Both the position numbers and the translations under genes were made by a program. DNA of 64,000 nt from Oscillospiraceae bacterium (lineage in GTDB: Bacteria; Bacillota; Clostridia; Oscillospirales; Ruminococcaceae), in NCBI GenBank assembly GCA_017415165.1, contig JAFQIY010000049.1, forward strand, positions 1-64,000, in the 5' to 3' direction. This document shows, in pieces, positions 1 through 64,000 of the stretch. The notes beneath the pieces are model-generated. The model searched no databases and was not told where the DNA came from. It saw only the letters and a list, made by a program, of their open reading frames with translations. Numbering within the stretch: position 1 is the first letter of the stretch; each line of letters starts with the position of its first letter.

Positions 1-1
1 T

Positions 2-61
2 CAGTCTATGCTTGCTCAGGCAAACCAGCTCCCACAGAGCGTTCTCTCACTTCTCCAGTAA
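2..61 (+). CDS. Flagellin C-terminus (partial)
   Basis: The first 20 codons of the window read in frame to a TAA stop at 59-61, giving the peptide QSMLAQANQLPQSVLSLLQ. This is the typical end of bacterial flagellin: the C-terminal D0 helix with the motif MLAQANQ-P-VL-LL. Only this tail is inside the window, so the length and start are unknown. A strong terminator follows at 113-142, as expected for a highly expressed structural gene. Flagellin is exported by the flagellar type III system and builds the filament, so the organism may be motile. The match is short but distinctive. Confidence 0.85.
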   Translation, partial: QSMLAQANQLPQSVLSLLQ

Positions 62-112
62 GAGATTCCCTGAACAATCTAAACTTTCTGCTTGACTGTT
101 CTAAACAAAATG

Positions 113-142
113 AAGTCCACTCCTTCGGGGGTGGACTTTTTT
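113..142 (+). terminator. Rho-independent terminator after the flagellin gene
   Basis: An 8-bp stem (aagtccac/gtggactt) is extended by three inner pairs and capped by a TTCG tetraloop. A run of T follows. It lies about 50 bp past the flagellin stop. Confidence 0.9.
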
Positions 143-152
143 GTACATATAC

Positions 153-181
153 GAAAAAACGGACGGTGATGAACCGTCCGT
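153..181 (-). terminator. Terminator of nadE
   Basis: The stem cggacgg/ccgtccg has a 7-nt loop. It lies just past the nadE stop on the minus strand, with an A run on the plus strand that gives a U tract in the minus-strand transcript. It faces the flagellin terminator across a few bases. Confidence 0.85.
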
Positions 182-186
182 TGATT

Positions 187-2073
187 TTATTTCTCCAAAT
201 CCTCCAGCCACAAGCGTACACAAGCGTCGGACGGCATATTCCAGTCACCGCGGGGGGACAGGGAAACCGTGCCGACCTTAGGGCCGTCAGGCAGGCAGGA
301 ACGCTTGAACTGCTGAGTGAAGAAGCGGCGTACGAAAATTGTGAGCCATTTTTTTATTGTTTCGCTGTCGTAAATTCCGTCAAAGGTTTTCTCGGCAATG
401 CGCAGGATTTTGCTTGGTGCAAATCCACAGCGTACCAAGTAGTAGAGGAAGAAATCGTGCAGCTCGTAAGGTCCGACGATATCCTCAGTTTTCTGGGAAA
501 TTTCACCCTCCTTAGGCGGAAGCAGCTCAGGGGAAACAGGTGTGTCAAGAATATCACGGAGCACCTCGGCAAGCTTTGCATCCTCGGTGTTGCTGCTCTC
601 AAATGCAACAAGGTGACGCACCAGCGTTTTCGGCACAGAGCCGTTTACGCCGTACATCGACATATGGTCGCCGTTGTAGGTTGCCCAGCCAAGCGCAAGC
701 TCGGAAAGGTCACCCGTGCCGATAACAAGTCCGTTCATCATATTTGCAATGTCCATCAGCACCTGTGTACGCTCACGTGCCTGCGAGTTTTCGTAGGTTA
801 CATCAAGGTTGCTTTCGTCATGTCCGATGTCGGCAAAGTGCTGACGTACAGCGGCGGCGATGTTTATTTCCTTTAAGGTTACGCCGTAAGCTTCGGCAAG
901 ATAGTACGCATTGTTCTTGGTACGGCTTGTAGTGCCGAAGCAAGGCATTGTCACGGTAACAATTCCCTTGCGGTCAAGTCCCAGCATATCGAAAGCGTGA
1001 ACAGTCACGATGAGAGCGAGTGTGCTGTCAAGACCGCCTGAAAGTCCCACAACAGCTGTCTTTCCGTTGATGTGGCGAAGACGTGTGGCAAGTCCCGTTG
1101 CCTGCATCGTGAGGATTTCCTCACAGCGATTGCGGAGCTCGTCCTTGTCTTCGGGTACAAACGGATTGAGCGAAAATCTGCGTGTAAGGTTAAGGTCTTT
1201 TTTCTTTAGTGAGAAAACGTATTCCAACGCTCTTTCCTTATTTGTTGCAGCAAAATTCTTGTCGGCACGTCTTTCTGCGGCAATTCTGAACAGGTCGATT
1301 TCGGTGTAGGTTATACCTGTTGTAAACTTCCTGCTTTCAGCAATCGTTTTTCCATTTTCGGCAATAAGATTGTAGCCGCTGAAAACAAGGTCACGGGTCG
1401 ACTCGCCCATACCTGCGTTTGCACGGATATATCCGCAGTGAAGTTCGGCAGATTTCACCTCCGCAAGCTTTTTCACGGCACTGCTTCTGCTCACGATTTC
1501 AGGTGAAGCGGAGAGGTTGCAGATAACGGTTGCACCTGCCTTTGCAAGGTTTTCGGAGGTGTTGTCGTCGCCAATTTCTATGCCGAGTGCAAGCTCGGGG
1601 AAGGTTCTGCACGCAAGAACAAGTTTGCCAAAAGGTATGCAGTAATTTAAAGCTTCATCAGGGTCGATAAGCTCCTGTCCGTCTTCCCAAGCAGTAAAAA
1701 CACCTGCTTCGGAAGCAGAAATATTCTTTTTCGGAACAATTCCTACAACATCGCCATTCCATATCACAGCGGCACAGTTGTAGAGTTTGTCATACACCTC
1801 ATAGGGCAAACCCACAATTATTACAGCGTCGCACTTTGCAGTAGCCTTTGCAATTTTTTCAAGAGCCGCCTTTGCCCCGTCAAGCAATGTATTTTGCAGG
1901 AACAAATCCCCGCAGGTACTTCCCGTGATGCAAAGCTCAGGGAAAACTATTACAGAAGCGTCATTGCGTGCCGCTTCCTTTGCGTACTTAATTATTTCAT
2001 CGGCATTGTGACTGCAGTCGGCAACCTTTATATCGGGTGTTACCGCCGCAACTCTGATAAATCCGTCTTTCAT
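187..2073 (-). CDS. nadE: NAD+ synthetase, glutamine-dependent type with altered glutaminase site
   Basis: The protein (628 aa) has the two-domain layout of glutamine-dependent NAD synthetase. An N-terminal nitrilase-fold glutaminase (about 1-290) is followed by a C-terminal ATP-pyrophosphatase synthetase with the P-loop GLSGGLDST. It makes NAD+ from deamido-NAD+ and ATP in the cytosol. The glutaminase Glu (in VFPELCITG) and Lys (in VPKKN) are present. The position that normally holds the nucleophilic Cys (family motif like GVEICED) reads GIEIGDD, with codon GGC. The glutamine-hydrolysing half may therefore be inactive and the enzyme may use free ammonia. I chose the ATG at 2073, nine bases after AAAGG; an upstream in-frame TTG at 2082 touches the ribosome binding site. 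A minus-strand sigma-A promoter lies upstream. Confidence 0.93.
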   Translation of the reverse strand: MKDGFIRVAAVTPDIKVADCSHNADEIIKYAKEAARNDASVIVFPELCITGSTCGDLFLQNTLLDGAKAALEKIAKATAKCDAVIIVGLPYEVYDKLYNCAAVIWNGDVVGIVPKKNISASEAGVFTAWEDGQELIDPDEALNYCIPFGKLVLACRTFPELALGIEIGDDNTSENLAKAGATVICNLSASPEIVSRSSAVKKLAEVKSAELHCGYIRANAGMGESTRDLVFSGYNLIAENGKTIAESRKFTTGITYTEIDLFRIAAERRADKNFAATNKERALEYVFSLKKKDLNLTRRFSLNPFVPEDKDELRNRCEEILTMQATGLATRLRHINGKTAVVGLSGGLDSTLALIVTVHAFDMLGLDRKGIVTVTMPCFGTTSRTKNNAYYLAEAYGVTLKEINIAAAVRQHFADIGHDESNLDVTYENSQARERTQVLMDIANMMNGLVIGTGDLSELALGWATYNGDHMSMYGVNGSVPKTLVRHLVAFESSNTEDAKLAEVLRDILDTPVSPELLPPKEGEISQKTEDIVGPYELHDFFLYYLVRCGFAPSKILRIAEKTFDGIYDSETIKKWLTIFVRRFFTQQFKRSCLPDGPKVGTVSLSPRGDWNMPSDACVRLWLEDLEK

Positions 2074-2105
2074 TTCAATCAACCTTTCGGATAAAGTATA
2101 ACTAT

Positions 2106-2134
2106 ATTATATAGTATTTTTTTCTGTTTAGCAA
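2106..2134 (-). promoter_or_regulatory. Sigma-A promoter of nadE
   Basis: On the minus strand TTGCTA and TATAAT are separated by 17 bp, about 35 bp upstream of the nadE start. Confidence 0.7.
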
Positions 2135-2152
2135 TAATCTGAGAATAAAAAG

Positions 2153-2181
2153 TTGATTTTTTACAACAAGTATAGTATAAT
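2153..2181 (+). promoter_or_regulatory. Sigma-A promoter of the PH-domain gene
   Basis: TTGATT and TATAAT are separated by 17 bp, about 43 bp upstream of the ATG at 2224. It is divergent from the nadE promoter. Confidence 0.75.
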
Positions 2182-2223
2182 TATACTGATTGAATATTTT
2201 GTTTTTCAGAAAGGATTGATATT

Positions 2224-2622
2224 ATGGCAAAAATTGATTACCCATATGTATGGACGGACAAGAAGCGTACGCTTTTCGGTCTGCCGATTTCCTTTACACG
2301 CTATATTCTTACGGAGAAGAAGCTTATCACAAGAAAGGGTCTGCTGTCCATTACTGAGGACGAAATCGAACTGTACCGTGTTATTGACAAGAGTCTTAAA
2401 CAGCCTTTCGGTCAGAGAATTTTCGGATGCGGCACTATCCACATCAATTGCCGTGATACAGATACTCCTGTCAAGGAGGTCATTTCGGTAAAAAATCCCC
2501 GTGGCTTTATGAATATTCTCGAAGAACACGTTGACAAACAGCGTGACAAGTACCGCACAAGAGGCAGAGATATGATTGGTGCTGACCTTGACGGAGATGA
2601 CTGTGACTGTGACCACGAATAA
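2224..2622 (+). CDS. Bacterial PH-domain (DUF304-like) protein
   Basis: This 132-aa soluble protein resembles the bacterial pleckstrin-homology fold family (bPH2/DUF304). The strands KRTLFGLPISFTRYILTEKK, LITRKGLLSITEDEIELYRV and the later CGTIHINCRDTD follow that family's usual pattern. It has no membrane segment and ends in an acidic tail rich in Asp and Cys (DGDDCDCDHE). The start is preceded by AAAGGA with good spacing and by a clear promoter. The next gene (FkbM) begins inside its last codons, so the two are probably translated together. The function is unknown; members are usually scaffolding or regulatory proteins. Confidence 0.75.
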   Translation: MAKIDYPYVWTDKKRTLFGLPISFTRYILTEKKLITRKGLLSITEDEIELYRVIDKSLKQPFGQRIFGCGTIHINCRDTDTPVKEVISVKNPRGFMNILEEHVDKQRDKYRTRGRDMIGADLDGDDCDCDHE

Positions 2623-3682
2623 TATACCCGGATTTATCAAGGAAAAACAGGATTGCTGGGACTATCTCCGTGAAACCGACCTACCTATATTTGTATATGG
2701 TATGGGGGACGGTGCGCTGAAAATTATGCGTGTCTTTGAGCAGTATAAAATTCCTCTTGCAGGCTTTTTCGCCAGCGATGAGTTTGTACGCGGCCATACC
2801 TTTGAGGGGCACCTCGTCCACACGCTGTCACAGATTGAAGCGCTTATCGACGAGTTTGTGGTGGTGCTTGCTTTTGCGGCAGGATACCAGAGTCTGTACG
2901 ACAGGATAAACGAGATTGCAAAGAAGCATATTCTGCTTGCGCCTGACGTGCCTGTTGCAGGTGAGGGACTGTTCACATACGGCTACTGCGTGGAAAATGC
3001 GGAGAAAATTCAGGCGGTTTACGATATGCTTGCGGATGAAAAATCAAAGCAGGTTTTTGCCGACGTGATAAACTTCAAAATCAGCGGCAAGATTGATTAT
3101 CTCAACAACTGCACCACGCCCAAAGAGGAGATTTACTCCGAAATCATAAAGCTTGGCAAGGACGAGGTTTTCGTGGATTTGGGTGCGTACAACGGTGATA
3201 CGGCGCAGGAGTTTATAGACGCTTGCGGAAACGAATTCCGTCACGTCTATGCTTTTGAGCCTAACCCGAAAAATTACCGCAAGATGACGAAAAATCTCCC
3301 AGAAGATGAGCGCATCACGCTTTTCAACGGTGCGGCTTGGAGCAGGTGCGGCACGATAGAGTTTTCTGCAAACGAGGGAAGAATGTCCCGTGCAAACGGT
3401 GCGGGGAAAAAGGTTGAGATACCTACCTATGCAATTGACGAGGCTGTTACGGAGCAGGCTACGGTGCTGAAGCTTGACGTTGAGGGTGCTGAGCGTGAGG
3501 CTATTCTCGGTGCAAGGCGGCATATCGCAGGGGGCACGAGAATTCTCTGCTCGCTGTATCACAGAAATGAGGATATGTTCGACCTGCCGTTGCTGATAAA
3601 GGAAATCAACCCGAACCTGAAATTCTACATCCGCCACCAGCTTTACATTCCCGCGTGGGAAACAAATTTATACTGTCAATAA
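2597..3682 (+). CDS. FkbM-family methyltransferase
   Basis: The C-terminal half carries the SAM-binding motif VFVDLGAYNGDTAQEF, the acidic post-motif YAFEPNP and the FkbM hallmark LKLDVEGAEREAILGA. These are typical of methyltransferases acting on sugars or small molecules. The N-terminal about 130 residues form a nucleotide-binding-like region (VYGMGDGALKIM) often found in this family beside polysaccharide or glycan genes. The start is uncertain. The ATG at 2597 sits directly after GGAG, while a GTG at 2603 has a better 6-base spacing. The gene overlaps the PH-domain gene, which suggests coupling. The substrate cannot be told, and no glycosyltransferase is nearby. Confidence 0.85.
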   Translation: MTVTVTTNNIPGFIKEKQDCWDYLRETDLPIFVYGMGDGALKIMRVFEQYKIPLAGFFASDEFVRGHTFEGHLVHTLSQIEALIDEFVVVLAFAAGYQSLYDRINEIAKKHILLAPDVPVAGEGLFTYGYCVENAEKIQAVYDMLADEKSKQVFADVINFKISGKIDYLNNCTTPKEEIYSEIIKLGKDEVFVDLGAYNGDTAQEFIDACGNEFRHVYAFEPNPKNYRKMTKNLPEDERITLFNGAAWSRCGTIEFSANEGRMSRANGAGKKVEIPTYAIDEAVTEQATVLKLDVEGAEREAILGARRHIAGGTRILCSLYHRNEDMFDLPLLIKEINPNLKFYIRHQLYIPAWETNLYCQ

Positions 3683-3693
3683 TTCTCGGTTTA

Positions 3694-3901
3694 CAGGGTA
3701 GTATTCTCGTAAGCCGCTGGGGCAAACCTTTCTGAAGAAAGGTTCTTCCCCAGACCCCTTTCCAAAGACTTTAAGTCTAATTTTCCATATAGGGCTTTAG
3801 CCCTATATGGAAAATTACATTAGAAGTTTTAGGGAGGGAGTTTGAGGGATGACCCTTTTCCAAAAGGGTCTCCCTCAATGGTTTACAAGACCACTATCCT
3901 G
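3694..3901 (+). repeat. Palindromic element family B, copy 1
   Basis: The stretch consists of consecutive hairpins: aacctttc..gaaaggtt (3725-3744), agactt..aagtct, a central 38-nt palindrome around catatagggct..agccctatatg (3779-3816) with an 18-bp stem, and gaccctttt..aaaagggtc (3851-3870). The ends are imperfect inverted repeats (cagggtagt.. and ..actatcctg). A second copy in the opposite orientation lies at 37025-37269. It is non-coding, between the FkbM gene and the radical SAM gene. Confidence 0.85.
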
Positions 3902-3930
3902 CAAATCAAAAATTTCTGAAAGGATAGATT

Positions 3931-4530
3931 ATGCTTACAATGCTTTACACGGTTGGCGATAAGATTTATGTCAACCTTACAAATCGGTGTCCCTGTGCGT
4001 GTACGTTCTGTATACGTCAGAACGGGGACGGCGCTTACGGCTCGGACAGCTTATGGCTGGAGCGTGAGCCAACAGTTGATGAGGTGATTGCCGAGTTCGG
4101 CAAGTACGACATCAGCAAATATACTGAGGTTGTTTTCTGCGGCTATGGTGAGCCTATGGAGCGTGCGGAGGACGTTGCCTTCATCGGACGTTACATCAAG
4201 GAAAATATCGGTCTGCCTGTACGTCTGAACACCAACGGACTTGGTGATAAAATCCACGGCAGGTCTACCGCTGAAATGCTGGAGGGTGCGGTTGATATAG
4301 TGTCAATTTCACTTAATCAGTGTGATAAGGAAAAATACAATGCCGTGACCCGTCCAAAATGGGAGGACGGATTTGATGCAATGATTTCATTTGCGGCAGA
4401 CTGCAAAAAATATGTGCCCAAGGTGATGTTCACGGTTGTGGACGTTATTCCGCCTGAGGATATCAGCAGATGCAAGGCACTGGCGATGTCGCTTGGAATT
4501 GAATTAAGGGTACGCCTATATGATAGTTGA
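3931..4530 (+). CDS. TatD-associated radical SAM protein
   Basis: The protein (199 aa) has a radical SAM CxxxCxxC cluster motif in RCPCACTFC (residues about 19-27), followed by the GCGYGEP-like stretch FCGYGEPMER and the strand LNTNGLGDKI. The family should bind a [4Fe-4S] cluster and SAM. Its length and sequence match the short radical SAM proteins annotated beside the TatD nuclease in Firmicutes. No tatD lies beside it here. The ATG at 3931 follows AAAGGA by six bases. It is separated from the FkbM gene by element B1. The substrate is unknown. Confidence 0.85.
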   Translation: MLTMLYTVGDKIYVNLTNRCPCACTFCIRQNGDGAYGSDSLWLEREPTVDEVIAEFGKYDISKYTEVVFCGYGEPMERAEDVAFIGRYIKENIGLPVRLNTNGLGDKIHGRSTAEMLEGAVDIVSISLNQCDKEKYNAVTRPKWEDGFDAMISFAADCKKYVPKVMFTVVDVIPPEDISRCKALAMSLGIELRVRLYDS

Positions 4531-4561
4531 TTAAGATTTTATATATTAAGGAGAAGAAAAA

Positions 4562-5578
4562 ATGGCAAAGGAATTTTACGCAAGAAAAACTATGCACAAG
4601 GGGATTGAGGTTGTTGAGCTTGCCGCTGACGGCTACTACGCAATTGTTGCACCGTCTTTGGGCAGCAATGTCCTCCGTTTCCGTGATAACGAAAAGGGTA
4701 TGGAGATTTTCCGTTACAGCGACGACCTGACAATCAGCGAGTTTATGAACTCACCTGAAATCTGGGGTCTGCCTACACTTTATCTGCCTAACCGTCTTGA
4801 CAACGGCGTGCTGAAAACCTCTGACGCAGAATATCATTTTCCTGTAAACGAAACACGTTTCGGTAACCACCTTCACGGCTTCCTTCACAAGGCTGCTCAC
4901 AAAATCAAGGCGCTTGCAGCTGACAAGACAGGAAAAGCTTACGTTACAACTACATATACCCACGATGAAAGCAGCTTTTTCTTCAACTGCTTTCCTCTCA
5001 AATTTACTGTTGATATTACAATCGAGCTTTCCAAGGACGGTCTGAAGCATACTTTCTCTATCACAAACAAGTCCAAGAAGATGCTTCCGATTTCAATTGC
5101 AACACATACAACAATCAACGCTCCGTTTGTTGACGGCGGCAAGCAGGAAAATATCCGTTTGCAGGTTCCTGCTGTAAAGAAGCTCCAGTTCAACAAGAAA
5201 AGATGGCTCCCTAACGGCAGACAGCTTAACCTTACCGATTACGATATGGAGTACGTTAACGGAACAATGTGTCCTGTTCTCAAGGATATCTGCAACGATA
5301 TGTACACAGCAGGTACAGTTAAGCTTGACGGCGAGGACTTCTACGGCTGCGTAATGACTGATACCGAAAGCGGAAAGAAAATCTGCTATGAGGTTGATGA
5401 CAAGTATAAATTCTGGATTGTATGGAACCACGAAGGCTTTATGAACTATTTCTGTCCTGAGCCGATGACTGCTCAGGTTAATGCGCCTAACCTTGATATG
5501 CCAAGAGAAAAGAGCGGCTACGAGGAGGTTGCACCGAAGCAGACATACACTGTTTCCCAGAGATTTTTCACTAAATAA
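4562..5578 (+). CDS. Aldose 1-epimerase family protein
   Basis: The protein (338 aa) matches the galactose-mutarotase-like superfamily. It has the substrate Asn/Arg stretch LPNRLDNG, a first catalytic His region GNHLHGFLH, a second His region IATHTTINAPF, and a C-terminal VWNHEGFMNYFCPEP where the general-base Glu would lie. Aldose 1-epimerases interconvert alpha and beta anomers of sugars in the cytosol. The gene has a good ribosome binding site (AAGGAG). It lies 31 bp after the radical SAM gene and 32 bp before the phosphodiesterase gene, so the three probably form one transcript. It is a divergent member and the specific sugar is unknown. Confidence 0.85.
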   Translation: MAKEFYARKTMHKGIEVVELAADGYYAIVAPSLGSNVLRFRDNEKGMEIFRYSDDLTISEFMNSPEIWGLPTLYLPNRLDNGVLKTSDAEYHFPVNETRFGNHLHGFLHKAAHKIKALAADKTGKAYVTTTYTHDESSFFFNCFPLKFTVDITIELSKDGLKHTFSITNKSKKMLPISIATHTTINAPFVDGGKQENIRLQVPAVKKLQFNKKRWLPNGRQLNLTDYDMEYVNGTMCPVLKDICNDMYTAGTVKLDGEDFYGCVMTDTESGKKICYEVDDKYKFWIVWNHEGFMNYFCPEPMTAQVNAPNLDMPREKSGYEEVAPKQTYTVSQRFFTK

Positions 5579-5610
5579 AATTACATATTGTATAATTTGG
5601 AGTAAATATT

Positions 5611-6159
5611 ATGAAATTGATGTTTGCATCGGATATCCACGGCAGTGCACCAAGCTGTGAGCTTATGCTGAAACGATTTGACGAGGAAGGGGCTGAAAAG
5701 CTGTTCCTGCTGGGTGATATCCTTTACCACGGTCCGAGAAACGACCTGCCTGAGGGGTATGCTCCCAAAAAGGTCATCGCAATGCTTAATGAGCGCAAGG
5801 CTGATTTGCTCTGCGTAAGGGGCAACTGCGATACCGAGGTTGACCAGATGGTGCTGGAATTCCCTATTCTTGCGGAGTATGCTTTGCTGTATCTTGATGG
5901 AAAGCAGGTGTTTGTTACCCACGGACACAAGTTCAACACCGCAAATCCTCCCGCATTGAAGAAGGGGGACATTCTTCTGCACGGTCATACCCACGTTCAG
6001 ATTTTTGACGACAGTAATGGCTATGTATATATGAACCCGGGTTCTGTTTCCCTGCCAAAGGAAAACAAGCAGAAAAGCTATATGATTTATGAGGACGGCA
6101 TTTTTACGGTGAAATCACTGGAAAACGCTTCCGATGAGATGTCATACTGCATAAAATAA
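5611..6159 (+). CDS. yfcE: YfcE/MJ0936-type metallophosphodiesterase
   Basis: This short (182 aa) calcineurin-like phosphoesterase has all metal-binding motifs: SDIHG at the N-terminus, GDILYHGPRN, RGNCD, VTHGH and HGHTHV, then NPGSVS. This pattern is that of YfcE, a manganese-dependent phosphodiesterase active on model diesters. It is probably cytosolic. It is likely co-transcribed with the aldose epimerase. The physiological substrate is not established. Confidence 0.92.
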   Translation: MKLMFASDIHGSAPSCELMLKRFDEEGAEKLFLLGDILYHGPRNDLPEGYAPKKVIAMLNERKADLLCVRGNCDTEVDQMVLEFPILAEYALLYLDGKQVFVTHGHKFNTANPPALKKGDILLHGHTHVQIFDDSNGYVYMNPGSVSLPKENKQKSYMIYEDGIFTVKSLENASDEMSYCIK

Positions 6160-6215
6160 CGGCATTTTGTTACTGAATTGTCACCATTTGTCACTGTATT
6201 GTTCTCGTTATTTAA

Positions 6216-6244
6216 TTGACTTTACATTAATTTAATGTTAAAAT
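6216..6244 (+). promoter_or_regulatory. Sigma-A promoter of the Ig-like secreted protein
   Basis: TTGACT and TAAAAT are 17 bp apart. The roughly 90-nt leader that follows contains a small hairpin (gccg..cggc near 6282-6298) before the GGAGG ribosome binding site. Confidence 0.75.
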
Positions 6245-6336
6245 GTGTATACAGGATAAAAATAACTTAGGCAAAATGTCTGCCGTCTTTAGGCGGCAAG
6301 CAGCTTATTGAATTCAAAAGAAATGGAGGAGTTTTT

Positions 6337-8124
6337 ATGGCAAAAACAATGAAATCGCTGCTCAGTGTTTTTCTGGCAGTTCTTATGGTTTGCTCGCTGA
6401 TGGTTGTTCCGTCAAGTGCGGCAAAGGTGTCGCTCAATAAGACTTCCGTTACTGTTACAAAGGGTTATCAGACAACCCTTAAAGTAAGCGGAACTTCAAG
6501 CACTGTAAAGTGGTCTACAGGCGACAAGTCAGTTGCTACAGTTTCTTCAAAGGGTAAGGTTGTCGGCAAGGGCGTTGGTACTACTTACATTTACGCCAAG
6601 GTAAGCAACACCACCCTCAAGTGCAAGGTTAAGGTTGTTGCTGCAAAGATTACAGCAAGTACCTCCAATGTGATGCTTGAAAAGGGAGAAACAAAGACAG
6701 TAACAATGACGGTAAAGGGCTCTCACAGCGGTCTTACCGTAGGTTCAACAAATAAAAAGGTTGCTACTGCTTCGTGGGTTAAGCCTGTTGAATGGGACGG
6801 CGACAAGATTAAGCTCAAAATTAATGCAACAGGTGACGGCGATGCAAGAATTAAGGTTTATCTCAAGAAATATCCTTCAACCTGTTACAAGTATATTAAT
6901 GTAACTGTCGGAGACCCTGATGTAGTTGAAGAAGATATCGGCAATGATGAGAACACAAGTAATATTACAATTGCTGCGTATACTCAGAATGTCAATCTTT
7001 CCTTGAATGAGACTTATACTCTCCAGCTTTACTGCACAGATTTCAGCAATCTCGCATATCAGTTCTACGATTCAACTATCGCGTCCGCAACACAGAACAG
7101 CATTGCCGGCAATTACAGAAATTATGTAATCAAGGGTCTTAAAGCAGGTACTACAGTATTAAGATTTTACAATAAGAATAATGTCAAGAACTATATTGAT
7201 GTAAAGGTTACTGTAGGCTCAACTGATTACTACGCAATCAGTGAAACAAGACCGGCGGTAACAATCGCTGCAACTGACAAGGTGCTTACTATTCAGGCTG
7301 GCAGCAAGAATTACTACATACTCGTTCCTGAAAAGTATGACCCAGCTTATGTGTATACTCTTGTTGCAAAGAAGTTCAACCAGTTTGCATATTATACTGT
7401 ATATGATACAGTTCCCAATAAGCTTGACAATACTGACCAGATTAAGGAATTTGTAAATAAGAATGCTACATATGTAAATCCTAATTACAGCAGCATCTAT
7501 TATAACAATACTCTTAATACAAAGAGATATGTTCTTCTTCCTAAGACATACGATGAGGTTCAGTATAACACTCTGGTTGCACAGTACAACAACGTTTATG
7601 AGTATTGGACAGTATATAATGTAAAGCCTGCTACCGCTAATTCTGTAGCAGATGTTATTGAAACGTGGACAGTTATCCAGAATGGCAAGACAATTCAGAG
7701 ATATATGCTTGTTCCTTATACAGAGTGGGATCTGACAAAGATTGATAAAATTAAAAACGAAGATATAGATGGGGTTAATTCCCATAAGCATTACGAGATT
7801 TTTGATGAATATCCTGAGATTACCCCAGGCAGCGATTCTATTGTAATGTATACCAAGAATGGCAAGAGAAGATATATGCTGGTTCCTGCATTTGATGTAG
7901 ATATACTCAAGAGAAATGACGCAATCAAGGCAGATACGGGTGTTTATGAACCGTATGTTATGTATTCAACATCACCGACTGCAAACGAAGCAAAGGGCGA
8001 ATATGTTCTTACAATGCAGTACGGCAATCAGACAATTTATGTACTTTGCACATACAAGCAGGGAACAACAGAACATACAGAGAAATGGGCAACAATAGAT
8101 ACAAATGCTCCTAAGGGTACATAA
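6337..8124 (+). CDS. Secreted Ig-like (Big_2) protein with novel C-terminal repeats
   Basis: The protein (595 aa) starts with a Sec signal peptide (MAKTMK plus a hydrophobic core, likely cut near PSSAA at 25-29). A clear bacterial Ig-like group 2 domain follows (about 30-102; motif VKWSTGDKSVATVSSKGKV), then a second, more divergent one (103-192) and a beta-rich domain (205-296). The rest is a repeat I do not recognise. The strand Y-[IVM]-L-[VL]-P occurs at residues 327, 398, 456 and 513, with a degenerate fifth copy at 568. Each of the first four is followed 25-29 residues later by Y-x-[VI]-[YF]-x-x-x-P. No LPXTG motif or C-terminal membrane anchor is seen. It has its own promoter and terminator. 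It is probably an extracellular adhesion or scaffold protein. Confidence 0.85.
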   Translation: MAKTMKSLLSVFLAVLMVCSLMVVPSSAAKVSLNKTSVTVTKGYQTTLKVSGTSSTVKWSTGDKSVATVSSKGKVVGKGVGTTYIYAKVSNTTLKCKVKVVAAKITASTSNVMLEKGETKTVTMTVKGSHSGLTVGSTNKKVATASWVKPVEWDGDKIKLKINATGDGDARIKVYLKKYPSTCYKYINVTVGDPDVVEEDIGNDENTSNITIAAYTQNVNLSLNETYTLQLYCTDFSNLAYQFYDSTIASATQNSIAGNYRNYVIKGLKAGTTVLRFYNKNNVKNYIDVKVTVGSTDYYAISETRPAVTIAATDKVLTIQAGSKNYYILVPEKYDPAYVYTLVAKKFNQFAYYTVYDTVPNKLDNTDQIKEFVNKNATYVNPNYSSIYYNNTLNTKRYVLLPKTYDEVQYNTLVAQYNNVYEYWTVYNVKPATANSVADVIETWTVIQNGKTIQRYMLVPYTEWDLTKIDKIKNEDIDGVNSHKHYEIFDEYPEITPGSDSIVMYTKNGKRRYMLVPAFDVDILKRNDAIKADTGVYEPYVMYSTSPTANEAKGEYVLTMQYGNQTIYVLCTYKQGTTEHTEKWATIDTNAPKGT

Positions 8125-8132
8125 TAAAATTA

Positions 8133-8160
8133 ACGAGGCATCGTCAGATGCCTCGTTTTT
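8133..8160 (+). terminator. Terminator of the Ig-like protein gene
   Basis: A 10-bp stem (acgaggcatc/gatgcctcgt) with a 4-nt loop is followed by five T. Confidence 0.9.
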
Positions 8161-8168
8161 GCAGCAAT

Positions 8169-8393
8169 AAAGCCTCCGATTTGTTCGGAGGCTTCAGTTT
8201 GTCGAAAAAGTCTTTTCGACAATGAATAGTGAATATTGAATAATGAAGAATGAATAATTAAGGAATTGCCTTCGGCAATAATATTAAAAATGTCCGCAAA
8301 GCGGACACCTTAACTATTCACTATTCATTATTCATTTTTCATTATCCTGTCGAGTTTATCGACAGGCAAAGCCTCCGATTTGTTCGGAGGCTT
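8169..8393. repeat. Palindromic element family A, copy 1, between duplicated hairpins
   Basis: A 173-bp core (8195-8367) begins with the hairpin tgtcgaaaa..tttcgaca and then has tandem tgaatantgaat-like repeats. Two hairpins follow (attgcc..ggcaat and tgtccg..cggaca). The core ends with reverse-complement ttcatt repeats and a second tgtcga..tcgaca hairpin. It is flanked by an identical 26-bp direct repeat (8169-8194 and 8368-8393, aaagcctccg..cggaggctt) that is itself a terminator-like hairpin. Related cores lie near 23.8 kb and 58.6 kb. Confidence 0.88.
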
Positions 8394-8398
8394 TGCTT

Positions 8399-9655
8399 TT
8401 ATTCTTCATTATTTTCCTTTGGCATATCAATTTTGATACCGACCTTTGAAACGGATTGTTCGTCTGACTCAAGAATTGTTACAGTAAAAATACCGCTTTT
8501 TTCTGTTGCGCCTGTTTCAGGAATTCGTCCAAAAAGCTCCATTACCCAGCCGCCAACGGTGTTGCTGTCGGTTTCAATGAGATTTTCAGGAAGCTCCAGC
8601 TCTTCAAGCATATCACTTATACTCAGGTCAGCCTGTACATCATACATATGCTCGGCAACCTCTACAACGTTGTGCACAACCTCATCTGTTTCATCGTAGA
8701 TTTCACCGACCAGTTCTTCGATAATATCCTCCATTGTTACAATGCCGCTTGTTCCGCCGTACTGGTCCTTTACGATTGCCATATGGATTTTAGTACGCTG
8801 CATTTCGTAAAGCACCTCGGAAATCAGTTTCATTTCCGAAACGTAAAGTGCTTTCTGAATAATATCTTCAATGTTTATTGGCTTTCCGTCAGAACGGAAT
8901 TTAAGTGCGAAGAAGTCCTTTTCGTTGATGAGACCAACGATGTTGTCAATGGACTTGTCATAAACGGGAAGTCTTGTGTAGCGGTCACGGATGAAGATTT
9001 CCATAATCTCGTCAGGGTCATCGTTACGTTCAACAGCCACGACTTTTACTCTCGGCACAAGAATTTGCTCAATTGTTGTTTCGTCAAATTCAAGTGCTGA
9101 TTTAACAAGTTCGCTTTCCTGTTCTTCGAGAACACCCTGGTCCTCAATTTCGTTGATAATATATTTCAATTCGTCTTCGGTAAAGTTAGGTTCATTGCCT
9201 GCTTTGGAAAGCTTTGCCATAGCCTTTTGAAGCTGAGCAAAAATAATGGAAATCGGAGTCAGTATCCACATTATAACATTGAGAATTCCCGCAAATGCAA
9301 GTGCACAGCTTTCAGCGTGCTGTTTTGCAAAGGATTTCGGCATAATCTCACCGAAAATGAGAACGAGAACAGTCATTACGGCTGTTGCAACAGCAACACC
9401 TGCTGCACCGAAAAGCTCAGTGAAAATAACCGTACCGAGTGATGATGAAAGAATGTTTACAATGTTGTTGCCCACGAGAATTGTTGTGAGGGCTTTGTCA
9501 AAGTTTTCAGCAATTTTCAAGGCACGCTCAGCCTTTTTGCTGCCGTTTGCAGCCTGATGCTTCAGACGGATTTTGTTTACTGTGGAAAACGCTGTTTCCA
9601 TTGATGAAAAGAGTGCGGACATTACGAGGAGACACGCTATCGCTATGTACTTCAC
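8399..9655 (-). CDS. CNNM/CorC (HlyC-CorC) family membrane protein
   Basis: The protein (418 aa) has an N-terminal DUF21/CNNM membrane domain with about four hydrophobic segments, including the typical start region LFSSMETAFSTVNKIRLK and the FGEIMPKSFA motif. A pair of CBS domains follows (about 195-320, motif QYGGTSGIVTMEDIIEELVG), then a C-terminal CorC/HlyC domain. Proteins of this family are linked to magnesium or other divalent-cation efflux, and older annotations call them hemolysins. The last codons (NNEE then stop) are built from the aataatgaagaat motif of repeat family A, whose copy 1 lies just downstream. It is probably a monocistronic gene. Confidence 0.9.
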   Translation of the reverse strand: MKYIAIACLLVMSALFSSMETAFSTVNKIRLKHQAANGSKKAERALKIAENFDKALTTILVGNNIVNILSSSLGTVIFTELFGAAGVAVATAVMTVLVLIFGEIMPKSFAKQHAESCALAFAGILNVIMWILTPISIIFAQLQKAMAKLSKAGNEPNFTEDELKYIINEIEDQGVLEEQESELVKSALEFDETTIEQILVPRVKVVAVERNDDPDEIMEIFIRDRYTRLPVYDKSIDNIVGLINEKDFFALKFRSDGKPINIEDIIQKALYVSEMKLISEVLYEMQRTKIHMAIVKDQYGGTSGIVTMEDIIEELVGEIYDETDEVVHNVVEVAEHMYDVQADLSISDMLEELELPENLIETDSNTVGGWVMELFGRIPETGATEKSGIFTVTILESDEQSVSKVGIKIDMPKENNEE

Positions 9656-9868
9656 GATAAAAAACCTTGCCTTTCTTTTTTTAGAAAAATATCATATATT
9701 TTATCATCAAGCAGATTTACCTGACGATAATAACATATATCATAGCATACATTTACATTTAATGCAAGCGTTTTCAGTACAAATTCCATAATTTAGCCTA
9801 ATCTTATATGGAAATATACAGCATATACAGAAATATTTTACATTAGTTAATGATTTTTCGGATAATAT

Positions 9869-9878
9869 GTGGTATAAT
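9869..9878 (+). promoter_or_regulatory. Extended -10 promoter of the gtrA/ABC operon
   Basis: TGGTATAAT is a perfect extended -10 element (TGnTATAAT), about 38 bp upstream of the TTG start of the GtrA gene. No good -35 is seen, which is usual with extended -10 promoters. Confidence 0.6.
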
Positions 9879-9915
9879 AATTTAGTATGCATAAATTTAC
9901 ACGGAGGTTGACAAT

Positions 9916-10383
9916 TTGGACAAGCTTATACGAAAGATACTTTCGGTCTTTCCGAAATGGATACAGGATTTCTATGACAAGCACGAATCCGTGCTGTTAT
10001 ATTTAATAGTAGGGGCAATGACAACCGTAATCTCAATTGGTACGCAGTATATAGCAAAATATTTCGGTTTACCAACTGAGGTAAATACCACCATAAGCTG
10101 GATTTGTGCCGTGACCTTTGCCTTTTTCACCAACAAGGTGTGGGTGTTCAAGAATGAGTCAAAAACAAAAAAGGACTGGATTTCACAGGCTGCTGCATTT
10201 TATGGTGCACGGCTTGTAACCTACTTCCTTGAATTAGGCTTTATGAGCTTTACGGTAAGGGTGCTTATGCAGAATGAGTACGTAATGAAGCTGATTGCGC
10301 AGATTTTCATACTGGTGCTGAACTACCTTTTCAGCAAGCTGGTTATTTTCAGAAAAAAGGGGGATAAAAAGGACGATGTTTAA
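9916..10383 (+). CDS. GtrA-family membrane protein
   Basis: The protein (155 aa) shows the GtrA/DPMS-like layout of four transmembrane segments, with the typical end of helix 1 (YLIVGAMTTVIS), the motif FAFFTNKVWVF after helix 2, and NYLFSKLVIFRKK near the C-terminus. Relatives help translocate polyprenyl-linked sugars across the membrane for cell-wall or O-antigen decoration. The start is TTG, eight bases after GGAGG. Its end overlaps the first ABC exporter gene by eight bases, so the three genes form one operon. No partner glycosyltransferase is adjacent. Confidence 0.88.
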   Translation: MDKLIRKILSVFPKWIQDFYDKHESVLLYLIVGAMTTVISIGTQYIAKYFGLPTEVNTTISWICAVTFAFFTNKVWVFKNESKTKKDWISQAAAFYGARLVTYFLELGFMSFTVRVLMQNEYVMKLIAQIFILVLNYLFSKLVIFRKKGDKKDDV

Positions 10384-12106
10384 GCTGGCAAAAAGATATC
10401 TTGGCGGCTTCAAGAAGGAGCTTATCATAGGTCCTGCCGCAAAGCTGATTGAAGCGATTTTCGAGCTGATTGTTCCGCTGATTATGGCGGAAATCATCGA
10501 CAAGGGCATCAACGGCGGCGCAGGCAAGGAGTACATTTTCAAAATGGGCGGTCTTATGATACTTATGGGTGTTTTCGGACTCTGCTCCACCCTCGTCTGT
10601 CAGTACCTTGCTTCCCGTGCTTCGCAGGGTGTGGGTACAATAATCAGAAACGATTTGTTCCGCCATATCGGAACATTTTCCCACGCTGAGCTTGACAAGT
10701 TCGGTACACCGTCCCTTATCACACGTATTACAAACGACGTAAATCAGGTGCAAAGCGCAGTTGCAATGCTCATCAGACTTGTTGTACGTGCACCATTCCT
10801 CGTTGTTGGTGCGGCGGTAATGGCTATGACAATCGACGTGAAGCTGTCGCTGATATTCCTTGCGGTAATTCCGCTTGTTGCGGCTGTGCTTTACTTTATT
10901 ATGTCCCGTTCGGTACCGTTCTATCGTGTTATACAGAAAAAGCTGGACAAAATCAGCCTTATCACCCGTGAAAGCCTTTCGGGTGCAAGGGTAATCCGTG
11001 CATTTTCAAGACAGGAAAAGGAGCAGGAACGTTTTGACGAGGCTAACAACGACTACGCTGAAATTTCAATGCGTGTGGGACGTCTTTCCGCACTTCTCAA
11101 CCCCCTTACATACGCAATTATGAATCTTGCAATTGCGGCAATCGTGTGGTTCGGCGGCTTCCGTGTTGAAAGCGGCGCACTGACTCAGGGTCAGGTTATC
11201 GCTTTCGTAAACTATATGACACAGATTTCCGTTGCCCTTGTTGTTGTGGCAAACCTTGTGGTGCTGTTCACAAAGGCGGCGGCAAGCTCAACACGTATCA
11301 ACGAGGTTTTCGAGGTTGAAACAACAATCGTTGACGGCGAGGGCGCTAAGGAAAATGAAAATGCGCCTAAGATTGAGTTCAGGGACGTGTCCTTCTCCTA
11401 CAGCGAAAATGGCGACAACGCTGTTGAAAATATCACTTTTACGCTGAACAAGGGCGAAACTCTCGGCGTAATCGGCGGTACAGGTTCGGGTAAATCTACC
11501 CTCGTCAACCTTATCCCACGTTTCTACGATGCCGAACAGGGAGAGGTGCTGATTGACGGCGAGAACGTGAAAAATTATACCCTCGACGCACTCCGCGGCA
11601 AGATTGGTGTCGTGCCCCAGAAGGCTATGCTTTTCTCGGGAACAATTGCGGAAAATCTCCGCTGGGGCGACGCAAACGCAACTGATGCCGAGCTTGTCAA
11701 AGCGGCTGAAATTGCCCAGGCAAAGGAGTTTATCGACAAGATGCCCGACGGCTTCGGTACTATTATAAATCAGGGCGGACGCAACCTTTCGGGCGGTCAG
11801 AAGCAAAGACTGACCATTGCACGTGCGCTGGTTGGCAGCCCCGAAATACTTATCCTTGACGACAGCGCCTCTGCACTTGACTTTGCAACGGATGCGGCAC
11901 TGAGAAAGGCTATCGCAACCCACACCGACAATATGACCGTTATCATCGTCTCACAGCGTGCGACCTCTATCAAATATGCCGACAAAATTATCGTCCTCGA
12001 CGACGGCGAGGCAGTCGGACTCGGTACTCACGAACAGCTTATGGAAAGCTGTGAGGTTTACCGTGAAATTGTTATGTCACAGGAAAGTGGGGTGGGTAAA
12101 GCGTGA
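10376..12106 (+). CDS. ABC exporter half-transporter with degenerate Walker B
   Basis: The protein (576 aa) has a six-helix type IV exporter membrane domain (about 15-300) fused to an ATPase domain. Walker A is GGTGSGKST and the signature is LSGGQKQRL. Walker B ends LILDDSASAL, so the catalytic Glu is Asp. That is the hallmark of the non-hydrolysing site in heterodimeric exporters such as BmrC/BmrD or LmrC/LmrD. Its partner follows with a 4-base overlap (GTGA). The pair probably exports drugs, lipids or peptides; the substrate is unknown. Confidence 0.92.
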   Translation: MFKLAKRYLGGFKKELIIGPAAKLIEAIFELIVPLIMAEIIDKGINGGAGKEYIFKMGGLMILMGVFGLCSTLVCQYLASRASQGVGTIIRNDLFRHIGTFSHAELDKFGTPSLITRITNDVNQVQSAVAMLIRLVVRAPFLVVGAAVMAMTIDVKLSLIFLAVIPLVAAVLYFIMSRSVPFYRVIQKKLDKISLITRESLSGARVIRAFSRQEKEQERFDEANNDYAEISMRVGRLSALLNPLTYAIMNLAIAAIVWFGGFRVESGALTQGQVIAFVNYMTQISVALVVVANLVVLFTKAAASSTRINEVFEVETTIVDGEGAKENENAPKIEFRDVSFSYSENGDNAVENITFTLNKGETLGVIGGTGSGKSTLVNLIPRFYDAEQGEVLIDGENVKNYTLDALRGKIGVVPQKAMLFSGTIAENLRWGDANATDAELVKAAEIAQAKEFIDKMPDGFGTIINQGGRNLSGGQKQRLTIARALVGSPEILILDDSASALDFATDAALRKAIATHTDNMTVIIVSQRATSIKYADKIIVLDDGEAVGLGTHEQLMESCEVYREIVMSQESGVGKA

Positions 12107-13845
12107 AAAAGCCTGTTGTAAAACGAATTTTAAGTTATACAAAGCCTTGCGCCGCACTTCTTATTCCTGCGGTAATCGCGGCAATCGTAAGCGTTATGCT
12201 TTCCCTCTACACGCCTATACTTGTTGGTCGTGGCATTGACTACATCATCGGTGAGAACAACGTTGACTTTGACGGGGTTAAGCGTTACGTTCTCTACATC
12301 GCAATAACTGTTGTCGTTTCGGCACTTTTCAGTTGGGTGATGTCCTACTGCACCTATAAGATTACCTATCGTGCGGTCAGTGATATGCGACGTGACTTGT
12401 ACGCTAAGCTGGACAGAGTGCCCCTCAACTACATCGACAGCACCGCAAGAGGCGACATCATCAGCCGTATGTCCGTGGATATCGAAACAATTTCCGATGG
12501 TATGTTACAGAGCTTTTCACAGTTCCTGACAGGCATTGTGACAATCCTCGGCACTATCATATTTATGCTTCGTATTAATGTGAAAATTGCTCTCGTGGTA
12601 ATTTTTATTACACCTCTTTCCCTTTTTGTTGCGGCATTCATTACAAAGCTTTGCCACGACAAATTCCGTGAGCAGTCCTCAATCCGAGGCGAACTCAGCG
12701 GTTGTATCGAGGAGCTTGTTGGCGGACAGAAAATCGTCAAGGCATTTGCCTACGAGGACAGAGCACAGAACAGGTTCGAGGAAATCAACGGCAGACTCTA
12801 CACCTGCGGCGTAAGAGCGCAGTTTTATTCCGCACTTACAAACCCCTGTACACGTTTCGTAAATAATATAGTATACGTTGCAACGGGTGTTTTCGGCGCA
12901 ATTTCCGTTATCAGTGGTGCGGCGGGGGCAATGTCCGTCGGTCAGATTGCTACGTTTTTAAGCTATGCAAACCAGTATACCAAGCCGTTCAACGAAATCA
13001 CGGGCGTTATCACCGAATTGCAGGCGGCATTTGCTTCCGCAAGACGTGTTTTCGCCGTGCTTGACGAGATTGAGGAAATTCCCGAAAAAGAACCGCCTGC
13101 ACCTGCTGTTGCGGACGGCACACTTACCATTGAGGACGTGTCTTTCTCCTACAAGCCTGAACAGAAGCTGTTGGAGGACGTTAACCTTGACGTAAAGGCT
13201 GGTCAGCGAATTGCAATCGTTGGCCCGACAGGCTGCGGAAAAACAACTCTCATCAATCTGCTTATGCGCTTCTATGACGTGCGTGAGGGTGCGATAAAGG
13301 TGGGCGGAAATGATATCCGTGATATGAAGCGTGAGGAGCTTCGTGCGCTGTTCGGAATGGTGCTTCAGGATACCTGGATTTTCACGGGTACAATCCGTGA
13401 GAATATTGCCTACGGCAAGCCTGACGCTACTGAGGAGGAAATCATTGCGGCGGCAAAGATGTCCCACTGTCACAGCTTTATAAGACGTCTGCCGCAGGGC
13501 TATGATACCGTTGTTTCCGAGGATGGCGGCACGCTTTCACAGGGGCAGAAGCAGCTGCTTTGTATCTCACGAATTATGCTCACCAACCCGCCTATGCTCA
13601 TTCTTGACGAGGCGACTTCAAGCATTGATACACGTACAGAGCTGAAAATTCAGAGTGCCTTTGCAAAGCTGATGAAGGGCAAGACAAGCTTCATCATCGC
13701 CCACCGCCTGTCAACAATCCGTGACGCTGACGTAATCCTCGTTATGAAGGACGGCAACATCATCGAGCAGGGCAACCACGAAACGCTTCTCGACAAGGGC
13801 GGATTTTACGCTAATCTTTACAATTCCCAATTTGAGCAAACTTAA
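12103..13845 (+). CDS. ABC exporter half-transporter, catalytic partner
   Basis: The protein (580 aa) has six membrane helices followed by an ATPase domain with Walker A GPTGCGKTT, an altered signature TLSQGQKQL and a canonical Walker B with catalytic Glu (MLILDEATSSID). Pairing this intact Walker B with the LSGGQ signature of the upstream subunit gives one consensus ATP site; the other combination gives the degenerate site. This is the normal asymmetry of heterodimeric exporters. The GTG start overlaps the upstream stop, so the subunits are translationally coupled. A hairpin array follows the gene. Confidence 0.92.
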   Translation: MKKPVVKRILSYTKPCAALLIPAVIAAIVSVMLSLYTPILVGRGIDYIIGENNVDFDGVKRYVLYIAITVVVSALFSWVMSYCTYKITYRAVSDMRRDLYAKLDRVPLNYIDSTARGDIISRMSVDIETISDGMLQSFSQFLTGIVTILGTIIFMLRINVKIALVVIFITPLSLFVAAFITKLCHDKFREQSSIRGELSGCIEELVGGQKIVKAFAYEDRAQNRFEEINGRLYTCGVRAQFYSALTNPCTRFVNNIVYVATGVFGAISVISGAAGAMSVGQIATFLSYANQYTKPFNEITGVITELQAAFASARRVFAVLDEIEEIPEKEPPAPAVADGTLTIEDVSFSYKPEQKLLEDVNLDVKAGQRIAIVGPTGCGKTTLINLLMRFYDVREGAIKVGGNDIRDMKREELRALFGMVLQDTWIFTGTIRENIAYGKPDATEEEIIAAAKMSHCHSFIRRLPQGYDTVVSEDGGTLSQGQKQLLCISRIMLTNPPMLILDEATSSIDTRTELKIQSAFAKLMKGKTSFIIAHRLSTIRDADVILVMKDGNIIEQGNHETLLDKGGFYANLYNSQFEQT

Positions 13846-13870
13846 AAAATCCAAATACTAAAAAGTTCGT

Positions 13871-14042
13871 CAACCTTTCAAGGTTGCGGGGGTCTTGGGG
13901 GCAGAGCCCCTGAGTCGCCCTCCGCAGAGGGCGAAATACTTTTGCCTCAGAGGCGCTCCGCAAAGGTGAATTTTTCGGCGGCAAGCCGAAAAAGAGGAAC
14001 GCCCTGCAAGTGAGGGCGTTCCTAAAAGCAGCGAAGCTGCTT
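13871..14042. repeat. Array of seven consecutive hairpins
   Basis: Seven short perfect or near-perfect stem-loops lie end to end between the ABC exporter and the GH113-like gene: caacctt..aaggttg, ggggc..gcccc, cgccct..agggcg, a cctc..gagg stem enclosed by tttgc..gcaaa, tttttcggc..gccgaaaaa, gaacgccct..agggcgttc and aagcagc..gctgctt. No T run follows any of them. It could be a composite repetitive element or a structured RNA. I see no second copy in the window. Confidence 0.7.
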
Positions 14043-14081
14043 AGAAAAGTAAAATCCATTTAACTGAAAGGACGGATTACT

Positions 14082-15044
14082 ATGTTTATTAAAGGTTTCA
14101 CATACGGTTTTGACGGCAGACGCGGTGCTTACCGAACAGAGGAAGCGGCTGTTTCTATGGAAAGACTTGCAGGTCTCGGCGGCGACTGGGCGGCACTTGC
14201 TTTCGTAATTCATCAGGACAGCTTCAGTTCGACAATTATCCGCCCCGATTATCGCTACACTGTTACCGACAAGGACGTTGCAACCGCTGCTGACAAGCTT
14301 CACGCACTTGGTTTAAAGGTTTGTATGAAGCCGATGGTCAACAGCGCTGACGGTGTGTGGCGTGCAAACATCTATTTCCCTGAAAGAGAATGGGGAGACA
14401 AGGACTACTGGAAGGAATGGTTTGACTGCTACACGGCTTTCCTTTGTCACTATGCTGAAATTGCCGAGGAAACAGGCTGTGAAATGTTCTGCGTTGGCTG
14501 TGAAATGCTTGGCACAGAGCACAAGGTTGACTACTGGCGCAAGGCTATCGAGGAAGTACGCAAGATTTATCACGGTCCAATCGTGTACAACACCAACCAC
14601 GGCAAGGAATTTGGTGTAAAGTGGTGGGACGCTTGCGATTATATCGGCACGTCCGCTTACTACGGTGTGGGCAAAGTCCCTGGGGACAGTATGGAGAATA
14701 TGAAGGCTGAATGGGACAAGCAGAAGGAGCGTCTTGCTGAGCTTTCCCGTGCAAACGGCGGTAAGCAGATTATCTTTATGGAAATCGGCTGCAGAAGCGC
14801 AAAGGGCTGTGCAATGATGCCTTATGATTTCAGCCACAAGGAGTTCCCTTACGACGAGGACGAGCAGGCTAACTTCTATGAATCCTGCTTCCGCTCAATG
14901 TGGGACGAGCCTTGGTTTGCAGGCTATTTCTGGTGGGACTGGTACACAAAAATCCCACAGCGTGACCCTGAAATGGGATTTTCAATTGTTGGCAAGAAGG
15001 CCGAAGCCGTTGTAAAGGAATGGTACGCTAAGGAAAGAGAGTGA
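14082..15044 (+). CDS. GH113-like glycoside hydrolase (cytosolic)
   Basis: The protein (320 aa) has no signal peptide and fits a (beta/alpha)8 barrel of the glycoside hydrolase family 113 type. Two Glu sit where the family has its acid/base and nucleophile: E141 in CVGCEM and E234 in IFMEIGC. Aromatic stretches such as GYFWWDWYTKIP near the C-terminus resemble the sugar-binding end of beta-mannanases. GH113 enzymes hydrolyse beta-1,4-mannans or manno-oligosaccharides, so an intracellular oligosaccharidase is likely. The gene has an AAAGGA ribosome binding site after the hairpin array. Its stop codon lies at the edge of repeat C1. Substrate assignment is inference. Confidence 0.75.
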   Translation: MFIKGFTYGFDGRRGAYRTEEAAVSMERLAGLGGDWAALAFVIHQDSFSSTIIRPDYRYTVTDKDVATAADKLHALGLKVCMKPMVNSADGVWRANIYFPEREWGDKDYWKEWFDCYTAFLCHYAEIAEETGCEMFCVGCEMLGTEHKVDYWRKAIEEVRKIYHGPIVYNTNHGKEFGVKWWDACDYIGTSAYYGVGKVPGDSMENMKAEWDKQKERLAELSRANGGKQIIFMEIGCRSAKGCAMMPYDFSHKEFPYDEDEQANFYESCFRSMWDEPWFAGYFWWDWYTKIPQRDPEMGFSIVGKKAEAVVKEWYAKERE

Positions 15045-15280
15045 GGAGTTAGGAGTTAGGAGTGAGGAGTGTGGAGAGTGGAGAGTGGAGTTAGGAGTTA
15101 GCTATGAAGGATAATTTATTTATTGACTTTGAGAAATGGATTTGTGATATGGAAAAAGTCTGGGAAAGTATCGGATTGAAAATTGCAAATCGGAATTATA
15201 CAGAAACTCATCGGCACAGCTATACTGTAACACTTGTTAAAGGCGGAAACATTAACTCCACACTCCACTCTCCACACTCC
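15045..15280. repeat. Inverted-repeat element family C, copy 1
   Basis: The left end (15045-15101) is built of ggagttaggagtgaggagtgtggagagtggag-type purine repeats, and the right end (15252-15280) is their reverse complement (ctccacactccactctccacactcc). The inner about 150 bp shows nothing recognisable except part of a short reading frame. A smaller copy lies at 38883-38970. The GH113 stop codon joins the left end directly. Confidence 0.8.
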
Positions 15281-15358
15281 AAACTTTTTACAGAAAATCT
15301 ATTGACATTTTCACCATTTTATCGTATTATTTCAATGAGTATATTCTCGTTTATTTGA
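15104..15358 (+). CDS. Doubtful 84-aa reading frame inside repeat C1
   Basis: An ATG with GGAG six bases upstream opens a frame whose middle reads like ordinary protein ([21 protein letters not shown]). It then runs straight through the right arm of repeat C1 (NSTLHSPHS) and over the speD promoter. The ribosome binding site is supplied by the repeat itself. I do not recognise the protein. It may be a gene fragment trapped between the repeat arms, or no gene at all. Confidence 0.25.
15302..15330 (+). promoter_or_regulatory. Sigma-A promoter of the polyamine operon
   Basis: TTGACA and TATTAT are 17 bp apart, just past repeat C1 and about 54 bp before the speD start. Confidence 0.75.
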
Positions 15359-15383
15359 AAAAGAAAGGAACGTGAGGATAGGG

Positions 15384-16187
15384 TTGAACGACAAGCTCAA
15401 GCTTTACGGGTTTAATAACCTGACTAAAACTCTCAGCTTCAATATTTACGATATTTGCTACGCAAAAAGTGCGAGAGAGCAGCAGGATTATATAAAATAT
15501 ATTGACGAACAGTACAACTCCGACCGTCTGACAAAGATTTTGTGCGACGTTACGGAGATGATAGGGGCAAATGTGCTGAATATTTCAAAGCAGGACTATG
15601 AGCCGCAGGGTGCTTCGGTTACACTGCTGGTTTCTGAGGACCACCGTGATTATGATGAAATCGACGAGTCCTGTAATATGAGAATGGTTTCCTCTCCCGA
15701 AAAGCAGAGCATTGCGGGACATCTTGACAAGAGCCATCTTACGGTGCATACCTATCCCGAGTTTCACCCCGAAAACGAAATTACCACGTTCAGAGTGGAT
15801 ATTGACGTTTCTACCTGCGGAACAATTACTCCGCTGAAGTCGCTGGATTACCTTATCGGCAGCTTTGACTCGGATATCATCACAATCGACTACCGTGTAA
15901 GAGGCTTTACCCGTGACGAAAAGGGCAAGAAGCTGTTTATCGACCACGATATCACGTCAATTCAGGACTATATCGCAAAGGACACCCTTGAGCGTTACGA
16001 TGCTGTTGACGTGAATGTTTATCAGTCCAATATCTTCCACACAAAGATGATGATTAAGGAGATTTTCCTTCAAAATTATCTTTTTAATACTGACACCTAC
16101 GAGCTTGCGCCGAAAAAGAGACTTGAAATCAACGACTCTTTAAGGCGTGAAATGATTGAAATTTTCAGCGGTATGAACATTTATTAA
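15384..16187 (+). CDS. speD: S-adenosylmethionine decarboxylase, E. coli type
   Basis: The product (267 aa) is a pyruvoyl enzyme that decarboxylates SAM to give the aminopropyl donor for spermidine synthesis. It follows E. coli SpeD closely: [63 protein letters not shown] and [10 protein letters not shown]. Self-cleavage is expected between Lys and Ser in LDKSH, where Ser becomes the pyruvoyl group. I prefer the TTG at 15384, six bases after GAGG, which gives an N-terminus like the E. coli protein. A GTG at 15372 would add four residues but has a 2-base spacing. It is the first gene of the polyamine operon. Confidence 0.95.
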
Positions 16188-16200
16188 GGAGATGACGTAT

Positions 16201-16545
16201 ATGAAAAGCATAGTTAAAGTTCTTCTTGCGGTTGTTATTCTGGCTGCGGCAATGTGTCTTACAGGCTGCGGAGAAAAGCCTAAATCCGAAGTTTCCCCGA
16301 ACGTTGCAAGGACAATTATGGAAAACTATCTTGTCGGCAAGGGTTTTGAAAAGGGCTCAGATTTCCTTTCTGAGGAAAATACTATGATGATTGATGACGT
16401 AAAGGTTTATGTTTTTTCGTGGCGTACTCCTGCAGGCGAAAACGCAGACAGGCTTTTTGGTATGTATGCGGTTTCCGTTGACGGAAAGGATTTTTACGAA
16501 TACCAGTCTGGACGTAACGAGTGGATACACGATATGGACAACTGA
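16201..16545 (+). CDS. Small lipoprotein in the polyamine operon
   Basis: The protein (114 aa) has a lipoprotein signal peptide with lipobox LTGC (Cys at about residue 23), so it should be anchored to the outer face of the membrane. The mature part (about 90 aa) contains DVKVYVFSWRTP and FGMYAVSVDGKDFYEY, which look like beta strands. I recognise no family. The ATG at 16201 lies nine bases after AGGAG; an earlier in-frame ATG overlaps that site. It lies 13 bp after speD and 26 bp before the decarboxylase gene, so it is co-transcribed. Its role there is unknown. Confidence 0.8.
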   Translation: MKSIVKVLLAVVILAAAMCLTGCGEKPKSEVSPNVARTIMENYLVGKGFEKGSDFLSEENTMMIDDVKVYVFSWRTPAGENADRLFGMYAVSVDGKDFYEYQSGRNEWIHDMDN

Positions 16546-16571
16546 TATCACGCTGAAAAGGAATGATGTAA

Positions 16572-18029
16572 ATGCTTGACCAGCACAGAGCGCCGATTTA
16601 TGACGCGCTTTTGAGATACCGTGACGCAAGGGTTGTGCCCTTTGATGTACCGGGTCACAAGCACGGAAAGGGTAATCCCGAGCTGACGGAATTCCTCGGG
16701 AAAACCTGTCTTTCCGTTGATGTAAATTCTATGAAGCCGCTGGATAATCTCTGCCACCCAACTTCCGTTATCAAGGAAGCTGAGGAGCTTGCGGCAGAGG
16801 CATTCGGAGCGGCTTACTGCTTTTTTATGGTTGGGGGCACGACCTCATCGGTGCAGTCAATGGTGTTCTCCGTCTGCAAGGCGGGGGAGAAAATCATTAT
16901 GCCCCGAAACGTGCACAGAAGTGCTATCAACGCACTTATTCTGAGTGGTGCAATTCCCGTTTACGTTAACCCGGGGGTTAATGAAAAGCTGGGTATTCCT
17001 CTCGGAATGAGCGTCAGGGACGTGGAAAAAGCTATACTTGAAAATCCCGATGCAAAGGCGGTTTTTGTGAACAATCCGACTTACTACGGAATTTGCTCCG
17101 ATTTGAAAAGAATTACCGACCTTGCCCATTCTCACGGAATGGCGGTTATCGTTGACGAGGCGCACGGTACACACTTCTACTTCGGTGAAAATCTTCCGAT
17201 TTCCGCAATGGCGGCAGGTGCCGATATGGCGGCGGTTTCAATGCACAAGTCGGGCGGCTCACTTACGCAGAGCAGCTTCCTGCTTATCGGAAAGGGTGCT
17301 GAAAAATTCGGCGTAACTGAGGGCAGAGTCCGTGCGGTGATTAACCTTACACAGACAACAAGCGGCTCGTATCTGCTGATGTCATCACTGGATATTTCCA
17401 GAAGAAACCTTGCGCTGGACGGCAAGAAAATTATTGAGAAGGCTATCAATAATGCCGCTTATGCAAGAGAGGAAATTTCCAAAATCGGCGGCTATTACGC
17501 GTTTGCGGATGAGCTTATCAATGGCGATGATATATACGATTTTGACCGCACCAAGCTTTCAGTGCACACCCGTGATATTGGTCTTGCAGGTATTGAGGTT
17601 TACGACTATCTTCGTGATAACTATGATATTCAGATTGAATTCGGCGATATCGGAAATATTCTTGCGTACATCTCCGCAGGAGATATGTGGAAGGATATTG
17701 AAAGACTTGTTTCTGCACTTGCCGAAATCAAGCGCCGTTTTTCCAAGGATAAGACGGGTATGCTTGACCACGAATATATCAATCCGCAGGTTGTGCTTTC
17801 ACCGCAGGCGGCTTTCTACGGTGAGCAGGTTTCTATGCCGATTGAGGAGAGTGCAGGCAAAATCAGCGGTGAGTTTGTAATGTGCTATCCGCCCGGTATT
17901 CCGATACTTGCCCCAGGGGAGAGGATTACGGAGGAAATTCTTGCGTATATCCGTTATTCCAAGGAGAGAGGCTGTATGATGACGGGTACGGAGGATATGG
18001 AAATTGAAAATATCAAGGTGATTGTCTGA
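16572..18029 (+). CDS. speA: Arg/Lys/Orn decarboxylase (PLP), probable arginine decarboxylase
   Basis: The protein (485 aa) is a fold-type I PLP enzyme of the Orn/Lys/Arg decarboxylase group. It has the N-terminal FDVPGHKHGKG, the cofactor region MVGGTTSSVQ, the PLP Asp in VIVDEAHGTHF (D195), and the Schiff-base Lys in SMHKSGGSLTQSS (K226). The C-terminal GIPILAPGERIT is also typical. It lacks the wing and long C-terminal domains of the large enterobacterial enzymes, as in Gram-positive relatives such as B. subtilis SpeA. Arginine is the likely substrate because agmatinase (speB) is encoded three genes downstream; lysine cannot be excluded from sequence alone. It is in the cytosol. Confidence 0.88.
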   Translation: MLDQHRAPIYDALLRYRDARVVPFDVPGHKHGKGNPELTEFLGKTCLSVDVNSMKPLDNLCHPTSVIKEAEELAAEAFGAAYCFFMVGGTTSSVQSMVFSVCKAGEKIIMPRNVHRSAINALILSGAIPVYVNPGVNEKLGIPLGMSVRDVEKAILENPDAKAVFVNNPTYYGICSDLKRITDLAHSHGMAVIVDEAHGTHFYFGENLPISAMAAGADMAAVSMHKSGGSLTQSSFLLIGKGAEKFGVTEGRVRAVINLTQTTSGSYLLMSSLDISRRNLALDGKKIIEKAINNAAYAREEISKIGGYYAFADELINGDDIYDFDRTKLSVHTRDIGLAGIEVYDYLRDNYDIQIEFGDIGNILAYISAGDMWKDIERLVSALAEIKRRFSKDKTGMLDHEYINPQVVLSPQAAFYGEQVSMPIEESAGKISGEFVMCYPPGIPILAPGERITEEILAYIRYSKERGCMMTGTEDMEIENIKVIV

Positions 18030-18043
18030 CGGGAGGAACTGTT

Positions 18044-18328
18044 ATGAAAGATTACTACGACAGAAATTACAAAGCGATAAAGAGCAGGTCGTACCTTATA
18101 TGGGGGCTTATTATGGCTTCGCTGACTTTGATTATGATTGTTGTTTCGGTATTGTCAATGGTTCACGATGCTGCACTTATTCAGATTGTTACAGGCTTTG
18201 CGGCAGCTGCGGCGTGGGCGGTTGCATCGCTTGCGTGCCTTAATGTTTATTACAGGGATAACCGCATTGAGATAAAGGAAAAGGCAATAGAAATTGCCGA
18301 AACGGTTGAAAATGCTGTTAAGAAATAA
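18044..18328 (+). CDS. Small two-helix membrane protein
   Basis: The protein (94 aa) has two hydrophobic segments (about residues 17-39 and 45-66) and a charged C-terminal helix rich in Lys and Glu. The ribosome binding site GGGAGG is strong. It lies between the decarboxylase and speE with short gaps on both sides, so it belongs to the polyamine operon. No family is recognised. A helper or regulator of membrane transport is possible but is only a guess. Confidence 0.75.
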   Translation: MKDYYDRNYKAIKSRSYLIWGLIMASLTLIMIVVSVLSMVHDAALIQIVTGFAAAAAWAVASLACLNVYYRDNRIEIKEKAIEIAETVENAVKK

Positions 18329-18350
18329 CTTGCAGAAAGGATTTTAAGCT

Positions 18351-19199
18351 ATGGATTTATGGTTCAGCGAACCGCATACTCCCGATGTGAAAATGTCGAT
18401 ACGCATTGACAGGCAGCTTCACAGCGAGCAGAGCGAGTTTCAGAGAATTGATGTTTTCGAGTGCAAAGAGTTCGGACGTTTCCTCACTCTTGACGGGCTG
18501 ATGATGCTTACCGAAAAGGACGAGTTCATCTACCACGAAATGATTACTCACGTTGCTATGGCTTCAAATCCCGAAATAAAGAATGTTCTCGTTATCGGAG
18601 CAGGTGACGGAGGAACTGTCCGTGAGCTTGCACGATATGACACGATTGAGCATATAGATATGGTTGAGATTGACGAGCGTGTTGTTGAGGTCAGCAAGGA
18701 GTTTTTACAGCAGACAGCCTGCCGTCTTGACGACCCGAGGGTCAATATTGTGTACGACGACGGTCTGCGCTTCGTGCGCCGCAAGGAAAATTGCTACGAT
18801 TTGATTATTGTTGACAGCACCGACCCGTTTGGTCCTGGTGAAGGACTTTTCACAAGCGAATTTTACGGCAACTGCTTCAATGCGCTGACCGAAAAGGGTA
18901 TCCTTGTAAATCAGCACGAAAGTCCGTACTACGCTGACGATGCAAAGGCTATGCAGAGGGCACACAAGCGTATCAAGGAATTTTTCAACGTGTGCAGAGT
19001 CTATCAGGCGCATATCCCGACTTATCCGTCAGGGCACTGGCTTTTCGGATTTGCTTCAAAGGCGATTGACCCGCTTACTGCGGATATTGAAAAGTGGAAC
19101 AGCCTTGGTCTGAAAACACGTTACTACAACACGGAGCTGCATAAAGGCTGTTTTGCGATACCAAACTATGTAAAGGAATTACTTGAAAATGCAGATTGA
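18351..19199 (+). CDS. speE: Spermidine synthase
   Basis: The product (282 aa) transfers the aminopropyl group from decarboxylated SAM to putrescine to make spermidine. It shows the family motifs: LDGLMMLTEKDEFIYHEM, the nucleotide-binding LVIGAGDGGTVRE, VEIDERVVEV, and the catalytic stretch IIVDSTDPFGPGEGLF with the active-site Asp. The length is typical for bacterial SpeE. The substrate decarboxylated SAM comes from speD and putrescine from speB in the same operon. The stop overlaps the start region of speB. Confidence 0.95.
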   Translation: MDLWFSEPHTPDVKMSIRIDRQLHSEQSEFQRIDVFECKEFGRFLTLDGLMMLTEKDEFIYHEMITHVAMASNPEIKNVLVIGAGDGGTVRELARYDTIEHIDMVEIDERVVEVSKEFLQQTACRLDDPRVNIVYDDGLRFVRRKENCYDLIIVDSTDPFGPGEGLFTSEFYGNCFNALTEKGILVNQHESPYYADDAKAMQRAHKRIKEFFNVCRVYQAHIPTYPSGHWLFGFASKAIDPLTADIEKWNSLGLKTRYYNTELHKGCFAIPNYVKELLENAD

Positions 19200-20037
19200 A
19201 AGAAATGCTTTTATCGGCTGTGACTGCGAATACGAGGCGGCGAAAACGGTTATTTTCGGTGCGCCATTCGACAGCACGACCTCATACCGTCCCGGCACAC
19301 GCTTCGGCAGCAAGGCTATCCGCAGTGAAAGCTTCGGGATTGAAACCTACTCGCCTTATCAGGACAAGGATTTGCTTGATTACAGCATATTTGACGCTGG
19401 TGACCCTGAGCTTTGCATCGGCAACGTTGACACGGCTCTTGCACAGATTGAGGAGCTTACGGCGGAAATTCTTGCCGACGGAAAGCGTCCGTTTATGCTT
19501 GGCGGTGAGCACTCGGTAACGCTTGGTGCGGTTACGGCTGTATACAATAAGTATAAAGATTTATATATTATACAGTTTGATGCACACGCTGACCTGCGTG
19601 ACGACTATCTGGGCGTGAAAAAATCCCACGCCTGTGTAATGCGCCGCTGTTGGGAAATGGTCGGTGACGGTCACATCTACCAGTTCGGCATAAGAAGCGG
19701 CGAGCGTGAGGAATTCAGGTTTGCGGCTGAACATACAAAGATGAATAAATTTAATCTCAACGGCATTGAAAAGGCTGTAGAGGAATTACAGGGCAAGAAT
19801 GTGTATCTGACAATTGATATGGACGTTATGGACCCGTCAATCTTCCCGGGTACAGGTACTCCAGAAGCAGGCGGTGTACAGTTCATCGAGCTGCTTGAAG
19901 CGGTGCTGAAGCTGAAGGGGCTGAACATCGTGGGTGCTGACATAAACGAGCTTTCACCTCAGTACGACCCAAGCGGTGTGTCAACGGCGGTTGCCTGCAA
20001 GCTGCTTCGTGAGCTGCTGCTTATGCTGGAGGATTAA
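19189..20037 (+). CDS. speB: Agmatinase (agmatine ureohydrolase)
   Basis: The product (282 aa) belongs to the arginase/agmatinase family with the binuclear Mn site motifs GGEHSVTLG, QFDAHADLRDDY and TIDMDVMDPS, and the conserved PGTGTPEAGG. It hydrolyses agmatine to putrescine and urea. That links the upstream decarboxylase (arginine to agmatine) with speE (putrescine to spermidine). The ATG at 19189 lies inside the end of speE; a TTG at 19183 with closer ribosome binding site spacing is also possible. Translation is probably coupled to speE. Confidence 0.94.
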   Translation: MQIERNAFIGCDCEYEAAKTVIFGAPFDSTTSYRPGTRFGSKAIRSESFGIETYSPYQDKDLLDYSIFDAGDPELCIGNVDTALAQIEELTAEILADGKRPFMLGGEHSVTLGAVTAVYNKYKDLYIIQFDAHADLRDDYLGVKKSHACVMRRCWEMVGDGHIYQFGIRSGEREEFRFAAEHTKMNKFNLNGIEKAVEELQGKNVYLTIDMDVMDPSIFPGTGTPEAGGVQFIELLEAVLKLKGLNIVGADINELSPQYDPSGVSTAVACKLLRELLLMLED

Positions 20038-20055
20038 GGAATAGGGGAAATACAG

Positions 20056-21357
20056 ATGTCAAAAAAGCTTCCGTATGAAGACGGAAAGAAATTCGAGGCA
20101 GAGGCACACAATTACATTTCGCTGGTAAAGGGCTTTGTGAAATGGGCATTGATTGCTTCAATTGTAGGTGTAATTGTTGGTCTGGCGGGGGTTGCATTTC
20201 ATCACGCACTTGGCTTTGCAACGGAATTCCGCACAGAAAACAGGGTTATAATATTTGCAATGCCGATTGCAGGTCTTATTATCACAGCAATTTACAGATT
20301 ACTGGGAATGTCCAACGACCCGGGAACAAACTGCATTATAAAAGGTGCAAGAGGAGAGGAAAAGGTTTCCTTGAAGCTTGCTCCGCTGATTTTTGCGGCA
20401 ACCTTTCTTACACATCTGACAGGCGGCTCAGCAGGACGCGAGGGTGCGGCTTTGCAGATAGGCGGAAGCCTCGCTTCACCATTTGCAAAGCTTTTCCGTA
20501 TGGACAAGAAGGATACGGCAACAATGATTATGTGCGGTATGGCGGCAGGCTTCTCGGCATTGTTCGGTACACCTGTTGCGGCGGCGGTTTTTGCGGTTGA
20601 GGTTACAATCGTGGCGGCGGCGCAGTATTCGGCACTTGTTCCCTGTATGATTTCGGGAATTGCGGCAAGCGTTGTGGCAAGAATTTTCAGCGTTAAGCCT
20701 GAAAGCTTTATAGTTCAGGGAATACCTGCACTTGACGGAAATTCGGGACTTGACCTTGTCCGTGTTGCAGTGCTGGGTATAGGCTGTGCGGCGGTAAGTA
20801 TATTGTTCTGCGTGACAATAAAGGCGGCAAAAAGAACCTTTGTAAAATATATAAAAAATGATTTTGTGCAGGTTCTTGTCGGTTCGGGAATTGTAATTCT
20901 GCTTACGGTTCTGCTTGGCACGACAGATTACAACGGTGCAGGTATGGACGTTATCGAACGTGCATTCAGCGGCAAGGCTTCGCCGTTTGCGTTTGCTTTG
21001 AAAATCCTGTTCACGGCACTGACTCTCGGTGCAGGCTTCAAGGGCGGAGAAATCGTCCCAAGCTTCTTCACGGGAGCAACCTTCGGCTGCTTCTTCGGGG
21101 GACTGATTGGACTTGACCCAAGCTTCGGTGCGGCGGTTGGTCTGCTTGCGGTATTCTGCGGAGTAACAAACTGTCCGTTTGCAACAATTATCCTCAGCAT
21201 TGAGCTTTTCGGTGCAGGGGGACTTTCGTATTATGCACTGGCTATTGCAATAAGCTATATGCTTTCGGGATATTCGGGACTTTACAGCGCTCAGCAGTTC
21301 TATCAGTCAAAGCTGAAGCCTGTCAAGTATATGAAGAAAAAGGGTGCTTCGAAGTGA
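20056..21357 (+). CDS. ClC-family anion transporter, atypical filter
   Basis: The protein (433 aa) has the ClC fold with about ten or more membrane helices and no C-terminal CBS domains. The gating-Glu motif is GGSAGREGAALQIGG (E129). Chloride ClCs usually have G-K/R-E-G-P there. The serine motif GSGIP is missing; the aligned region reads SNDPGTNC. The position of the inner proton Glu is Val (E182-V183, where E. coli ClC has Glu-Glu). These three differences resemble the fluoride/proton antiporter branch more than chloride/proton exchangers, but ion specificity cannot be proven from sequence. It sits directly after speB, suggesting co-expression with polyamine synthesis. Confidence 0.85.
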   Translation: MSKKLPYEDGKKFEAEAHNYISLVKGFVKWALIASIVGVIVGLAGVAFHHALGFATEFRTENRVIIFAMPIAGLIITAIYRLLGMSNDPGTNCIIKGARGEEKVSLKLAPLIFAATFLTHLTGGSAGREGAALQIGGSLASPFAKLFRMDKKDTATMIMCGMAAGFSALFGTPVAAAVFAVEVTIVAAAQYSALVPCMISGIAASVVARIFSVKPESFIVQGIPALDGNSGLDLVRVAVLGIGCAAVSILFCVTIKAAKRTFVKYIKNDFVQVLVGSGIVILLTVLLGTTDYNGAGMDVIERAFSGKASPFAFALKILFTALTLGAGFKGGEIVPSFFTGATFGCFFGGLIGLDPSFGAAVGLLAVFCGVTNCPFATIILSIELFGAGGLSYYALAIAISYMLSGYSGLYSAQQFYQSKLKPVKYMKKKGASK

Positions 21358-21794
21358 AAAAGCTCTACACCGCTTTTAAAGGCAAATACAATTCATCACG
21401 CTGTCTGGTTGAAAAGCTTGATGGTGAAAAGCTGTTTCTGACAAACTCATTCGATGGCTTGAAAAGGGACATTGACGGGATTGAAAATAACTGCAATGCG
21501 GTGTATATGTTTGGTCTTGACAAGGGACTGACTGACTCGATAAGAGTTGAGCCGTGTGCTGAAAAGGACGGCGAAACAATTCACACCGAATTTGACACGG
21601 CTGAAATTATTGATAAGCTGAAAAAGGAAGGGTTAAAATGTAAACTTGCGGAAAATCCGACGCATTATCTTTGCAATGAAGCATATTATTATATGCTGAA
21701 AAAGGTTTGCAGACGTGCGTTGTTTATTCATATACCGCCGCTGAAATATTTCAGCAACGAAATGGCGGAAGCAATTTTAAAAACTATTCAATAA
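21354..21794 (+). CDS. Compact pyroglutamyl-peptidase-I-like protein
   Basis: The protein (146 aa) seems to be a shortened member of the C15 cysteine peptidase fold. The N-terminal KLYTAFKGKYNSS aligns with the family's VTGFxPFxxxxNPS. The stretch VYMFGLDKGLTDSIRVEP fits the region holding the catalytic Glu (E66). HYLCNEAYYYML fits the Cys motif AGxYxCNxxxY (C107), and LFIHIPPL fits the His motif (H126). The usual length is about 200-215 aa, so loops and strands have been lost. All three catalytic residues appear kept. The GTG start overlaps the ClC stop (GTGA). Activity on N-terminal pyroglutamate is inference. Confidence 0.65.
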   Translation: MKKLYTAFKGKYNSSRCLVEKLDGEKLFLTNSFDGLKRDIDGIENNCNAVYMFGLDKGLTDSIRVEPCAEKDGETIHTEFDTAEIIDKLKKEGLKCKLAENPTHYLCNEAYYYMLKKVCRRALFIHIPPLKYFSNEMAEAILKTIQ

Positions 21795-21819
21795 AATTTC
21801 TTATACAGGAGGAAACACA

Positions 21820-22944
21820 ATGTTATTACTTGACGAACTCAGAGTTGAGCTTGAAGGATACAGAAAAGATATGAAGGAGCTTTACACAATCCTCAATATC
21901 GACAAGGCTAAGGAAGAAAATGCACAGCTTCAGGAGGAGTCCGCTAAGGAGGGCTTCTGGAACGACATTGAAAATTCCAACAAGGTTATGCAGACTATCA
22001 AGCATAACGAAAATACTATTGCAAGCTACGACAAGCTCAACGAAAAGCTTGAGGACTGTCTCACTATGATAGAGCTTACTATGGAGGAGGAAGAGGACGA
22101 GGAAGCTGCTCTCGAAATCAAGCGTGACGCTGACCAGTTTGTAAAGGAACTGGAAGCAATGAAGCTTACAACTCTCCTCACAGGTGAATACGACAGCAAG
22201 AATGCTATCATCACTTTCCACGCTGGTGCAGGCGGCACAGAGGCTCAGGACTGGGCACAGATGCTTTTCCGTATGTACAATATGTGGGCTGAAAGCCACG
22301 GCTACAAGGTTACAACCCTTGATTATCTCGACGGCGATGAAGCTGGTCTGAAGTCCGCTTCTATCCTTATCGAAGGACTTAACGCTTACGGCTTTATGAA
22401 ATCAGAAACAGGCGTACACCGTCTTGTTCGTATCTCTCCGTTTGACTCGTCAGGACGCCGTCAGACTTCCTTTGCTTCTCTCGAAGTAATGCCTGAAATG
22501 GACGACGCTGACCTGAACATCGAAATCCGTCCTGAGGATTTGGAAATCGACTTCTATCGTGCATCAGGTGCAGGCGGACAGAAGGTTAACAAGACTTCCT
22601 CTGCGGTACGTCTTACACACATTCCTACAGGTATCGTTGTTTCCTGTCAGACACAGCGAAGCCAGTATCAGAACAAGGACTACGCTATGAAGATGCTCGT
22701 TTCCAAGCTTGTTGAAATCAAGGAACGTGAGCACCTCGAAAAGATTGAAGATATCAAGGGCGTACAGAAGGAAATTGCCTGGGGCGCACAGATTCGTTCC
22801 TATGTATTTATGCCTTACACACTTGCCAAGGACCACCGTACAGGTTACGAAAACGGCAACATCAGTGCTGTTATGGACGGCGACCTTGACGGCTTCATCA
22901 ACGCTTATCTGACAGCACTTTCTCACGGCACGCTCCAGAAATAA
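21820..22944 (+). CDS. prfB: Peptide chain release factor 2
   Basis: The product (374 aa) ends translation at UGA and UAA codons. It has the stop-recognition motif SPF (RISPFDSSGRRQTSFAS) and the GGQ loop in ASGAGGQKVNKTSS that triggers peptide release. The gene is a single open frame from ATG at 21820, preceded by AGGAGG. The in-frame UGA and programmed +1 frameshift found early in most bacterial prfB genes are absent: that region reads LYTILNIDKAKEEN without a stop. Autoregulation by UGA readthrough is therefore lost here. Confidence 0.95.
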   Translation: MLLLDELRVELEGYRKDMKELYTILNIDKAKEENAQLQEESAKEGFWNDIENSNKVMQTIKHNENTIASYDKLNEKLEDCLTMIELTMEEEEDEEAALEIKRDADQFVKELEAMKLTTLLTGEYDSKNAIITFHAGAGGTEAQDWAQMLFRMYNMWAESHGYKVTTLDYLDGDEAGLKSASILIEGLNAYGFMKSETGVHRLVRISPFDSSGRRQTSFASLEVMPEMDDADLNIEIRPEDLEIDFYRASGAGGQKVNKTSSAVRLTHIPTGIVVSCQTQRSQYQNKDYAMKMLVSKLVEIKEREHLEKIEDIKGVQKEIAWGAQIRSYVFMPYTLAKDHRTGYENGNISAVMDGDLDGFINAYLTALSHGTLQK

Positions 22945-22968
22945 TTGCGGAAATAAGGGTGCAATTCT

Positions 22969-23703
22969 ATGCAGAAAATTTTAGGCTATATGCGTAAGGC
23001 CATTCAGGAGTTCGACCTTATTCAGGACGGTGACAGGATTGCTGTAGGCGTTTCGGGGGGCAAGGACAGCCTTGTGCTTCTTCGCGGACTGTTTTTGCTG
23101 AAACGCTTTATCGGTATCGAGTACGACATTGTTGCAATAACCCTTGACCCACGCTTCGGCGGCACGGACGGAGACTACTCCGCTGTGGACGAAATGTGCA
23201 GGGAAATGGGGATTGAGTATAAGCTTATCCGCACCCACATCGGTGAGATTGTGTTTGATGTGCGTCAGGAAAGCAACCCCTGCAGTCTTTGCGCACGAAT
23301 GAGACGAGGTGCACTTCACGACGCTGCAAAGGAAGCGGGCTGCAACAAAATCGCCCTCGGACATAACTACGAGGACGTGGTTGAAACTTTTATTATGAAC
23401 CTTTTCAACGAGGGCAGGCTTGGCTGTTTTGCGCCGAAAAGCTACCTTTCGAGGAAGGATATCACTATGATACGTCCGCTGGTGCTTGCGCCTGAAAAGG
23501 ATATACGCAGTGCCGCAAACCGCAGCAATCTCCAGGTTGTGAAATCAAAATGTCCCGCAGACGGACACACCTCCCGCGAGACAACGAAGCAGTTTCTTGC
23601 TGAGCGTGACAAGCTTGACAAGGGCTTCTCCGACCGTATTTTCGGGGCAATGCGCCGTGCAGGACTTGACGGCTGGGGCTACAAAGTGAATAATGAAGAA
23701 TGA
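22969..23703 (+). CDS. TtcA-like PP-loop tRNA thiolation protein
   Basis: The protein (244 aa) has the PP-loop ATP motif GVSGGKDSLVLL near residue 27 and the Cys pair CSLCARMRRGAL that matches E. coli TtcA. A third Cys in SKCPADG could complete a [4Fe-4S] site. TtcA thiolates cytidine 32 of tRNA; related proteins act on other positions. The gene is 25 bp after prfB, so it is probably in the same transcript. The last residues (VNNEE) and the stop are formed by the gtgaataatgaagaatga motif of repeat family A, so the native C-terminus may have been replaced. Confidence 0.85.
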   Translation: MQKILGYMRKAIQEFDLIQDGDRIAVGVSGGKDSLVLLRGLFLLKRFIGIEYDIVAITLDPRFGGTDGDYSAVDEMCREMGIEYKLIRTHIGEIVFDVRQESNPCSLCARMRRGALHDAAKEAGCNKIALGHNYEDVVETFIMNLFNEGRLGCFAPKSYLSRKDITMIRPLVLAPEKDIRSAANRSNLQVVKSKCPADGHTSRETTKQFLAERDKLDKGFSDRIFGAMRRAGLDGWGYKVNNEE

Positions 23704-23949
23704 ATAGTGAATAATGAATAAATAATAAGTCCGTCTTCGGCGGGTTAGCCTGCCGATAAACTCGACAGGCTAATGAAAAATGAAAAAAGAATAATGAATA
23801 GTGAATAGTTAAGGTGTCCGCTTTGCGGACATTTTTAATATCATTGCCGAAGGCAATTCCATAATTATTCATTCTTCATTATTCAATATTCACTATTCAT
23901 TGTCGAAAAGCCTTTTTCGACAATCTGGGGTCCGCCTTCGGCGGACTTT
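23686..23949. repeat. Palindromic element family A, copy 2 (inverted)
   Basis: The core (about 23746-23927) is the reverse complement of the copies at 8.2 and 58.6 kb, with hairpins cctgccgataaactcgacagg, tgtccg..cggaca, attgcc..ggcaat and tgtcgaaaa..tttttcgaca. Flanking it are two similar hairpins of about 18 bp (gtccgtcttcggcggg near 23729 and gtccgccttcggcggac near 23930). An extra run of gaataatgaa repeats lies to the left and forms the end of the TtcA-like gene. Confidence 0.85.
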
Positions 23950-23950
23950 A

Positions 23951-24142
23951 TTACTTCCCATCGTTTTCGATGAACTCTTTGAGACTTCTCAATTCGTTTG
24001 AGAGTGCTGTATTAAGAAGTTTGGATTCGGCGGCAAGCATTTCGCCGTATGGATTTCCGTCGGTGTCTTTTTTGTCGTGATAATGGTTGCCGAGCTTTTC
24101 AAGACGGCTGTCGATTTCCTGTATAATTTTGCGGTTGTTCAT
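23951..24142 (-). CDS. Small hypothetical protein (63 aa)
   Basis: A short, charged, probably helical protein with the central stretch LEKLGNHYHDKKDTDGNP. The AAGGAG ribosome binding site has eight-base spacing and supports a real gene. It has no signal peptide or membrane segment. I do not recognise the family. Its 3' end abuts repeat A copy 2, whose right hairpin could serve as its terminator. Confidence 0.6.
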   Translation of the reverse strand: MNNRKIIQEIDSRLEKLGNHYHDKKDTDGNPYGEMLAAESKLLNTALSNELRSLKEFIENDGK

Positions 24143-24338
24143 AATTTACTCCTTTGAATTTATTCAGAAATATCATTGCCGCAAAGTGCGTAAATATTCA
24201 TTTATCAAACGTTAAACACTTACAGGAAAATTAGTCATAAACTCAATATCAGAATTTTTAGTTTGTTGTCAATTTAACGAAGTATGCTTGATATATTTCT
24301 TTTGAATTTGTTGTAAGTGTTGAAAATCTGAAATGATG

Positions 24339-24367
24339 TTGACATCGGACGGCAAAAGGAGTAAAAT
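24339..24367 (+). promoter_or_regulatory. Sigma-A promoter of the surface protein at 24414
   Basis: TTGACA and TAAAAT are separated by 17 bp, about 47 bp before the start codon. The rest of the 24143-24338 gap is AT-rich, and I see nothing else in it. Confidence 0.75.
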
Positions 24368-24413
24368 TATTAATGTGACTATGTGTATAGAACTACAGAG
24401 AAGGAGAAGATAT

Positions 24414-25124
24414 ATGAAAAAGATAATAAAGATTGCTATGGCTGCTTTGACAGTTTGCATAGCAGCTGTTGTAATGGCTGTTACAGTTTTTGCTGAAATG
24501 AAGGATGTTGAGCTTTCCGTAACAAGAGCTACAATGTGTGCTGCATGGGGACAGTCTGTTACTTATACTGCTTCTGATTTTAAAATTGCTGATTTTACAG
24601 AAAATACAGAAGTAATTATCGAGTATGAAACAGAAGGCGGTGCGATGCCCGATAACGGCTACAACCCTGCTGAACTTATCTTCCAGAATTATAGTTCTGA
24701 CCCTCAGATTTGGTGTCAGATTACTCCTTATGAATACAACGAAACTTCCGCAAAGTTTGCGTATTCCGATATGATTGCTGCTTATGTGGATCTGGGCGGT
24801 AAGGAAGACCTCAGCGATGTTAACAATGTCTGCATCGGTGCAACCTTTGTCGGTGTTAAGGTAACAAAGGTTACTGTTACAAATGTTGAAGCCGCTGAGG
24901 CTGTAACTACTACAACAACCGCTGCAACTGAGGCTGTAACAGAAGCAACAACTGAAGCCGCTACAGAGGCAGAAACAACTGCTGCAACAACATCTGCTCC
25001 TTCCGCAGAAAAGGAAAGCAGCGGCGGAATTCCTATCGTACTTATCGTGGTAATCGCTGTTGTGGTTGCTGTTGCTGTTGTGGTAACTATCATTGTTCTC
25101 AAGAGCAAAAAGCGTTTCTATTAA
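24414..25124 (+). CDS. Membrane-anchored surface protein with Thr/Ala/Glu-rich stalk
   Basis: The protein (236 aa) has a signal peptide (about 1-28, ending VFAEM) and one globular domain of about 130 residues (29-160). A low-complexity stalk rich in Thr, Ala and Glu follows (about 163-200), then a C-terminal transmembrane helix and a KSKKRFY tail. The domain has strands such as VIIEYETEGG, IWCQITPYEYNE and CIGATFVGVKVTKVTV. This recalls beta-sandwich carbohydrate-binding-like modules of ruminococci, but I cannot name the family. The start is the ATG at 24414 after AAGGAG; an upstream ATG at 24333 lies before the promoter. It is probably displayed on the cell surface. Confidence 0.8.
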   Translation: MKKIIKIAMAALTVCIAAVVMAVTVFAEMKDVELSVTRATMCAAWGQSVTYTASDFKIADFTENTEVIIEYETEGGAMPDNGYNPAELIFQNYSSDPQIWCQITPYEYNETSAKFAYSDMIAAYVDLGGKEDLSDVNNVCIGATFVGVKVTKVTVTNVEAAEAVTTTTTAATEAVTEATTEAATEAETTAATTSAPSAEKESSGGIPIVLIVVIAVVVAVAVVVTIIVLKSKKRFY

Positions 25125-25656
25125 TAACACAAAATGGGTTGTCGGTACAAATACTGACAACCCATTTTTTTTGTATTATTTTTTGCACAAAGCTTTTTTG
25201 CGGATAAGCTTCACATTGCGGATTTTCTCCGACAAGCTGAAATGTCACCTCGGACAATGATGAGGAAAGTCCCGTTCCGAGGTTTTTGCCAAGTGCTTCT
25301 TTAAGCGTCCAGAAACGGAAAAACGTTTCGTCAGGGGTGCTGCTTTTTTCTGTGTACTCCATTTCCTCGTGGGAGAAAATCCGTTTAGCCGCTCTGCCGT
25401 TATAGGGACGGATTATTTCAGCGTCCACACCGATTTCCGCTTCGGAAAATCCGCAGATAATCAGTCCCTTGCAGTGGCTGAGGTTGAAATGAATATGCGG
25501 ATAGTCAGGGAGAAACGGCTTGCCGTGTTCAGTTTTTTCAATTCGGTAGTTTTCAATCCCGTAGTGTTTCTTCAGCAGCTCTGCAAGGAAAGCGTGCGCC
25601 ATTTCGTGAAGAACCTTTGCAGAATTTGTTTCATCTACAAGTCTGTAATAAATCAT
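25099..25656 (-). CDS. 4'-phosphopantetheinyl transferase (Sfp type)
   Basis: The protein (185 aa) carries the Sfp/HetI motifs: GKPFLPDYPHIHFNLSHC (substrate and CoA region), IGVDAEIIRP (Mg-binding Asp and Glu) and FFRFWTLKEALGKNLGTGL (the WxxKEA motif). It moves phosphopantetheine from CoA to a Ser of acyl or peptidyl carrier proteins. The ATG at 25656 lies five bases after GGAG; longer frames upstream run through a terminator. The 3' end overlaps the surface protein gene tail-to-tail by 26 bp and includes its terminator. No carrier-protein gene is in the window. Confidence 0.9.
   Translation of the reverse strand: MIYYRLVDETNSAKVLHEMAHAFLAELLKKHYGIENYRIEKTEHGKPFLPDYPHIHFNLSHCKGLIICGFSEAEIGVDAEIIRPYNGRAAKRIFSHEEMEYTEKSSTPDETFFRFWTLKEALGKNLGTGLSSSLSEVTFQLVGENPQCEAYPQKSFVQKIIQKKWVVSICTDNPFCVINRNAFCS
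25132..25172 (+). terminator. Terminator of the surface protein gene
   Basis: A 12-bp stem (aaatgggttgtc/gacaacccattt) with a 11-nt loop is followed by a long T run. It lies within the coding end of the opposite-strand phosphopantetheinyl transferase. Confidence 0.9.
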
Positions 25657-25664
25657 AGTTGCTC

Positions 25665-25699
25665 CGAAAAAAACGGGTATCGGGTTTGCCCCGATACCC
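25665..25699 (-). terminator. Terminator of the histone-tail protein gene
   Basis: A 10-bp stem (gggtatcggg/cccgataccc) with a short loop is followed by a U tract on the minus strand. It separates the upstream gene from the phosphopantetheinyl transferase start by only a few bases. Confidence 0.85.
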
Positions 25700-25717
25700 T
25701 TAATAATTTGCATAGAA

Positions 25718-25797
25718 TTAAAGTGATGCGTTAAAAATCAAAGCACTGCATTGAAAATCAAAGCGCTGCATTGAAAATCAAAGCGCAGCATTGATTA
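25718..25797. repeat. Four tandem 20-bp units over the 3' end of a gene
   Basis: Four 20-bp units (tcaaagcgctgcattgaaaa type) lie head to tail. The first unit on the minus strand is inside the coding region and encodes the last residues INAAL plus the TGA stop. The remaining three lie past the stop. The two inner units are nearly identical; the outer ones have several changes. Confidence 0.85.
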
Positions 25798-26353
25798 AAA
25801 GGATAGCCTTCTTAACGTTGCCGCTTACCTTGATGAGACCCTCAGCGAGAGCGTCGTAAACGTTCTTCTTGCCGTTCATAACAGCAACAAAAGCGTCAGT
25901 GTCAGCACGGAATTCAATGTCGTAGTCATTGTACTTGTAAGGTTCAACGGAAATGTTGTTTGCTTCGTCAATGTAGATATAGAAGATACCTTCAGCAGCA
26001 CCGTTGAGTTCAACGTTTGCAGCGATAGGGTACTTGATTCTTGTCAGGTCAGCAGCAGCCAACTTCTTCTTTGCAGCTGCAACAACATCTTCGTAAGCAA
26101 GCCCCTTCTTCTTTGTAGTTTTCTTAGCAGGAGCTTTCTTTTCAGCAGCCTTAGGTGCTTCTTTCTTAGCAGCAGGCTTCTTAGCGGCAGTTTTCTTGAC
26201 AGTTTCCTTTTTAGCAGTTTCTTTCTTAGCAGCTTCCTTCTTAGCAGGAGCCTTCTTTTCAGCATCAGTTTTAACTTCTGCAGCAACCGCTTCAGCTGTC
26301 TTTACAGCAGCTTCTTTTGTTTCAGCAGGGGTAGTTTTCTTAGTTGTTGCCAT
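25778..26353 (-). CDS. Histone-H1-like tail fused to SCP2-like domain
   Basis: The protein (191 aa) starts with about 85 residues of Lys/Ala/Glu-rich repeats ([20 protein letters not shown] type), which resemble histone H1-like DNA-binding tails. A folded C-terminal domain (about 90-191) has the strands IAANVELNGAAEGIFYIYID and FRADTDAFVAVMNGKKNVYD. These resemble the SCP2 lipid-binding fold. The start is the ATG at 26353 after GAGGAGG with eight-base spacing. Role: perhaps a nucleoid or lipid-associated protein; this is inference from composition. The codon use is normal for the window. The 3' end lies in a tandem repeat. Confidence 0.75.
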   Translation of the reverse strand: MATTKKTTPAETKEAAVKTAEAVAAEVKTDAEKKAPAKKEAAKKETAKKETVKKTAAKKPAAKKEAPKAAEKKAPAKKTTKKKGLAYEDVVAAAKKKLAAADLTRIKYPIAANVELNGAAEGIFYIYIDEANNISVEPYKYNDYDIEFRADTDAFVAVMNGKKNVYDALAEGLIKVSGNVKKAILLINAAL

Positions 26354-26527
26354 AATAAAATCCTCCTCATTGATAAAAATTGCAGTAGAAATTTTCAAAA
26401 GCGAGCTTAATCTTTATTTAAATTTATTATAACCAATTTAATAACAATTGTCAATGATTATTTGCGCAAATTTTAACTTTTTTATAAATACAAACGAAAA
26501 CGAGTCTGCAAAAGGTTCAATTTTGAA

Positions 26528-27013
26528 CTATTTGTGATATTTACCGCCGTTGTTAATCTGAAAGCTGCGGTAAATCTGCTCTAAAATCATAACTCTTGCA
26601 AGCTGATGGGGGAATGTCATTTCCGACATTGACAGGCGGAAGTGGCACATTGCTTTTATTTCGTCAGCAATGCCGCAGGAGCTTCCGATAACAATATTGA
26701 GCGTACTTTTTCCGTCCACTGAAATGCGGGAAATCTTTTCGGCAAGCTTTTCCGATGAAAGCTGTTTTCCCTCAATGCACATTGCAATATTGAAGCAATC
26801 CTTGCCATTGAGATATGCAAGCATATTTTTTCCCTCGGAAGAAAGTGCGTTTGCGATTTCCTTTTCGGATGGATTATCAGGCAGGCGGCTTTCGTTAAGC
26901 TCAATAATATTCAGCTTGCAGAAAGCACTGAGACGTTTTGCGTACTCTGCGCAGGCGTCACGGAGATAGCTTTCCTTTAATTTTCCCACAGTGATAAGAT
27001 TGACGTTAAGCAT
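26528..27013 (-). CDS. rlmH: 23S rRNA (pseudouridine-1915-N3)-methyltransferase
   Basis: The protein (161 aa) is a small SPOUT methyltransferase. The N-terminus NVNLITVGKLKESYL, the SAM-binding knot region NIVIGSSCGI and the C-terminal FPHQLARVMILEQIYRSFQI are characteristic. It methylates pseudouridine 1915 in helix 69 of 23S rRNA on the 70S ribosome. In the knot motif the family's usual GG reads CG (SSCGI). The ATG at 27013 lies seven bases after GAGGAG. It is 11 bp downstream of the metallo-beta-lactamase-fold gene, so the two are co-transcribed. Confidence 0.93.
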   Translation of the reverse strand: MLNVNLITVGKLKESYLRDACAEYAKRLSAFCKLNIIELNESRLPDNPSEKEIANALSSEGKNMLAYLNGKDCFNIAMCIEGKQLSSEKLAEKISRISVDGKSTLNIVIGSSCGIADEIKAMCHFRLSMSEMTFPHQLARVMILEQIYRSFQINNGGKYHK

Positions 27014-27024
27014 AGTTGTACTCC

Positions 27025-27801
27025 TCAGAAGGTAATATATCCGCCGCTTGTTTCGACAGGCGCAACGGAAAGAGTGTAATCGCTGTTGCGGACAAAGCCG
27101 TGCAGACAATTGAACACGGTATTTTCCGCAAGCTCAGGTGTGTTGTTTTCCTGTGAAAGGTGTCCGAGAATAAGACGTGTTGTGCCGCTTTTTACAAGCT
27201 TTGCGGCAAATTCACCGCTGTCAACATTTGAGAGGTGACCGTTGTTGCTGAAAATACGGGTTTTAAGGTGGTAGGGGTAAATGCCGTTGCGCAGCATTTC
27301 AATGTCATAGTTTGCCTCAAGCAGCACGCAGTCCGTGCCGAGAAGATTTTTCTCAACGGTTTCGGTAACGTGTCCGAGGTCGGTGCAGACTGCCGCAGTC
27401 TTGCCGTCGGGAAGCTCTATTCTGTAGCCGCAGGACTCACGGGTGTCGTGAGGTGTGTTGAAGCAGCGGACGTTCATTCCGCAGATTTCTTCGCCCTCTT
27501 TCAATTCAAAACATTCACCGTTGATGAGACCGCTCTGACACAAATACTCAAGGGTAAGACTCTGCGCAAAAACAGGTGCTTTGATTTTTTTTGTGAGCAC
27601 TGCAAGCCCCTTGGTGTGGTCGCTGTGCTCGTGAGTGATGAAAACCGCCTTGATTGCGTCAACGGAAAGTCCGTTGATTTCCATAGCTTTTTTCAATCTT
27701 GAAAAGGACACTCCGTCATCAATGAGGATGCCCTCGGATTTTGTTCCTATGTATGTGCTGTTGCCCTTGCTTGAAGAAAACAGCGGATAAATTCTTGCCA
27801 A
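27025..27801 (-). CDS. Metallo-beta-lactamase-fold hydrolase, WalJ/YycJ type
   Basis: The protein (258 aa) begins with the YycJ signature ARIYPLFSSSKGNSTYIG. It continues with the metal-binding ITHEHSDHTKGL and later NTPHDTRESCGY, VCTDLGH and LILGHLSQENN. YycJ/WalJ proteins are cytosolic hydrolases of the beta-lactamase superfamily, often encoded next to rlmH as here. Their substrate is debated, with links to cell-wall signalling and nuclease activity. The start is the TTG at 27801, seven bases after AAGGAG; no closer ATG exists in frame. Confidence 0.9.
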   Translation of the reverse strand: MARIYPLFSSSKGNSTYIGTKSEGILIDDGVSFSRLKKAMEINGLSVDAIKAVFITHEHSDHTKGLAVLTKKIKAPVFAQSLTLEYLCQSGLINGECFELKEGEEICGMNVRCFNTPHDTRESCGYRIELPDGKTAAVCTDLGHVTETVEKNLLGTDCVLLEANYDIEMLRNGIYPYHLKTRIFSNNGHLSNVDSGEFAAKLVKSGTTRLILGHLSQENNTPELAENTVFNCLHGFVRNSDYTLSVAPVETSGGYITF

Positions 27802-27820
27802 GTTTATGCTCCTTTTCGGT

Positions 27821-28561
27821 TTAATCAAAAATACGGCTGTACATTCTTTCGGGACAGTCAAGAAACTGCTTTGTAACAGCATAGTGTTCGGTTTCTTTGT
27901 AGCTGACGCTTCTGATTTCGTCACTGGAAAGCTCGTAGAGTTCCGAGTCAGGAAAAGTAATCAGTATTGGCGAGTGGGTGGAAATGATAAACTGGGAATT
28001 TTTCTTCAGCAGTTCATTCATAGTAATCATCATAGACATAATTCCTGTCGGAGAAAGTGCCGCCTCAGGCTCGTCGAGGATATAAAGACCGTTGCCGAAG
28101 AAGCGGTTCTGTATAACTGAAAGGAAGCTTTCGCCGTGGGATTGCTCGTGGAGGGATACGCCGCCGTAGCTGTCGATAACCCTGCCGCTGCCCGGAAGCT
28201 TGTCCATTTCCTCAATATTGCTGGCGAGGTTGTAGAAGCTTTCAGCACGAAGAAAGAAGCTGTCCTTAGGGTATGCGGAGCGGCTGATTGTAAGGTAATC
28301 GCTGAGAGGGGAGTGACTGTTATATGTGGAGAAATTGAAATTACGTGTGCCGCCCTCGGGGTTAAAGCCGAATGCAACGGCAATGGCTTCAAGGAGAGTG
28401 GATTTTCCTGAGCCGTTTTCACCGACAATAAAGGTAACACGCTTATCAAAAGTCAGTTCACCTTTTTTACGGAGATTTTTAACCACAGGCAGGTGAGCAA
28501 CATATGAAGTTTGCGGCGGGTATTTGTTAAGCCGTATACTATCAATAAATTTTGTTTCCAC
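27821..28561 (-). CDS. AAA-type ATPase of the RecF/ABC-like class
   Basis: The protein (246 aa) is a single ABC-like ATPase domain. Walker A is VGENGSGKSTLLEA, a signature-like SHGESFLSVIQ stretch follows, then Walker B GLYILDEPEAALSP and a His switch STHSPIL. It lacks a membrane partner and resembles small predicted ATPases linked to DNA or stress functions, often called AAA_23 or ABC-like ATPase. The start is GTG at 28561 after a GGGGGG-rich ribosome binding site. It is 19 bp upstream of the WalJ-like gene, so they likely form an operon with rlmH. Confidence 0.88.
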   Translation of the reverse strand: METKFIDSIRLNKYPPQTSYVAHLPVVKNLRKKGELTFDKRVTFIVGENGSGKSTLLEAIAVAFGFNPEGGTRNFNFSTYNSHSPLSDYLTISRSAYPKDSFFLRAESFYNLASNIEEMDKLPGSGRVIDSYGGVSLHEQSHGESFLSVIQNRFFGNGLYILDEPEAALSPTGIMSMMITMNELLKKNSQFIISTHSPILITFPDSELYELSSDEIRSVSYKETEHYAVTKQFLDCPERMYSRIFD

Positions 28562-28669
28562 ATTTAGTCCCCCCTTTGCATATAATTTTACTCTGAAAAC
28601 GGGATTGTGTCAAGTGAATGATTGTTTTGCCTGCGGAGTACGGCGCTAAATATTTTTTTGCAAATCCTA

Positions 28670-28698
28670 TTGACGAAAGCAGTAAAAAATGCTAAAAT
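28670..28698 (+). promoter_or_regulatory. Sigma-A promoter of recA
   Basis: TTGACG and TAAAAT are 17 bp apart, about 38 bp before the recA start. A GTTCG half-site follows, but no complete LexA palindrome is visible. Confidence 0.75.
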
Positions 28699-28736
28699 AA
28701 GAAAAAATGTTCGATTTTTATATTCGGAGGTAAATT

Positions 28737-30002
28737 ATGGCAGATGCAAAGAAGAAAGCGGCAGGCGGCAAGGAGTCTGTTGTAAAGCTTACAAGCTCAG
28801 AGGAAAAAAAGCGCGCTCTTGAAGCCGCTATTCAGCATATCGAAAAGCAGTACGGCAAGGGTGCGGTAATGAAGCTCGGTCAGTCAGCGGATTATAATGT
28901 GGACGCTATTCCTACAGGCTCGATGACTCTTGATATGGCGCTTGGTATAGGCGGCGTTCCGAGAGGACGTATCGTTGAAATCTACGGTCCCGAAAGCTCA
29001 GGTAAGACGACCGTTGCGCTCCAGATTGTTGCTGAGGCACAGAAGCTGGGCGGTGAGGTTGCTTTCGTTGACGTTGAGCACGCTCTCGACCCTGTTTACG
29101 CAAGAGCACTTGGCGTTGATATTGACAATATGCTTGTTTCACAGCCTGACAGTGGTGAGCAGGCACTTGAAATTGCTGAAGCACTTGTGCGTTCGGGTGC
29201 ACTGGATGTTATCGTACTCGACTCCGTTGCGGCTATGGTAACAAAGGCTGAAATCGACGGCGAAATGGGTGATACGCACGTTGGTCAGCTTGCACGTCTT
29301 ATGTCTCAGGCAATGAGAAAGCTTACTTCTGTAATTTCCAAATCCAACTGCGTGGCAATCTTCATTAATCAGGTTCGTGAAAAAATCGGTGTTATTTACG
29401 GCAACCCTGAAACGACCCCTGGCGGACGTGCGCTGAAATTCTACAGCTCCGTGCGTATCGAGGTTCGTAAGGGTGAGGCTATCAAGAACGGTGCTGAGGT
29501 TATCGGCAGCCGTACAAAGTGCAAGGTTGTAAAGAACAAGGTTTCACCTCCGTTCAAGGAGTGCGAATTTGACCTGTTCTTCGGCAAGGGTATTTCCCGT
29601 GAGGGTGAGGTTGTTGACCTTGCTGTTGAGCTGGATATTATCCACAAGAGCGGTGCGTGGTTCTCCTATGAGGGGGATAAAATCGGTCAGGGACGTGACA
29701 ACACCAAGGAATGGCTCCGTACACACCCTGAACAGGCGAAGGAAATCGAGGAGAAAATCAAGCAGAGAACTGCTGAGCTTATTATGGTTTCCAAAAAGGG
29801 AAAGAAGGATGCCGCTGTGCAGGCTGCATCAGACGCTGCTGCTGAAGTCGCTTCTGCTGGCGCTGAGGTTATCGCTGAGGTAAAGGCTGAACAGCCTGCC
29901 GAACAGCCAAAGTCTGCGCCGAAGTCTGCTGCGAAAAAACCGCCTGTCAACGTAATTATTGACGCTGATGACGATTTCGAAGAATTTACACCTGTTAAGT
30001 AA
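28737..30002 (+). CDS. recA: Recombinase RecA
   Basis: The product (421 aa) drives homologous DNA strand exchange and LexA co-cleavage. Walker A is GPESSGKTT, the L1/L2 regions include [20 protein letters not shown] and NQVREKIGV, and Walker B is [10 protein letters not shown]. The core is about 350 aa as usual. The C-terminus is extended by about 70 residues, rich in Ala, Lys and Pro and ending in an acidic patch ([13 protein letters not shown]). Acidic tails of RecA are known to dampen DNA binding. recX follows after six bases. Confidence 0.97.
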
Positions 30003-30008
30003 TTACAT

Positions 30009-30629
30009 ATGGTTATAACTGAAATATCCAAATTCAAGGGCAGCACGATGTGTGTTGTCCTTGATGATAATTCAAGGCTTTACATTCACAGCTCAATTCT
30101 TGCTGAGTATAATCTGAAGGAGGGGATGAATGTCCCCGAGGAGGCAGTTGAGGAAATTGCCGAGGCAAATGAGTACCGCAAGGCAAGGGAGCGTGCACTT
30201 TATCTGCTGGACGGACGTGACTACAGCTTCAAGGAGCTGTATGAAAAGCTGGAGGCGAATTACTCGGAGGATATCTGTATGAGAGTGTGCAGATATCTTG
30301 CCGAAATGCGGCTTGTCGACGACAGACGCTATGCGGAGCTTCGTGCGAGGGAGCTTTTTGAAATCAAGCGTGTGGGAATGTTCAAGGCGAAAATGGAGCT
30401 TCGCAGGAGAGGAATTTCCGATGACATTATTGCTGAGGTCATTGAGCCTTACGCTGATGAGGAGGAAGCCTTTGCACGGCTTGAGCAGCTTGTGGAAAGA
30501 AAATATGAGCGTTATCTTACAAGCGAAAAGGGCGTGCAGAAGGTAAAGTCTGCACTTCTCAGGCAGGGGTACAGCTATAGTGAAATAAATGCGGTGCTGG
30601 ATTTGTATGACCTTGATTTTGATGAGTGA
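30009..30629 (+). CDS. recX: Regulatory protein RecX
   Basis: The protein (206 aa) has the helical RecX repeats: ERALYLLDGRDYSFKELYEKL, YLAEMRLVDDRRYAELRA and LRRRGISDDIIAEVIE. RecX binds the RecA filament and limits its activity. It sits six bases after recA in the same transcript, the usual arrangement. The N-terminal about 50 residues form a beta-rich region that occurs in the longer Firmicute RecX proteins. A terminator follows. Confidence 0.93.
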   Translation: MVITEISKFKGSTMCVVLDDNSRLYIHSSILAEYNLKEGMNVPEEAVEEIAEANEYRKARERALYLLDGRDYSFKELYEKLEANYSEDICMRVCRYLAEMRLVDDRRYAELRARELFEIKRVGMFKAKMELRRRGISDDIIAEVIEPYADEEEAFARLEQLVERKYERYLTSEKGVQKVKSALLRQGYSYSEINAVLDLYDLDFDE

Positions 30630-30634
30630 TAAGG

Positions 30635-30666
30635 GAGAGCGGAATTCAATATTCCGTTCTCTTTTT
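30635..30666 (+). terminator. Terminator of recA-recX
   Basis: An 11-bp stem (gagagcggaat with attccgttctc, one G-U pair) and a 5-nt loop are followed by a T run. Confidence 0.9.
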
Positions 30667-30769
30667 GCTTATATGGATTTGATGAGTGCTGAATAAATAT
30701 GTACTATGTACTTATTAAGCCGAACTTATATGAAAAATGACGATTTTAGCGGTTTTTTTAAGTTTCGTA

Positions 30770-30798
30770 TTGAAAAGAATAAAAAATTATGGTATACT
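30770..30798 (+). promoter_or_regulatory. Sigma-A promoter of the asp23 operon
   Basis: TTGAAA and TATACT are 17 bp apart, with TGG before the -10 giving an extended -10. Confidence 0.75.
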
Positions 30799-30880
30799 AT
30801 AGTGTATATGTATTGTTATAATGCATAAGTGTAAATATATGTAATTAATTTCCTATAATATCAATAAGGAGCTGAGAGGT

Positions 30881-31234
30881 ATGCTGAATATCGAAAACCA
30901 TCTTGGAACTATCAGTATTTCCAAGGAATATCTTACTTCCCTGATTGCTCATACTGCTTCAACCTGCTTCGGCGTTGCTGACCTGAACAATGCGGACAGC
31001 AAATCCATTCTTTTTTCCCTTTTCAAAAAGGCTGATATGGGCAGGAGTGAATGTGTAAAGCTTGCTGTCAAGGACGGTAAGCTGGTTATAGCTCTGCATA
31101 TCACGGTTGTTTTCGGTACGAATATTTCCGCAATTGTGGACAGTGTGGTGCACAAAATCCGCTATACAATCGAAGAAAAAACAGGTCTTGAAGTCGGCAA
31201 GGTTACGGTCTTTGTTGACGGGATGAAGGCTTAA
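30881..31234 (+). CDS. Asp23/Gls24-family envelope stress protein
   Basis: The protein (117 aa) has the Asp23 core: GTISISKEYLTSLIAHTAS, a central GKLVIALHITVVFGTNIS and the C-terminal VGKVTVFVDGMK. Short Asp23 proteins such as YloU are often encoded directly before the DhaL/FakA-like gene, as here. They are thought to act at the membrane in envelope or fatty-acid related functions. It begins 15 bp before the next gene's start and has its own promoter. Confidence 0.9.
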   Translation: MLNIENHLGTISISKEYLTSLIAHTASTCFGVADLNNADSKSILFSLFKKADMGRSECVKLAVKDGKLVIALHITVVFGTNISAIVDSVVHKIRYTIEEKTGLEVGKVTVFVDGMKA

Positions 31235-31249
31235 TGGGGGTAATTTGAA

Positions 31250-32893
31250 GTGATAACCGGTAAAATTCTCAGAGACGCATTTATTTCGGGTGCGGTAACA
31301 ATTGCAAATAAAAAGCGTGAGGTTGACCAGCTTAATGTGTACCCCGTTCCTGATGGAGATACAGGTACAAATATGTCTATGACAATGAGCAACGCTCTGC
31401 GCGAGCTTGAGGTTATGGACGATACTGTTACGGTATCTCAGGTTGCTGACGCTACTGCTTCTGCACTTCTCAGAGGTGCACGAGGCAATTCAGGCGTAAT
31501 TCTTTCTCTGCTTTTCAGAGGCTTCTCCAAGGGCTTCAAGGGCAAGATTACCGCTGATTGTGAGGACTTTGTCAAGGCACTTGAGCTTGGTGTTGCAGGT
31601 GCTTACAAGGCTGTTATGACTCCTACTGAGGGTACAATTCTTACAGTTTCCCGACTTGCTTCCGAAAAGGCAAAGGTTACAGTAAATTCCACAAACGACG
31701 AGGTTGCACTCTGGAGCGATGTCTGCATTGCTGCAAAGGAAGCTCTTGACGATACGCCAAATCTTCTTCCTGTACTGAAAAAGGCGGGCGTTGTTGACGC
31801 TGGCGGTATGGGTCTGCTCCTTATATGGAACGCTATGCTTGACGTGTTCAAGGGCGGCGAGCCTGTGAAGCCTGTGGAAGCTCCTAAGACTGAGGCTGTT
31901 GTTGACAATTTCAGCACTGTCGTTGGCGAGTTTGATGACGATATCACTCACACCTACTGCACAGAATTTATCGCACGCAAGGCTCCCGACTGCAAGGATG
32001 CGGCTCTGCTCCGTGCTTTCCTTGAAACAATCGGTGACTGCGTTGTTGTGGTTGAGGACGACGAAATTATCAAGGTTCACGTCCACACTGAGCACCCCGG
32101 TCAGGCTATTGAAGAAGGTCTGCTTTTCGGCTCGCTCATTAATATGAAGATAGAAAATATGAAATATCAGCACGAAAACAAGGCTAAGGAAGCGGCTGTT
32201 GTGAAGAAGCAGAAGTTTGTTCCTGCTGCACCTGAAAAGCCATTCGGTTTTGTTTCTGTTGCAAGCGGCGATGGCATCGAGGAGCTTTTCCGCGACCTGG
32301 GTGTTGACTGCATTGTACGCGGCGGACAGACAATGAACCCGTCTACGGACGATATTCTTCAGGCAATTATGGCTACACCTGCCGAAACCGTGTTTGTTCT
32401 TCCTAACAACAAGAACATCATTATGGCGGCTGAACAGGCTGTTAAGCTTGCTGACAGACGTGTCTGCGTACTCCAGTCCAGAACAATTCCTCAGGGTATC
32501 ACAGCTATGATGAACTTTGACCCTGACGCTGATTTTGATACAAACAGACTCAATATGAGCAGAAGCCTTGACACTGTTTCCACAGGTCAGCTTACATTTG
32601 CTGCCCGTGACAGTGATTATGAGGGTCACAACATCAAGGAGGGCGACATTCTCGCTCTTGACAATGGTAAGCTTTCCTTTACTGAAAGAGATGTTACAAA
32701 GGCTGCTTACAAGCTTACAAAGAAGCTTGCTGACGGCAACACTTCTTTCATCACTCTCATTTACGGCACAGACGTTGACAGCAAGGACGCTGAGGCTGTT
32801 CATCAGCTTGTTCAGAACAAGTTCCCGAACGCTGAGGTTATGCTTGTTGACGGCGGTCAGCCTGTTTACTACTATATCATTTCCGTTGAATAA
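31250..32893 (+). CDS. FakA-like DhaL/DAK-phosphatase domain protein
   Basis: The protein (547 aa) has an N-terminal DhaL kinase domain with nucleotide and Mg motifs VYPVPDGDTGTNMSMTM and GARGNSGVILS. A middle domain and a C-terminal DegV-like region follow (FVSVASGDGIEELFRDLG, FVLPNNKNIIMAAEQA). This is the layout of the fatty acid kinase subunit FakA (YloV family). It phosphorylates fatty acids bound to FakB for phospholipid synthesis. No fakB (DegV) gene is in the window. The GTG start at 31250 lies nine bases after GGGGG. Confidence 0.9.
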   Translation: MITGKILRDAFISGAVTIANKKREVDQLNVYPVPDGDTGTNMSMTMSNALRELEVMDDTVTVSQVADATASALLRGARGNSGVILSLLFRGFSKGFKGKITADCEDFVKALELGVAGAYKAVMTPTEGTILTVSRLASEKAKVTVNSTNDEVALWSDVCIAAKEALDDTPNLLPVLKKAGVVDAGGMGLLLIWNAMLDVFKGGEPVKPVEAPKTEAVVDNFSTVVGEFDDDITHTYCTEFIARKAPDCKDAALLRAFLETIGDCVVVVEDDEIIKVHVHTEHPGQAIEEGLLFGSLINMKIENMKYQHENKAKEAAVVKKQKFVPAAPEKPFGFVSVASGDGIEELFRDLGVDCIVRGGQTMNPSTDDILQAIMATPAETVFVLPNNKNIIMAAEQAVKLADRRVCVLQSRTIPQGITAMMNFDPDADFDTNRLNMSRSLDTVSTGQLTFAARDSDYEGHNIKEGDILALDNGKLSFTERDVTKAAYKLTKKLADGNTSFITLIYGTDVDSKDAEAVHQLVQNKFPNAEVMLVDGGQPVYYYIISVE

Positions 32894-32902
32894 GGATTGT
32901 CT

Positions 32903-33556
32903 ATGAAAAAAATTAATATCGTTACGGGGCATTACGGCAGCGGAAAGACGAACTTTTCCGCAAACCTTGCCGTAACCCTTGCAAAGGGCGGCGAAAAGGT
33001 CACGGTTGTGGACCTTGATATCGTAAACCCTTACTTCCGTTCAGCTGACTTCGGTGAGCTGTTCGATGAAAAGAACATCGAGCTTGTTGCTCCGATGTAC
33101 GCAAACTCAAACCTCGATATTCCCGCAATTTCCTTCGACCTTGAACGTATCGCAACCGATGACGGCTATCTTATCGTTGACGTAGGCGGCGACGATGCAG
33201 GTGCACTTGCTCTCGGACGTTACGCTGAGGCTTTCAAGAAATTTGCAGACAAAATCGAGATGTACTACGTTGTAAACTGCCGCAGATTTCTTACTCAGAC
33301 CGCTGATGAAGCACTTGAACTGATGGGCGAAATCGAAATTGCGGCTAATATGAAGCACACTGCAATCGTAAACAACACTAATCTTCTTTACGAAACCACA
33401 AAGGAAGTCCTTGAGGACTCGGCAGGCTTTGCGGAGGAAATTGCTGAAAAGGCTGGGCTTCCGCTTGCTTTCACCTGCGTTCCGCTGAAGCTGGACGCTG
33501 ACGTGCCGAAGCCGTTCCCTGTGGAGATTTATGTGAAGAAAATCTGGGAAACATAA
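32903..33556 (+). CDS. MinD/ParA-like P-loop ATPase
   Basis: The protein (217 aa) starts with a Walker A motif GHYGSGKTNFSANLAVTLA, followed by VVDLDIVNPYFRSADF and a Walker-B-like YLIVDVGGDDAGALALG. The deviant first Lys of classical ParA is not present (HYGSGKT), so it is a single-Lys variant. The partner and function are unknown. The ATG at 32903 follows AAGGA by six bases. It lies just after the FakA-like gene. Confidence 0.82.
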   Translation: MKKINIVTGHYGSGKTNFSANLAVTLAKGGEKVTVVDLDIVNPYFRSADFGELFDEKNIELVAPMYANSNLDIPAISFDLERIATDDGYLIVDVGGDDAGALALGRYAEAFKKFADKIEMYYVVNCRRFLTQTADEALELMGEIEIAANMKHTAIVNNTNLLYETTKEVLEDSAGFAEEIAEKAGLPLAFTCVPLKLDADVPKPFPVEIYVKKIWET

Positions 33557-33582
33557 TAATTCTGACATAAGGGGTGTATGTA

Positions 33583-34332
33583 ATGCTTGTCAGTTTAATG
33601 TTCTGTAACATCAACACATTGATTTTTCTGATTGCTTTTCTGGCTGTTCTGCTCATTGCTGACCTTTTCAAAAGGCATCTGCTTTCAAATCCGATTGTGT
33701 ACGCAATAACAATGCTGATGGTTCCCCTTGCATTGCTTGTTGCCGTTGCAACACCTGTTTGGGCATTGGTTGAAAAAACTTTTCTGGAAGCAATTCTGTA
33801 TTTTGCTTTGGGAATTCTGCTTCTGGTGCTTGCGGCTGTAATTTACATCAGGGGGCACATTGTTCCCGTGAATAAATCAGCTGTAATCAGAAAGCACGAT
33901 GGAAATGTAAGCTATTATGCGGCAAAAAGGCTCATTGTTACAGGAAGTGCAATTTCTGTCGTATACGGTATACTTCTGATTGTTCAATCAGGCTGGCTTG
34001 GTTCAGTATTTGTAAGTATATTCGGCAGCGATATTGTTTCGATTTTTCAAGCGGCGATTTTTTGGCTGCTTTTGATGCTCATACCTTTTATTAATATTCT
34101 TGTAGCTTTGATTTTCTTGTTTTTGGGTGCAGAGCTGTTAATGCTTGGTATAATGACAATAATGTTCCTTTTACCTAATATGCTTGTAACAAACGGCTGC
34201 ATAAGATGTATTGTACATTCAGACAAAACCAAACTGATGAAAGCATTGTTTATTGTTCTTTCCTTTATCCCAGTGTTTAACATTATATATGGCATAATCT
34301 GCCTGAAAAAATTTTCGGCAGAGCTTAAATAA
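33583..34332 (+). CDS. Hypothetical multi-pass membrane protein
   Basis: The protein (249 aa) has about six to seven hydrophobic segments (starting near residues 10, 40, 70, 115, 150, 170 and 225) with short charged loops. There is no signal peptide of the cleaved type. I recognise no family. The ATG at 33583 lies eight bases after AAGGGG. It follows the P-loop ATPase by 26 bp and could share its transcript. Confidence 0.7.
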   Translation: MLVSLMFCNINTLIFLIAFLAVLLIADLFKRHLLSNPIVYAITMLMVPLALLVAVATPVWALVEKTFLEAILYFALGILLLVLAAVIYIRGHIVPVNKSAVIRKHDGNVSYYAAKRLIVTGSAISVVYGILLIVQSGWLGSVFVSIFGSDIVSIFQAAIFWLLLMLIPFINILVALIFLFLGAELLMLGIMTIMFLLPNMLVTNGCIRCIVHSDKTKLMKALFIVLSFIPVFNIIYGIICLKKFSAELK

Positions 34333-34390
34333 ACCAACAACTGTTAATTGCAGCTTGTATAAATTATTCTAAACCGAAAGGAGCTTTAAT

Positions 34391-34597
34391 ATGGCAAAAA
34401 TTACGGTCAATTTTGAAAAGTGCAAGGGCTGTGCTCTTTGTACAACAGCTTGTCCGAAGAAAATCGTCGAACTCCAGAAGGAAAAACGTAACCGCAAGGG
34501 CTACTTCACCGCTGTCTGTATTGACGACTCACAGTGCATAGGCTGTGCAATGTGTGCAATGATGTGCCCTGACTGCGCAATCGTTGTTGAAAAGTAA
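34391..34597 (+). CDS. 2-oxoacid:ferredoxin oxidoreductase, ferredoxin (delta) subunit
   Basis: The protein (68 aa) is a two-cluster ferredoxin with CKGCALCTTACP and CIGCAMCAMMCP, each a CxxCxxCxxxCP motif binding one [4Fe-4S]. It passes electrons from the TPP-containing core to cytosolic ferredoxin. The three core subunits follow directly, so this is the first gene of a four-gene operon. The ribosome binding site is AAAGGAG. Confidence 0.93.
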   Translation: MAKITVNFEKCKGCALCTTACPKKIVELQKEKRNRKGYFTAVCIDDSQCIGCAMCAMMCPDCAIVVEK

Positions 34598-34625
34598 AAC
34601 TCAAATTTTGTAAGGAGTGAGTATT

Positions 34626-35681
34626 TTGGAACGTAATCTTATGAAGGGCAACGAAGCTCTCGCTGAAGCCGCTATCCGTGCAGGCTGTAAGTGCTTCTTC
34701 GGTTACCCAATCACACCTCAGACTGAAATTTCCGCATACCTCGCTAAGCGCTTCAAGCAGGCAGGCGGCGTATTCCTTCAGGCTGAATCTGAAATCGCAG
34801 CTATCAATATGGTTCTCGGCGCAGCTTCCACAGGCGTGCGTGCGATGACTTCTTCATCTTCTCCCGGAATTTCCCTGAAGTCCGAGGGTATCTCCTACAT
34901 AGCAGGCTCTGACCTTCCTTGCGTTATCATCAACGTACAGAGAGGCGGCCCAGGTCTCGGCGGTATCCAGCCATCACAGGCTGACTACTGGCAGGCTACA
35001 AAGGCTCTCGGTCACGGTGACTTCCACCTTCTCGTATTTGCACCAAACTCCGTTCAGGAAATGGTTGACACAGTTACAAAGGCATTCGACCTCGCTGACG
35101 AATACCGTATGCCTGCAATGATTCTTGCTGACGGTCTCCTCGGTCAGATGATGGAGCCTGTTACATTCCCTGAGGTTACAGCAAAGGAAATAGAAAAGCC
35201 TTGGGCTGCAAACGGTCACGGCAACAAGCGTGAGCATAACATCATCAACTCCCTTTTCCTCCAGCCTGACGTGCTTGAAAAGTCCGTTAAGGACAGATTT
35301 GAGCGTTACGCTGAAATCAAGGAAAAGCACTCCGACGCTGAACTCTATATGACAGAGGACGCAGAGGTTGTTGTTACAGCTTACGGCGCTACAGCCCGTG
35401 TTGCAAAGGCTGCTGTAAATATGGCTCGTGAACAGGGTATCAAGGCAGGTCTTATCCGTCCTATCACACTCTGGCCATTCCCTGTTAAGCAGATTAACGA
35501 GGGCGCAAAGAACGCTCACACTATCATCTGTGCTGAAATGTCAATGGGACAGATGGTTGACGATATCAAGCTGGCTGTTAACTGCTCCAAGCCGGTTGAA
35601 TTCTTCGGAAGAACAGGCGGCGTAATTCCTAAGCCTTCCGAAATTCTTGATGAAATTAAGAAGTATGGAGGTGCTAAGTAA
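34626..35681 (+). CDS. vorB: 2-oxoacid:ferredoxin oxidoreductase, alpha subunit (VorB type)
   Basis: The protein (351 aa) begins with KGNEALAEAAIRAGCKCFFGYPITPQTEI, has the CoA/TPP-domain stretch SSSPGISLKSEG and the QRGGPGLGG loop. It matches the alpha subunit of four-subunit ketoacid oxidoreductases, for which the annotation is usually VorB (3-methyl-2-oxobutanoate) or KorA (2-oxoglutarate). Exact substrate preference cannot be read from sequence. The start is TTG at 34626, eight bases after AAGGAG; a GTG at 34617 overlaps that site. The stop overlaps the start of the beta subunit (TAATG). Confidence 0.93.
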   Translation: MERNLMKGNEALAEAAIRAGCKCFFGYPITPQTEISAYLAKRFKQAGGVFLQAESEIAAINMVLGAASTGVRAMTSSSSPGISLKSEGISYIAGSDLPCVIINVQRGGPGLGGIQPSQADYWQATKALGHGDFHLLVFAPNSVQEMVDTVTKAFDLADEYRMPAMILADGLLGQMMEPVTFPEVTAKEIEKPWAANGHGNKREHNIINSLFLQPDVLEKSVKDRFERYAEIKEKHSDAELYMTEDAEVVVTAYGATARVAKAAVNMAREQGIKAGLIRPITLWPFPVKQINEGAKNAHTIICAEMSMGQMVDDIKLAVNCSKPVEFFGRTGGVIPKPSEILDEIKKYGGAK

Positions 35682-36448
35682 TGGCAGTTGTATTTGAAAG
35701 ACCAAAGTCCTTTGCAGATATTCCTCTGCATTACTGCCCAGGCTGTACACACGGTATCATTCACCGTCTTGTGTGCGAGGTAATTGATGAAATGGGCATC
35801 GAGGGCGATACAATCGGTGTATGTCCTGTTGGCTGCTCCGTTATGGCTTACGACTACTTCACCTGCGATATGATTGAAGCTGCTCACGGACGTGCTCCTG
35901 CAGTTGCTACAGGTGTAAAGAGAACAAACCCTGACAAGTTCGTATTTACATATCAGGGTGACGGTGACCTTGCTGCTATCGGTACTGCTGAAACAGTTCA
36001 CGCTGCAACAAGAGGCGAAAACATCGTTGTTATCTTCGTTAACAACACTACATACGGTATGACAGGCGGCCAGATGGCTCCTACCACACTTCCTGGTCAG
36101 GTTACACAGACAACTCCTTTCGGACGTGACCCTAAGCTTATGGGTTACCCTGTAAGAGTCTGCGAAATGCTTGCAACACTGACAGGTACAGCTCTTGCAC
36201 AGAGAGTTGCCGTTGATACAGTTCCTCACATCAGAGAAGCTAAGAAGGCAATCCGTAAGGCTTTCGAAAATCAGCGTGACAAGAAGGGCTTCTCTATCGT
36301 TGAAGTTCTTTCCACTTGTCCTACAAACTGGGGTCTTTCTCCTGTTGACGCTCTCAAGCGTCTCAACGACGAGATGATTCCTTACTACCCACTCGGCGTA
36401 TACAAGGACGGCAACGCTTTCCCTGAAACTGAAAAGGAGGCTGAATAA
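35681..36448 (+). CDS. 2-oxoacid:ferredoxin oxidoreductase, beta subunit (TPP-binding)
   Basis: The protein (255 aa) contains the [4Fe-4S]/TPP region HYCPGCTHGIIHRL and the TPP-binding GDGDLAAIGTAE followed by IVVIFVNNTTYGMTGGQMAP. It forms the catalytic site that decarboxylates a 2-oxoacid to acyl-CoA with ferredoxin as acceptor. It is coupled to the alpha subunit by a TAATG overlap and precedes the gamma subunit. Confidence 0.94.
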   Translation: MAVVFERPKSFADIPLHYCPGCTHGIIHRLVCEVIDEMGIEGDTIGVCPVGCSVMAYDYFTCDMIEAAHGRAPAVATGVKRTNPDKFVFTYQGDGDLAAIGTAETVHAATRGENIVVIFVNNTTYGMTGGQMAPTTLPGQVTQTTPFGRDPKLMGYPVRVCEMLATLTGTALAQRVAVDTVPHIREAKKAIRKAFENQRDKKGFSIVEVLSTCPTNWGLSPVDALKRLNDEMIPYYPLGVYKDGNAFPETEKEAE

Positions 36449-36450
36449 TT

Positions 36451-36987
36451 ATGACACACGATATTCTCCTCGCAGGCTTCGGCGGACAGGGTATCCTTTT
36501 CGCTGGCAAAATCCTCGCTTACTCAGGTCTTATGGACAACAAGGAAGTTTCGTGGCTCCCTTCCTACGGTCCTGAAATGCGCGGCGGTACTTGTAACTGC
36601 TCCGTATGTATTTCCGATAACGAGGTTGCTTCACCTCTCGTAAACGAGCCTGAAATTCTTATTGCTATGAACACACCTTCCCTTGAAAAGTTCGTGAACA
36701 GCGTTAAGGCTGGCGGTACAATCGTTGTCGACAGCACAATGGTTGACGCAACTGTTGAGCGTACAGATGTAAACACATACTACATTCCTGCTACACAGCT
36801 TGCAACAGACAACGACCTTCCTGGCGGCGCAAACATTATCCTTCTCGGCAAGGTGTTCAAGGAAACAGGTATCGTTTCCGCAGAAACCTTCAAGAAGGCA
36901 ATCGAAAAGGTTGTGCCTGCTAAGAAGGCTGCACTCGCTGCAAACAACCTCAAGGCTGTACAGATTGGTATGGACTATAACGGTTAA
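36451..36987 (+). CDS. 2-oxoacid:ferredoxin oxidoreductase, gamma subunit
   Basis: The protein (178 aa) shows the gamma-subunit motif ILLAGFGGQGILFAGKILA and LPSYGPEMRGGTCNCSV. It completes the delta-alpha-beta-gamma order of the operon. The complex feeds reduced ferredoxin to anaerobic energy metabolism or runs in reverse for amino-acid synthesis. A strong terminator follows at 36993. Confidence 0.94.
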   Translation: MTHDILLAGFGGQGILFAGKILAYSGLMDNKEVSWLPSYGPEMRGGTCNCSVCISDNEVASPLVNEPEILIAMNTPSLEKFVNSVKAGGTIVVDSTMVDATVERTDVNTYYIPATQLATDNDLPGGANIILLGKVFKETGIVSAETFKKAIEKVVPAKKAALAANNLKAVQIGMDYNG

Positions 36988-36992
36988 AATTA

Positions 36993-37025
36993 TCACCCTT
37001 GATTTCGGTCAAGGGTGAATTTTTA
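36993..37025 (+). terminator. Terminator of the 2-oxoacid oxidoreductase operon
   Basis: A perfect 10-bp stem (tcacccttga/tcaagggtga) with a 6-nt loop and a T run. It ends where element B copy 2 begins. Confidence 0.92.
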
Positions 37026-37269
37026 TGCGACAAATAATAATCTTGAGCAGCATTGTGGAAATCTATTGAGGGAGACCCTTTTGGAAAAGGGTCGTCCCTC
37101 AAACTCCCTCCCTAAAACTTTTAATGTAATTTTTCATATAGGGCTATAGCCCTATATGAAAAATTAGACTGAAAGTCTTTGGAAAGGGGTCTGGGGAATA
37201 ACCTTTCTCCAGAAAGGTTTTCCCCAGTGGGTTTCCATAACACCTACACAGGATTATTATTTGTCGCAT
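37025..37269. repeat. Palindromic element family B, copy 2 (inverted)
   Basis: Perfect 18-bp inverted repeats bound the element (37025-37042, atgcgacaaataataatc, and 37252-37269). Inside is the reverse complement of the 3.7-kb copy: gaccctttt..aaaagggtc, a central catatagggct..agccctatatg palindrome, actgaaagt and aacctttc..gaaaggtt hairpins. It lies between the terminators of two converging genes and is the only content of this gap. Confidence 0.88.
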
Positions 37270-37302
37270 AAAAAAACCGCTTCCGAAATTAATCGGAAAC
37301 GG
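37270..37302 (-). terminator. Terminator of the aminotransferase gene
   Basis: A stem ccgcttccga/tcggaaacgg (one mismatch) is followed on the minus strand by a long U tract. Confidence 0.88.
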
Positions 37303-37311
37303 GTTGATTTT

Positions 37312-38592
37312 TTAGGCTTCGAGAAGTTTTTCCGCAGAAGCAAGTTTAAGGCTGATACAGAAGATGTTCATTGCCTGTTCAAGTTCGCTTACAGGTGGAT
37401 ATGTAGGAGCAATTCTGATGTTCTTGTCGGCTGGGTCTTTGCCGTATGGGAAGGTTGCACCTGCACCTGTGAGGACTACGCCTGCTTCTTTACAAAGCTG
37501 AACTGTTCTCTTTGCACAGCCGTCAAGTGTGTTGACAGATACAAAGTAACCGCCGTTCGGCTTGTTCCATTCGAGAATACCAAGTTCGCCGATTTCCTTG
37601 TCGAGCATATCGAGAACCATATTGAACTTCGGTGCAAGGATTTCCTTGTGCTTAGCCATATGAGCCATAATGCCGTCCATATCCTTGAAGTACTTGACGT
37701 GACGGAGCTGATTGATTTTATCGTAGCTGATGCACTGGATACCCATAAGTGCCGCAATCTGATTGATATTGTTCACGGAGCCTGCCATTACCGCAACACC
37801 TGCACCGGGGAAAGAAATCTTGGAAGTTGAAGCGAAGATGAACACCATATCTTCCTTGCCTGTCTTCTTGCACTCGTCAAGGATGTTGAGGATGCGGTCA
37901 GGAGCGTCCTTCAGGTAGTGTACGCAGTAAGCGTTGTCCCAGAAAATTCTGAAGTCCTTAGCCTTAGGGGAAAGGTTTGCAAAGCGTCTTACTGTTTCGT
38001 CGGAGTAAACAATTCCGTCAGGGTTGGAATAGAGCGGTACGCACCAGATACCCTTGATTGCTTCGTCCTCAGCAACAAGCTTTTCAACCATATCCATATC
38101 AGGACCGTCATTCTTCATTGGTACTGTAATCATTTCGATGCCGAAAGTTTCACAGATTGCAAAGTGTCTGTCGTAACCGGGTGCAGGACAAAGGAACTTT
38201 ACCTTGTCGCACTTGCCCCAAGGCTTTTCGCTGCCGTAAACGCCGTGTGTAACAGCTCTTGCAACTGTGTCGTACATAAGGGAAAGGCTGGAGTTACCGC
38301 CGATGATGATTTCATCTGTACCAACACCGAGGAGTGCACCGAAAAGCTTCTTTGCGTCAGGAATACCTGTCAGCATACCATAGTTACGGCAGTCTGTGCC
38401 GTCGTCAGCAATCATACTTGCGGAATTTGTGAAAACGTCAAACATAGGCATTGCAATGTCAAGCTGGTCAGCGCCGGGCTTACCTCTGGACATATCAAGC
38501 TTCATACCCTTTGCCTTGTACGCCTCATACTCCTTTTCGCACTCCGCCTTGAACGCGGAAAGCTGTTCCTTACTCATTTCTGTAAGCTTCAT
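37312..38592 (-). CDS. Aminotransferase class I, Aspartate-aminotransferase-like
   Basis: The protein (426 aa) is a PLP-dependent aminotransferase of the group seen as Asp_aminotransf or Aminotran_MocR. It has MSRGKPGADQLD, the cofactor stretch DNAYCVHYL, and the Schiff-base Lys region FASTSKISFPGAGVAV. The group includes aspartate aminotransferases of Gram-positive bacteria; the amino acid used is not certain. The ATG at 38592 is chosen because AAAGGGAAG lies upstream; a TTG two codons earlier is possible. It has its own terminator next to repeat B2. Confidence 0.9.
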   Translation of the reverse strand: MKLTEMSKEQLSAFKAECEKEYEAYKAKGMKLDMSRGKPGADQLDIAMPMFDVFTNSASMIADDGTDCRNYGMLTGIPDAKKLFGALLGVGTDEIIIGGNSSLSLMYDTVARAVTHGVYGSEKPWGKCDKVKFLCPAPGYDRHFAICETFGIEMITVPMKNDGPDMDMVEKLVAEDEAIKGIWCVPLYSNPDGIVYSDETVRRFANLSPKAKDFRIFWDNAYCVHYLKDAPDRILNILDECKKTGKEDMVFIFASTSKISFPGAGVAVMAGSVNNINQIAALMGIQCISYDKINQLRHVKYFKDMDGIMAHMAKHKEILAPKFNMVLDMLDKEIGELGILEWNKPNGGYFVSVNTLDGCAKRTVQLCKEAGVVLTGAGATFPYGKDPADKNIRIAPTYPPVSELEQAMNIFCISLKLASAEKLLEA

Positions 38593-38837
38593 AACCAATT
38601 CTTCCCTTTCGATTTATATTATTAACATTATATGCATTGTTCTGAAATTGTATCGTCACAAAATACAATTGTTTTTCCTACACATACAATTTTTCTTTGC
38701 AGTCTATTTTATATAATAATACAAACCGTTGATTTTTGCAAGCTTTTTTTGCTTTTCCTGCAAATTATCGCCCCTTTGAACATATCGTACTCACGTTTTG
38801 AATTACTGTGATGTGAATATTGCACTAAAACCACAGA

Positions 38838-38866
38838 TTGACAAGCTTTTCAGAATGATTTATAAT
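38838..38866 (+). promoter_or_regulatory. Consensus sigma-A promoter of dut
   Basis: TTGACA and TATAAT match consensus exactly, with a 17-bp spacer. The transcript would start near the left arm of repeat C2, which therefore lies in the 5' leader. The rest of the 38593-38837 gap is AT-rich, and I see nothing definite in it. Confidence 0.85.
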
Positions 38867-38882
38867 AGTATTTGAAGATTAA

Positions 38883-38970
38883 GTGAGGAGTGTGGAGAGT
38901 GGAGTTTGGAGTTGATAAAAATATAATTTACACAATCACTCCACACTCCACTCTCCTAACTCCACACTCT
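38883..38970. repeat. Inverted-repeat element family C, copy 2
   Basis: The left arm gtgaggagtgtggagagtgg.. (38883-38914) pairs with the right arm ..cactccactctcctaactcc (38938-38970) around an AT-rich centre. Sequence and layout match the arms at 15.05-15.28 kb. It forms a long stem in the dut 5' leader, ending just before the dut ribosome binding site. Confidence 0.85.
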
Positions 38971-38986
38971 TAAAAGAGGAGTATTT

Positions 38987-39499
38987 ATGGAACGTATCGC
39001 AAAATTTGAAAAGGTAAGCTTCGGACAGTTTGCGGAGGATTGGAGCAAGAATTTTCCTGACTGTGCCGAAGAAAAGATAAAGGAAATCTATGAGGCAATC
39101 CCATTGCCTGTCCGTGCTACGGCGGGGTCGGCGGGATACGACTTCTGCCTGCCCGACGGAATAGAACTTGCGGCTGGAGAGGGGATGCTTATCCCTACGG
39201 GTATCCGTGCGAAAATTGCTGACGGGTGGGTGCTGAATATTTACCCCAGAAGCGGTCTTGGTTTCAAGTTCCGCTTGCAGCTTGACAATACTGTTGGTAT
39301 AATTGATGCAGATTATTACAATGCGGCAAACGAAGGGCACATTATGGTCAAGGTTACAAACGACGGACGTCAGGGCAAAACGCTGTCCCTTGAACGTGGG
39401 AAAGGCTTTGCACAGGGCGTGTTCCTGCCCTTTGGGATAACCGTTGACGATGAGGCTGACGGCGAGAGAGTCGGCGGGTTTGGGAGTACGAATGTGTAA
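38987..39499 (+). CDS. dut: dUTP diphosphatase-like protein
   Basis: The protein (170 aa) has the trimeric dUTPase motifs in order: AGSAGYDF (motif 1), IYPRSGLGFKF (motif 2), NTVGIIDADYYN (motif 3), the GKGFAQGVF motif 4 and the C-terminal RVGGFGSTNV (motif 5). It hydrolyses dUTP to dUMP and prevents uracil in DNA. The N-terminal about 40 residues (with FAEDWSKNFP) are an extra extension compared with E. coli. The GAGGAG ribosome binding site follows repeat C2. Confidence 0.9.
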   Translation: MERIAKFEKVSFGQFAEDWSKNFPDCAEEKIKEIYEAIPLPVRATAGSAGYDFCLPDGIELAAGEGMLIPTGIRAKIADGWVLNIYPRSGLGFKFRLQLDNTVGIIDADYYNAANEGHIMVKVTNDGRQGKTLSLERGKGFAQGVFLPFGITVDDEADGERVGGFGSTNV

Positions 39500-39543
39500 G
39501 CGGTTGCAATTCGGTTACAAATTTTTACAATGTGGTACAATTG

Positions 39544-39572
39544 TTGAAAAGCCCCTTTTGTAGTGGTACTAT
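39544..39572 (+). promoter_or_regulatory. Sigma-A promoter of the uridine-kinase-like gene
   Basis: TTGAAA and TACTAT are separated by 17 bp, with an extended TGG before the -10. Confidence 0.65.
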
Positions 39573-39626
39573 TAAGGTAACACGACAGAAGGGGTTGCTT
39601 GTGTAATAATTTAAACGGAGGAAATT

Positions 39627-40238
39627 ATGCAGACTACAAGAATTACAGAACAAATCAAAAGCTTACTCAAACCTGACCGCACACTTATTATCGGAATTGA
39701 CGGTCTTGGCGGTGCAGGAAAAAGCACGGTTTCCGAAGCGGTATACGGACAACTTTGCAAAGACGGCTATAACGTTACCCTGCTTCACATTGACGATTTT
39801 ATTCACCCACGTTCAGTACGCTACAATGACAGCTATGCTGAGTGGGAGTGCTACTACAACATTCAATGGCGGTATGATTACCTTGTAAACGAAGTAATTC
39901 AGCCGATAAAATGTGGTGAATTCAAGGGTGCAATCGAACTTTATGACAAGGAAAATGATACATATTATCTGAGTAACGCTGACATTCCCTTGGGAAGTGT
40001 TGTTATAGTGGAGGGCGTGTTCCTGCAAAGAGAGGAACTGCGTGACCTGTTTGATTTTATGATTTACATTGATATTTCAGAGTCGGTACGACTTGAACGT
40101 GTGCTTGAACGTGACGGCTATATCGGTGACAAGGAACAGATAAAGGCTAAGTATGACAACCGCTACTTCCCTGCGGAACGTTATTACGTTGAAAAGTGTC
40201 TGCCTGCAATGAATGCGGACTACGTCATAAAGGAGTAA
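39627..40238 (+). CDS. Uridine-kinase-like P-loop kinase
   Basis: The protein (203 aa) has Walker A GIDGLGGAGKSTVSE, then the substrate Asp in LLHIDDFIHPRS, and VVIVEGVFLQRE and YIDISESVRLERVLERD. This is the phosphoribulokinase/uridine kinase fold seen in the pantothenate and uridine kinase group. The metabolite phosphorylated is unknown. The stop is four bases from the next start, so it is co-transcribed with the HAD protein. Confidence 0.87.
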   Translation: MQTTRITEQIKSLLKPDRTLIIGIDGLGGAGKSTVSEAVYGQLCKDGYNVTLLHIDDFIHPRSVRYNDSYAEWECYYNIQWRYDYLVNEVIQPIKCGEFKGAIELYDKENDTYYLSNADIPLGSVVIVEGVFLQREELRDLFDFMIYIDISESVRLERVLERDGYIGDKEQIKAKYDNRYFPAERYYVEKCLPAMNADYVIKE

Positions 40239-40241
40239 GCT

Positions 40242-40865
40242 ATGGTAAAATGGTTATTTTTTGACTTGGGCGGCACGGTTTATGATGAAACATTTTCCGA
40301 TAAACAGCGTATTGACAGACTTATTGAAAAAGCACAGCTTGATATTGCATACGATGATTTTTATGCTGAAATGCAGAAATCGGCGGCAGAATTTGCACAG
40401 TCACCCTTTGGTGCAGCACGCAAAAAGCTTGGAATTGAGGAAAACGTGCCTTACTCAAATGAGAAAGAAATTCTTTATCCCAACGCTGTTGAGGTTATCA
40501 GAAAGCTTTCGGAAAAATATAAGCTTGGTATCATTGCAAATCAGCCGCCCAACACAGCTGAACGGCTAAAAAACGACGGATTGTATGACTTGTTTCAAAT
40601 CTGCTTGCTGTCGGAATGTGTGAACCTGTTCAAGCCTGACACGGCTTTCTTTAAGCGTGCGTTTGAAGAAACGGGCTGTCAACCGTATGAAGCAGTAATG
40701 ATTGGCGACAGACTTGATAATGACGTTTTCCCTGCAAAAAGCGTGGGAATGAAAACTGTGAGAATTGTGCAGGGACTTTATTCCGTTCAGCGTGCTTCGC
40801 GAGATGAGTATGCGGCTGATTATGAGATCGGAAAGCTTGAGGAATTGCTCTGCCTGAAATTTTAG
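40242..40865 (+). CDS. HAD-superfamily hydrolase
   Basis: The protein (207 aa) starts with WLFFDLGGTVYDETF, the HAD motif I with the nucleophile Asp. The second Asp of the DxD pattern is Gly (DLGGT). Motif II is GIIANQP, and motif IV is MIGDRLDNDVFPAKSVGMKTV. The latter two fit small-molecule phosphatases. The missing second Asp reduces or alters phosphatase activity in some relatives. It follows the uridine-kinase-like gene by four bases and is likely coupled to it. Confidence 0.85.
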   Translation: MVKWLFFDLGGTVYDETFSDKQRIDRLIEKAQLDIAYDDFYAEMQKSAAEFAQSPFGAARKKLGIEENVPYSNEKEILYPNAVEVIRKLSEKYKLGIIANQPPNTAERLKNDGLYDLFQICLLSECVNLFKPDTAFFKRAFEETGCQPYEAVMIGDRLDNDVFPAKSVGMKTVRIVQGLYSVQRASRDEYAADYEIGKLEELLCLKF

Positions 40866-40896
40866 TCGTACCAATAAAATTATTTTCAAAAACCCC

Positions 40897-40925
40897 TTGC
40901 AATCTGCAAAAAAATGTGGTATAAT
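40897..40925 (+). promoter_or_regulatory. Sigma-A promoter of the nusA-infB operon
   Basis: TTGCAA and TATAAT are separated by 17 bp with TGG before the -10, about 79 bp before rimP. Confidence 0.8.
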
Positions 40926-40945
40926 AATTGCAACAGAATAAGATG

Positions 40946-40979
40946 CACAAAAGACCGAGAACCTTCTCGGTCTTTTGTG
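40946..40979 (+). promoter_or_regulatory. Leader hairpin before rimP
   Basis: A 14-15-bp perfect stem (acaaaagaccgaga with tctcggtcttttgt) and a 4-nt loop lie about 20 bases after the expected transcript start. T residues in the 3' arm could give a weak termination or pause signal. NusA-dependent attenuation of this operon is possible. Confidence 0.65.
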
Positions 40980-41003
40980 TTGTATTCGGAAAGGAAGGAT
41001 TGA

Positions 41004-41516
41004 ATGGCTGGTAAAAAAGGCGGCAACACTGTGGCTAAGGTTTATGATATTGCGAAGCCGATTGCTGACTCGCTGGGGCTGAAAATTTGGGACGTTACTT
41101 TCGAAAAGGAAGGTGCAATGTGGTTTCTGAAGGTGCTTATTGACAAGATTGACGGGGCACTTGATATGGACGACTGCGAGGCTATGACACGTCCGCTTTC
41201 TAAGGCGCTGGACGAGGCTGACCCGATTGAACAGAATTATATGCTGGAGGTTGGCTCCCCAGGTTTGGGACGTGACCTGAAAAAGCCTGAGCACTTTGAG
41301 GAATTTCTGGAGTGTCCCGTAAGAATACGCTACATCCGTGAAACTGACGGACAGAAGGAATTCATTGCTATTCTTAAAGGCTATGACAAGGACAGCATTT
41401 CCGTTATCACTGAGGAGGGCGACAAGGAGATTGCGATTTCCGAGACGGCTTTCATAAGGCTGTTTGATGATGACGATGATGAGCTTTTCGCTGATGATGG
41501 TGACGATGAAGAATAA
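41004..41516 (+). CDS. rimP: Ribosome maturation factor RimP
   Basis: The protein (170 aa) has the RimP N-domain motifs LKVLIDKIDGALDMDDCE and YMLEVGSPGLGRDLKKPEHF, then a small Sm-like C-terminal domain. It is needed for 30S subunit maturation. It ends in a long acidic tail (DDDDDELFADDGDDEE). It is the first gene of the nusA-infB operon, the normal position. Confidence 0.95.
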   Translation: MAGKKGGNTVAKVYDIAKPIADSLGLKIWDVTFEKEGAMWFLKVLIDKIDGALDMDDCEAMTRPLSKALDEADPIEQNYMLEVGSPGLGRDLKKPEHFEEFLECPVRIRYIRETDGQKEFIAILKGYDKDSISVITEEGDKEIAISETAFIRLFDDDDDELFADDGDDEE

Positions 41517-41580
41517 TTGCGGCAACAATTTAAATTTATATAGAAAACCATTTGAACACATTTAGGAGGAATTCATAAAA

Positions 41581-42627
41581 ATGAACAAGGAATTTTTTGA
41601 GGCGCTCGAACTGCTGGCGCAGGAAAACGGCATACCTATGGAAACTCTCGTTGAAAAGATTGAACAGGGTATTGCAAGGGCAGTTAAGAAGGAGTATCCC
41701 GATTGTGAAAACTATCACGTAAAGATTGATATGGACAAGAAAAAGCTTGAAGTTTGTCTGATGAGAACTGTTGTTGATGATGAGCCGCTTGATATGAGCG
41801 AAATTCACATTGACGAGGCAATTGCTACCTGCACAAAGCGTGCTAAGGTTGGCGACGTTGTTCCTTTCAAGCTTTCTACAGCAAAGTTCGGACGTGTTGC
41901 GGCTCAGAATGCTAAGCAGGCTATCAGAACAGAACTCAAGGGCTTTGAGCGTGCGAAGTACATCAATCAGTTCGACAGCAAGGTTCAGGAGGCTGTTTCC
42001 GCAACAGTTCAGAGAATTGAACCTGAGAGCGGCAACGCTACATTGACAATTGACAAGAACGAGGTTTATCTGTTCAAGAATGAACAAATTCCGGGCGAGG
42101 TACTTAAAGAGGGCGATATTGTCAAGCTTTACGTTGTTGATATCATCAACCGTGAAAGACGTCCTATGGTTAAGGTTTCCCGTACACACAAGGACCTTGT
42201 AAAGCGCCTTTTTGAGCTTGAAATTCCTGAGATTTATGACGGTACTGTTGAAGTAAAGGCTATCTCCCGTGAGGCAGGCTCAAGAACAAAGATTGCGGTT
42301 TGGTCAAAGGATAAGAACGTTGACCCTGTAGGCTCCTGTATCGGTCCTAAGCACAGCCGTATTCAGAACATTGTAAATGAGCTTAACGGCGAAAAGATTG
42401 ACATTATCATCTATGATGAAGACCCTGCTGTTTTCATTGCACACGCACTTGCTCCTGCTGAGGTTCTCAGCGTTACCGTTGAGGAAGGCGAGCAGAAATC
42501 CTGCACAGTTGTTGTACCAAACAATCAGCTTTCTCTTGCAATCGGCAACAAGGGTCAGAATGCTAAGCTTGCTGCAAGACTTACAGGCTTCAAGATTGAT
42601 ATCAAGCCTGAAAATCCCGTTGACTGA
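41581..42627 (+). CDS. nusA: Transcription factor NusA
   Basis: The protein (348 aa) contains the N-terminal RNA polymerase-binding domain (about 1-125, KEFFEALELLAQENGIP), an S1 domain (about 130-200), and two KH domains (CIGPKHSRIQNIVNELNGEK and SLAIGNKGQNAKLAARLTG). It controls pausing, termination and antitermination. It lacks the acidic repeats of the E. coli protein, as usual in Firmicutes. The ribosome binding site AGGAGG is strong. Confidence 0.96.
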   Translation: MNKEFFEALELLAQENGIPMETLVEKIEQGIARAVKKEYPDCENYHVKIDMDKKKLEVCLMRTVVDDEPLDMSEIHIDEAIATCTKRAKVGDVVPFKLSTAKFGRVAAQNAKQAIRTELKGFERAKYINQFDSKVQEAVSATVQRIEPESGNATLTIDKNEVYLFKNEQIPGEVLKEGDIVKLYVVDIINRERRPMVKVSRTHKDLVKRLFELEIPEIYDGTVEVKAISREAGSRTKIAVWSKDKNVDPVGSCIGPKHSRIQNIVNELNGEKIDIIIYDEDPAVFIAHALAPAEVLSVTVEEGEQKSCTVVVPNNQLSLAIGNKGQNAKLAARLTGFKIDIKPENPVD

Positions 42628-42642
42628 TAAGGTCGTGATTTA

Positions 42643-42915
42643 ATGGCGGGTATAAAGAAAACACCTATGAGAATGTGCCTCGGCTGCAATGAAATGAAGC
42701 CTAAAAAGGAGCTTATCCGTGCGGTGAAATCTCCTGAGGGCGAAATTTCAATGGACCTGACAGGCAAGAAGTCAGGCAGAGGTGCTTATATATGCAGGAG
42801 TGCGGAATGCTTCCGCTTGGCACGCAAGGCAAGGCGGTTTGAAAAAGCTTTTTCCTGTCAGATTTCCGAAGAAGTCTACGACGCTATGGAAAAGGAGCTG
42901 AAGTTTGAAAATTAA
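42643..42915 (+). CDS. rnpM: RNase P modulator RnpM (YlxR)
   Basis: The protein (90 aa) has the YlxR signature MRMCLGCNEMKPKKELIRAV and SGRGAYICRSAECFRLARK. YlxR/RnpM binds RNase P RNA and lowers its activity in B. subtilis. It lies 15 bp after nusA. The stop is followed by a palindrome and the structured region before ylxQ. Confidence 0.93.
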   Translation: MAGIKKTPMRMCLGCNEMKPKKELIRAVKSPEGEISMDLTGKKSGRGAYICRSAECFRLARKARRFEKAFSCQISEEVYDAMEKELKFEN

Positions 42916-42929
42916 TTTTCAAACTAAGA

Positions 42930-43023
42930 GTTTTGTGCTTTTTGGACTGCCGTCCAAAATTTTGCAAGCAAAACCACACAAAACATCTTACGAAAGGAGG
43001 ACACACGCTTCTGACGAAGCGTG
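42930..43023 (+). promoter_or_regulatory. Structured intercistronic RNA before ylxQ
   Basis: A closing stem (gttttgtg 42930-42937 with cacaaaac 42977-42984) encloses two hairpins: tttggac-tgcc-gtccaaa and ttttgc-aa-gcaaaa. Next comes the Shine-Dalgarno AAAGGAGG (42993-43000), then a perfect 8-bp stem-loop (cacgcttc-tgac-gaagcgtg, 43004-43023). The ATG of ylxQ is 33 bases after the Shine-Dalgarno, so the hairpin would bring them together when folded. All the sequence between the two genes is used by stems, which suggests a regulatory element or an inserted palindrome. Confidence 0.75.
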
Positions 43024-43033
43024 GTCATTGAAA

Positions 43034-43354
43034 ATGAGTAGTATCAGCGGTCTGCTTTCCATCTGCCGCAAGGCGGGCAAGCTTGTTATGGGCTTTGACC
43101 CTATGAAGGACGCTCTTGCAGGCGGCAAGGCACAGGCGGTAATTGTTGCATCGGATATTTCTCCGAAAACGGAAAAGGAAGTACGTTTCTTTTCGGGTAA
43201 AAAGGAAATTCCTGTTGCGAAAACTTCTATGACGCTTAACGATGTTTATTATGCACTCGGAAAGAAAGCGGGCATTCTCACTATATGCGACAAGGGCTTT
43301 GCTGAAAAGGCAATTTCCCTTTGCGAAACTGAAAACACTGATAACATTGAATAA
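43034..43354 (+). CDS. ylxQ: L7Ae-family RNA-binding protein YlxQ
   Basis: The protein (106 aa) has the L7Ae/L30e fold with [20 protein letters not shown] at the start, [16 protein letters not shown] in the middle and [14 protein letters not shown] near the end. It binds kink-turn RNAs. I start at the ATG at 43034; a TTG two codons earlier is the only other nearby start. The longer frame beginning at 42905 runs through the structured intercistronic region and is not conserved in character. An 8-bp hairpin lies between the Shine-Dalgarno and the start. Confidence 0.88.
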
Positions 43355-43382
43355 AATCTCAATAAACGGAGGTATACAGCCT

Positions 43383-46034
43383 ATGAGTACAACAAAATCC
43401 ACTAAGCTTAAAATAAATGATGTTGCAAAGGAGCTTAATACAACAGGTCAGGAACTTGCTGACTTTGTAAACGAAAAGCTCGGCACATCAAAGAAGCCTA
43501 CAGCTTCTCTTACAGAGGACGAAATGAACTACGTCCTTGAAGCTTTTTCACAGAATAATCAGGTAGCATCCTTTGATGAGTATTTTGCTACAAAAAATCA
43601 GCCTAAGGAAGAACCAAAGGCAGAAGAAAAGCCGGCTGAAAAGAAGCCTGCAAAGGCAAAGAAGGAAACAGCCAAGAAGGAGGCTGCACCTAAGGCTGAT
43701 AAATCAGCTGCTGAAAAGCCTGCAAAGAAGGAAACAGCCAAGAAGGAAGCTGCGCCTAAGGCTGAAAAGCCTGCTGAAAAGAAGCAGGAAGTCAAGGAAG
43801 CACCAAAGGCTGAGGAACAGCCAAAGGTTCAGGAAGAACCAAAGCAGGAAGTGAAGAAGGAACAGCCTGCTCCAAAGCCTGCAAACAATCAGCCGCAGAA
43901 CAAGAACGACCGCTTCAACACACAGCAGGTTTTAAGCGGCGACAAGAAGAAAAAGCCTGAGCAGAAGCCTGCAAACAAGCCTGCAGAGCAGTCCAACAAG
44001 AAGAAGCTTGATGTTAAGTTTGCTGATGCTTCTACTCCTGTTGAAAACAGCAAAATCCACACAATCGACACAAGAGGCTCTTATGTTGAGATGGATAAGT
44101 ATAACGAAAAGTACGACAATATGGCTAACGCTTCAGGCGGCAACAACCGCAAGAAGGATAACTTCTCCAAGAAGCAGAAGCTTACTCAGAAGTCACAGCA
44201 GAGAAAGAGCCAGCAGTACTCCAACAAGCGTGAGAGTGAAGCTGAAAAGCTCCGCAGACTTGAGCTTGAACGTGCAAGAAAGCAGCAGCTCAAGGTTCTT
44301 ATCCCTGACGAAATCGTTGTTTCCGAGCTTGCTTCAAGACTCAAGGTTACAGCTACTGAGGTAATCAAGAAGCTTATGCAGCTTGGTGAAATGTGCACAA
44401 TCAATCAGGTTATCGACTTTGATACAGCGTCCCTCGTTGCTGAGGAACTTGGCGCAAAGGTTGAAAAGGAAGTTATCATCACTATTGAAGAACGTCTTAT
44501 TGACGACTCCGACGACGACGGCGAGGGCGAAGAAAGAGCTCCTGTTGTTGTAGTAATGGGTCACGTTGACCACGGTAAGACTTCACTTCTTGACCGTATC
44601 AGAAACGCTAACGTTACTTCCACAGAAGCAGGCGGTATCACACAGCATATCGGTGCTTACCGTGTTTCCTGCAACGGCAAGGATATCACATTCCTCGATA
44701 CCCCGGGGCACGAAGCGTTTACATCAATGCGTGCAAGAGGTGCGTCCGTTACTGATATTGCAATCATTGTAGTTGCCGCAGATGACGGTATTATGCCGCA
44801 GACTGTTGAGGCTATCAACCACGCTAAGGCAGCAGGCGTTTCTATTATCGTTGCTATCAACAAGATGGATAAGGAAGCTGCTAACCCTGATATTGTTAAG
44901 CAGCAGCTTACAGAATACGGTCTTGTAATTGAAGAATGGGGCGGCGACATTATCTGCGTACCTGTTTCCGCTAAGACAGGTATGGGTATTGAAGACCTTC
45001 TCGAAAATGTACTTCTCGTTGCAGAGGTTGCCGAACTCAAGGCTAACCCTAATCGTCTTGCTAAGGGTACAGTTGTTGAAGCGAGACTTGACAAGGGACG
45101 CGGTCCTATTGCAACCCTCCTTGTTCAGAACGGTACTCTCCATACAGGTGACATCATTATCGCAGGTACAGCTGTAGGACGTGTTCGTGTTATGACAAAT
45201 GACAAGGGCAAGGTTGTTAAGGAAGCAGGTCCTTCTTATCCTGTTGAAATCACAGGTCTTGCTGAAGTTCCTTCCGCAGGTGACACATTCAACGCTGTTG
45301 AGGACGAAAGACTTGCAAGAGAGCTTGTTGACCAGCGTAAGCACGAAGCTAAGCAGGAACAGTTCAAGCAGTATCAGAAGGTTACTCTTGATAACCTGTT
45401 CAGCCAGATTGAGCAGGGTGAAATCAAGGAGCTCCCAATCATCGTCAAGGCTGACGTACAGGGCTCTGTTGAGGCTGTTAAGCAGTCCCTTGAAAAGCTT
45501 TCAAACAACGAGGTTCGTGTTCGTGTTATTCACGGTGCAGTTGGTGCTGTTTCCGAGGGTGACGTAATGCTCGCCAGCGCTTCCAATGCTATCATCGTCG
45601 GCTTCAACGTTCGTCCTGACCCTGTTGCTGCTGACAGCGCTGAACGTGACGGTGTAGATATCCGTCTCTACAGAATTATCTATGACGCTATCGAAGAAAT
45701 CACAACCGCTATGAAGGGTATGCTTGCACCTAAGTACCGTGAAGTAAATCTCGGTCGTGTTGAAGTTCGTCAGGTGTACAAGATTTCTAACGTTGGTACA
45801 GTTTCAGGCTCCTACGTTCTCAGCGGTAAGATTACAAGAAACGCTGAAATCCGTGTTGTTCGTGACGGTATCATCATCGCTGACGACAAGATGTCCAGCC
45901 TTAAGCGTTTCAAGGACGACGTCAAGGAGGTTGCGGAAGGCTACGAGTGCGGTATCACACTTGAAAAGTTCCACGATATCCGTGAAGGCGATATCTTCGA
46001 AGCGTATTTTATGGAAGAATATCGTCCTGACTAA
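43383..46034 (+). CDS. infB: Translation initiation factor IF-2
   Basis: The protein (883 aa) has an N-terminal IF2_N helix domain ([20 protein letters not shown]), then a Lys/Ala/Glu-Pro-rich linker (about 75-290) and a second IF2_N domain. The GTPase domain has G1 GHVDHGKT (near residue 393), G3 DTPGHEAFT and G4 NKMD, followed by domains II to IV. It places initiator tRNA on the 30S subunit. The ATG at 43383 follows GGAGG by ten bases. A small stem (ggtaccg..cggtacc) lies between its stop and rbfA. Confidence 0.97.
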
Positions 46035-46099
46035 TTCAAATAATAACGGTACCGTAATAATCTGCGGTACCCCAAATACAAATCCTAAAGGAGTTTTAT

Positions 46100-46468
46100 A
46101 TGCCTAATTTCAGAAACGGACGCTTGTCCGAGGATATCAAGAGAGAAATTTCAGCTCTTATCCGTGAGGAAATCAAGGACCCGAGAGTAAACGGCGGCTT
46201 TGTTTCCGTTGTAAGAACAGAGCTTTCGGGCGACGGCTCCCACTGTAAGGTCTATGTTTCCGACCTTACAGGCTTTGAGGCTTCAAAGACTGCGGCAAAG
46301 GGTCTTGAAAGCGCATCGGGTATGATAAGACGTCATATCTCCAACAAGCTGCGTCTTAAAAAGTGCCCTGAGCTGAAATTTATCGCAGACAACTCTATCG
46401 AGCATTCAGCGGAGATTGCAAAAATGCTTGGCTCAATTGACGTCAGTGAGGATAATGACGAAGAATAA
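46100..46468 (+). CDS. rbfA: Ribosome-binding factor A
   Basis: The protein (122 aa) has the KH-like RbfA core: RLSEDIKREISALIREEIKD, SVVRTELSGDGSHCKVYVSD and the ELKFIADNSIEHSAEIAKML motif. It helps mature the 16S rRNA 5' end in 30S assembly. It follows infB in the usual operon order. Confidence 0.96.
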   Translation: MPNFRNGRLSEDIKREISALIREEIKDPRVNGGFVSVVRTELSGDGSHCKVYVSDLTGFEASKTAAKGLESASGMIRRHISNKLRLKKCPELKFIADNSIEHSAEIAKMLGSIDVSEDNDEE

Positions 46469-46492
46469 ATTTTCAGAGAGGAGTGACGCTAT

Positions 46493-47458
46493 ATGAATAT
46501 AAGCCTGACAGAAACAGCCGAATTCCTTAAAAATCACGATAACTATTATATACTCACTCATCAGAGTCCTGACGGTGATACTATGGGCAGCGGCTTCGGT
46601 CTTTGCTATGCTCTTCGTCAGATTGGCAAGAATGCTAATGTACTTTGCTCTGATGAGTTTCCTAAGAGATACCATTTTATGTATGAGGGTTACGAGCCGC
46701 AGAAATTTTCTCCCGAAACAATAGTTGCGGTTGATGTTGCCGACAAGAAGCTGCTGGGTACTAAGCTTATTCAGTACGGTGACTATGTAAATCTCTGCAT
46801 TGACCACCACGTTTCAAATCTTCACTATGCTGAACGTTTGCTGGTAAATCCTGATGCGGCGGCAGCTTGTGAGGTTATCTATCAGGTGCTTGGCGAAATG
46901 GGTATTGAGTTTACAAAGCAGATTGCCGAGTGCCTTTACACAGGTATTGCAACCGATACAGGCTGCTTCAAATACGGCAACACCACTCAGCTTTGCCACA
47001 TTATTACCGCTCACCTTATGGACTGCGGTATAAGAATGGAGCAGATTAACCGTGAAATGTTCGACACAAAGAGCAAGGCACGTTTAAAGGTTGAACAGCA
47101 TATCAATTCCGCTATGGAATACTACCTTGATGACAAGTGCGCAATGGTAGCGGTTACTCTTGATACAATGAAGAAAACAGGTCTTGCGCTTGAAGAATTC
47201 GAGGGCATCGCAGGAATGAGCGTTCAGGCTGAGGGCGTTCAGGTGGGCGTCGTAATAAGAGAAAAGGACAAAGGAAAATTCAAGGTTTCTATGCGTTCCG
47301 CTTCGGATATAGACGTTTCTGCAATCTGTCAGAAATTCGGCGGCGGCGGTCACGTCAAGGCGGCGGGATGTACTCTTGAAGGACCTCTTGATGATGTTAA
47401 ACTGCGTCTGCTTTCAGGCATTGCACCTGCTATGGGGATTGACTTATGGCTGGCGTAA
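46493..47458 (+). CDS. nrnA: DHH-family phosphoesterase NrnA (nanoRNase/pAp phosphatase)
   Basis: The protein (321 aa) has the DHH domain motifs THQSPDGDTMGSGFGL, VDVADKK, CIDHHVSN and the DHHA1 domain end KFGGGGHVKAAGC. NrnA degrades short RNA dinucleotides and dephosphorylates 3'-phosphoadenosine 5'-phosphate. It lies between rbfA and truB, its usual place in Gram-positive bacteria. Its stop overlaps the truB start by 13 bases. Confidence 0.94.
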   Translation: MNISLTETAEFLKNHDNYYILTHQSPDGDTMGSGFGLCYALRQIGKNANVLCSDEFPKRYHFMYEGYEPQKFSPETIVAVDVADKKLLGTKLIQYGDYVNLCIDHHVSNLHYAERLLVNPDAAAACEVIYQVLGEMGIEFTKQIAECLYTGIATDTGCFKYGNTTQLCHIITAHLMDCGIRMEQINREMFDTKSKARLKVEQHINSAMEYYLDDKCAMVAVTLDTMKKTGLALEEFEGIAGMSVQAEGVQVGVVIREKDKGKFKVSMRSASDIDVSAICQKFGGGGHVKAAGCTLEGPLDDVKLRLLSGIAPAMGIDLWLA

Positions 47459-48366
47459 ACAATGAAGAAATGTGCGGAGTAATCTGCGTGAACAAGCCTG
47501 AGGGCTTCACAAGCTTTGATGTTATCGCAAAGATGAGGGGCATATTGAAAATCAAGCGCCTTGGTCACGCAGGCACGCTTGACCCGATGGCTACGGGCGT
47601 GCTTCCTGTTTTTGTGGGACGTGCAACAAAAGCCTGCGATATTCTTCCTGACCACGACAAGATTTATCGTGCAGGGTTCAGGCTCGGTGTAACAACCGAC
47701 ACTCAGGATTGTACGGGTACGGTTACACAAGAGCGTGACACGTCTGCTGTTACAAAGGAAATGATGCTTGACACGCTGGAAAAATTCCGTGGGGAGATTA
47801 TGCAGATACCGCCTATGTATTCGGCGGTTTCGGTTGGCGGCAAACGTCTTTACGACCTTGCAAGGCAGGGGATAGAAGTTGAACGTGAGGCTCGTCCCGT
47901 GACGATTTACAAGCTTGAACTTGCGGAGTTTGACGAGACAGAAAAGTGCGGCGTGCTGACGGTTTCCTGTTCAAAGGGGACTTACATCCGCACCCTTATC
48001 AATGACATCGGTGAGTCGCTTTCCTGCGGTGGAATTATGACTTCACTTGTGCGTACTTCCGCCTGCGGATTTTCACTTGATGACTGCGTTACAATTGAGG
48101 ATTTACAGCGTGAGGCTGAAAACGAACGTAACTTTGAACATTATCTCAAACCCGTTGAAGAAGTTTTTGCCGAACTTCCGAAGCTTATGCTTCACGGTGC
48201 GCAGGAGAGAATGTACCGCAACGGTATAAAGCTTGACCTGACAAAAATCAGAACGGACATCACCGCCGAGCGTATTAGCGTTTACGGCGAAAAGGGCTTT
48301 ATCGGAACAGCTGTCCCTGACAGGGAAAGCGGTGTTCTGAGAGTTGACAAGACATTTTATCTTTAA
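47446..48366 (+). CDS. truB: tRNA pseudouridine(55) synthase
   Basis: The protein (306 aa) has the TruB motifs VNKPEGFTSFDVIAKM, the catalytic Asp in HAGTLDPMATGVLPV, MYSAVSVGGKRLYDLARQG and CSKGTYIRTLINDIGESL. It makes the pseudouridine at position 55 in the T loop of tRNAs. The start at 47446 overlaps the end of nrnA by 13 bases. Confidence 0.96.
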   Translation: MAGVNNEEMCGVICVNKPEGFTSFDVIAKMRGILKIKRLGHAGTLDPMATGVLPVFVGRATKACDILPDHDKIYRAGFRLGVTTDTQDCTGTVTQERDTSAVTKEMMLDTLEKFRGEIMQIPPMYSAVSVGGKRLYDLARQGIEVEREARPVTIYKLELAEFDETEKCGVLTVSCSKGTYIRTLINDIGESLSCGGIMTSLVRTSACGFSLDDCVTIEDLQREAENERNFEHYLKPVEEVFAELPKLMLHGAQERMYRNGIKLDLTKIRTDITAERISVYGEKGFIGTAVPDRESGVLRVDKTFYL

Positions 48367-48384
48367 GAAGGGAAGTGAACACGG

Positions 48385-49299
48385 ATGGTTGACCTGACGG
48401 GTACAAATGACGTGCCGAAAAACAGCACGGCTGTTGCTATGGGACTTTTTGACGGTATTCATCACGGACACCGCACGGTTATCCGTACTGCAATTGATAT
48501 TGCCTCACAGATGCCCGGTATTGACCCTGCCGTGTTCACCTTTGACACCGCAACCGTAACCTCAAAGGGTGAGGGCGGTGTGAAATACATTCATTCAAGG
48601 GATATGAAATTCGAGCTTATTGACAGGCTTGGTGTACGCTACATCTATTCTCCCGATTTTCTTAACTTCAAGAATTTAAGCGGCGAGGAATTCGTTGAGC
48701 TTGTTCTCTGCGACAAGCTTTCGGCTAAGTTCGTTATCTGCGGAAGGGATTTCCGCTTCGGCAAGGGCGCTGAATGCGGTGTTGCTGAATTGGACAAGAT
48801 GTGCCGCAAGCGTGGCATACAGGTGCGCACGGTTGCGCCTGTACTTGAGGACGGCGGACAGCGTATATCCTCTACTATGATAAGAGAGCTTATTGCTGAC
48901 GGTCAGATTGAGCTTGCAAACTCCCTTCTCGACTCGAAATTCACCTTCAGGCTTCCCGTTGCTTACGGCAGACAGCTTGGACGTACCCTTGATTTTCCCA
49001 CTATAAACCAGTACCTCTCCAAACGGCAGGTTACCCCGAAATTCGGCGTGTATGTTTCCCGCACGGAAGTGTGGGGCAGGATTTACCGAAGCATTACCAA
49101 TGTTGGTGTAAAGCCAACCGTGGGAAGCGACGTACCCCTTGCGGAAACCTACATAATCGGCTTCGAGGGCGGCGAGCTTTACGGCGAGGTTGCAAAGGTT
49201 TCGCTGGTTTCCTTTATCCGTGAGGAAAGGAAGTTTGACAGCATTGACGAACTGAAAAATCAGATTGCTGAGGATATTAAGGCTGCGGAAATTTACTAA
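48385..49299 (+). CDS. ribF: Bifunctional riboflavin kinase/FAD synthetase
   Basis: The protein (304 aa) has the nucleotidyl transferase domain with MGLFDGIHHGHRTVI, and the kinase domain with GRQLGRTLDFPTINQ. It converts riboflavin to FMN and FAD in the cytosol. The kinase motif usually reads PTAN; here PTIN. It is the last gene of the nusA-infB operon. In many Firmicutes ribF occupies this same position after truB. Confidence 0.95.
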   Translation: MVDLTGTNDVPKNSTAVAMGLFDGIHHGHRTVIRTAIDIASQMPGIDPAVFTFDTATVTSKGEGGVKYIHSRDMKFELIDRLGVRYIYSPDFLNFKNLSGEEFVELVLCDKLSAKFVICGRDFRFGKGAECGVAELDKMCRKRGIQVRTVAPVLEDGGQRISSTMIRELIADGQIELANSLLDSKFTFRLPVAYGRQLGRTLDFPTINQYLSKRQVTPKFGVYVSRTEVWGRIYRSITNVGVKPTVGSDVPLAETYIIGFEGGELYGEVAKVSLVSFIREERKFDSIDELKNQIAEDIKAAEIY

Positions 49300-49316
49300 C
49301 ACAAGGGGCTGACGGT

Positions 49317-49559
49317 ATGGCTTTTATTGGTTTGTTTGCTATTATGATAATAGCAATGGGTTTGATAATCGGCGGCGGTATTGCATTGACTTCGTTTATA
49401 CTTTTCCTGTCCAGACGCCATAAGAAAAAGCACGCTGATGACGGTAAAGGTAAAGCAGGATATGTTGCTTTGCGAATAATAGCTTTACTTTGCCTCATAC
49501 CTGCTCTTTTTGTTTTAGTTGGAATAGTATCAGCCGTTATAATCGGCGAATTCGGATAA
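49317..49559 (+). CDS. Small two-helix membrane protein
   Basis: The protein (80 aa) has two hydrophobic segments (about 3-29 and 51-74) joined by a basic loop (SRRHKKKHADDGKGK). The ribosome binding site is AAGGGG with good spacing. It follows ribF by 17 bp. No family is recognised. Confidence 0.7.
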   Translation: MAFIGLFAIMIIAMGLIIGGGIALTSFILFLSRRHKKKHADDGKGKAGYVALRIIALLCLIPALFVLVGIVSAVIIGEFG

Positions 49560-49605
49560 AACCGATTATTGTTTTCAGATACAATAAATGAAAGGATTGA
49601 TAAAA

Positions 49606-51069
49606 ATGAATACAGCAAATGTAAGAACACGATTTGCGCCAAGCCCTACAGGCTATATGCACATCGGTAATCTTCGTACTGCGCTTTACACTTATATTAT
49701 CGCAAGAAAATACGGCGGAAAGTTCATTCTCCGTATCGAGGACACTGACCAGGGCAGATTTGTTGAGGGCGCTACAGAGGTAATTTATGACACACTCCGC
49801 AAGTGCGGTCTTGAATGGGACGAAGGTCCTGACATCGGCGGTCCTGTTGGTCCGTACATCCAGTCCGAGCGTATGGGGCTTTTCAAAGAATACGCTGAAC
49901 AGCTTGTTAAGTCGGGGCACGCTTACTACTGCTTCTGCACAAAGGAGCGTATGGAGCAGGTTCACGAGGAACAGCGCGCAAAGGGCATTACACCAACTTA
50001 CGACAGACACTGCCGTGAGCTTCCTCAGGAGGAAGTGGACAAGCTTCTTGCAGAGGGTGTACCTTATGTAATCCGTCAGAAAGTTCCTCTCGACGGCACA
50101 ACAACTTTCCACGATGAGCTTTACGGCGATATCACCGTACCAAATGCTGACCTTGACGACCAGATTTTGCTCAAGGCTGACGGTATGCCGACATACAACT
50201 TTGCTAACGTTGTTGACGACCACCTTATGGGCATCACTCACGTTGTACGCGGCAACGAGTATCTTTCCTCCGCACCTAAGTACAACCTGCTTTATGAGGC
50301 ATTCGGCTGGGAAGTTCCGACTTACATTCACGTTGAACATATTATGCGTGACGCTACTCACAAGCTTTCCAAGCGTGACGGCGACGCTTACTTCGGCGAC
50401 TTCGTGGAAAAGGGCTTCTATATCCCTGCTATCCTCAACTATATCGCACTTCTCGGCTGGGCACCTAAGGGTGAACAGGAAATCTTTACACTTGACGAGC
50501 TTGTACAGGAATTCGATATCAGCGGTCTTTCCAAGTCACCTGCTATCTTTGACCCTGTGAAGATGAAGGCTATCAACTTCGAGTGGATAAAGAAGCTTTC
50601 TCTTGACGAGTTCAAGGAGCTTGCTCTGCCTTACATCAGACAGACCTGCAAGAGCGAGGATATCGACCTTGATGTGCTTGTAAAGACACTTCAGCCACGT
50701 ACTGAGCTTTTCACAGATATTCCTGAAAAGGTTGACTTCATTGACGAGCTTCGTGAATACAGCACCGACCTTTACTTCAACAAGAAGATGAAGACTACTC
50801 CCGAAACAAGCCTTGAAGCACTCAAAGCGGCCTCCGAGGTGTTCGAGGGTATTGATGATAATGCGTGGACAGAGGAAAATATCCACTCCGCACTTTTCGC
50901 TAAGATTGAAGCTCTCGGCGTAAAGAACGGCTGGATGCTCCTCCCTATCAGAGCGGCTCTCTCAGGCAAGCAGTCCACACCGGGCGGCGGCGTTGAGCTT
51001 GCGGCTATCCTTGGCAAGAAGGAAAGCCTTGCACGTATTGCAAAGGGAATTGAGCTTTTAAGCAATTAA
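49606..51069 (+). CDS. gltX: Glutamate-tRNA ligase
   Basis: The protein (487 aa) has the class I signature APSPTGYMHIGNLRTAL (HIGH) and the KMSKS-type HKLSKRDGDAYFGDF, plus the zinc-free core of this family. It charges tRNA(Glu), and in bacteria lacking GlnRS also tRNA(Gln). I start at the ATG at 49606 after AAAGGA; the earlier ATG at 49588 overlaps the ribosome binding site. It is 46 bp after the small membrane protein gene. Confidence 0.96.
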   Translation: MNTANVRTRFAPSPTGYMHIGNLRTALYTYIIARKYGGKFILRIEDTDQGRFVEGATEVIYDTLRKCGLEWDEGPDIGGPVGPYIQSERMGLFKEYAEQLVKSGHAYYCFCTKERMEQVHEEQRAKGITPTYDRHCRELPQEEVDKLLAEGVPYVIRQKVPLDGTTTFHDELYGDITVPNADLDDQILLKADGMPTYNFANVVDDHLMGITHVVRGNEYLSSAPKYNLLYEAFGWEVPTYIHVEHIMRDATHKLSKRDGDAYFGDFVEKGFYIPAILNYIALLGWAPKGEQEIFTLDELVQEFDISGLSKSPAIFDPVKMKAINFEWIKKLSLDEFKELALPYIRQTCKSEDIDLDVLVKTLQPRTELFTDIPEKVDFIDELREYSTDLYFNKKMKTTPETSLEALKAASEVFEGIDDNAWTEENIHSALFAKIEALGVKNGWMLLPIRAALSGKQSTPGGGVELAAILGKKESLARIAKGIELLSN

Positions 51070-51164
51070 CCCGACTTTTACGGCATTATCACTTAATCAA
51101 CACATTACGCTTGTATAATTTACAAGTTATATTATGTAAAATCTACTGAAAGGTGGCTGCTGAA

Positions 51165-52262
51165 ATGATTGAAGTACAGAACCTTACAAAGCAGTACGGT
51201 GCAAAAAAGGCTGTTGACAATCTTTCATTCACCGTCAATGACGGCGAAATTTTAGGCTTTCTCGGACCTAACGGTGCGGGTAAGTCCACTACTATGAATA
51301 TGCTGACGGGCTACATTTCCTCAACTGAGGGCAAGGCGCTCATCAACGGAATTGACATTCTCGACGACCCTATCGAAGCAAAGAAGAATATCGGCTATCT
51401 CCCCGAAATTCCTCCTCTTTACCTCGATATGACAGTCAAGGATTACCTCAACTTCATCTATGACCTTAAAAAGTGCAAGCTTCCCCGTAAGGCTCACCTT
51501 GAGGACGTTTGCAGTCTGGTTATGATTAAGGACGTATACAACAGAATTATCCGCAACCTCTCAAAGGGCTACAAGCAGAGAGTAGGTCTTGCGCAGGCTC
51601 TTATCGGCAATCCGCCTATCCTTATTCTGGACGAGCCGACTGTTGGTCTTGACCCGAAGCAGATTATCGAAATCCGTACCCTTATCAAGAAGCTTGGCAA
51701 GAAGCACACGGTAATTCTTTCCTCTCACATCCTCCCCGAAATTCAGGCTGTTTGTGACAGAATTATCATCATCAACGGCGGTAAGATTGCTGCTGACGAT
51801 ACAACCGAAAACCTCACAAAGAATATCTCCACAGACCACAAGCTTATTGCAAGAATTGACGGTCCACGTGACGAAATCCTCAAGACTATCAAGAATATGC
51901 CGGGTGTTGTGTCCGTTGTTGCGGATATGGAGCGTGAGGCAGGTATCTTTGATTACGAAATTGAAGCCAAGGAAGGCGTTGACCTGCGCCGTGAGCTGTT
52001 CAAGAGAGTTGTTGCAAGAAACTGGGTAATCCTTGGACTCAAGACAACGGAAATGACTCTTGAAGACATTTTCCTCAAGATTACAATGGGCGATGATGTT
52101 GTTATCAAGACAAAGAAAAACGCCGAAGAAAAGGCTGCTGAAGCAGATGCAAAGGCTGAGCAGTACGACGAAAAAGCTGCTGCCGCTGATGCAAAGACTG
52201 AAGAATATGACAAGCTTGCCGAAAAGGCAGAAGCTGCTGAAAAAAAGGAGGGTGAGGAATAA
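51165..52262 (+). CDS. ABC transporter ATPase (GldA-like) with acidic-alanine tail
   Basis: The protein (365 aa) has Walker A GPNGAGKST, a signature-like LSKGYKQRVGLAQAL, Walker B ILILDEPTVGLDP and a C-terminal region of about 60 residues rich in Ala, Glu and Lys with heptad-like AEEKAAEADAKAEQYDEK. It resembles the ATPase of GldA-type exporters and drives the two-gene membrane unit that follows. The Ala/Glu tail is unusual for this group and could be a coiled coil. The ATG at 51165 lies after AAAGGTGG; a GTG four codons earlier overlaps it. Confidence 0.9.
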   Translation: MIEVQNLTKQYGAKKAVDNLSFTVNDGEILGFLGPNGAGKSTTMNMLTGYISSTEGKALINGIDILDDPIEAKKNIGYLPEIPPLYLDMTVKDYLNFIYDLKKCKLPRKAHLEDVCSLVMIKDVYNRIIRNLSKGYKQRVGLAQALIGNPPILILDEPTVGLDPKQIIEIRTLIKKLGKKHTVILSSHILPEIQAVCDRIIIINGGKIAADDTTENLTKNISTDHKLIARIDGPRDEILKTIKNMPGVVSVVADMEREAGIFDYEIEAKEGVDLRRELFKRVVARNWVILGLKTTEMTLEDIFLKITMGDDVVIKTKKNAEEKAAEADAKAEQYDEKAAAADAKTEEYDKLAEKAEAAEKKEGEE

Positions 52263-52969
52263 TGGGCGCTATTTTCAGACGTGAGCTGAAGGCTTACTTC
52301 ACCTCGCCTATCGCTTACATTTTCATTGCCGTGTTCTACATCTACACAGCAACATATTTTGTAAACACAAACCTTTACTACGGACTTACCGATATGTCCT
52401 ACGTTTTCACAAGTGCGTTCACAATTATGATGTTCCTGCTTCCGCTGCTGACAATGCGTCTTTTCACTGAGGAACGCCGTCAGCGCACAGACCAGTGCCT
52501 GCTGACTGCACCTGTAAATCTGTTCTCCATAGTAATGGGCAAGTTCCTTGCTTCTGTATGCGTGTTCCTTTGCGCAATGGCAATCTATCTGATTTACATT
52601 ATTGTGCTTACTTCACTTGCTGGTTCAGTAGCGTGGGCAACCGTTATCGGTAACCTTTTCGCACTTCTCCTGCTTGGTGCAAGCTTTATTGCAATCGGTA
52701 CATTCATCTCTGCAACAACTGAAAATCAGGTCGTTGCCGCAATTCTCAGCTTCATCATCATTATGGCGTTCTACCTTATTGATATGCTTGCGGGAATGGT
52801 TCAGGTTGAATGGCTCAGAAATATTATGTCTGCCCTCGGCTTCTATTCAAGATATGCAGAATTTTCACAGGGCATTTTCTCAATCCCGAACATTGTGTTC
52901 TTCATCAGCACAATTTTCATTTTCAACTTTCTTACCGTGCGTGTGCTTGAAAAGCGCCGCTGGTCATAA
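52262..52969 (+). CDS. ABC-2 type permease (GldF-like)
   Basis: The protein (235 aa) has six hydrophobic segments and the pattern of ABC-2 permeases in GldF-type systems. The TAATG overlap with the ATPase shows translational coupling. Early helices (TSPIAYIFIAVFYIYTATYF) and the cytosolic loop MRLFTEERRQRTDQCLLTAP are typical. It probably moves a substrate out with the extracytosolic proteins encoded next. Confidence 0.9.
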   Translation: MGAIFRRELKAYFTSPIAYIFIAVFYIYTATYFVNTNLYYGLTDMSYVFTSAFTIMMFLLPLLTMRLFTEERRQRTDQCLLTAPVNLFSIVMGKFLASVCVFLCAMAIYLIYIIVLTSLAGSVAWATVIGNLFALLLLGASFIAIGTFISATTENQVVAAILSFIIIMAFYLIDMLAGMVQVEWLRNIMSALGFYSRYAEFSQGIFSIPNIVFFISTIFIFNFLTVRVLEKRRWS

Positions 52970-52987
52970 TGAAGGAGGTATGCTGAT

Positions 52988-54478
52988 ATGAAGATTAACA
53001 AGAAAAAGCTTAAATACGGTACAGCCTCAATTGTTATAACAGCTGTTGTGGTTGCAATCGTTATCCTTCTCAACGTTGTGCTTTCCGTTCTTTCCGAAAG
53101 CTACAATATGAACTTTGACCTTACTCCGAACAGCGACTTCGAAATCAGTCAGGATACAAAGGATTACCTTGCTACGCTGACTGAAAATGTTGAAATCTGT
53201 ACAACTGTTGATGAACTTGTGTTCAAGACTTCTGAAAACAGATACTACCGTCAGGCGTATGAGGTGCTGAAAAAATACGAATACAACAGCGACAAGATTA
53301 CTGTAAATTTCGTTGATATGACTACAAACCCGACCTATGTTGAAAAATACAAGCAGTATTACGACGGTACTATCAACGACAGCAGTATCATCATCTTCAA
53401 CGAGGATACAAAGCGTATCAGAGTCCTTTCCACAAGTGACCTGTTCAATACCGAGGTAAACTATTATTACTTCCAGGAGGAAATCGTGTCATCAAAGGCT
53501 GAACAGACTCTTACTTCTGCGATTATGTATATCACAGACCCTGAGCCTAAGACAGCGGTTTACCTCAATGTTGTTACACAGAGCGCTGTAGGTGAAAATG
53601 TTCAGGCACTTCTTGAAGCTAACGGCTTTGACCTTGTGACTGTTGACCCGCTTACAGAGGAAATTCCTATGGACGCTGACCTTATGGTGCTCAACGCTCC
53701 TATGAATGACCTCGCTCCTGAGATTATTGACCAGCTTTACACATTTATGGAAAACGGCGGTAACTACGGCAAGAATATGATTTACCTTGCAAGTATGGGA
53801 CAGAATGAAACTCCTAACATTGACGCTTTCCTCGCTGAATGGGGTATTGTTGTTGGCAACGGTATTCTTAGTGACAGCAATACACAGAATATCCTCTCAG
53901 GCAGCTCTGGTTACGGGTTTGCGTCCTACATTACAGAAAACGAATATACAGGCGGTATCGCTGCAGAAAATCTCAGTGCTCCCGTGCTTACCTACTATGC
54001 ACGTCCAATCGAGCTTCTCTTTGATTTCAGCGGCAATGTAAGCACACTTCCGCTCCTGACCACTTCCGAAACAGGCTTTGCCTTCACTCCTGAAATTATG
54101 CAGGAATATCAGGAAACAGGTGTTATGCCTGCAATTGAGGAAAAGGCTATCCCTATGATTGCTCTTTCCAACAAGTATACTTTCATTGACAATGAGCAGG
54201 TTCTTTCAAACCTCATTGTATTCGGTTCAGACGAAATGCTCAATTCCAGCTTTACCGAAACAACCTACTATAACAACGGCGACTATTTTGTTTCCATCGT
54301 GAACAAGATTTCCGGCAAGGAAAACGGTATCTCTATTGTTGCCAAGGACCTGACAGGTACAACCTTCCAGGCTACAGAAGCACAGGTTAATGTTCTGAGA
54401 ATTGTGATTATGTTTGTGCTCCCTGCCGCTGTAGCAGTTATCGGTATCGTTGTATGGCTCAAGCGCCGTCACAAGTAA
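52988..54478 (+). CDS. GldG-like ABC-associated surface protein
   Basis: The protein (496 aa) has an N-terminal membrane helix (about 12-38), a large extracytosolic domain of the GldG family (ABC_transp_aux, with SDFEISQDTKDYLATL and TDPEPKTAVYLNVV), and a C-terminal membrane helix (about 465-488) ending KRRHK. Such proteins pair with GldA/GldF-type transporters. They are linked to gliding in Bacteroidetes, but the same operon occurs in non-gliding Firmicutes. The exported substrate is unknown. Confidence 0.87.
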   Translation: MKINKKKLKYGTASIVITAVVVAIVILLNVVLSVLSESYNMNFDLTPNSDFEISQDTKDYLATLTENVEICTTVDELVFKTSENRYYRQAYEVLKKYEYNSDKITVNFVDMTTNPTYVEKYKQYYDGTINDSSIIIFNEDTKRIRVLSTSDLFNTEVNYYYFQEEIVSSKAEQTLTSAIMYITDPEPKTAVYLNVVTQSAVGENVQALLEANGFDLVTVDPLTEEIPMDADLMVLNAPMNDLAPEIIDQLYTFMENGGNYGKNMIYLASMGQNETPNIDAFLAEWGIVVGNGILSDSNTQNILSGSSGYGFASYITENEYTGGIAAENLSAPVLTYYARPIELLFDFSGNVSTLPLLTTSETGFAFTPEIMQEYQETGVMPAIEEKAIPMIALSNKYTFIDNEQVLSNLIVFGSDEMLNSSFTETTYYNNGDYFVSIVNKISGKENGISIVAKDLTGTTFQATEAQVNVLRIVIMFVLPAAVAVIGIVVWLKRRHK

Positions 54479-54497
54479 CAGGAAGGAAATCTGAACG

Positions 54498-55940
54498 ATG
54501 AAAAAGAATATCAGACTTATAATCATCTGTGCAGTTGTTGTGGCTGTGCTTGCGGGGCTTCTTGTCTTCCTTATGACAAGCAAAAAGAATAATCCCGATG
54601 AACAGACAGCTGACACAGCTGAAACAGAGGTTACAACCTCGCTTCTCTACAGCAACAAGCTTGATGACCTTGCCGTGCTGACAATTGAAAATGAGCACGG
54701 CTCCTACAAGGTTGAGCGTTTTGAATTTGAGGGAGAAAATATATGGACAATCAAGGAAATTGCCAATCTTCCGCTGAGCAATGCAGCTATTACTGCACTT
54801 GTGGAAAATGCAATTTCTGTTACCGCCCAGCAGACTGTTGCTGAAAATCCTGAGGATATTTCCATCTACGGTCTTGATGCTCCGCTCGCAACTGTTACAG
54901 CTGAGTTTACAAACAGTGATAAAACTGTCAGAAAGCTTTATGTCGGCAACAAGACTCCGAAGGGTACAGCCTACTATTTTATGATGGAGGGTGACCCTGC
55001 GGTGTACACCGTCAATGTCGGTGAGATGAGTCCTTACCTCAATGACAAGTGGTCAACCGTTATAAAGACGGTATTTTCAGGAGCTGCCGCAGAGACAGTA
55101 ATTGACAAGATGACTATCAGCCGTCCTGACCTTGATTACGATATTGTAATTGAGTACGACAAACGTCTCGACGACGAGAATAATATGGTTGCGAATTCCT
55201 CGCTGTACGTTATGACAACACCTGTTTTCCGTGAGCTTAACCCTGAAACCTGTGACGCCGTAACAAACGGTGTGTTCGGTCTTACTGCAACAGAGCTTGG
55301 TATTGTAAATCCGAACGAGGAGGATATGGTTACCTGCGGAATTACAGAACCGAGTCTGGTTCTTACTGTTGAAGCAGACGTCGGAAAGCTGCATCTTACA
55401 ATCGGCAACGAAATTGTTGACAAGGACGGCAACAAGGGTCGCTTTGCATATGTTGATGGCGTTGACATCATCTATGTTTTTGAAACCTCGCTTCTCCCCT
55501 GGCTTACAGTGAAGCCGCTGGACATTACAACAACAATGTTCACAAGCAATTATGTTTACAACCTTACTTCACTTGATATCACAACAGCTGACGGTAAGCT
55601 GGACTTCGAAATCACAGGCAGCAGCGCCGATGATTTTGCAGCTACCCTTGATGGACAGGCAGTTGACGGCGACGCATTCAAGGACTTCTATCAGTTCATT
55701 CTCCGTGCGCCAAGCAGTGAGATTTATTTAGAGGAAACAACTGCTGAGCCTGTTCTTACTGTTGATATCAGGACTTCCACAGGCGGCGATTTAATCGAAT
55801 TTATCCCGTCAGACAACAGACAGTCCATTATCAGACTTAACGGCAAGGTGACATATAAGTGCGCAACAGCCTATGTTGACAGATTTATTTCCAACATTGA
55901 ACTTTATAAAAACGGTGAAGAAATTATCACCAGCTGGTAA
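54498..55940 (+). CDS. DUF4340 membrane-anchored protein
   Basis: The protein (480 aa) has an N-terminal anchor helix (about 5-25) followed by a long outside domain. Pieces such as VERFEFEGENIWTIKEIANLPLSN and ISIYGLDAPLATVTAEFTN match the repeated DUF4340 fold. It follows the GldG-like gene by 20 bp and closes the GldA-F-G-DUF4340 operon, a fixed order in many Firmicutes. The biological role is unknown. Confidence 0.86.
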   Translation: MKKNIRLIIICAVVVAVLAGLLVFLMTSKKNNPDEQTADTAETEVTTSLLYSNKLDDLAVLTIENEHGSYKVERFEFEGENIWTIKEIANLPLSNAAITALVENAISVTAQQTVAENPEDISIYGLDAPLATVTAEFTNSDKTVRKLYVGNKTPKGTAYYFMMEGDPAVYTVNVGEMSPYLNDKWSTVIKTVFSGAAAETVIDKMTISRPDLDYDIVIEYDKRLDDENNMVANSSLYVMTTPVFRELNPETCDAVTNGVFGLTATELGIVNPNEEDMVTCGITEPSLVLTVEADVGKLHLTIGNEIVDKDGNKGRFAYVDGVDIIYVFETSLLPWLTVKPLDITTTMFTSNYVYNLTSLDITTADGKLDFEITGSSADDFAATLDGQAVDGDAFKDFYQFILRAPSSEIYLEETTAEPVLTVDIRTSTGGDLIEFIPSDNRQSIIRLNGKVTYKCATAYVDRFISNIELYKNGEEIITSW

Positions 55941-56024
55941 TTGCGACATTTTTTACCCTTGCAATATGTTATAATAGCAGGACTGCTGACAAAAAAGAAA
56001 ATATTGGTATTTTAATAATTACCC

Positions 56025-56053
56025 TTGATTTTATGAATAATCTATGGTATAAT
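56025..56053 (+). promoter_or_regulatory. Sigma-A promoter of the 93-aa protein gene
   Basis: TTGATT and TATAAT are 17 bp apart, with TGG before the -10. A second -10-like TATAAT near 55970 has no good -35. Confidence 0.75.
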
Positions 56054-56097
56054 GTTAAACGAACAATATTTTCAACAACTTAGAAGGAGGAAATGCA

Positions 56098-56379
56098 ATG
56101 GCAGAAAATACTACAGGATTTCTCCGCTATAAGGGTTACCCTCTTGTGAGAAACAAAGATGAAATCTACTACGGAAATATGAATGACCAGTATGTAGTCT
56201 GGATGCAGATTACAGAAAAAACCAAGGTCGGCGATATGGACGTGGCAAGCAAGGTTAAGCTTTATAAAATGGCTACCGATGAAACACTCAATCCGATTGA
56301 GCGTGTTGTAAAGCAGAGCGAAAAAACAAGTCTTTATGAGGCACTTGATATCGCGTATGCTTGGCTCTCAAGAAAGTGA
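56098..56379 (+). CDS. Conserved small protein of unknown function (93 aa)
   Basis: This soluble protein has a beta-rich N-terminus (GFLRYKGYPLVRNKDEIYYG, MNDQYVVWMQITE) and a helical C-terminus (SLYEALDIAYAWLSRK). It has no signal peptide. The ribosome binding site AGAAGGAGG is very strong and a promoter with an extended -10 lies upstream, so it is probably well expressed. A terminator follows. I do not recognise the family. Confidence 0.8.
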   Translation: MAENTTGFLRYKGYPLVRNKDEIYYGNMNDQYVVWMQITEKTKVGDMDVASKVKLYKMATDETLNPIERVVKQSEKTSLYEALDIAYAWLSRK

Positions 56380-56422
56380 TACTTTCTGAAAGAAATTCTT
56401 TAAGATTAATCAGATTGTCATT

Positions 56423-56456
56423 AAGCACAGTAATTCAATGAAATTACTGTGCTTTT
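56423..56456 (+). terminator. Terminator after the 93-aa protein gene
   Basis: A 13-bp perfect stem (aagcacagtaatt/aattactgtgctt) with a 6-nt loop and short T run. Confidence 0.9.
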
Positions 56457-56513
56457 TGCTTTATAATGTCGATAAATTAATTATTTGTTAATAAATTCGC
56501 AATCATTTCTACA

Positions 56514-56542
56514 TTGTTGTGCGCACATAGTTGTGTTATAAT
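56514..56542 (+). promoter_or_regulatory. Sigma-A promoter of the GGDEF gene
   Basis: TTGTTG and TATAAT are separated by 17 bp, about 34 bp before the start codon. Confidence 0.7.
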
Positions 56543-56575
56543 TTATGTGTCTATATTATGGAAAGGAGAATGAAT

Positions 56576-58504
56576 ATGAAAGTCATTGCATTGATTTCCT
56601 GCGGCATAGATGACTCGTACCACAGCCAGCTTGTGCAGAGTTTTGTCGATAAATGTGCCGAAAATGATTGCCGTGTGCTTTGGTTTCAGTCCCTTTCAAG
56701 CTGTTCTAATAATACTGCTCATGATAAAGGCGAGCTTAATATATTTAATCTGATTAATTACAAGCTTATTGATGCTGTGGTTATTATGTCACTAACAGTT
56801 ATAAATAATGATGTTAAGGACCAAATTGTAAAAAGTGCCCGTGAACATAATCTGCCGATAATTTCAATTGATGGTCATATTGATGGTGCATACAATATTT
56901 ACCTTGGTTACGTCGATGCATTGGAGGAAATGGTGCGCCATGTCATCACCAAGCATAATGCCAAGAATATCAAGTTCCTCGGCGGTGATAAAGGCAACGA
57001 CGAGTCTGACGCGAGAGAAAACGTTTTCAGGAAGGTTATGGCTGAATATAACCTTGAAGTTACTGATGATAATATTGATTATGGCTACTTCTGGTGGTCT
57101 GCTGCTGCGGATGCTGTGCAGAGGCATTATGACAAGCACGGTTCAATGCCTGACGCATTTGTATGTGCAAACGACTCAATGGCTGTAGGTGTGTGCGGTA
57201 AGCTTACCGAGCTTGGCTATCGTGTTCCTGAGGATGTTATTGTAACAGGTATAGATGGTATACCTGAGGGTAATACATACTTTCCGTCAATTACAACGCT
57301 TATGCTTGATATTGATTCTGCGGGAATTACTGCAGCTGAACGTACTGTGCAGATTCTTAACGGAGAAATTCCTGCTGAGGGAAGTGAAACTGTTGAGGGA
57401 ACGCTTCTGTATCGTGAATCCTGCGGCTGTGAGCCTGCAAGACTTTCTTCAGATGATAATGAACTGAAGCACGAGCTTTACGGTCGTATCGACCTGTGGA
57501 ACGGCTTTTCTGACGGAATAATCGGAATGGCAGAGGGCGTGACAAACAGCGGCTCGTTCGAGGAAACACTGGAAAATATCAAGCCGTTCTTGTCATCTGC
57601 GTGGACAAAGGAATGCTGGCTTTGTATATGCGATGATTTTCTTACAAAGGCAGTCAAGACGGAAGACCTTTCCAAATCAGCTGAAAACTACAGGCGTACA
57701 GGTTACAGCAAGATTATGAAATATGTTGTTCACGGTATTGAAGACAGTCAATTTGACCTGTTGGAACCGTTTGAGTCGGAGTGGCTTGTTCCGGATTTCA
57801 GCAATACTATGAAAAAGTATAATAACCTGATGTTCCTGCCGCTTAACTTCCGTGACAGGGTAGTGGGTTATTTTGCTCTTGAATTTACATATACGCAGCG
57901 CAACTATCATATTTTGCGCTCGTTAATCAACAATATAAGCCGTGTTCTTGAAAACGCACGAATTCAGTCGGAGCTTAAAGCTGTTGTTAACAGACTTGAG
58001 GATATGTATGTTCACGATTCAATGACCTCGCTGTATAACCGCAGGGGCTTCTATCGTCTTGTTCCTAAAATTTATAAAAAATGTATTCAGGAGCAGAAAA
58101 AGTTTATGGTGCTTTCCATTGACCTTGATAACCTTAAAGGAATAAACGATACATATGGTCATCACGAAGGCGATAATGCGATTACTACAATTGCAAATGC
58201 TTTGCTTATGGTTTCGGACGGAAATGAAATTATCGCACGTTTCGGCGGTGACGAATATATCGTGGCAGGTGCTTGTCCATATGAGGATTTTGCCGATGAT
58301 TTTATGAAAAAATTCTACGAATTCCTTCATAACTACAATGCTGCTTCGGGCAAGCCGTATAAGGTTGGTGCAAGCTGTGGTATGTATGCGTTTGTACCGC
58401 CTGAGGGTACGAGTCTTGACGAGTTTATCAAGTTCGCTGATGAGCTTATGTACGACGAAAAGGCTACTCACCGCAAACACGGGTACAGCCGTGGAAGAAT
58501 GTAA
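56576..58504 (+). CDS. Cytosolic LacI-type sensor domain fused to GGDEF
   Basis: The protein (642 aa) has no signal peptide or membrane helix. Residues about 1-275 resemble the sugar-binding domain of LacI-type regulators (MKVIALISCGIDDSYHSQLV, PDAFVCANDSMAVGVCGKL, RVPEDVIVTGIDGIPEG), but without a DNA-binding head. A middle region (about 280-460) lacks a clear family. The C-terminal GGDEF domain (about 480-640) has SMTSLYNRRGFYRLV, DLDNLKGINDTYGHHEGDNA and the active-site GGDEY at 557-561, with no RxxD inhibition site seen. It likely makes cyclic di-GMP in response to a cytosolic ligand. The ATG at 56576 follows AAAGGAG. It is adjacent to repeat A3. Confidence 0.9.
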   Translation: MKVIALISCGIDDSYHSQLVQSFVDKCAENDCRVLWFQSLSSCSNNTAHDKGELNIFNLINYKLIDAVVIMSLTVINNDVKDQIVKSAREHNLPIISIDGHIDGAYNIYLGYVDALEEMVRHVITKHNAKNIKFLGGDKGNDESDARENVFRKVMAEYNLEVTDDNIDYGYFWWSAAADAVQRHYDKHGSMPDAFVCANDSMAVGVCGKLTELGYRVPEDVIVTGIDGIPEGNTYFPSITTLMLDIDSAGITAAERTVQILNGEIPAEGSETVEGTLLYRESCGCEPARLSSDDNELKHELYGRIDLWNGFSDGIIGMAEGVTNSGSFEETLENIKPFLSSAWTKECWLCICDDFLTKAVKTEDLSKSAENYRRTGYSKIMKYVVHGIEDSQFDLLEPFESEWLVPDFSNTMKKYNNLMFLPLNFRDRVVGYFALEFTYTQRNYHILRSLINNISRVLENARIQSELKAVVNRLEDMYVHDSMTSLYNRRGFYRLVPKIYKKCIQEQKKFMVLSIDLDNLKGINDTYGHHEGDNAITTIANALLMVSDGNEIIARFGGDEYIVAGACPYEDFADDFMKKFYEFLHNYNAASGKPYKVGASCGMYAFVPPEGTSLDEFIKFADELMYDEKATHRKHGYSRGRM

Positions 58505-58506
58505 AA

Positions 58507-58753
58507 AAAAGGACGTTTCCGCTATCAAATGGAAACGTCTTTCAGTTTGTCGAAAAAACTTTTCGACAATGAATAGTGAATATTGAATAATGAAGAATGA
58601 ATAATTAAGGAATTGCCTTCGGCAATAATATTAAAAATGTCCGCAAAGCGGACACCTTAACTATTCATTATTCTTTATTCATTTTTCATTAGCCTGTCGA
58701 TTTTATCGACAGGCTCAAGGGCGTTTCCGCTATCAAAGGGAAACGTCCTTTTC
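58507..58753. repeat. Palindromic element family A, copy 3, between duplicated hairpins
   Basis: The core (about 58543-58717) is nearly identical to the copy at 8195-8367: it has the tgtcga-hairpins at both ends, the tgaatantgaat repeats and the two central hairpins. The flanks are two related hairpins (gacgtttccgctatcaaatgg.. near 58512 and ggcgtttccgctatcaaaggg.. near 58720), each with stem cgtttcc/ggaaacg, differing by about three bases. They differ from the flanking hairpins of copy 1, so the duplication is specific to this site. Confidence 0.88.
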
Positions 58754-58803
58754 GCAACTGTAGGTTGCATTTTCGTTATTTTGAAAAAGCAACTAAAAAA
58801 TGC

Positions 58804-58832
58804 TTGCATTATAATAATATATGTGATATAAT
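58804..58832 (+). promoter_or_regulatory. Sigma-A promoter of the XRE-membrane gene
   Basis: TTGCAT and TATAAT are separated by 17 bp, with an extended TGA before the -10. Confidence 0.75.
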
Positions 58833-58877
58833 ATTGTTGAACTCGAAAACACAACTTATGCGAAAGGAAAATGATAT

Positions 58878-59948
58878 ATGAATATTGAGATTGCAAACAG
58901 GCTTCAGCAGATGAGAAAAAAGAATAATCTCTCTCAGGAGGAACTTGCCGCAAAAATGGGGGTTACACGTCAGGCAATTTCAAAGTGGGAGCGTGCAGAG
59001 TCTGCACCTGATATGGAAAACCTTATTCTGCTTGCAAAGCTTTACGGGGTAACTATTGACGAATTGCTGAATACGGGTGCTTCTCCCGAAACAGTAAGCG
59101 CAGGTATTTCCCTTAAAAAGGACGACTATGGCTTCACAGATGACCCTGTAAGAGAAAAGCGTCCTGACAATTATACTGACGAGGAAATCTTCCCTAACAC
59201 TAATTTGGGCAGCGAAAACTCAATTCCTCAGGGCGCACCATTCGGCGTGGACATTGACGAGGAAGAAAAGAAATCAGCAGGTGCAAGCACTGATACTGCG
59301 CAGGACGACCTTGTGAAAAATATCGAAAAGGCAGGACGTGCAATCGGTGACGTGATTAACTCCGCAGGTCAGAAAATCAATGAAGCCGTAAAAAATGCGG
59401 AAAAGGCGGACGGCAAAACTGAGGATTGGGAAGTCAAGCTTGAACGTGAAATGGAAGGCTGGGAAGTTCAGCTTGAAAAGGGTATGGAAAAGTTCGGCGA
59501 GAAAATGGAAAAGTTCGGCGAAGAAATGGAACGTAAATTCGGCGAAGGTAAGAATTGCTGTGCAGAAGATGACATTCCGAATGAAAAGAAGAAAAAGAAG
59601 ATCAAAGAACCTGCAACTCTCCTCGACAAGCTGTTCCCATTACTTATGGTAATTGTGTTCTGTCTGTCAATTCCTATGGGGCTTGCTCATATCGGCTGGC
59701 TTGCATTCCTGTTCATACCTATGTACTACACAACAAAGGAAGCAATTAAAAAGCGTGACCCGCTGATTTTCTGCTATCCTGTATTCTGCGTTATTGTTTA
59801 TGTGGGTGGAGGACTTATTCTGAGCGACATATGGGCGTGGCTTGCAGGTATGTGGTGGGGAACTATGTGGATGCTTTTTGTAACAATTCCGATTTACTAT
59901 ATTGTATTTGCGCATCTCCACGAAAAGAAAAAGCACAAGAACAAATAA
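58878..59948 (+). CDS. XRE-type HTH regulator with C-terminal membrane helices
   Basis: The protein (356 aa) starts with a classical helix-turn-helix domain (QMRKKNNLSQEELAAKMG and VTRQAISKWERAESAPD, residues 8-62). A long charged middle part follows, with repeated amphipathic segments (MEKFGEKMEKFGEEMERKFG, about 205-230). Two to three hydrophobic segments lie near 255-340. It is a membrane-tethered transcription regulator, a layout common in Firmicutes. The signal it senses is unknown. The neighbours suggest no target. Confidence 0.85.
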   Translation: MNIEIANRLQQMRKKNNLSQEELAAKMGVTRQAISKWERAESAPDMENLILLAKLYGVTIDELLNTGASPETVSAGISLKKDDYGFTDDPVREKRPDNYTDEEIFPNTNLGSENSIPQGAPFGVDIDEEEKKSAGASTDTAQDDLVKNIEKAGRAIGDVINSAGQKINEAVKNAEKADGKTEDWEVKLEREMEGWEVQLEKGMEKFGEKMEKFGEEMERKFGEGKNCCAEDDIPNEKKKKKIKEPATLLDKLFPLLMVIVFCLSIPMGLAHIGWLAFLFIPMYYTTKEAIKKRDPLIFCYPVFCVIVYVGGGLILSDIWAWLAGMWWGTMWMLFVTIPIYYIVFAHLHEKKKHKNK

Positions 59949-59953
59949 AAATT

Positions 59954-59987
59954 ACCGCCTTGGGATGTAAAATCTCAAGGCGGTTTC
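59954..59987. terminator. Bidirectional terminator between the XRE gene and the CE2-like gene
   Basis: The stem accgccttg/caaggcggt has a 13-nt loop. T-rich ends on both sides could serve both converging genes. Confidence 0.8.
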
Positions 59988-59990
59988 TGT

Positions 59991-61451
59991 TTACCAGTTC
60001 ATAAGTTCAGCAATAAACGGTGCAAGCTTGTCAGCCATTTTCTGATGTGTCTTGGCACTTGGGTGGTAGTCAGCACCGTATCCGTCACGGTAGCCGTTCT
60101 GCATATCGAATTCGAATGTTATAATTTGTGTGTCACCTGTGTCAGCGGTATACTGCCCTACCTGTTCTTCAATTTCGGGAAGAAGCTCCTTGCCCATTGC
60201 ACCGAGGGTGCAGATTATGTAAGCATCTGGATTTGCTTCGCGAACCTGACAGATGAAATCATAGTAAGCCTTGCCGAAGGTGTCAACACGGTCAGCAATT
60301 CCTCTTGTCCAGCTGTTGTCGTTGGTGCCGATATTGATTACAACAACATCAGGCTGCCACTTGGAAAAGTCCCATTTCTTGCTTGTGTGCATTGTGTCTG
60401 TGTTTTCGTATACACCTGAAATCAGCTTCCACTGGCTTGGCTCGTCTCCGCTTGTATAGCAGGAATACGCTCCTATACCGCTCCAGGCAACGATGTTGAT
60501 ATCAGCGTCAAGTTCCTTGCCGATAAGCGCCGCATAGGTCTTGGAGCCGTCCTCGGTTTCGGTGGAAAAATCGTAATGCTCGTTCGGTGCGTCAACACCG
60601 TAGCCGCAGGTTATGCTGTCACCGATGAATTCAATTTTGAGTTCGCGCTTGGGAGTAGGAATTATTCCGTATTCCGAAACAGCGTGGATTTTTTTTACGC
60701 CGACATAGGAATTGGATTGCTCGGAAAGCTTTACCACGGAAACAATGCAGTTCTTTGGTTCAGCGCTTTCAAATACTTTTAGTGTGATTGTTTTGTTAGT
60801 AAGCATTGTGTCAATAACACGTTTTCCGTTTACAAAAATTCCTACCCTTGCATCTGCGCCTGAGCAGTCGCTTGTGAGGGTAATCTCAGCTGATGTGCCG
60901 CAGAAAGCAAACTCTACGGAAGAATATGTGTTGGACAGAATAACCGTGCCGCTGTTATCGGTGAAGGTTCTGCCGCTGATTTTGACGTGTTCCTCATCAG
61001 CACGGAAATCTGCTTCATAAAGCTGTGGAGCAATTTCTGCTGTGCTTTCCGACACGGTTTCTTCCGTTTCTGCGGCAGCAGTGCTTTCGGAAGTAACAGT
61101 TGTTTCTTCAGTTGTGGTTACAGTCTCGGCAGTTTCCTCAGTTGTGGCTGTTGTCTCTGTGGTTGTTGCTTCAACTGTGGTAACAGTCGTTGTTTCCGTT
61201 GCCGTTTCGCCGGTTGTTTCAGCAGTTGTAACGGTAGTCGGTATGGTGCTTATTTCTGTTTCTGAAATAGTTGCAGTAATCGGTGCAGTTGTTTCGGTAA
61301 GCGTTTCCGTTTCTGTTGTAACATAAACTTCCTGTGTCGGCTCTATATATGTATAAACGGATGACTCGGCAGGAGTTTCCTTGACACCTGTACAGCCGCA
61401 AAGCAGGACAGCTGCAATTGTGCATATCAGAAAATAAAATTTTAGTTTCAT
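59991..61451 (-). CDS. CE2-like SGNH acetyl-esterase lipoprotein
   Basis: The protein (486 aa) has a lipoprotein signal with lipobox LCGC (C20), then a Thr/Glu-rich stalk (about 40-140) and a jelly-roll domain (about 145-260). The SGNH hydrolase domain has FIGDSITCGYGV (catalytic Ser at about 279), GIGTND-like INIGTNDNS (375-380) and DYHPS (catalytic His at about 463). The pair of a beta-sandwich and an SGNH hydrolase is the layout of carbohydrate esterase family 2, which removes acetyl groups from xylan or mannan. It probably acts on plant polysaccharides at the cell surface. A minus-strand promoter lies upstream. Confidence 0.88.
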   Translation of the reverse strand: MKLKFYFLICTIAAVLLCGCTGVKETPAESSVYTYIEPTQEVYVTTETETLTETTAPITATISETEISTIPTTVTTAETTGETATETTTVTTVEATTTETTATTEETAETVTTTEETTVTSESTAAAETEETVSESTAEIAPQLYEADFRADEEHVKISGRTFTDNSGTVILSNTYSSVEFAFCGTSAEITLTSDCSGADARVGIFVNGKRVIDTMLTNKTITLKVFESAEPKNCIVSVVKLSEQSNSYVGVKKIHAVSEYGIIPTPKRELKIEFIGDSITCGYGVDAPNEHYDFSTETEDGSKTYAALIGKELDADINIVAWSGIGAYSCYTSGDEPSQWKLISGVYENTDTMHTSKKWDFSKWQPDVVVINIGTNDNSWTRGIADRVDTFGKAYYDFICQVREANPDAYIICTLGAMGKELLPEIEEQVGQYTADTGDTQIITFEFDMQNGYRDGYGADYHPSAKTHQKMADKLAPFIAELMNW

Positions 61452-61481
61452 AAAACCTCCACACGCTTCGGATATGAGTAA

Positions 61482-61510
61482 ATTTTAGCATAGTTGCTTT
61501 TTCTTGTCAA
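61482..61510 (-). promoter_or_regulatory. Sigma-A promoter of the CE2-like gene
   Basis: On the minus strand TTGACA and TAAAAT are separated by 17 bp, about 31 bp before the start codon. Confidence 0.75.
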
Positions 61511-61647
61511 CTGAAAAATTACCTTATATTTCCTTATGATTATTAATATATTTACAAATTTTTAGCATTTATTTATAGTTAATGTTAGCCAGCAATGATA
61601 TACTTTAATATGAGTGAATATGTTTTTATCGACCTGAAAGGAGCAAA

Positions 61648-62385
61648 ATGGGTTACATACAAAGCTTTAATCGCCGTGAAACAAAATATCTGCTGACCGA
61701 CAAGCAGGCGGAAGCCTTCATATATGAAGCCCGTGACCTGCTTTCACGAGATAAGTACGGCAAATATACAATCTGCAATCTCTACCTGGATACAGATGAT
61801 TTTTACTTTATAGAACATTCTCTTGACCGTCCTGCGTACAAGGAAAAGCTTCGCATAAGAAGCTACGGAAACGCTGATGATAAGACGAAGATTTTTCTTG
61901 AAATAAAGAAAAAGGCAAGGGGAGTCGTGTACAAAAGAAGAATTGTAATACCATTCGGGGAAGCGGCGGATTACGTACATAACGGCATACGTCCGAAAAG
62001 TCTTGACGGATTTGTACCAAATCAGATTTTTGAGGAAATTGATTATCTTATGAAGAAATACGAGCCTGAGCCGAAGCTTTATCTTGCTTACGACCGTGAG
62101 GCGTATTTTATGAATGAACAGCCTGAGGTGCGTATTACTTTTGACAGGAATATCAGAGGACGATGGGACAATATTACCCTCACCTCCGATGAAAACACAG
62201 AGCTTCTTGATACGGGCGTTGAGAATTATCGTGTTATGGAAATCAAGTCGGGACGTGCAATTCCTATGGAAATTACGGAAATTCTGTCACGGCTGAAAAT
62301 CTATCCCGTGTCTTTTTCAAAGTACGGCAGGATTTATACCGCATTCACACAGAAAAACACAAGCAGAAAGGAATTAACAATATGA
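61648..62385 (+). CDS. VTC-domain protein (polyphosphate-polymerase-like)
   Basis: The protein (245 aa) matches the VTC catalytic domain: SFNRRETKYLLTDKQAEAF, ICNLYLDTDDFYFIEHS, KLRIRSYG, FLEIKKKARGVVYKRR and the C-terminal VMEIKSGRAIP. The basic residues line a tunnel that in yeast Vtc4 makes polyphosphate from ATP. In bacteria this family sits next to DUF4956 membrane proteins and CotH-like proteins, as here. The function of the bacterial trio is not settled. It overlaps the DUF4956 gene by four bases. Confidence 0.9.
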   Translation: MGYIQSFNRRETKYLLTDKQAEAFIYEARDLLSRDKYGKYTICNLYLDTDDFYFIEHSLDRPAYKEKLRIRSYGNADDKTKIFLEIKKKARGVVYKRRIVIPFGEAADYVHNGIRPKSLDGFVPNQIFEEIDYLMKKYEPEPKLYLAYDREAYFMNEQPEVRITFDRNIRGRWDNITLTSDENTELLDTGVENYRVMEIKSGRAIPMEITEILSRLKIYPVSFSKYGRIYTAFTQKNTSRKELTI

Positions 62386-63050
62386 ATATTATTACACAGG
62401 TAAATATGCTTTCATCAATTCAGACTGCCGCTACGGGTCTGATTATTTCGCTTCTTTGCGGCGTAATTGTGGCAGTTGTTTACCGTATCGGGACAAACCG
62501 TCCGTCAAAGTTTATGATGATTTCAACGCTTATTGTTCCCGCTATTGTTCAGGCGATAATTATGATGGTCAACGGCAACATCGGCGCAGGTGTTGCGGCG
62601 GCAGGTGCATTCAGCCTTGTTCGTTTCCGTTCAATTCCGGGCAGCTCCCGTGATATCTGTATGCTGTTTCTTTCAATGGCTTCGGGACTTGCCTGCGGTA
62701 TGGGCTTTATGTGGTACGCACTTATTTTCACTGTGATTATCGCAATTGTAATAGTTGCCGCTGAAAAGCTTGTTCCTCCGAACCGTGCCGCAATGCGTCA
62801 GCTGAAAATCATTATCCCTGAGGATATGGACTATGACGGCACTTTCGATGAGATTTTCAAGGAGTACACAAACTCCGCACGCCTTGATTATGTGAGAACA
62901 ATCCGTATGGGTACGATGTACGAGCTGGTTTACATAATCACCTGCAAGGCAGGAAAATCCGAAAAGGAAATGATTGATAAAATACGCTGCAGAAACGGCA
63001 ATCTCAGCGTAAGCTGCGGAATTATTCCTGACAGCAAGGACGAATTATAA
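62382..63050 (+). CDS. DUF4956 membrane protein
   Basis: The protein (222 aa) has about four N-terminal hydrophobic segments (residues 15-130) with the family motif AAAGAFSLVRFRSIPGSSRDI, and a C-terminal cytosolic domain (about 135-222, IIPEDMDYDGTFDEIFKEY). It is always found beside VTC-domain genes in the arrangement seen here. Its start overlaps the VTC stop by four bases, so the two are translationally coupled. A transport or sensing role for polyphosphate or a related polymer has been suggested but is not proven. Confidence 0.92.
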   Translation: MNIITQVNMLSSIQTAATGLIISLLCGVIVAVVYRIGTNRPSKFMMISTLIVPAIVQAIIMMVNGNIGAGVAAAGAFSLVRFRSIPGSSRDICMLFLSMASGLACGMGFMWYALIFTVIIAIVIVAAEKLVPPNRAAMRQLKIIIPEDMDYDGTFDEIFKEYTNSARLDYVRTIRMGTMYELVYIITCKAGKSEKEMIDKIRCRNGNLSVSCGIIPDSKDEL

Positions 63051-63064
63051 TTCGAGGGTGCATT

Positions 63065-64000
63065 ATGAAAAAAAGATATTCGATAACAGCGCTTCTTCTT
63101 GCTTCTGCAATGCTGCTTTCAGCTTGTTCTGAGCAGCCTGCTGAGGGTACGGAGGACACTTCTGCTGTAACAGAGAGCGTGACAGAAGCTGTTGAGACAG
63201 AACAGACAGAGGCGGCTACAGAAGCTACTGAAGCAGTTGCTGCGGAAGATGAAAAAGTAGTTATACCTGACCCTACGACGATAGAATTTTCTGCGGAAAG
63301 CGGATTTTATACAGAAGAATTTGAGCTTACAATCACTTCCTCAGAAGGCGGAGAAATATTCTACACTCTGGATGGCAGTGACCCTGCAGCAAGTGAAACT
63401 GCGATTGCGTACACTGTACCGCTGAAAATCACTTCTGCTGAGGGCCGCGAAAACGTGGTTTCGGCAGTTGACCCGATACTGTTTTCAGCAAACTACAACG
63501 ACGTGAATGACAGCCGCGACGGCTTCGTGTGGGAAAAGGAATTACCTGCAAATGAAGCTGTGGACAAGTGCACTGTAGTCCGTGCCGCTGTTAAAAAGGC
63601 GGACGGAACTTTCGGCACGGATAATTCCGCTTCCTATTTTATCGGCACTCCTGAGGAGCATATCAGGGGCATTGCCGAAAGCTGTGAGGCGGCAGGGACG
63701 TCCCTTGCGGTGATAAGCATAAATATGAACTTTGACGACCTGTTCAGCGGCGATAGGGGCATTTATGTCAAGGGCGATATCTTTGACAAGGCTCTGGAAA
63801 AGTTCCTCAGTGAGGGTAATCGGCTTCGTGACACGGAGGACGCCCGTTCCCTTGATGCAAACTACAAGCAGAGGGGCAGAGAGTGGGAGCGAAACGCTTT
63901 CCTGACAATGATGGAGGTTACCTCCGACAGCGCTGAAACGGTGCTTAATCAGAATTGCGGCATCCGTATTCAGGGCAATTATTCCCGTTCCGACTATCAG
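63065..64000 (+). CDS. CotH-family lipoprotein (partial)
   Basis: The frame stays open from ATG at 63065 to the end of the window (312 codons), so the gene is cut. It begins with a lipoprotein signal peptide (lipobox LSAC, Cys at about 21) and a Thr/Glu/Ala-rich stretch (about 28-65). A chitobiase-like beta domain follows (GEIFYTLDGSDPAAS), then the start of a CotH domain (DRGIYVKGDIFDKALEKF, YKQRGREWERNAF, GIRIQGNYSR). CotH proteins are atypical protein kinases or spore-coat proteins. It starts 14 bp after the DUF4956 gene and completes the VTC-DUF4956-CotH trio. The kinase motifs should lie beyond the window. Confidence 0.88.
   Translation, partial: MKKRYSITALLLASAMLLSACSEQPAEGTEDTSAVTESVTEAVETEQTEAATEATEAVAAEDEKVVIPDPTTIEFSAESGFYTEEFELTITSSEGGEIFYTLDGSDPAASETAIAYTVPLKITSAEGRENVVSAVDPILFSANYNDVNDSRDGFVWEKELPANEAVDKCTVVRAAVKKADGTFGTDNSASYFIGTPEEHIRGIAESCEAAGTSLAVISINMNFDDLFSGDRGIYVKGDIFDKALEKFLSEGNRLRDTEDARSLDANYKQRGREWERNAFLTMMEVTSDSAETVLNQNCGIRIQGNYSRSDYQ

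Follow-up and report, generated by a model that had tools for sequence, protein, structure and literature searches.

A short repeated element with IS1182-like ends lies between duplicated copies of whole terminator-like hairpins

Introduction

In a 64,000-nt stretch of DNA from an Oscillospiraceae bacterium (contig JAFQIY010000049.1; hereafter the window), a short conserved core occurs three times, each time between two hairpins that resemble each other. How does a hairpin come to stand on both sides of such a core and, if insertion copied it, what kind of enzyme would carry out that reaction? For DDE transposons, the usual description is a short target duplication whose length hardly varies, and reference tables list widely ranging repeat lengths for the IS1182 family.

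That IS1182 members target palindromes (credited to Siguier et al. 2015 by PMC4923244 and PMC5678879) is already in print, as are IS1182-related MITEs and, in the form of a proposed possibility, the duplication of a whole stem-loop. According to the accessible text of Furi 2016 (PMC4923244) and Wan 2017 (PMC5678879), the IS1182-family elements IS1272 and TnSha1 target hairpins, often terminators, with no sequence consensus. The accessible part of the former describes partial deletion of the hairpin by both elements, with no duplication, and that of the latter proposes stem-loop replacement for IS1272 and notes that the entire stem-loop may be duplicated when joining occurs at its 5' foot (pathway b). 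IS1182 elements are also over-represented between convergent genes, as stated in the available text of PMC9208149. A search of the accessible literature found no MITE that duplicates whole terminators.

Results

Three copies of the core were located in the window: copy 1 at 8195–8367 (173 bp, forward strand), copy 2 at 23746–23927 (reverse strand, 92.8% identity to copy 1), and copy 3 at 58543–58716 (forward strand, 96.5% identity to copy 1). These are the three sites, one of them inverted, that an initial sequence-only reading of this DNA had picked out. Copy 1 is flanked by AAAGCCTCCGATTTGTTCGGAGGCTT, at 8169–8194 on the left and 8368–8393 on the right, and the 26-bp direct repeat claimed in that reading is indeed perfect; the native T-rich stretch follows directly after the right copy. 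Copy 3 lies between paired 34-bp hairpins at 58509–58542 and 58717–58750, which differ by three mismatches. The weakest case in the window is copy 2, whose flanking hairpins of the gtccg..cggac type (23729–23745 on one side and 23930–23946 on the other) are 17 bp long with three mismatches.

A separate terminator-like hairpin (aacgaggcatc..gatgcctcgttttt) was observed upstream of copy 1 at 8133–8159, so this gene end has a hairpin of its own besides the duplicated one, and a GAATAATGAAGAATGAATAG-type stretch resembling the element arms adjoins copy 2 at 23687–23728. Since no Rfam family matched the window at gathering score, a known structured RNA was rejected, and a tRNA-linked target site was rejected because the window contains no tRNA.

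The element is short, non-coding and repeated, about 180 bp long with no gene, and its 29 near-complete copies range from 167 to 188 bp. It starts at the 5' end with C or T followed by AGTTTGTCGAAAAA, and its usual 3' end is TATCGACAGGCT followed by C or A. The predicted fold has a hairpin at each end, two small inner hairpins, and complementary AT-rich arms; for copy 1, the fold energy was −69 kcal/mol versus a mean of −28 kcal/mol for 100 shuffles (z about −10.5). On the forward strand of copy 1, the left-end hairpin, which includes the terminal repeat CAGTTTGTCGAAAAA, spans 8199–8222 (from the fold and pair counts in 29 copies). It is followed by the inner hairpins ATTGCCTTCGGCAAT at 8265–8279, paired in 29/29 copies, and TGTCCGCAAAGCGGACA at 8291–8307 (from the fold and copy comparison), and by the right-end hairpin CCTGTCGA..TCGACAGG at 8346–8366. 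The last was assigned from the fold, and its two stem sides are altered together in C11_198001 and C45_10746. The proposal that the core ends are hairpins thus agrees with the fold at both ends. Separately, the element interior (approximately positions 27–151) is present elsewhere with quite different ends, at L232–L235 (genomes G235 and G317) and L161–L175 (G184, the rumen MAG RUG14607), as if one palindromic interior, to judge from these sequences, served several element families.

To what extent are the double hairpins general? In the host's own genome of 2.62 Mb, the core gave at least 54 matches at a threshold of at least 70 bits, a lower bound, since 40 of 72 candidates were scored and places from further searches were added. 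Fourteen of these 54 matches are halves of seven copies split by contig ends, which leaves about 47 loci. The flank set comprised the 43 loci whose left end is readable (36 single matches and seven assembled from contig ends); C33:129073, C35:77373, C36:2, and C41:97293, whose left ends are not readable, were left out. At 31 of the 43 loci, the element lies between gapless direct repeats of a complete hairpin, 17–40 bp long (median 26), and at four further loci (C18:64134, C33:25295, C33:29670, and C45:10746) a diverged hairpin with indels or many changes was recognized by eye on both sides. The hairpin sequence is another at each locus: flanks match within a locus and differ between loci, and no flank is shared by all copies. 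Together, the number of core matches and these flanks support what had been suggested from the window, namely a mobile miniature element that targets terminator-like hairpins and duplicates them whole.

Counted against whole-hairpin duplication are the eight of 43 loci without a matching second hairpin. In C11:216249, C33:2473, C33:35935, and C36:8314, the right end of the element is lost and the left side has a hairpin; only a left hairpin is present at C15:13181 and C43:19352, only a right one at C41:14330, and just a short palindrome on the right side at C45:79708. Where hairpin copies were compared at C33:25295, C72:82297, and C39:283686, they differ mostly in or near the loop, and both are still able to pair. 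Seven left and seven right contig ends were matched by hairpin (C4/C28, C7/C46, C61 start/C48 end, C51/C27, C54/C63, C11 end/C61 end, and C15 end/C43 start). The one pair of the seven that was checked, C51/C27, was confirmed in G011, a relative of the same genus, where the flanks are contiguous and overlap by 29 bases, corresponding to one hairpin.

The boundaries of the repeat coincide with those of the hairpin. When single sites were rebuilt, they had 10.2 contiguous outer pairs on average, with at least seven in 29 of 31 sites, and shifting the repeat interval by −1 or +1 base lowered the number to 0.45 or 1.4, respectively, in a test for which symmetry had helped choose the repeat boundaries. 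In a second test, element ends were fixed beforehand and repeat length was determined by identity alone, using the 32 loci with a recognized right end; a repeat was found in 28 of these, and 24 of the 28 had at least eight contiguous outer pairs. Window copy 1 is among the four that failed because its right end is 1–2 bases shorter than standard, and copy 2 falls outside the set of 32 because its right end is altered. With at least 54 matches in 2.62 Mb and 24/28 boundaries on paired bases, the hairpin repeats at the element exceed chance.

We also analyzed the gene context. A simple open-reading-frame caller placed 31 of the 33 sites behind one or more gene ends (15 convergent and 16 tandem, with the remaining two divergent), and the target hairpins, judged from their sequences, are probably intrinsic terminators. 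The earlier proposal that a terminator remains on each side of the insertion holds for the hairpin but not for the complete terminator. The upstream hairpin copy runs into the element end (CAGTTTGTCG...) and not into its own T-tract. Whichever way transcription runs, the native T-tract would thus remain with the distal copy alone. Insertion behind gene ends would do hardly any harm, and this would go some way toward explaining the high copy number. The element also offers an example of how, by landing behind genes, about 50 copies may be reached in a genome of 2.6 Mb.

A different account of the double hairpins is that two similar ones pre-existed as tandem terminators, and that the element inserted between them or was kept there by selection. 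Some loci do have different hairpins on each side (L162 in genome G183 and the IS1182 loci L219 and L247; see below), and the separate hairpin near copy 1 (8133–8159) also speaks for this account. Empty sites bear on it directly. In G011, of which 1.24 Mb of approximately 3.1 Mb was read, no match to the element core was found in the 1.24 Mb, and the hairpin was present once in 6/6 readable homologous sites; two hairpins, which would have contradicted duplication, were found at none. For the two-sided sites C30:68623, C43:40653, and C51/C27, the G011 flanks overlap by 25, 31, and 29 bases, while the hairpins in the own genome measure 26, 30, and 28 bp, respectively, so the overlaps equal one hairpin within a base. 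C15:13181 is also two-sided in G011 with one hairpin, and the filled site here likewise has one, on the left; no duplication is visible, and the site was counted against. The one-sided sites are C18:64134 and window copy 3, where one homologous hairpin stands at the orthologous G011 gene end and the downstream gene order differs. Most orthologous gene ends in G011 have a non-homologous terminator or a rearrangement, hence six informative sites, and for window copy 1 no clean empty site was found in G183, where longer aligned segments are too diverged (65–76%). Phage Javan90 and plasmid pUC77B, described below, also carry one hairpin, and within a locus the repeats agree in loop as well as stem, yet differ across loci. 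Given the single hairpins at empty sites, pre-existing tandem terminators were rejected as very improbable.

The sequence-only reading made no connection to IS1182, whose ends in this genus and family are of the type CAGnnTGTmGAAAAA. Set against 11 IS1182 ends, taken from the genus, the family, and a related plasmid, the element agrees in 12–15 of 16 bases at its left end and 11–14 of 16 at its right end. In a control, 12/16 matches to the left end occurred at 11 places on the two window strands taken together; matches at this level therefore also arise by chance, and the likeness of the ends counts through its position at the termini. The transposases of the proposed partners were above the NF033551 and Pfam DDE cut-offs in 3/3 cases, and in L094, L095, and L096 the insertion sequence lies between perfect whole-hairpin repeats of 29, 31, and 39 bp, respectively. 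In target type and in target repeat, the element resembles these three and others.

To describe IS1182 target habits more widely, we compiled 49 loci: 30 given as loci from a genome search in which 55 of 398 genomes matched, 12 from plasmids and phages (12 of 55 matches listed; 40 of 1,390 records listed), and seven from the genus and family. At 21 of the 49, the insertion sequence lies between whole-hairpin repeats of 18–39 bp; since L221 and L222, both within the 21, are near-identical phages with one insertion, these correspond to about 20 independent events. The named ones come from Bacilli or phages of Bacilli, from one clostridium, and from one fusobacterium. At the other 28 loci, counted against, the pattern was not seen, although only a minority of them gave a clear reading; in many the automatic end finder gave spurious end pairs, which were never counted as hairpin cases; for L227 and L264, the automatic boundaries were about one base off and were judged by eye. 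Among loci with the same end type but no matching pair, the two flanking hairpins differ at L219 and at L247, and at L240 a hairpin stands only to the left. In L070 and L217 the record end interrupts the locus, and L225 has a hairpin on the right only.

Natural pairs of filled and empty sites were available for these insertion sequences. Compared with phage Javan90, phage Javan87 has an extra 1,538-bp insertion sequence plus one 26-bp hairpin copy, the remainder being the same in 1,575/1,575 bases as compared by script. In the Lactococcus plasmid pUCCL626B, AAAGAACCTCTTGGTTCTTT stands on both sides of the insertion sequence, whereas pUC77B has AAAGAACCTCTTGGTTCTTT once and no insertion sequence. 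The comparison of YS387 with YS34-rum gave one hairpin, homology being confined to the downstream side. As a separate observation, L260 and L265 encode transposases matching the IS1182 model and have other ends (GAGACCACTGAAAA or similar) and 9-bp repeats, which suggests IS1182 subgroups with different target habits.

The IS1182 transposase model gave matches in 6/21 genomes of the genus (two above cut-off) and 38/148 of the family (five above cut-off). It had none in the own genome (93% complete); this was counted against the partnership, a resident IS1182 was rejected, and mobilization in trans is what we infer from the missing transposase. An enzyme of another family could instead move the element, such as an unrecognized IS5-like or single-strand HUH transposase, the shared ends being convergent. 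Such an enzyme would suit a genome without IS1182. It would also suit the finding that IS1182 proteins score with IS5 models too, and the hairpins at both element ends, which recall those of IS200/IS605. Insertion by IS200/IS605 does not, however, fit long target duplications; to our knowledge, neither these nor REP-type single-strand elements duplicate their target, and the element has long direct repeats. As the end sequence and the whole-hairpin repeats both recur at IS1182 elements, we regard a transposase of another family as unlikely. Taking its parts together, we consider it highly probable that the element is a non-autonomous MITE with IS1182-type ends, moved in trans by an IS1182-family transposase, with the whole hairpin copied on insertion.

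We then asked where else the element occurs. In G183, a goat-colon MAG (Oscillospiraceae RGIG2166), 19 copies or pieces were found with 83–94% identity to the element, while longer aligned genomic segments are merely 65–76% alike between the two genomes. A whole hairpin was present on both sides in 10 of 16 two-ended loci; two of these were joined from separate matches on the strength of their hairpins, and several containing indels were assessed by eye. The remaining six, counted against, are L162 with two different hairpins, L164 with a 12-bp half hairpin, L184 with a left hairpin only, and L168, L176, and L210 with repeats of 6, 4, and 9 bp, respectively, and no clear hairpin. L188 has the left side only. 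The 9-bp repeat of L210 (C27:17525–17690 of G183) reflects an insertion in an imperfect AATATGGTATACTATATT palindrome, located in a promoter-like stretch rather than at the end of a gene. Among 297 genomes of the bacterial family, with two candidates scored each, full-length matches were confined to the own genome, and two others had the interior alone. Similarly, a search of 41 relatives gave only partial matches outside the own genome, mainly to the AT-rich arms, and an exact 21-base element pattern had no match in viral_contigs.

Discussion

The element inserts at hairpins behind genes, it stands at most loci between two copies of the whole hairpin, and it has ends and habits in common with IS1182. 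We propose that an IS1182-family DDE transposase, acting in trans, would recognize the hairpin and join each 3' end of the element to the hairpin's 5' foot on one strand, after which gap filling or repair would copy the complete hairpin. The length of the duplication would then be set by the target (17–40 bp here) and not by a fixed enzyme spacing. Since the duplication is long, variable, and exact to the dyad, structure-guided target cutting is directly testable. The natural filled and empty sites illustrate the whole-stem-loop duplication put forward as a possibility in the accessible text of Wan 2017 (PMC5678879).

Does the transposase need an extruded hairpin? It might instead read a symmetric palindrome in duplex DNA, or be guided by transcription or RNA polymerase at terminators, with no hairpin or cruciform extruded. 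Our data establish a symmetric placement of the two cuts rather than a DNA shape, and 31/33 sites lie behind genes, both of which would agree with such a mechanism, although repeats of 17–40 bp with varied loops would be hard for a rigid symmetric complex to produce; we hold it to be possible but doubtful. Extending the IS1182 partnership further, we lean slightly toward a broader proposal taken as a whole: that a large group of IS1182 DDE elements, and the MITEs that borrow from them, read DNA shape and cut at both 5' feet of an extruded hairpin; that the target itself writes a duplication of about 17–40 bp; that terminators serve as sequence-independent safe landing sites; and that, where no hairpin is available, fallback duplications of 4–9 bp result.

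Members of the IS1182 family (NF033551) are autonomous, about 1.5–1.7 kb in length, and encode a DDE transposase, whereas the element is about 180 bp with no gene; alike are the terminal repeats, which are similar in relatives, and the whole-hairpin repeats seen at 21/49 IS1182 loci. IS1272 and TnSha1 are reported, in the accessible text cited above, to delete or replace the stem-loop without target duplication; the stem-loop is duplicated in 31/43 of the loci described here, unlike stem-loop replacement of the IS1272 type. In Methanosarcina acetivorans, MITEs of 160 and 169 bp, with 14 and 7 copies, respectively, have ISMac2 (IS1182) as partner; their direct repeats are 4 and 0 bp and the available portion of that paper makes no mention of hairpin duplication (PMC3852290), whereas our element duplicates the hairpin. 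ISPse1 of Paracoccus, also of the IS1182 family, resembles the element in its terminal repeats, which are 16 bp, and differs in its 4-bp direct repeat, as given in the accessible part of PMC3281130.

A practical use follows for assembly: matching hairpins can join contig ends broken at such repeats, as in the seven pairs found here, one of which was checked. The window also contains another repeat, at 13876–13972, with at least 10 stretches approximately 81–88% alike in G183, many of them at contig ends.
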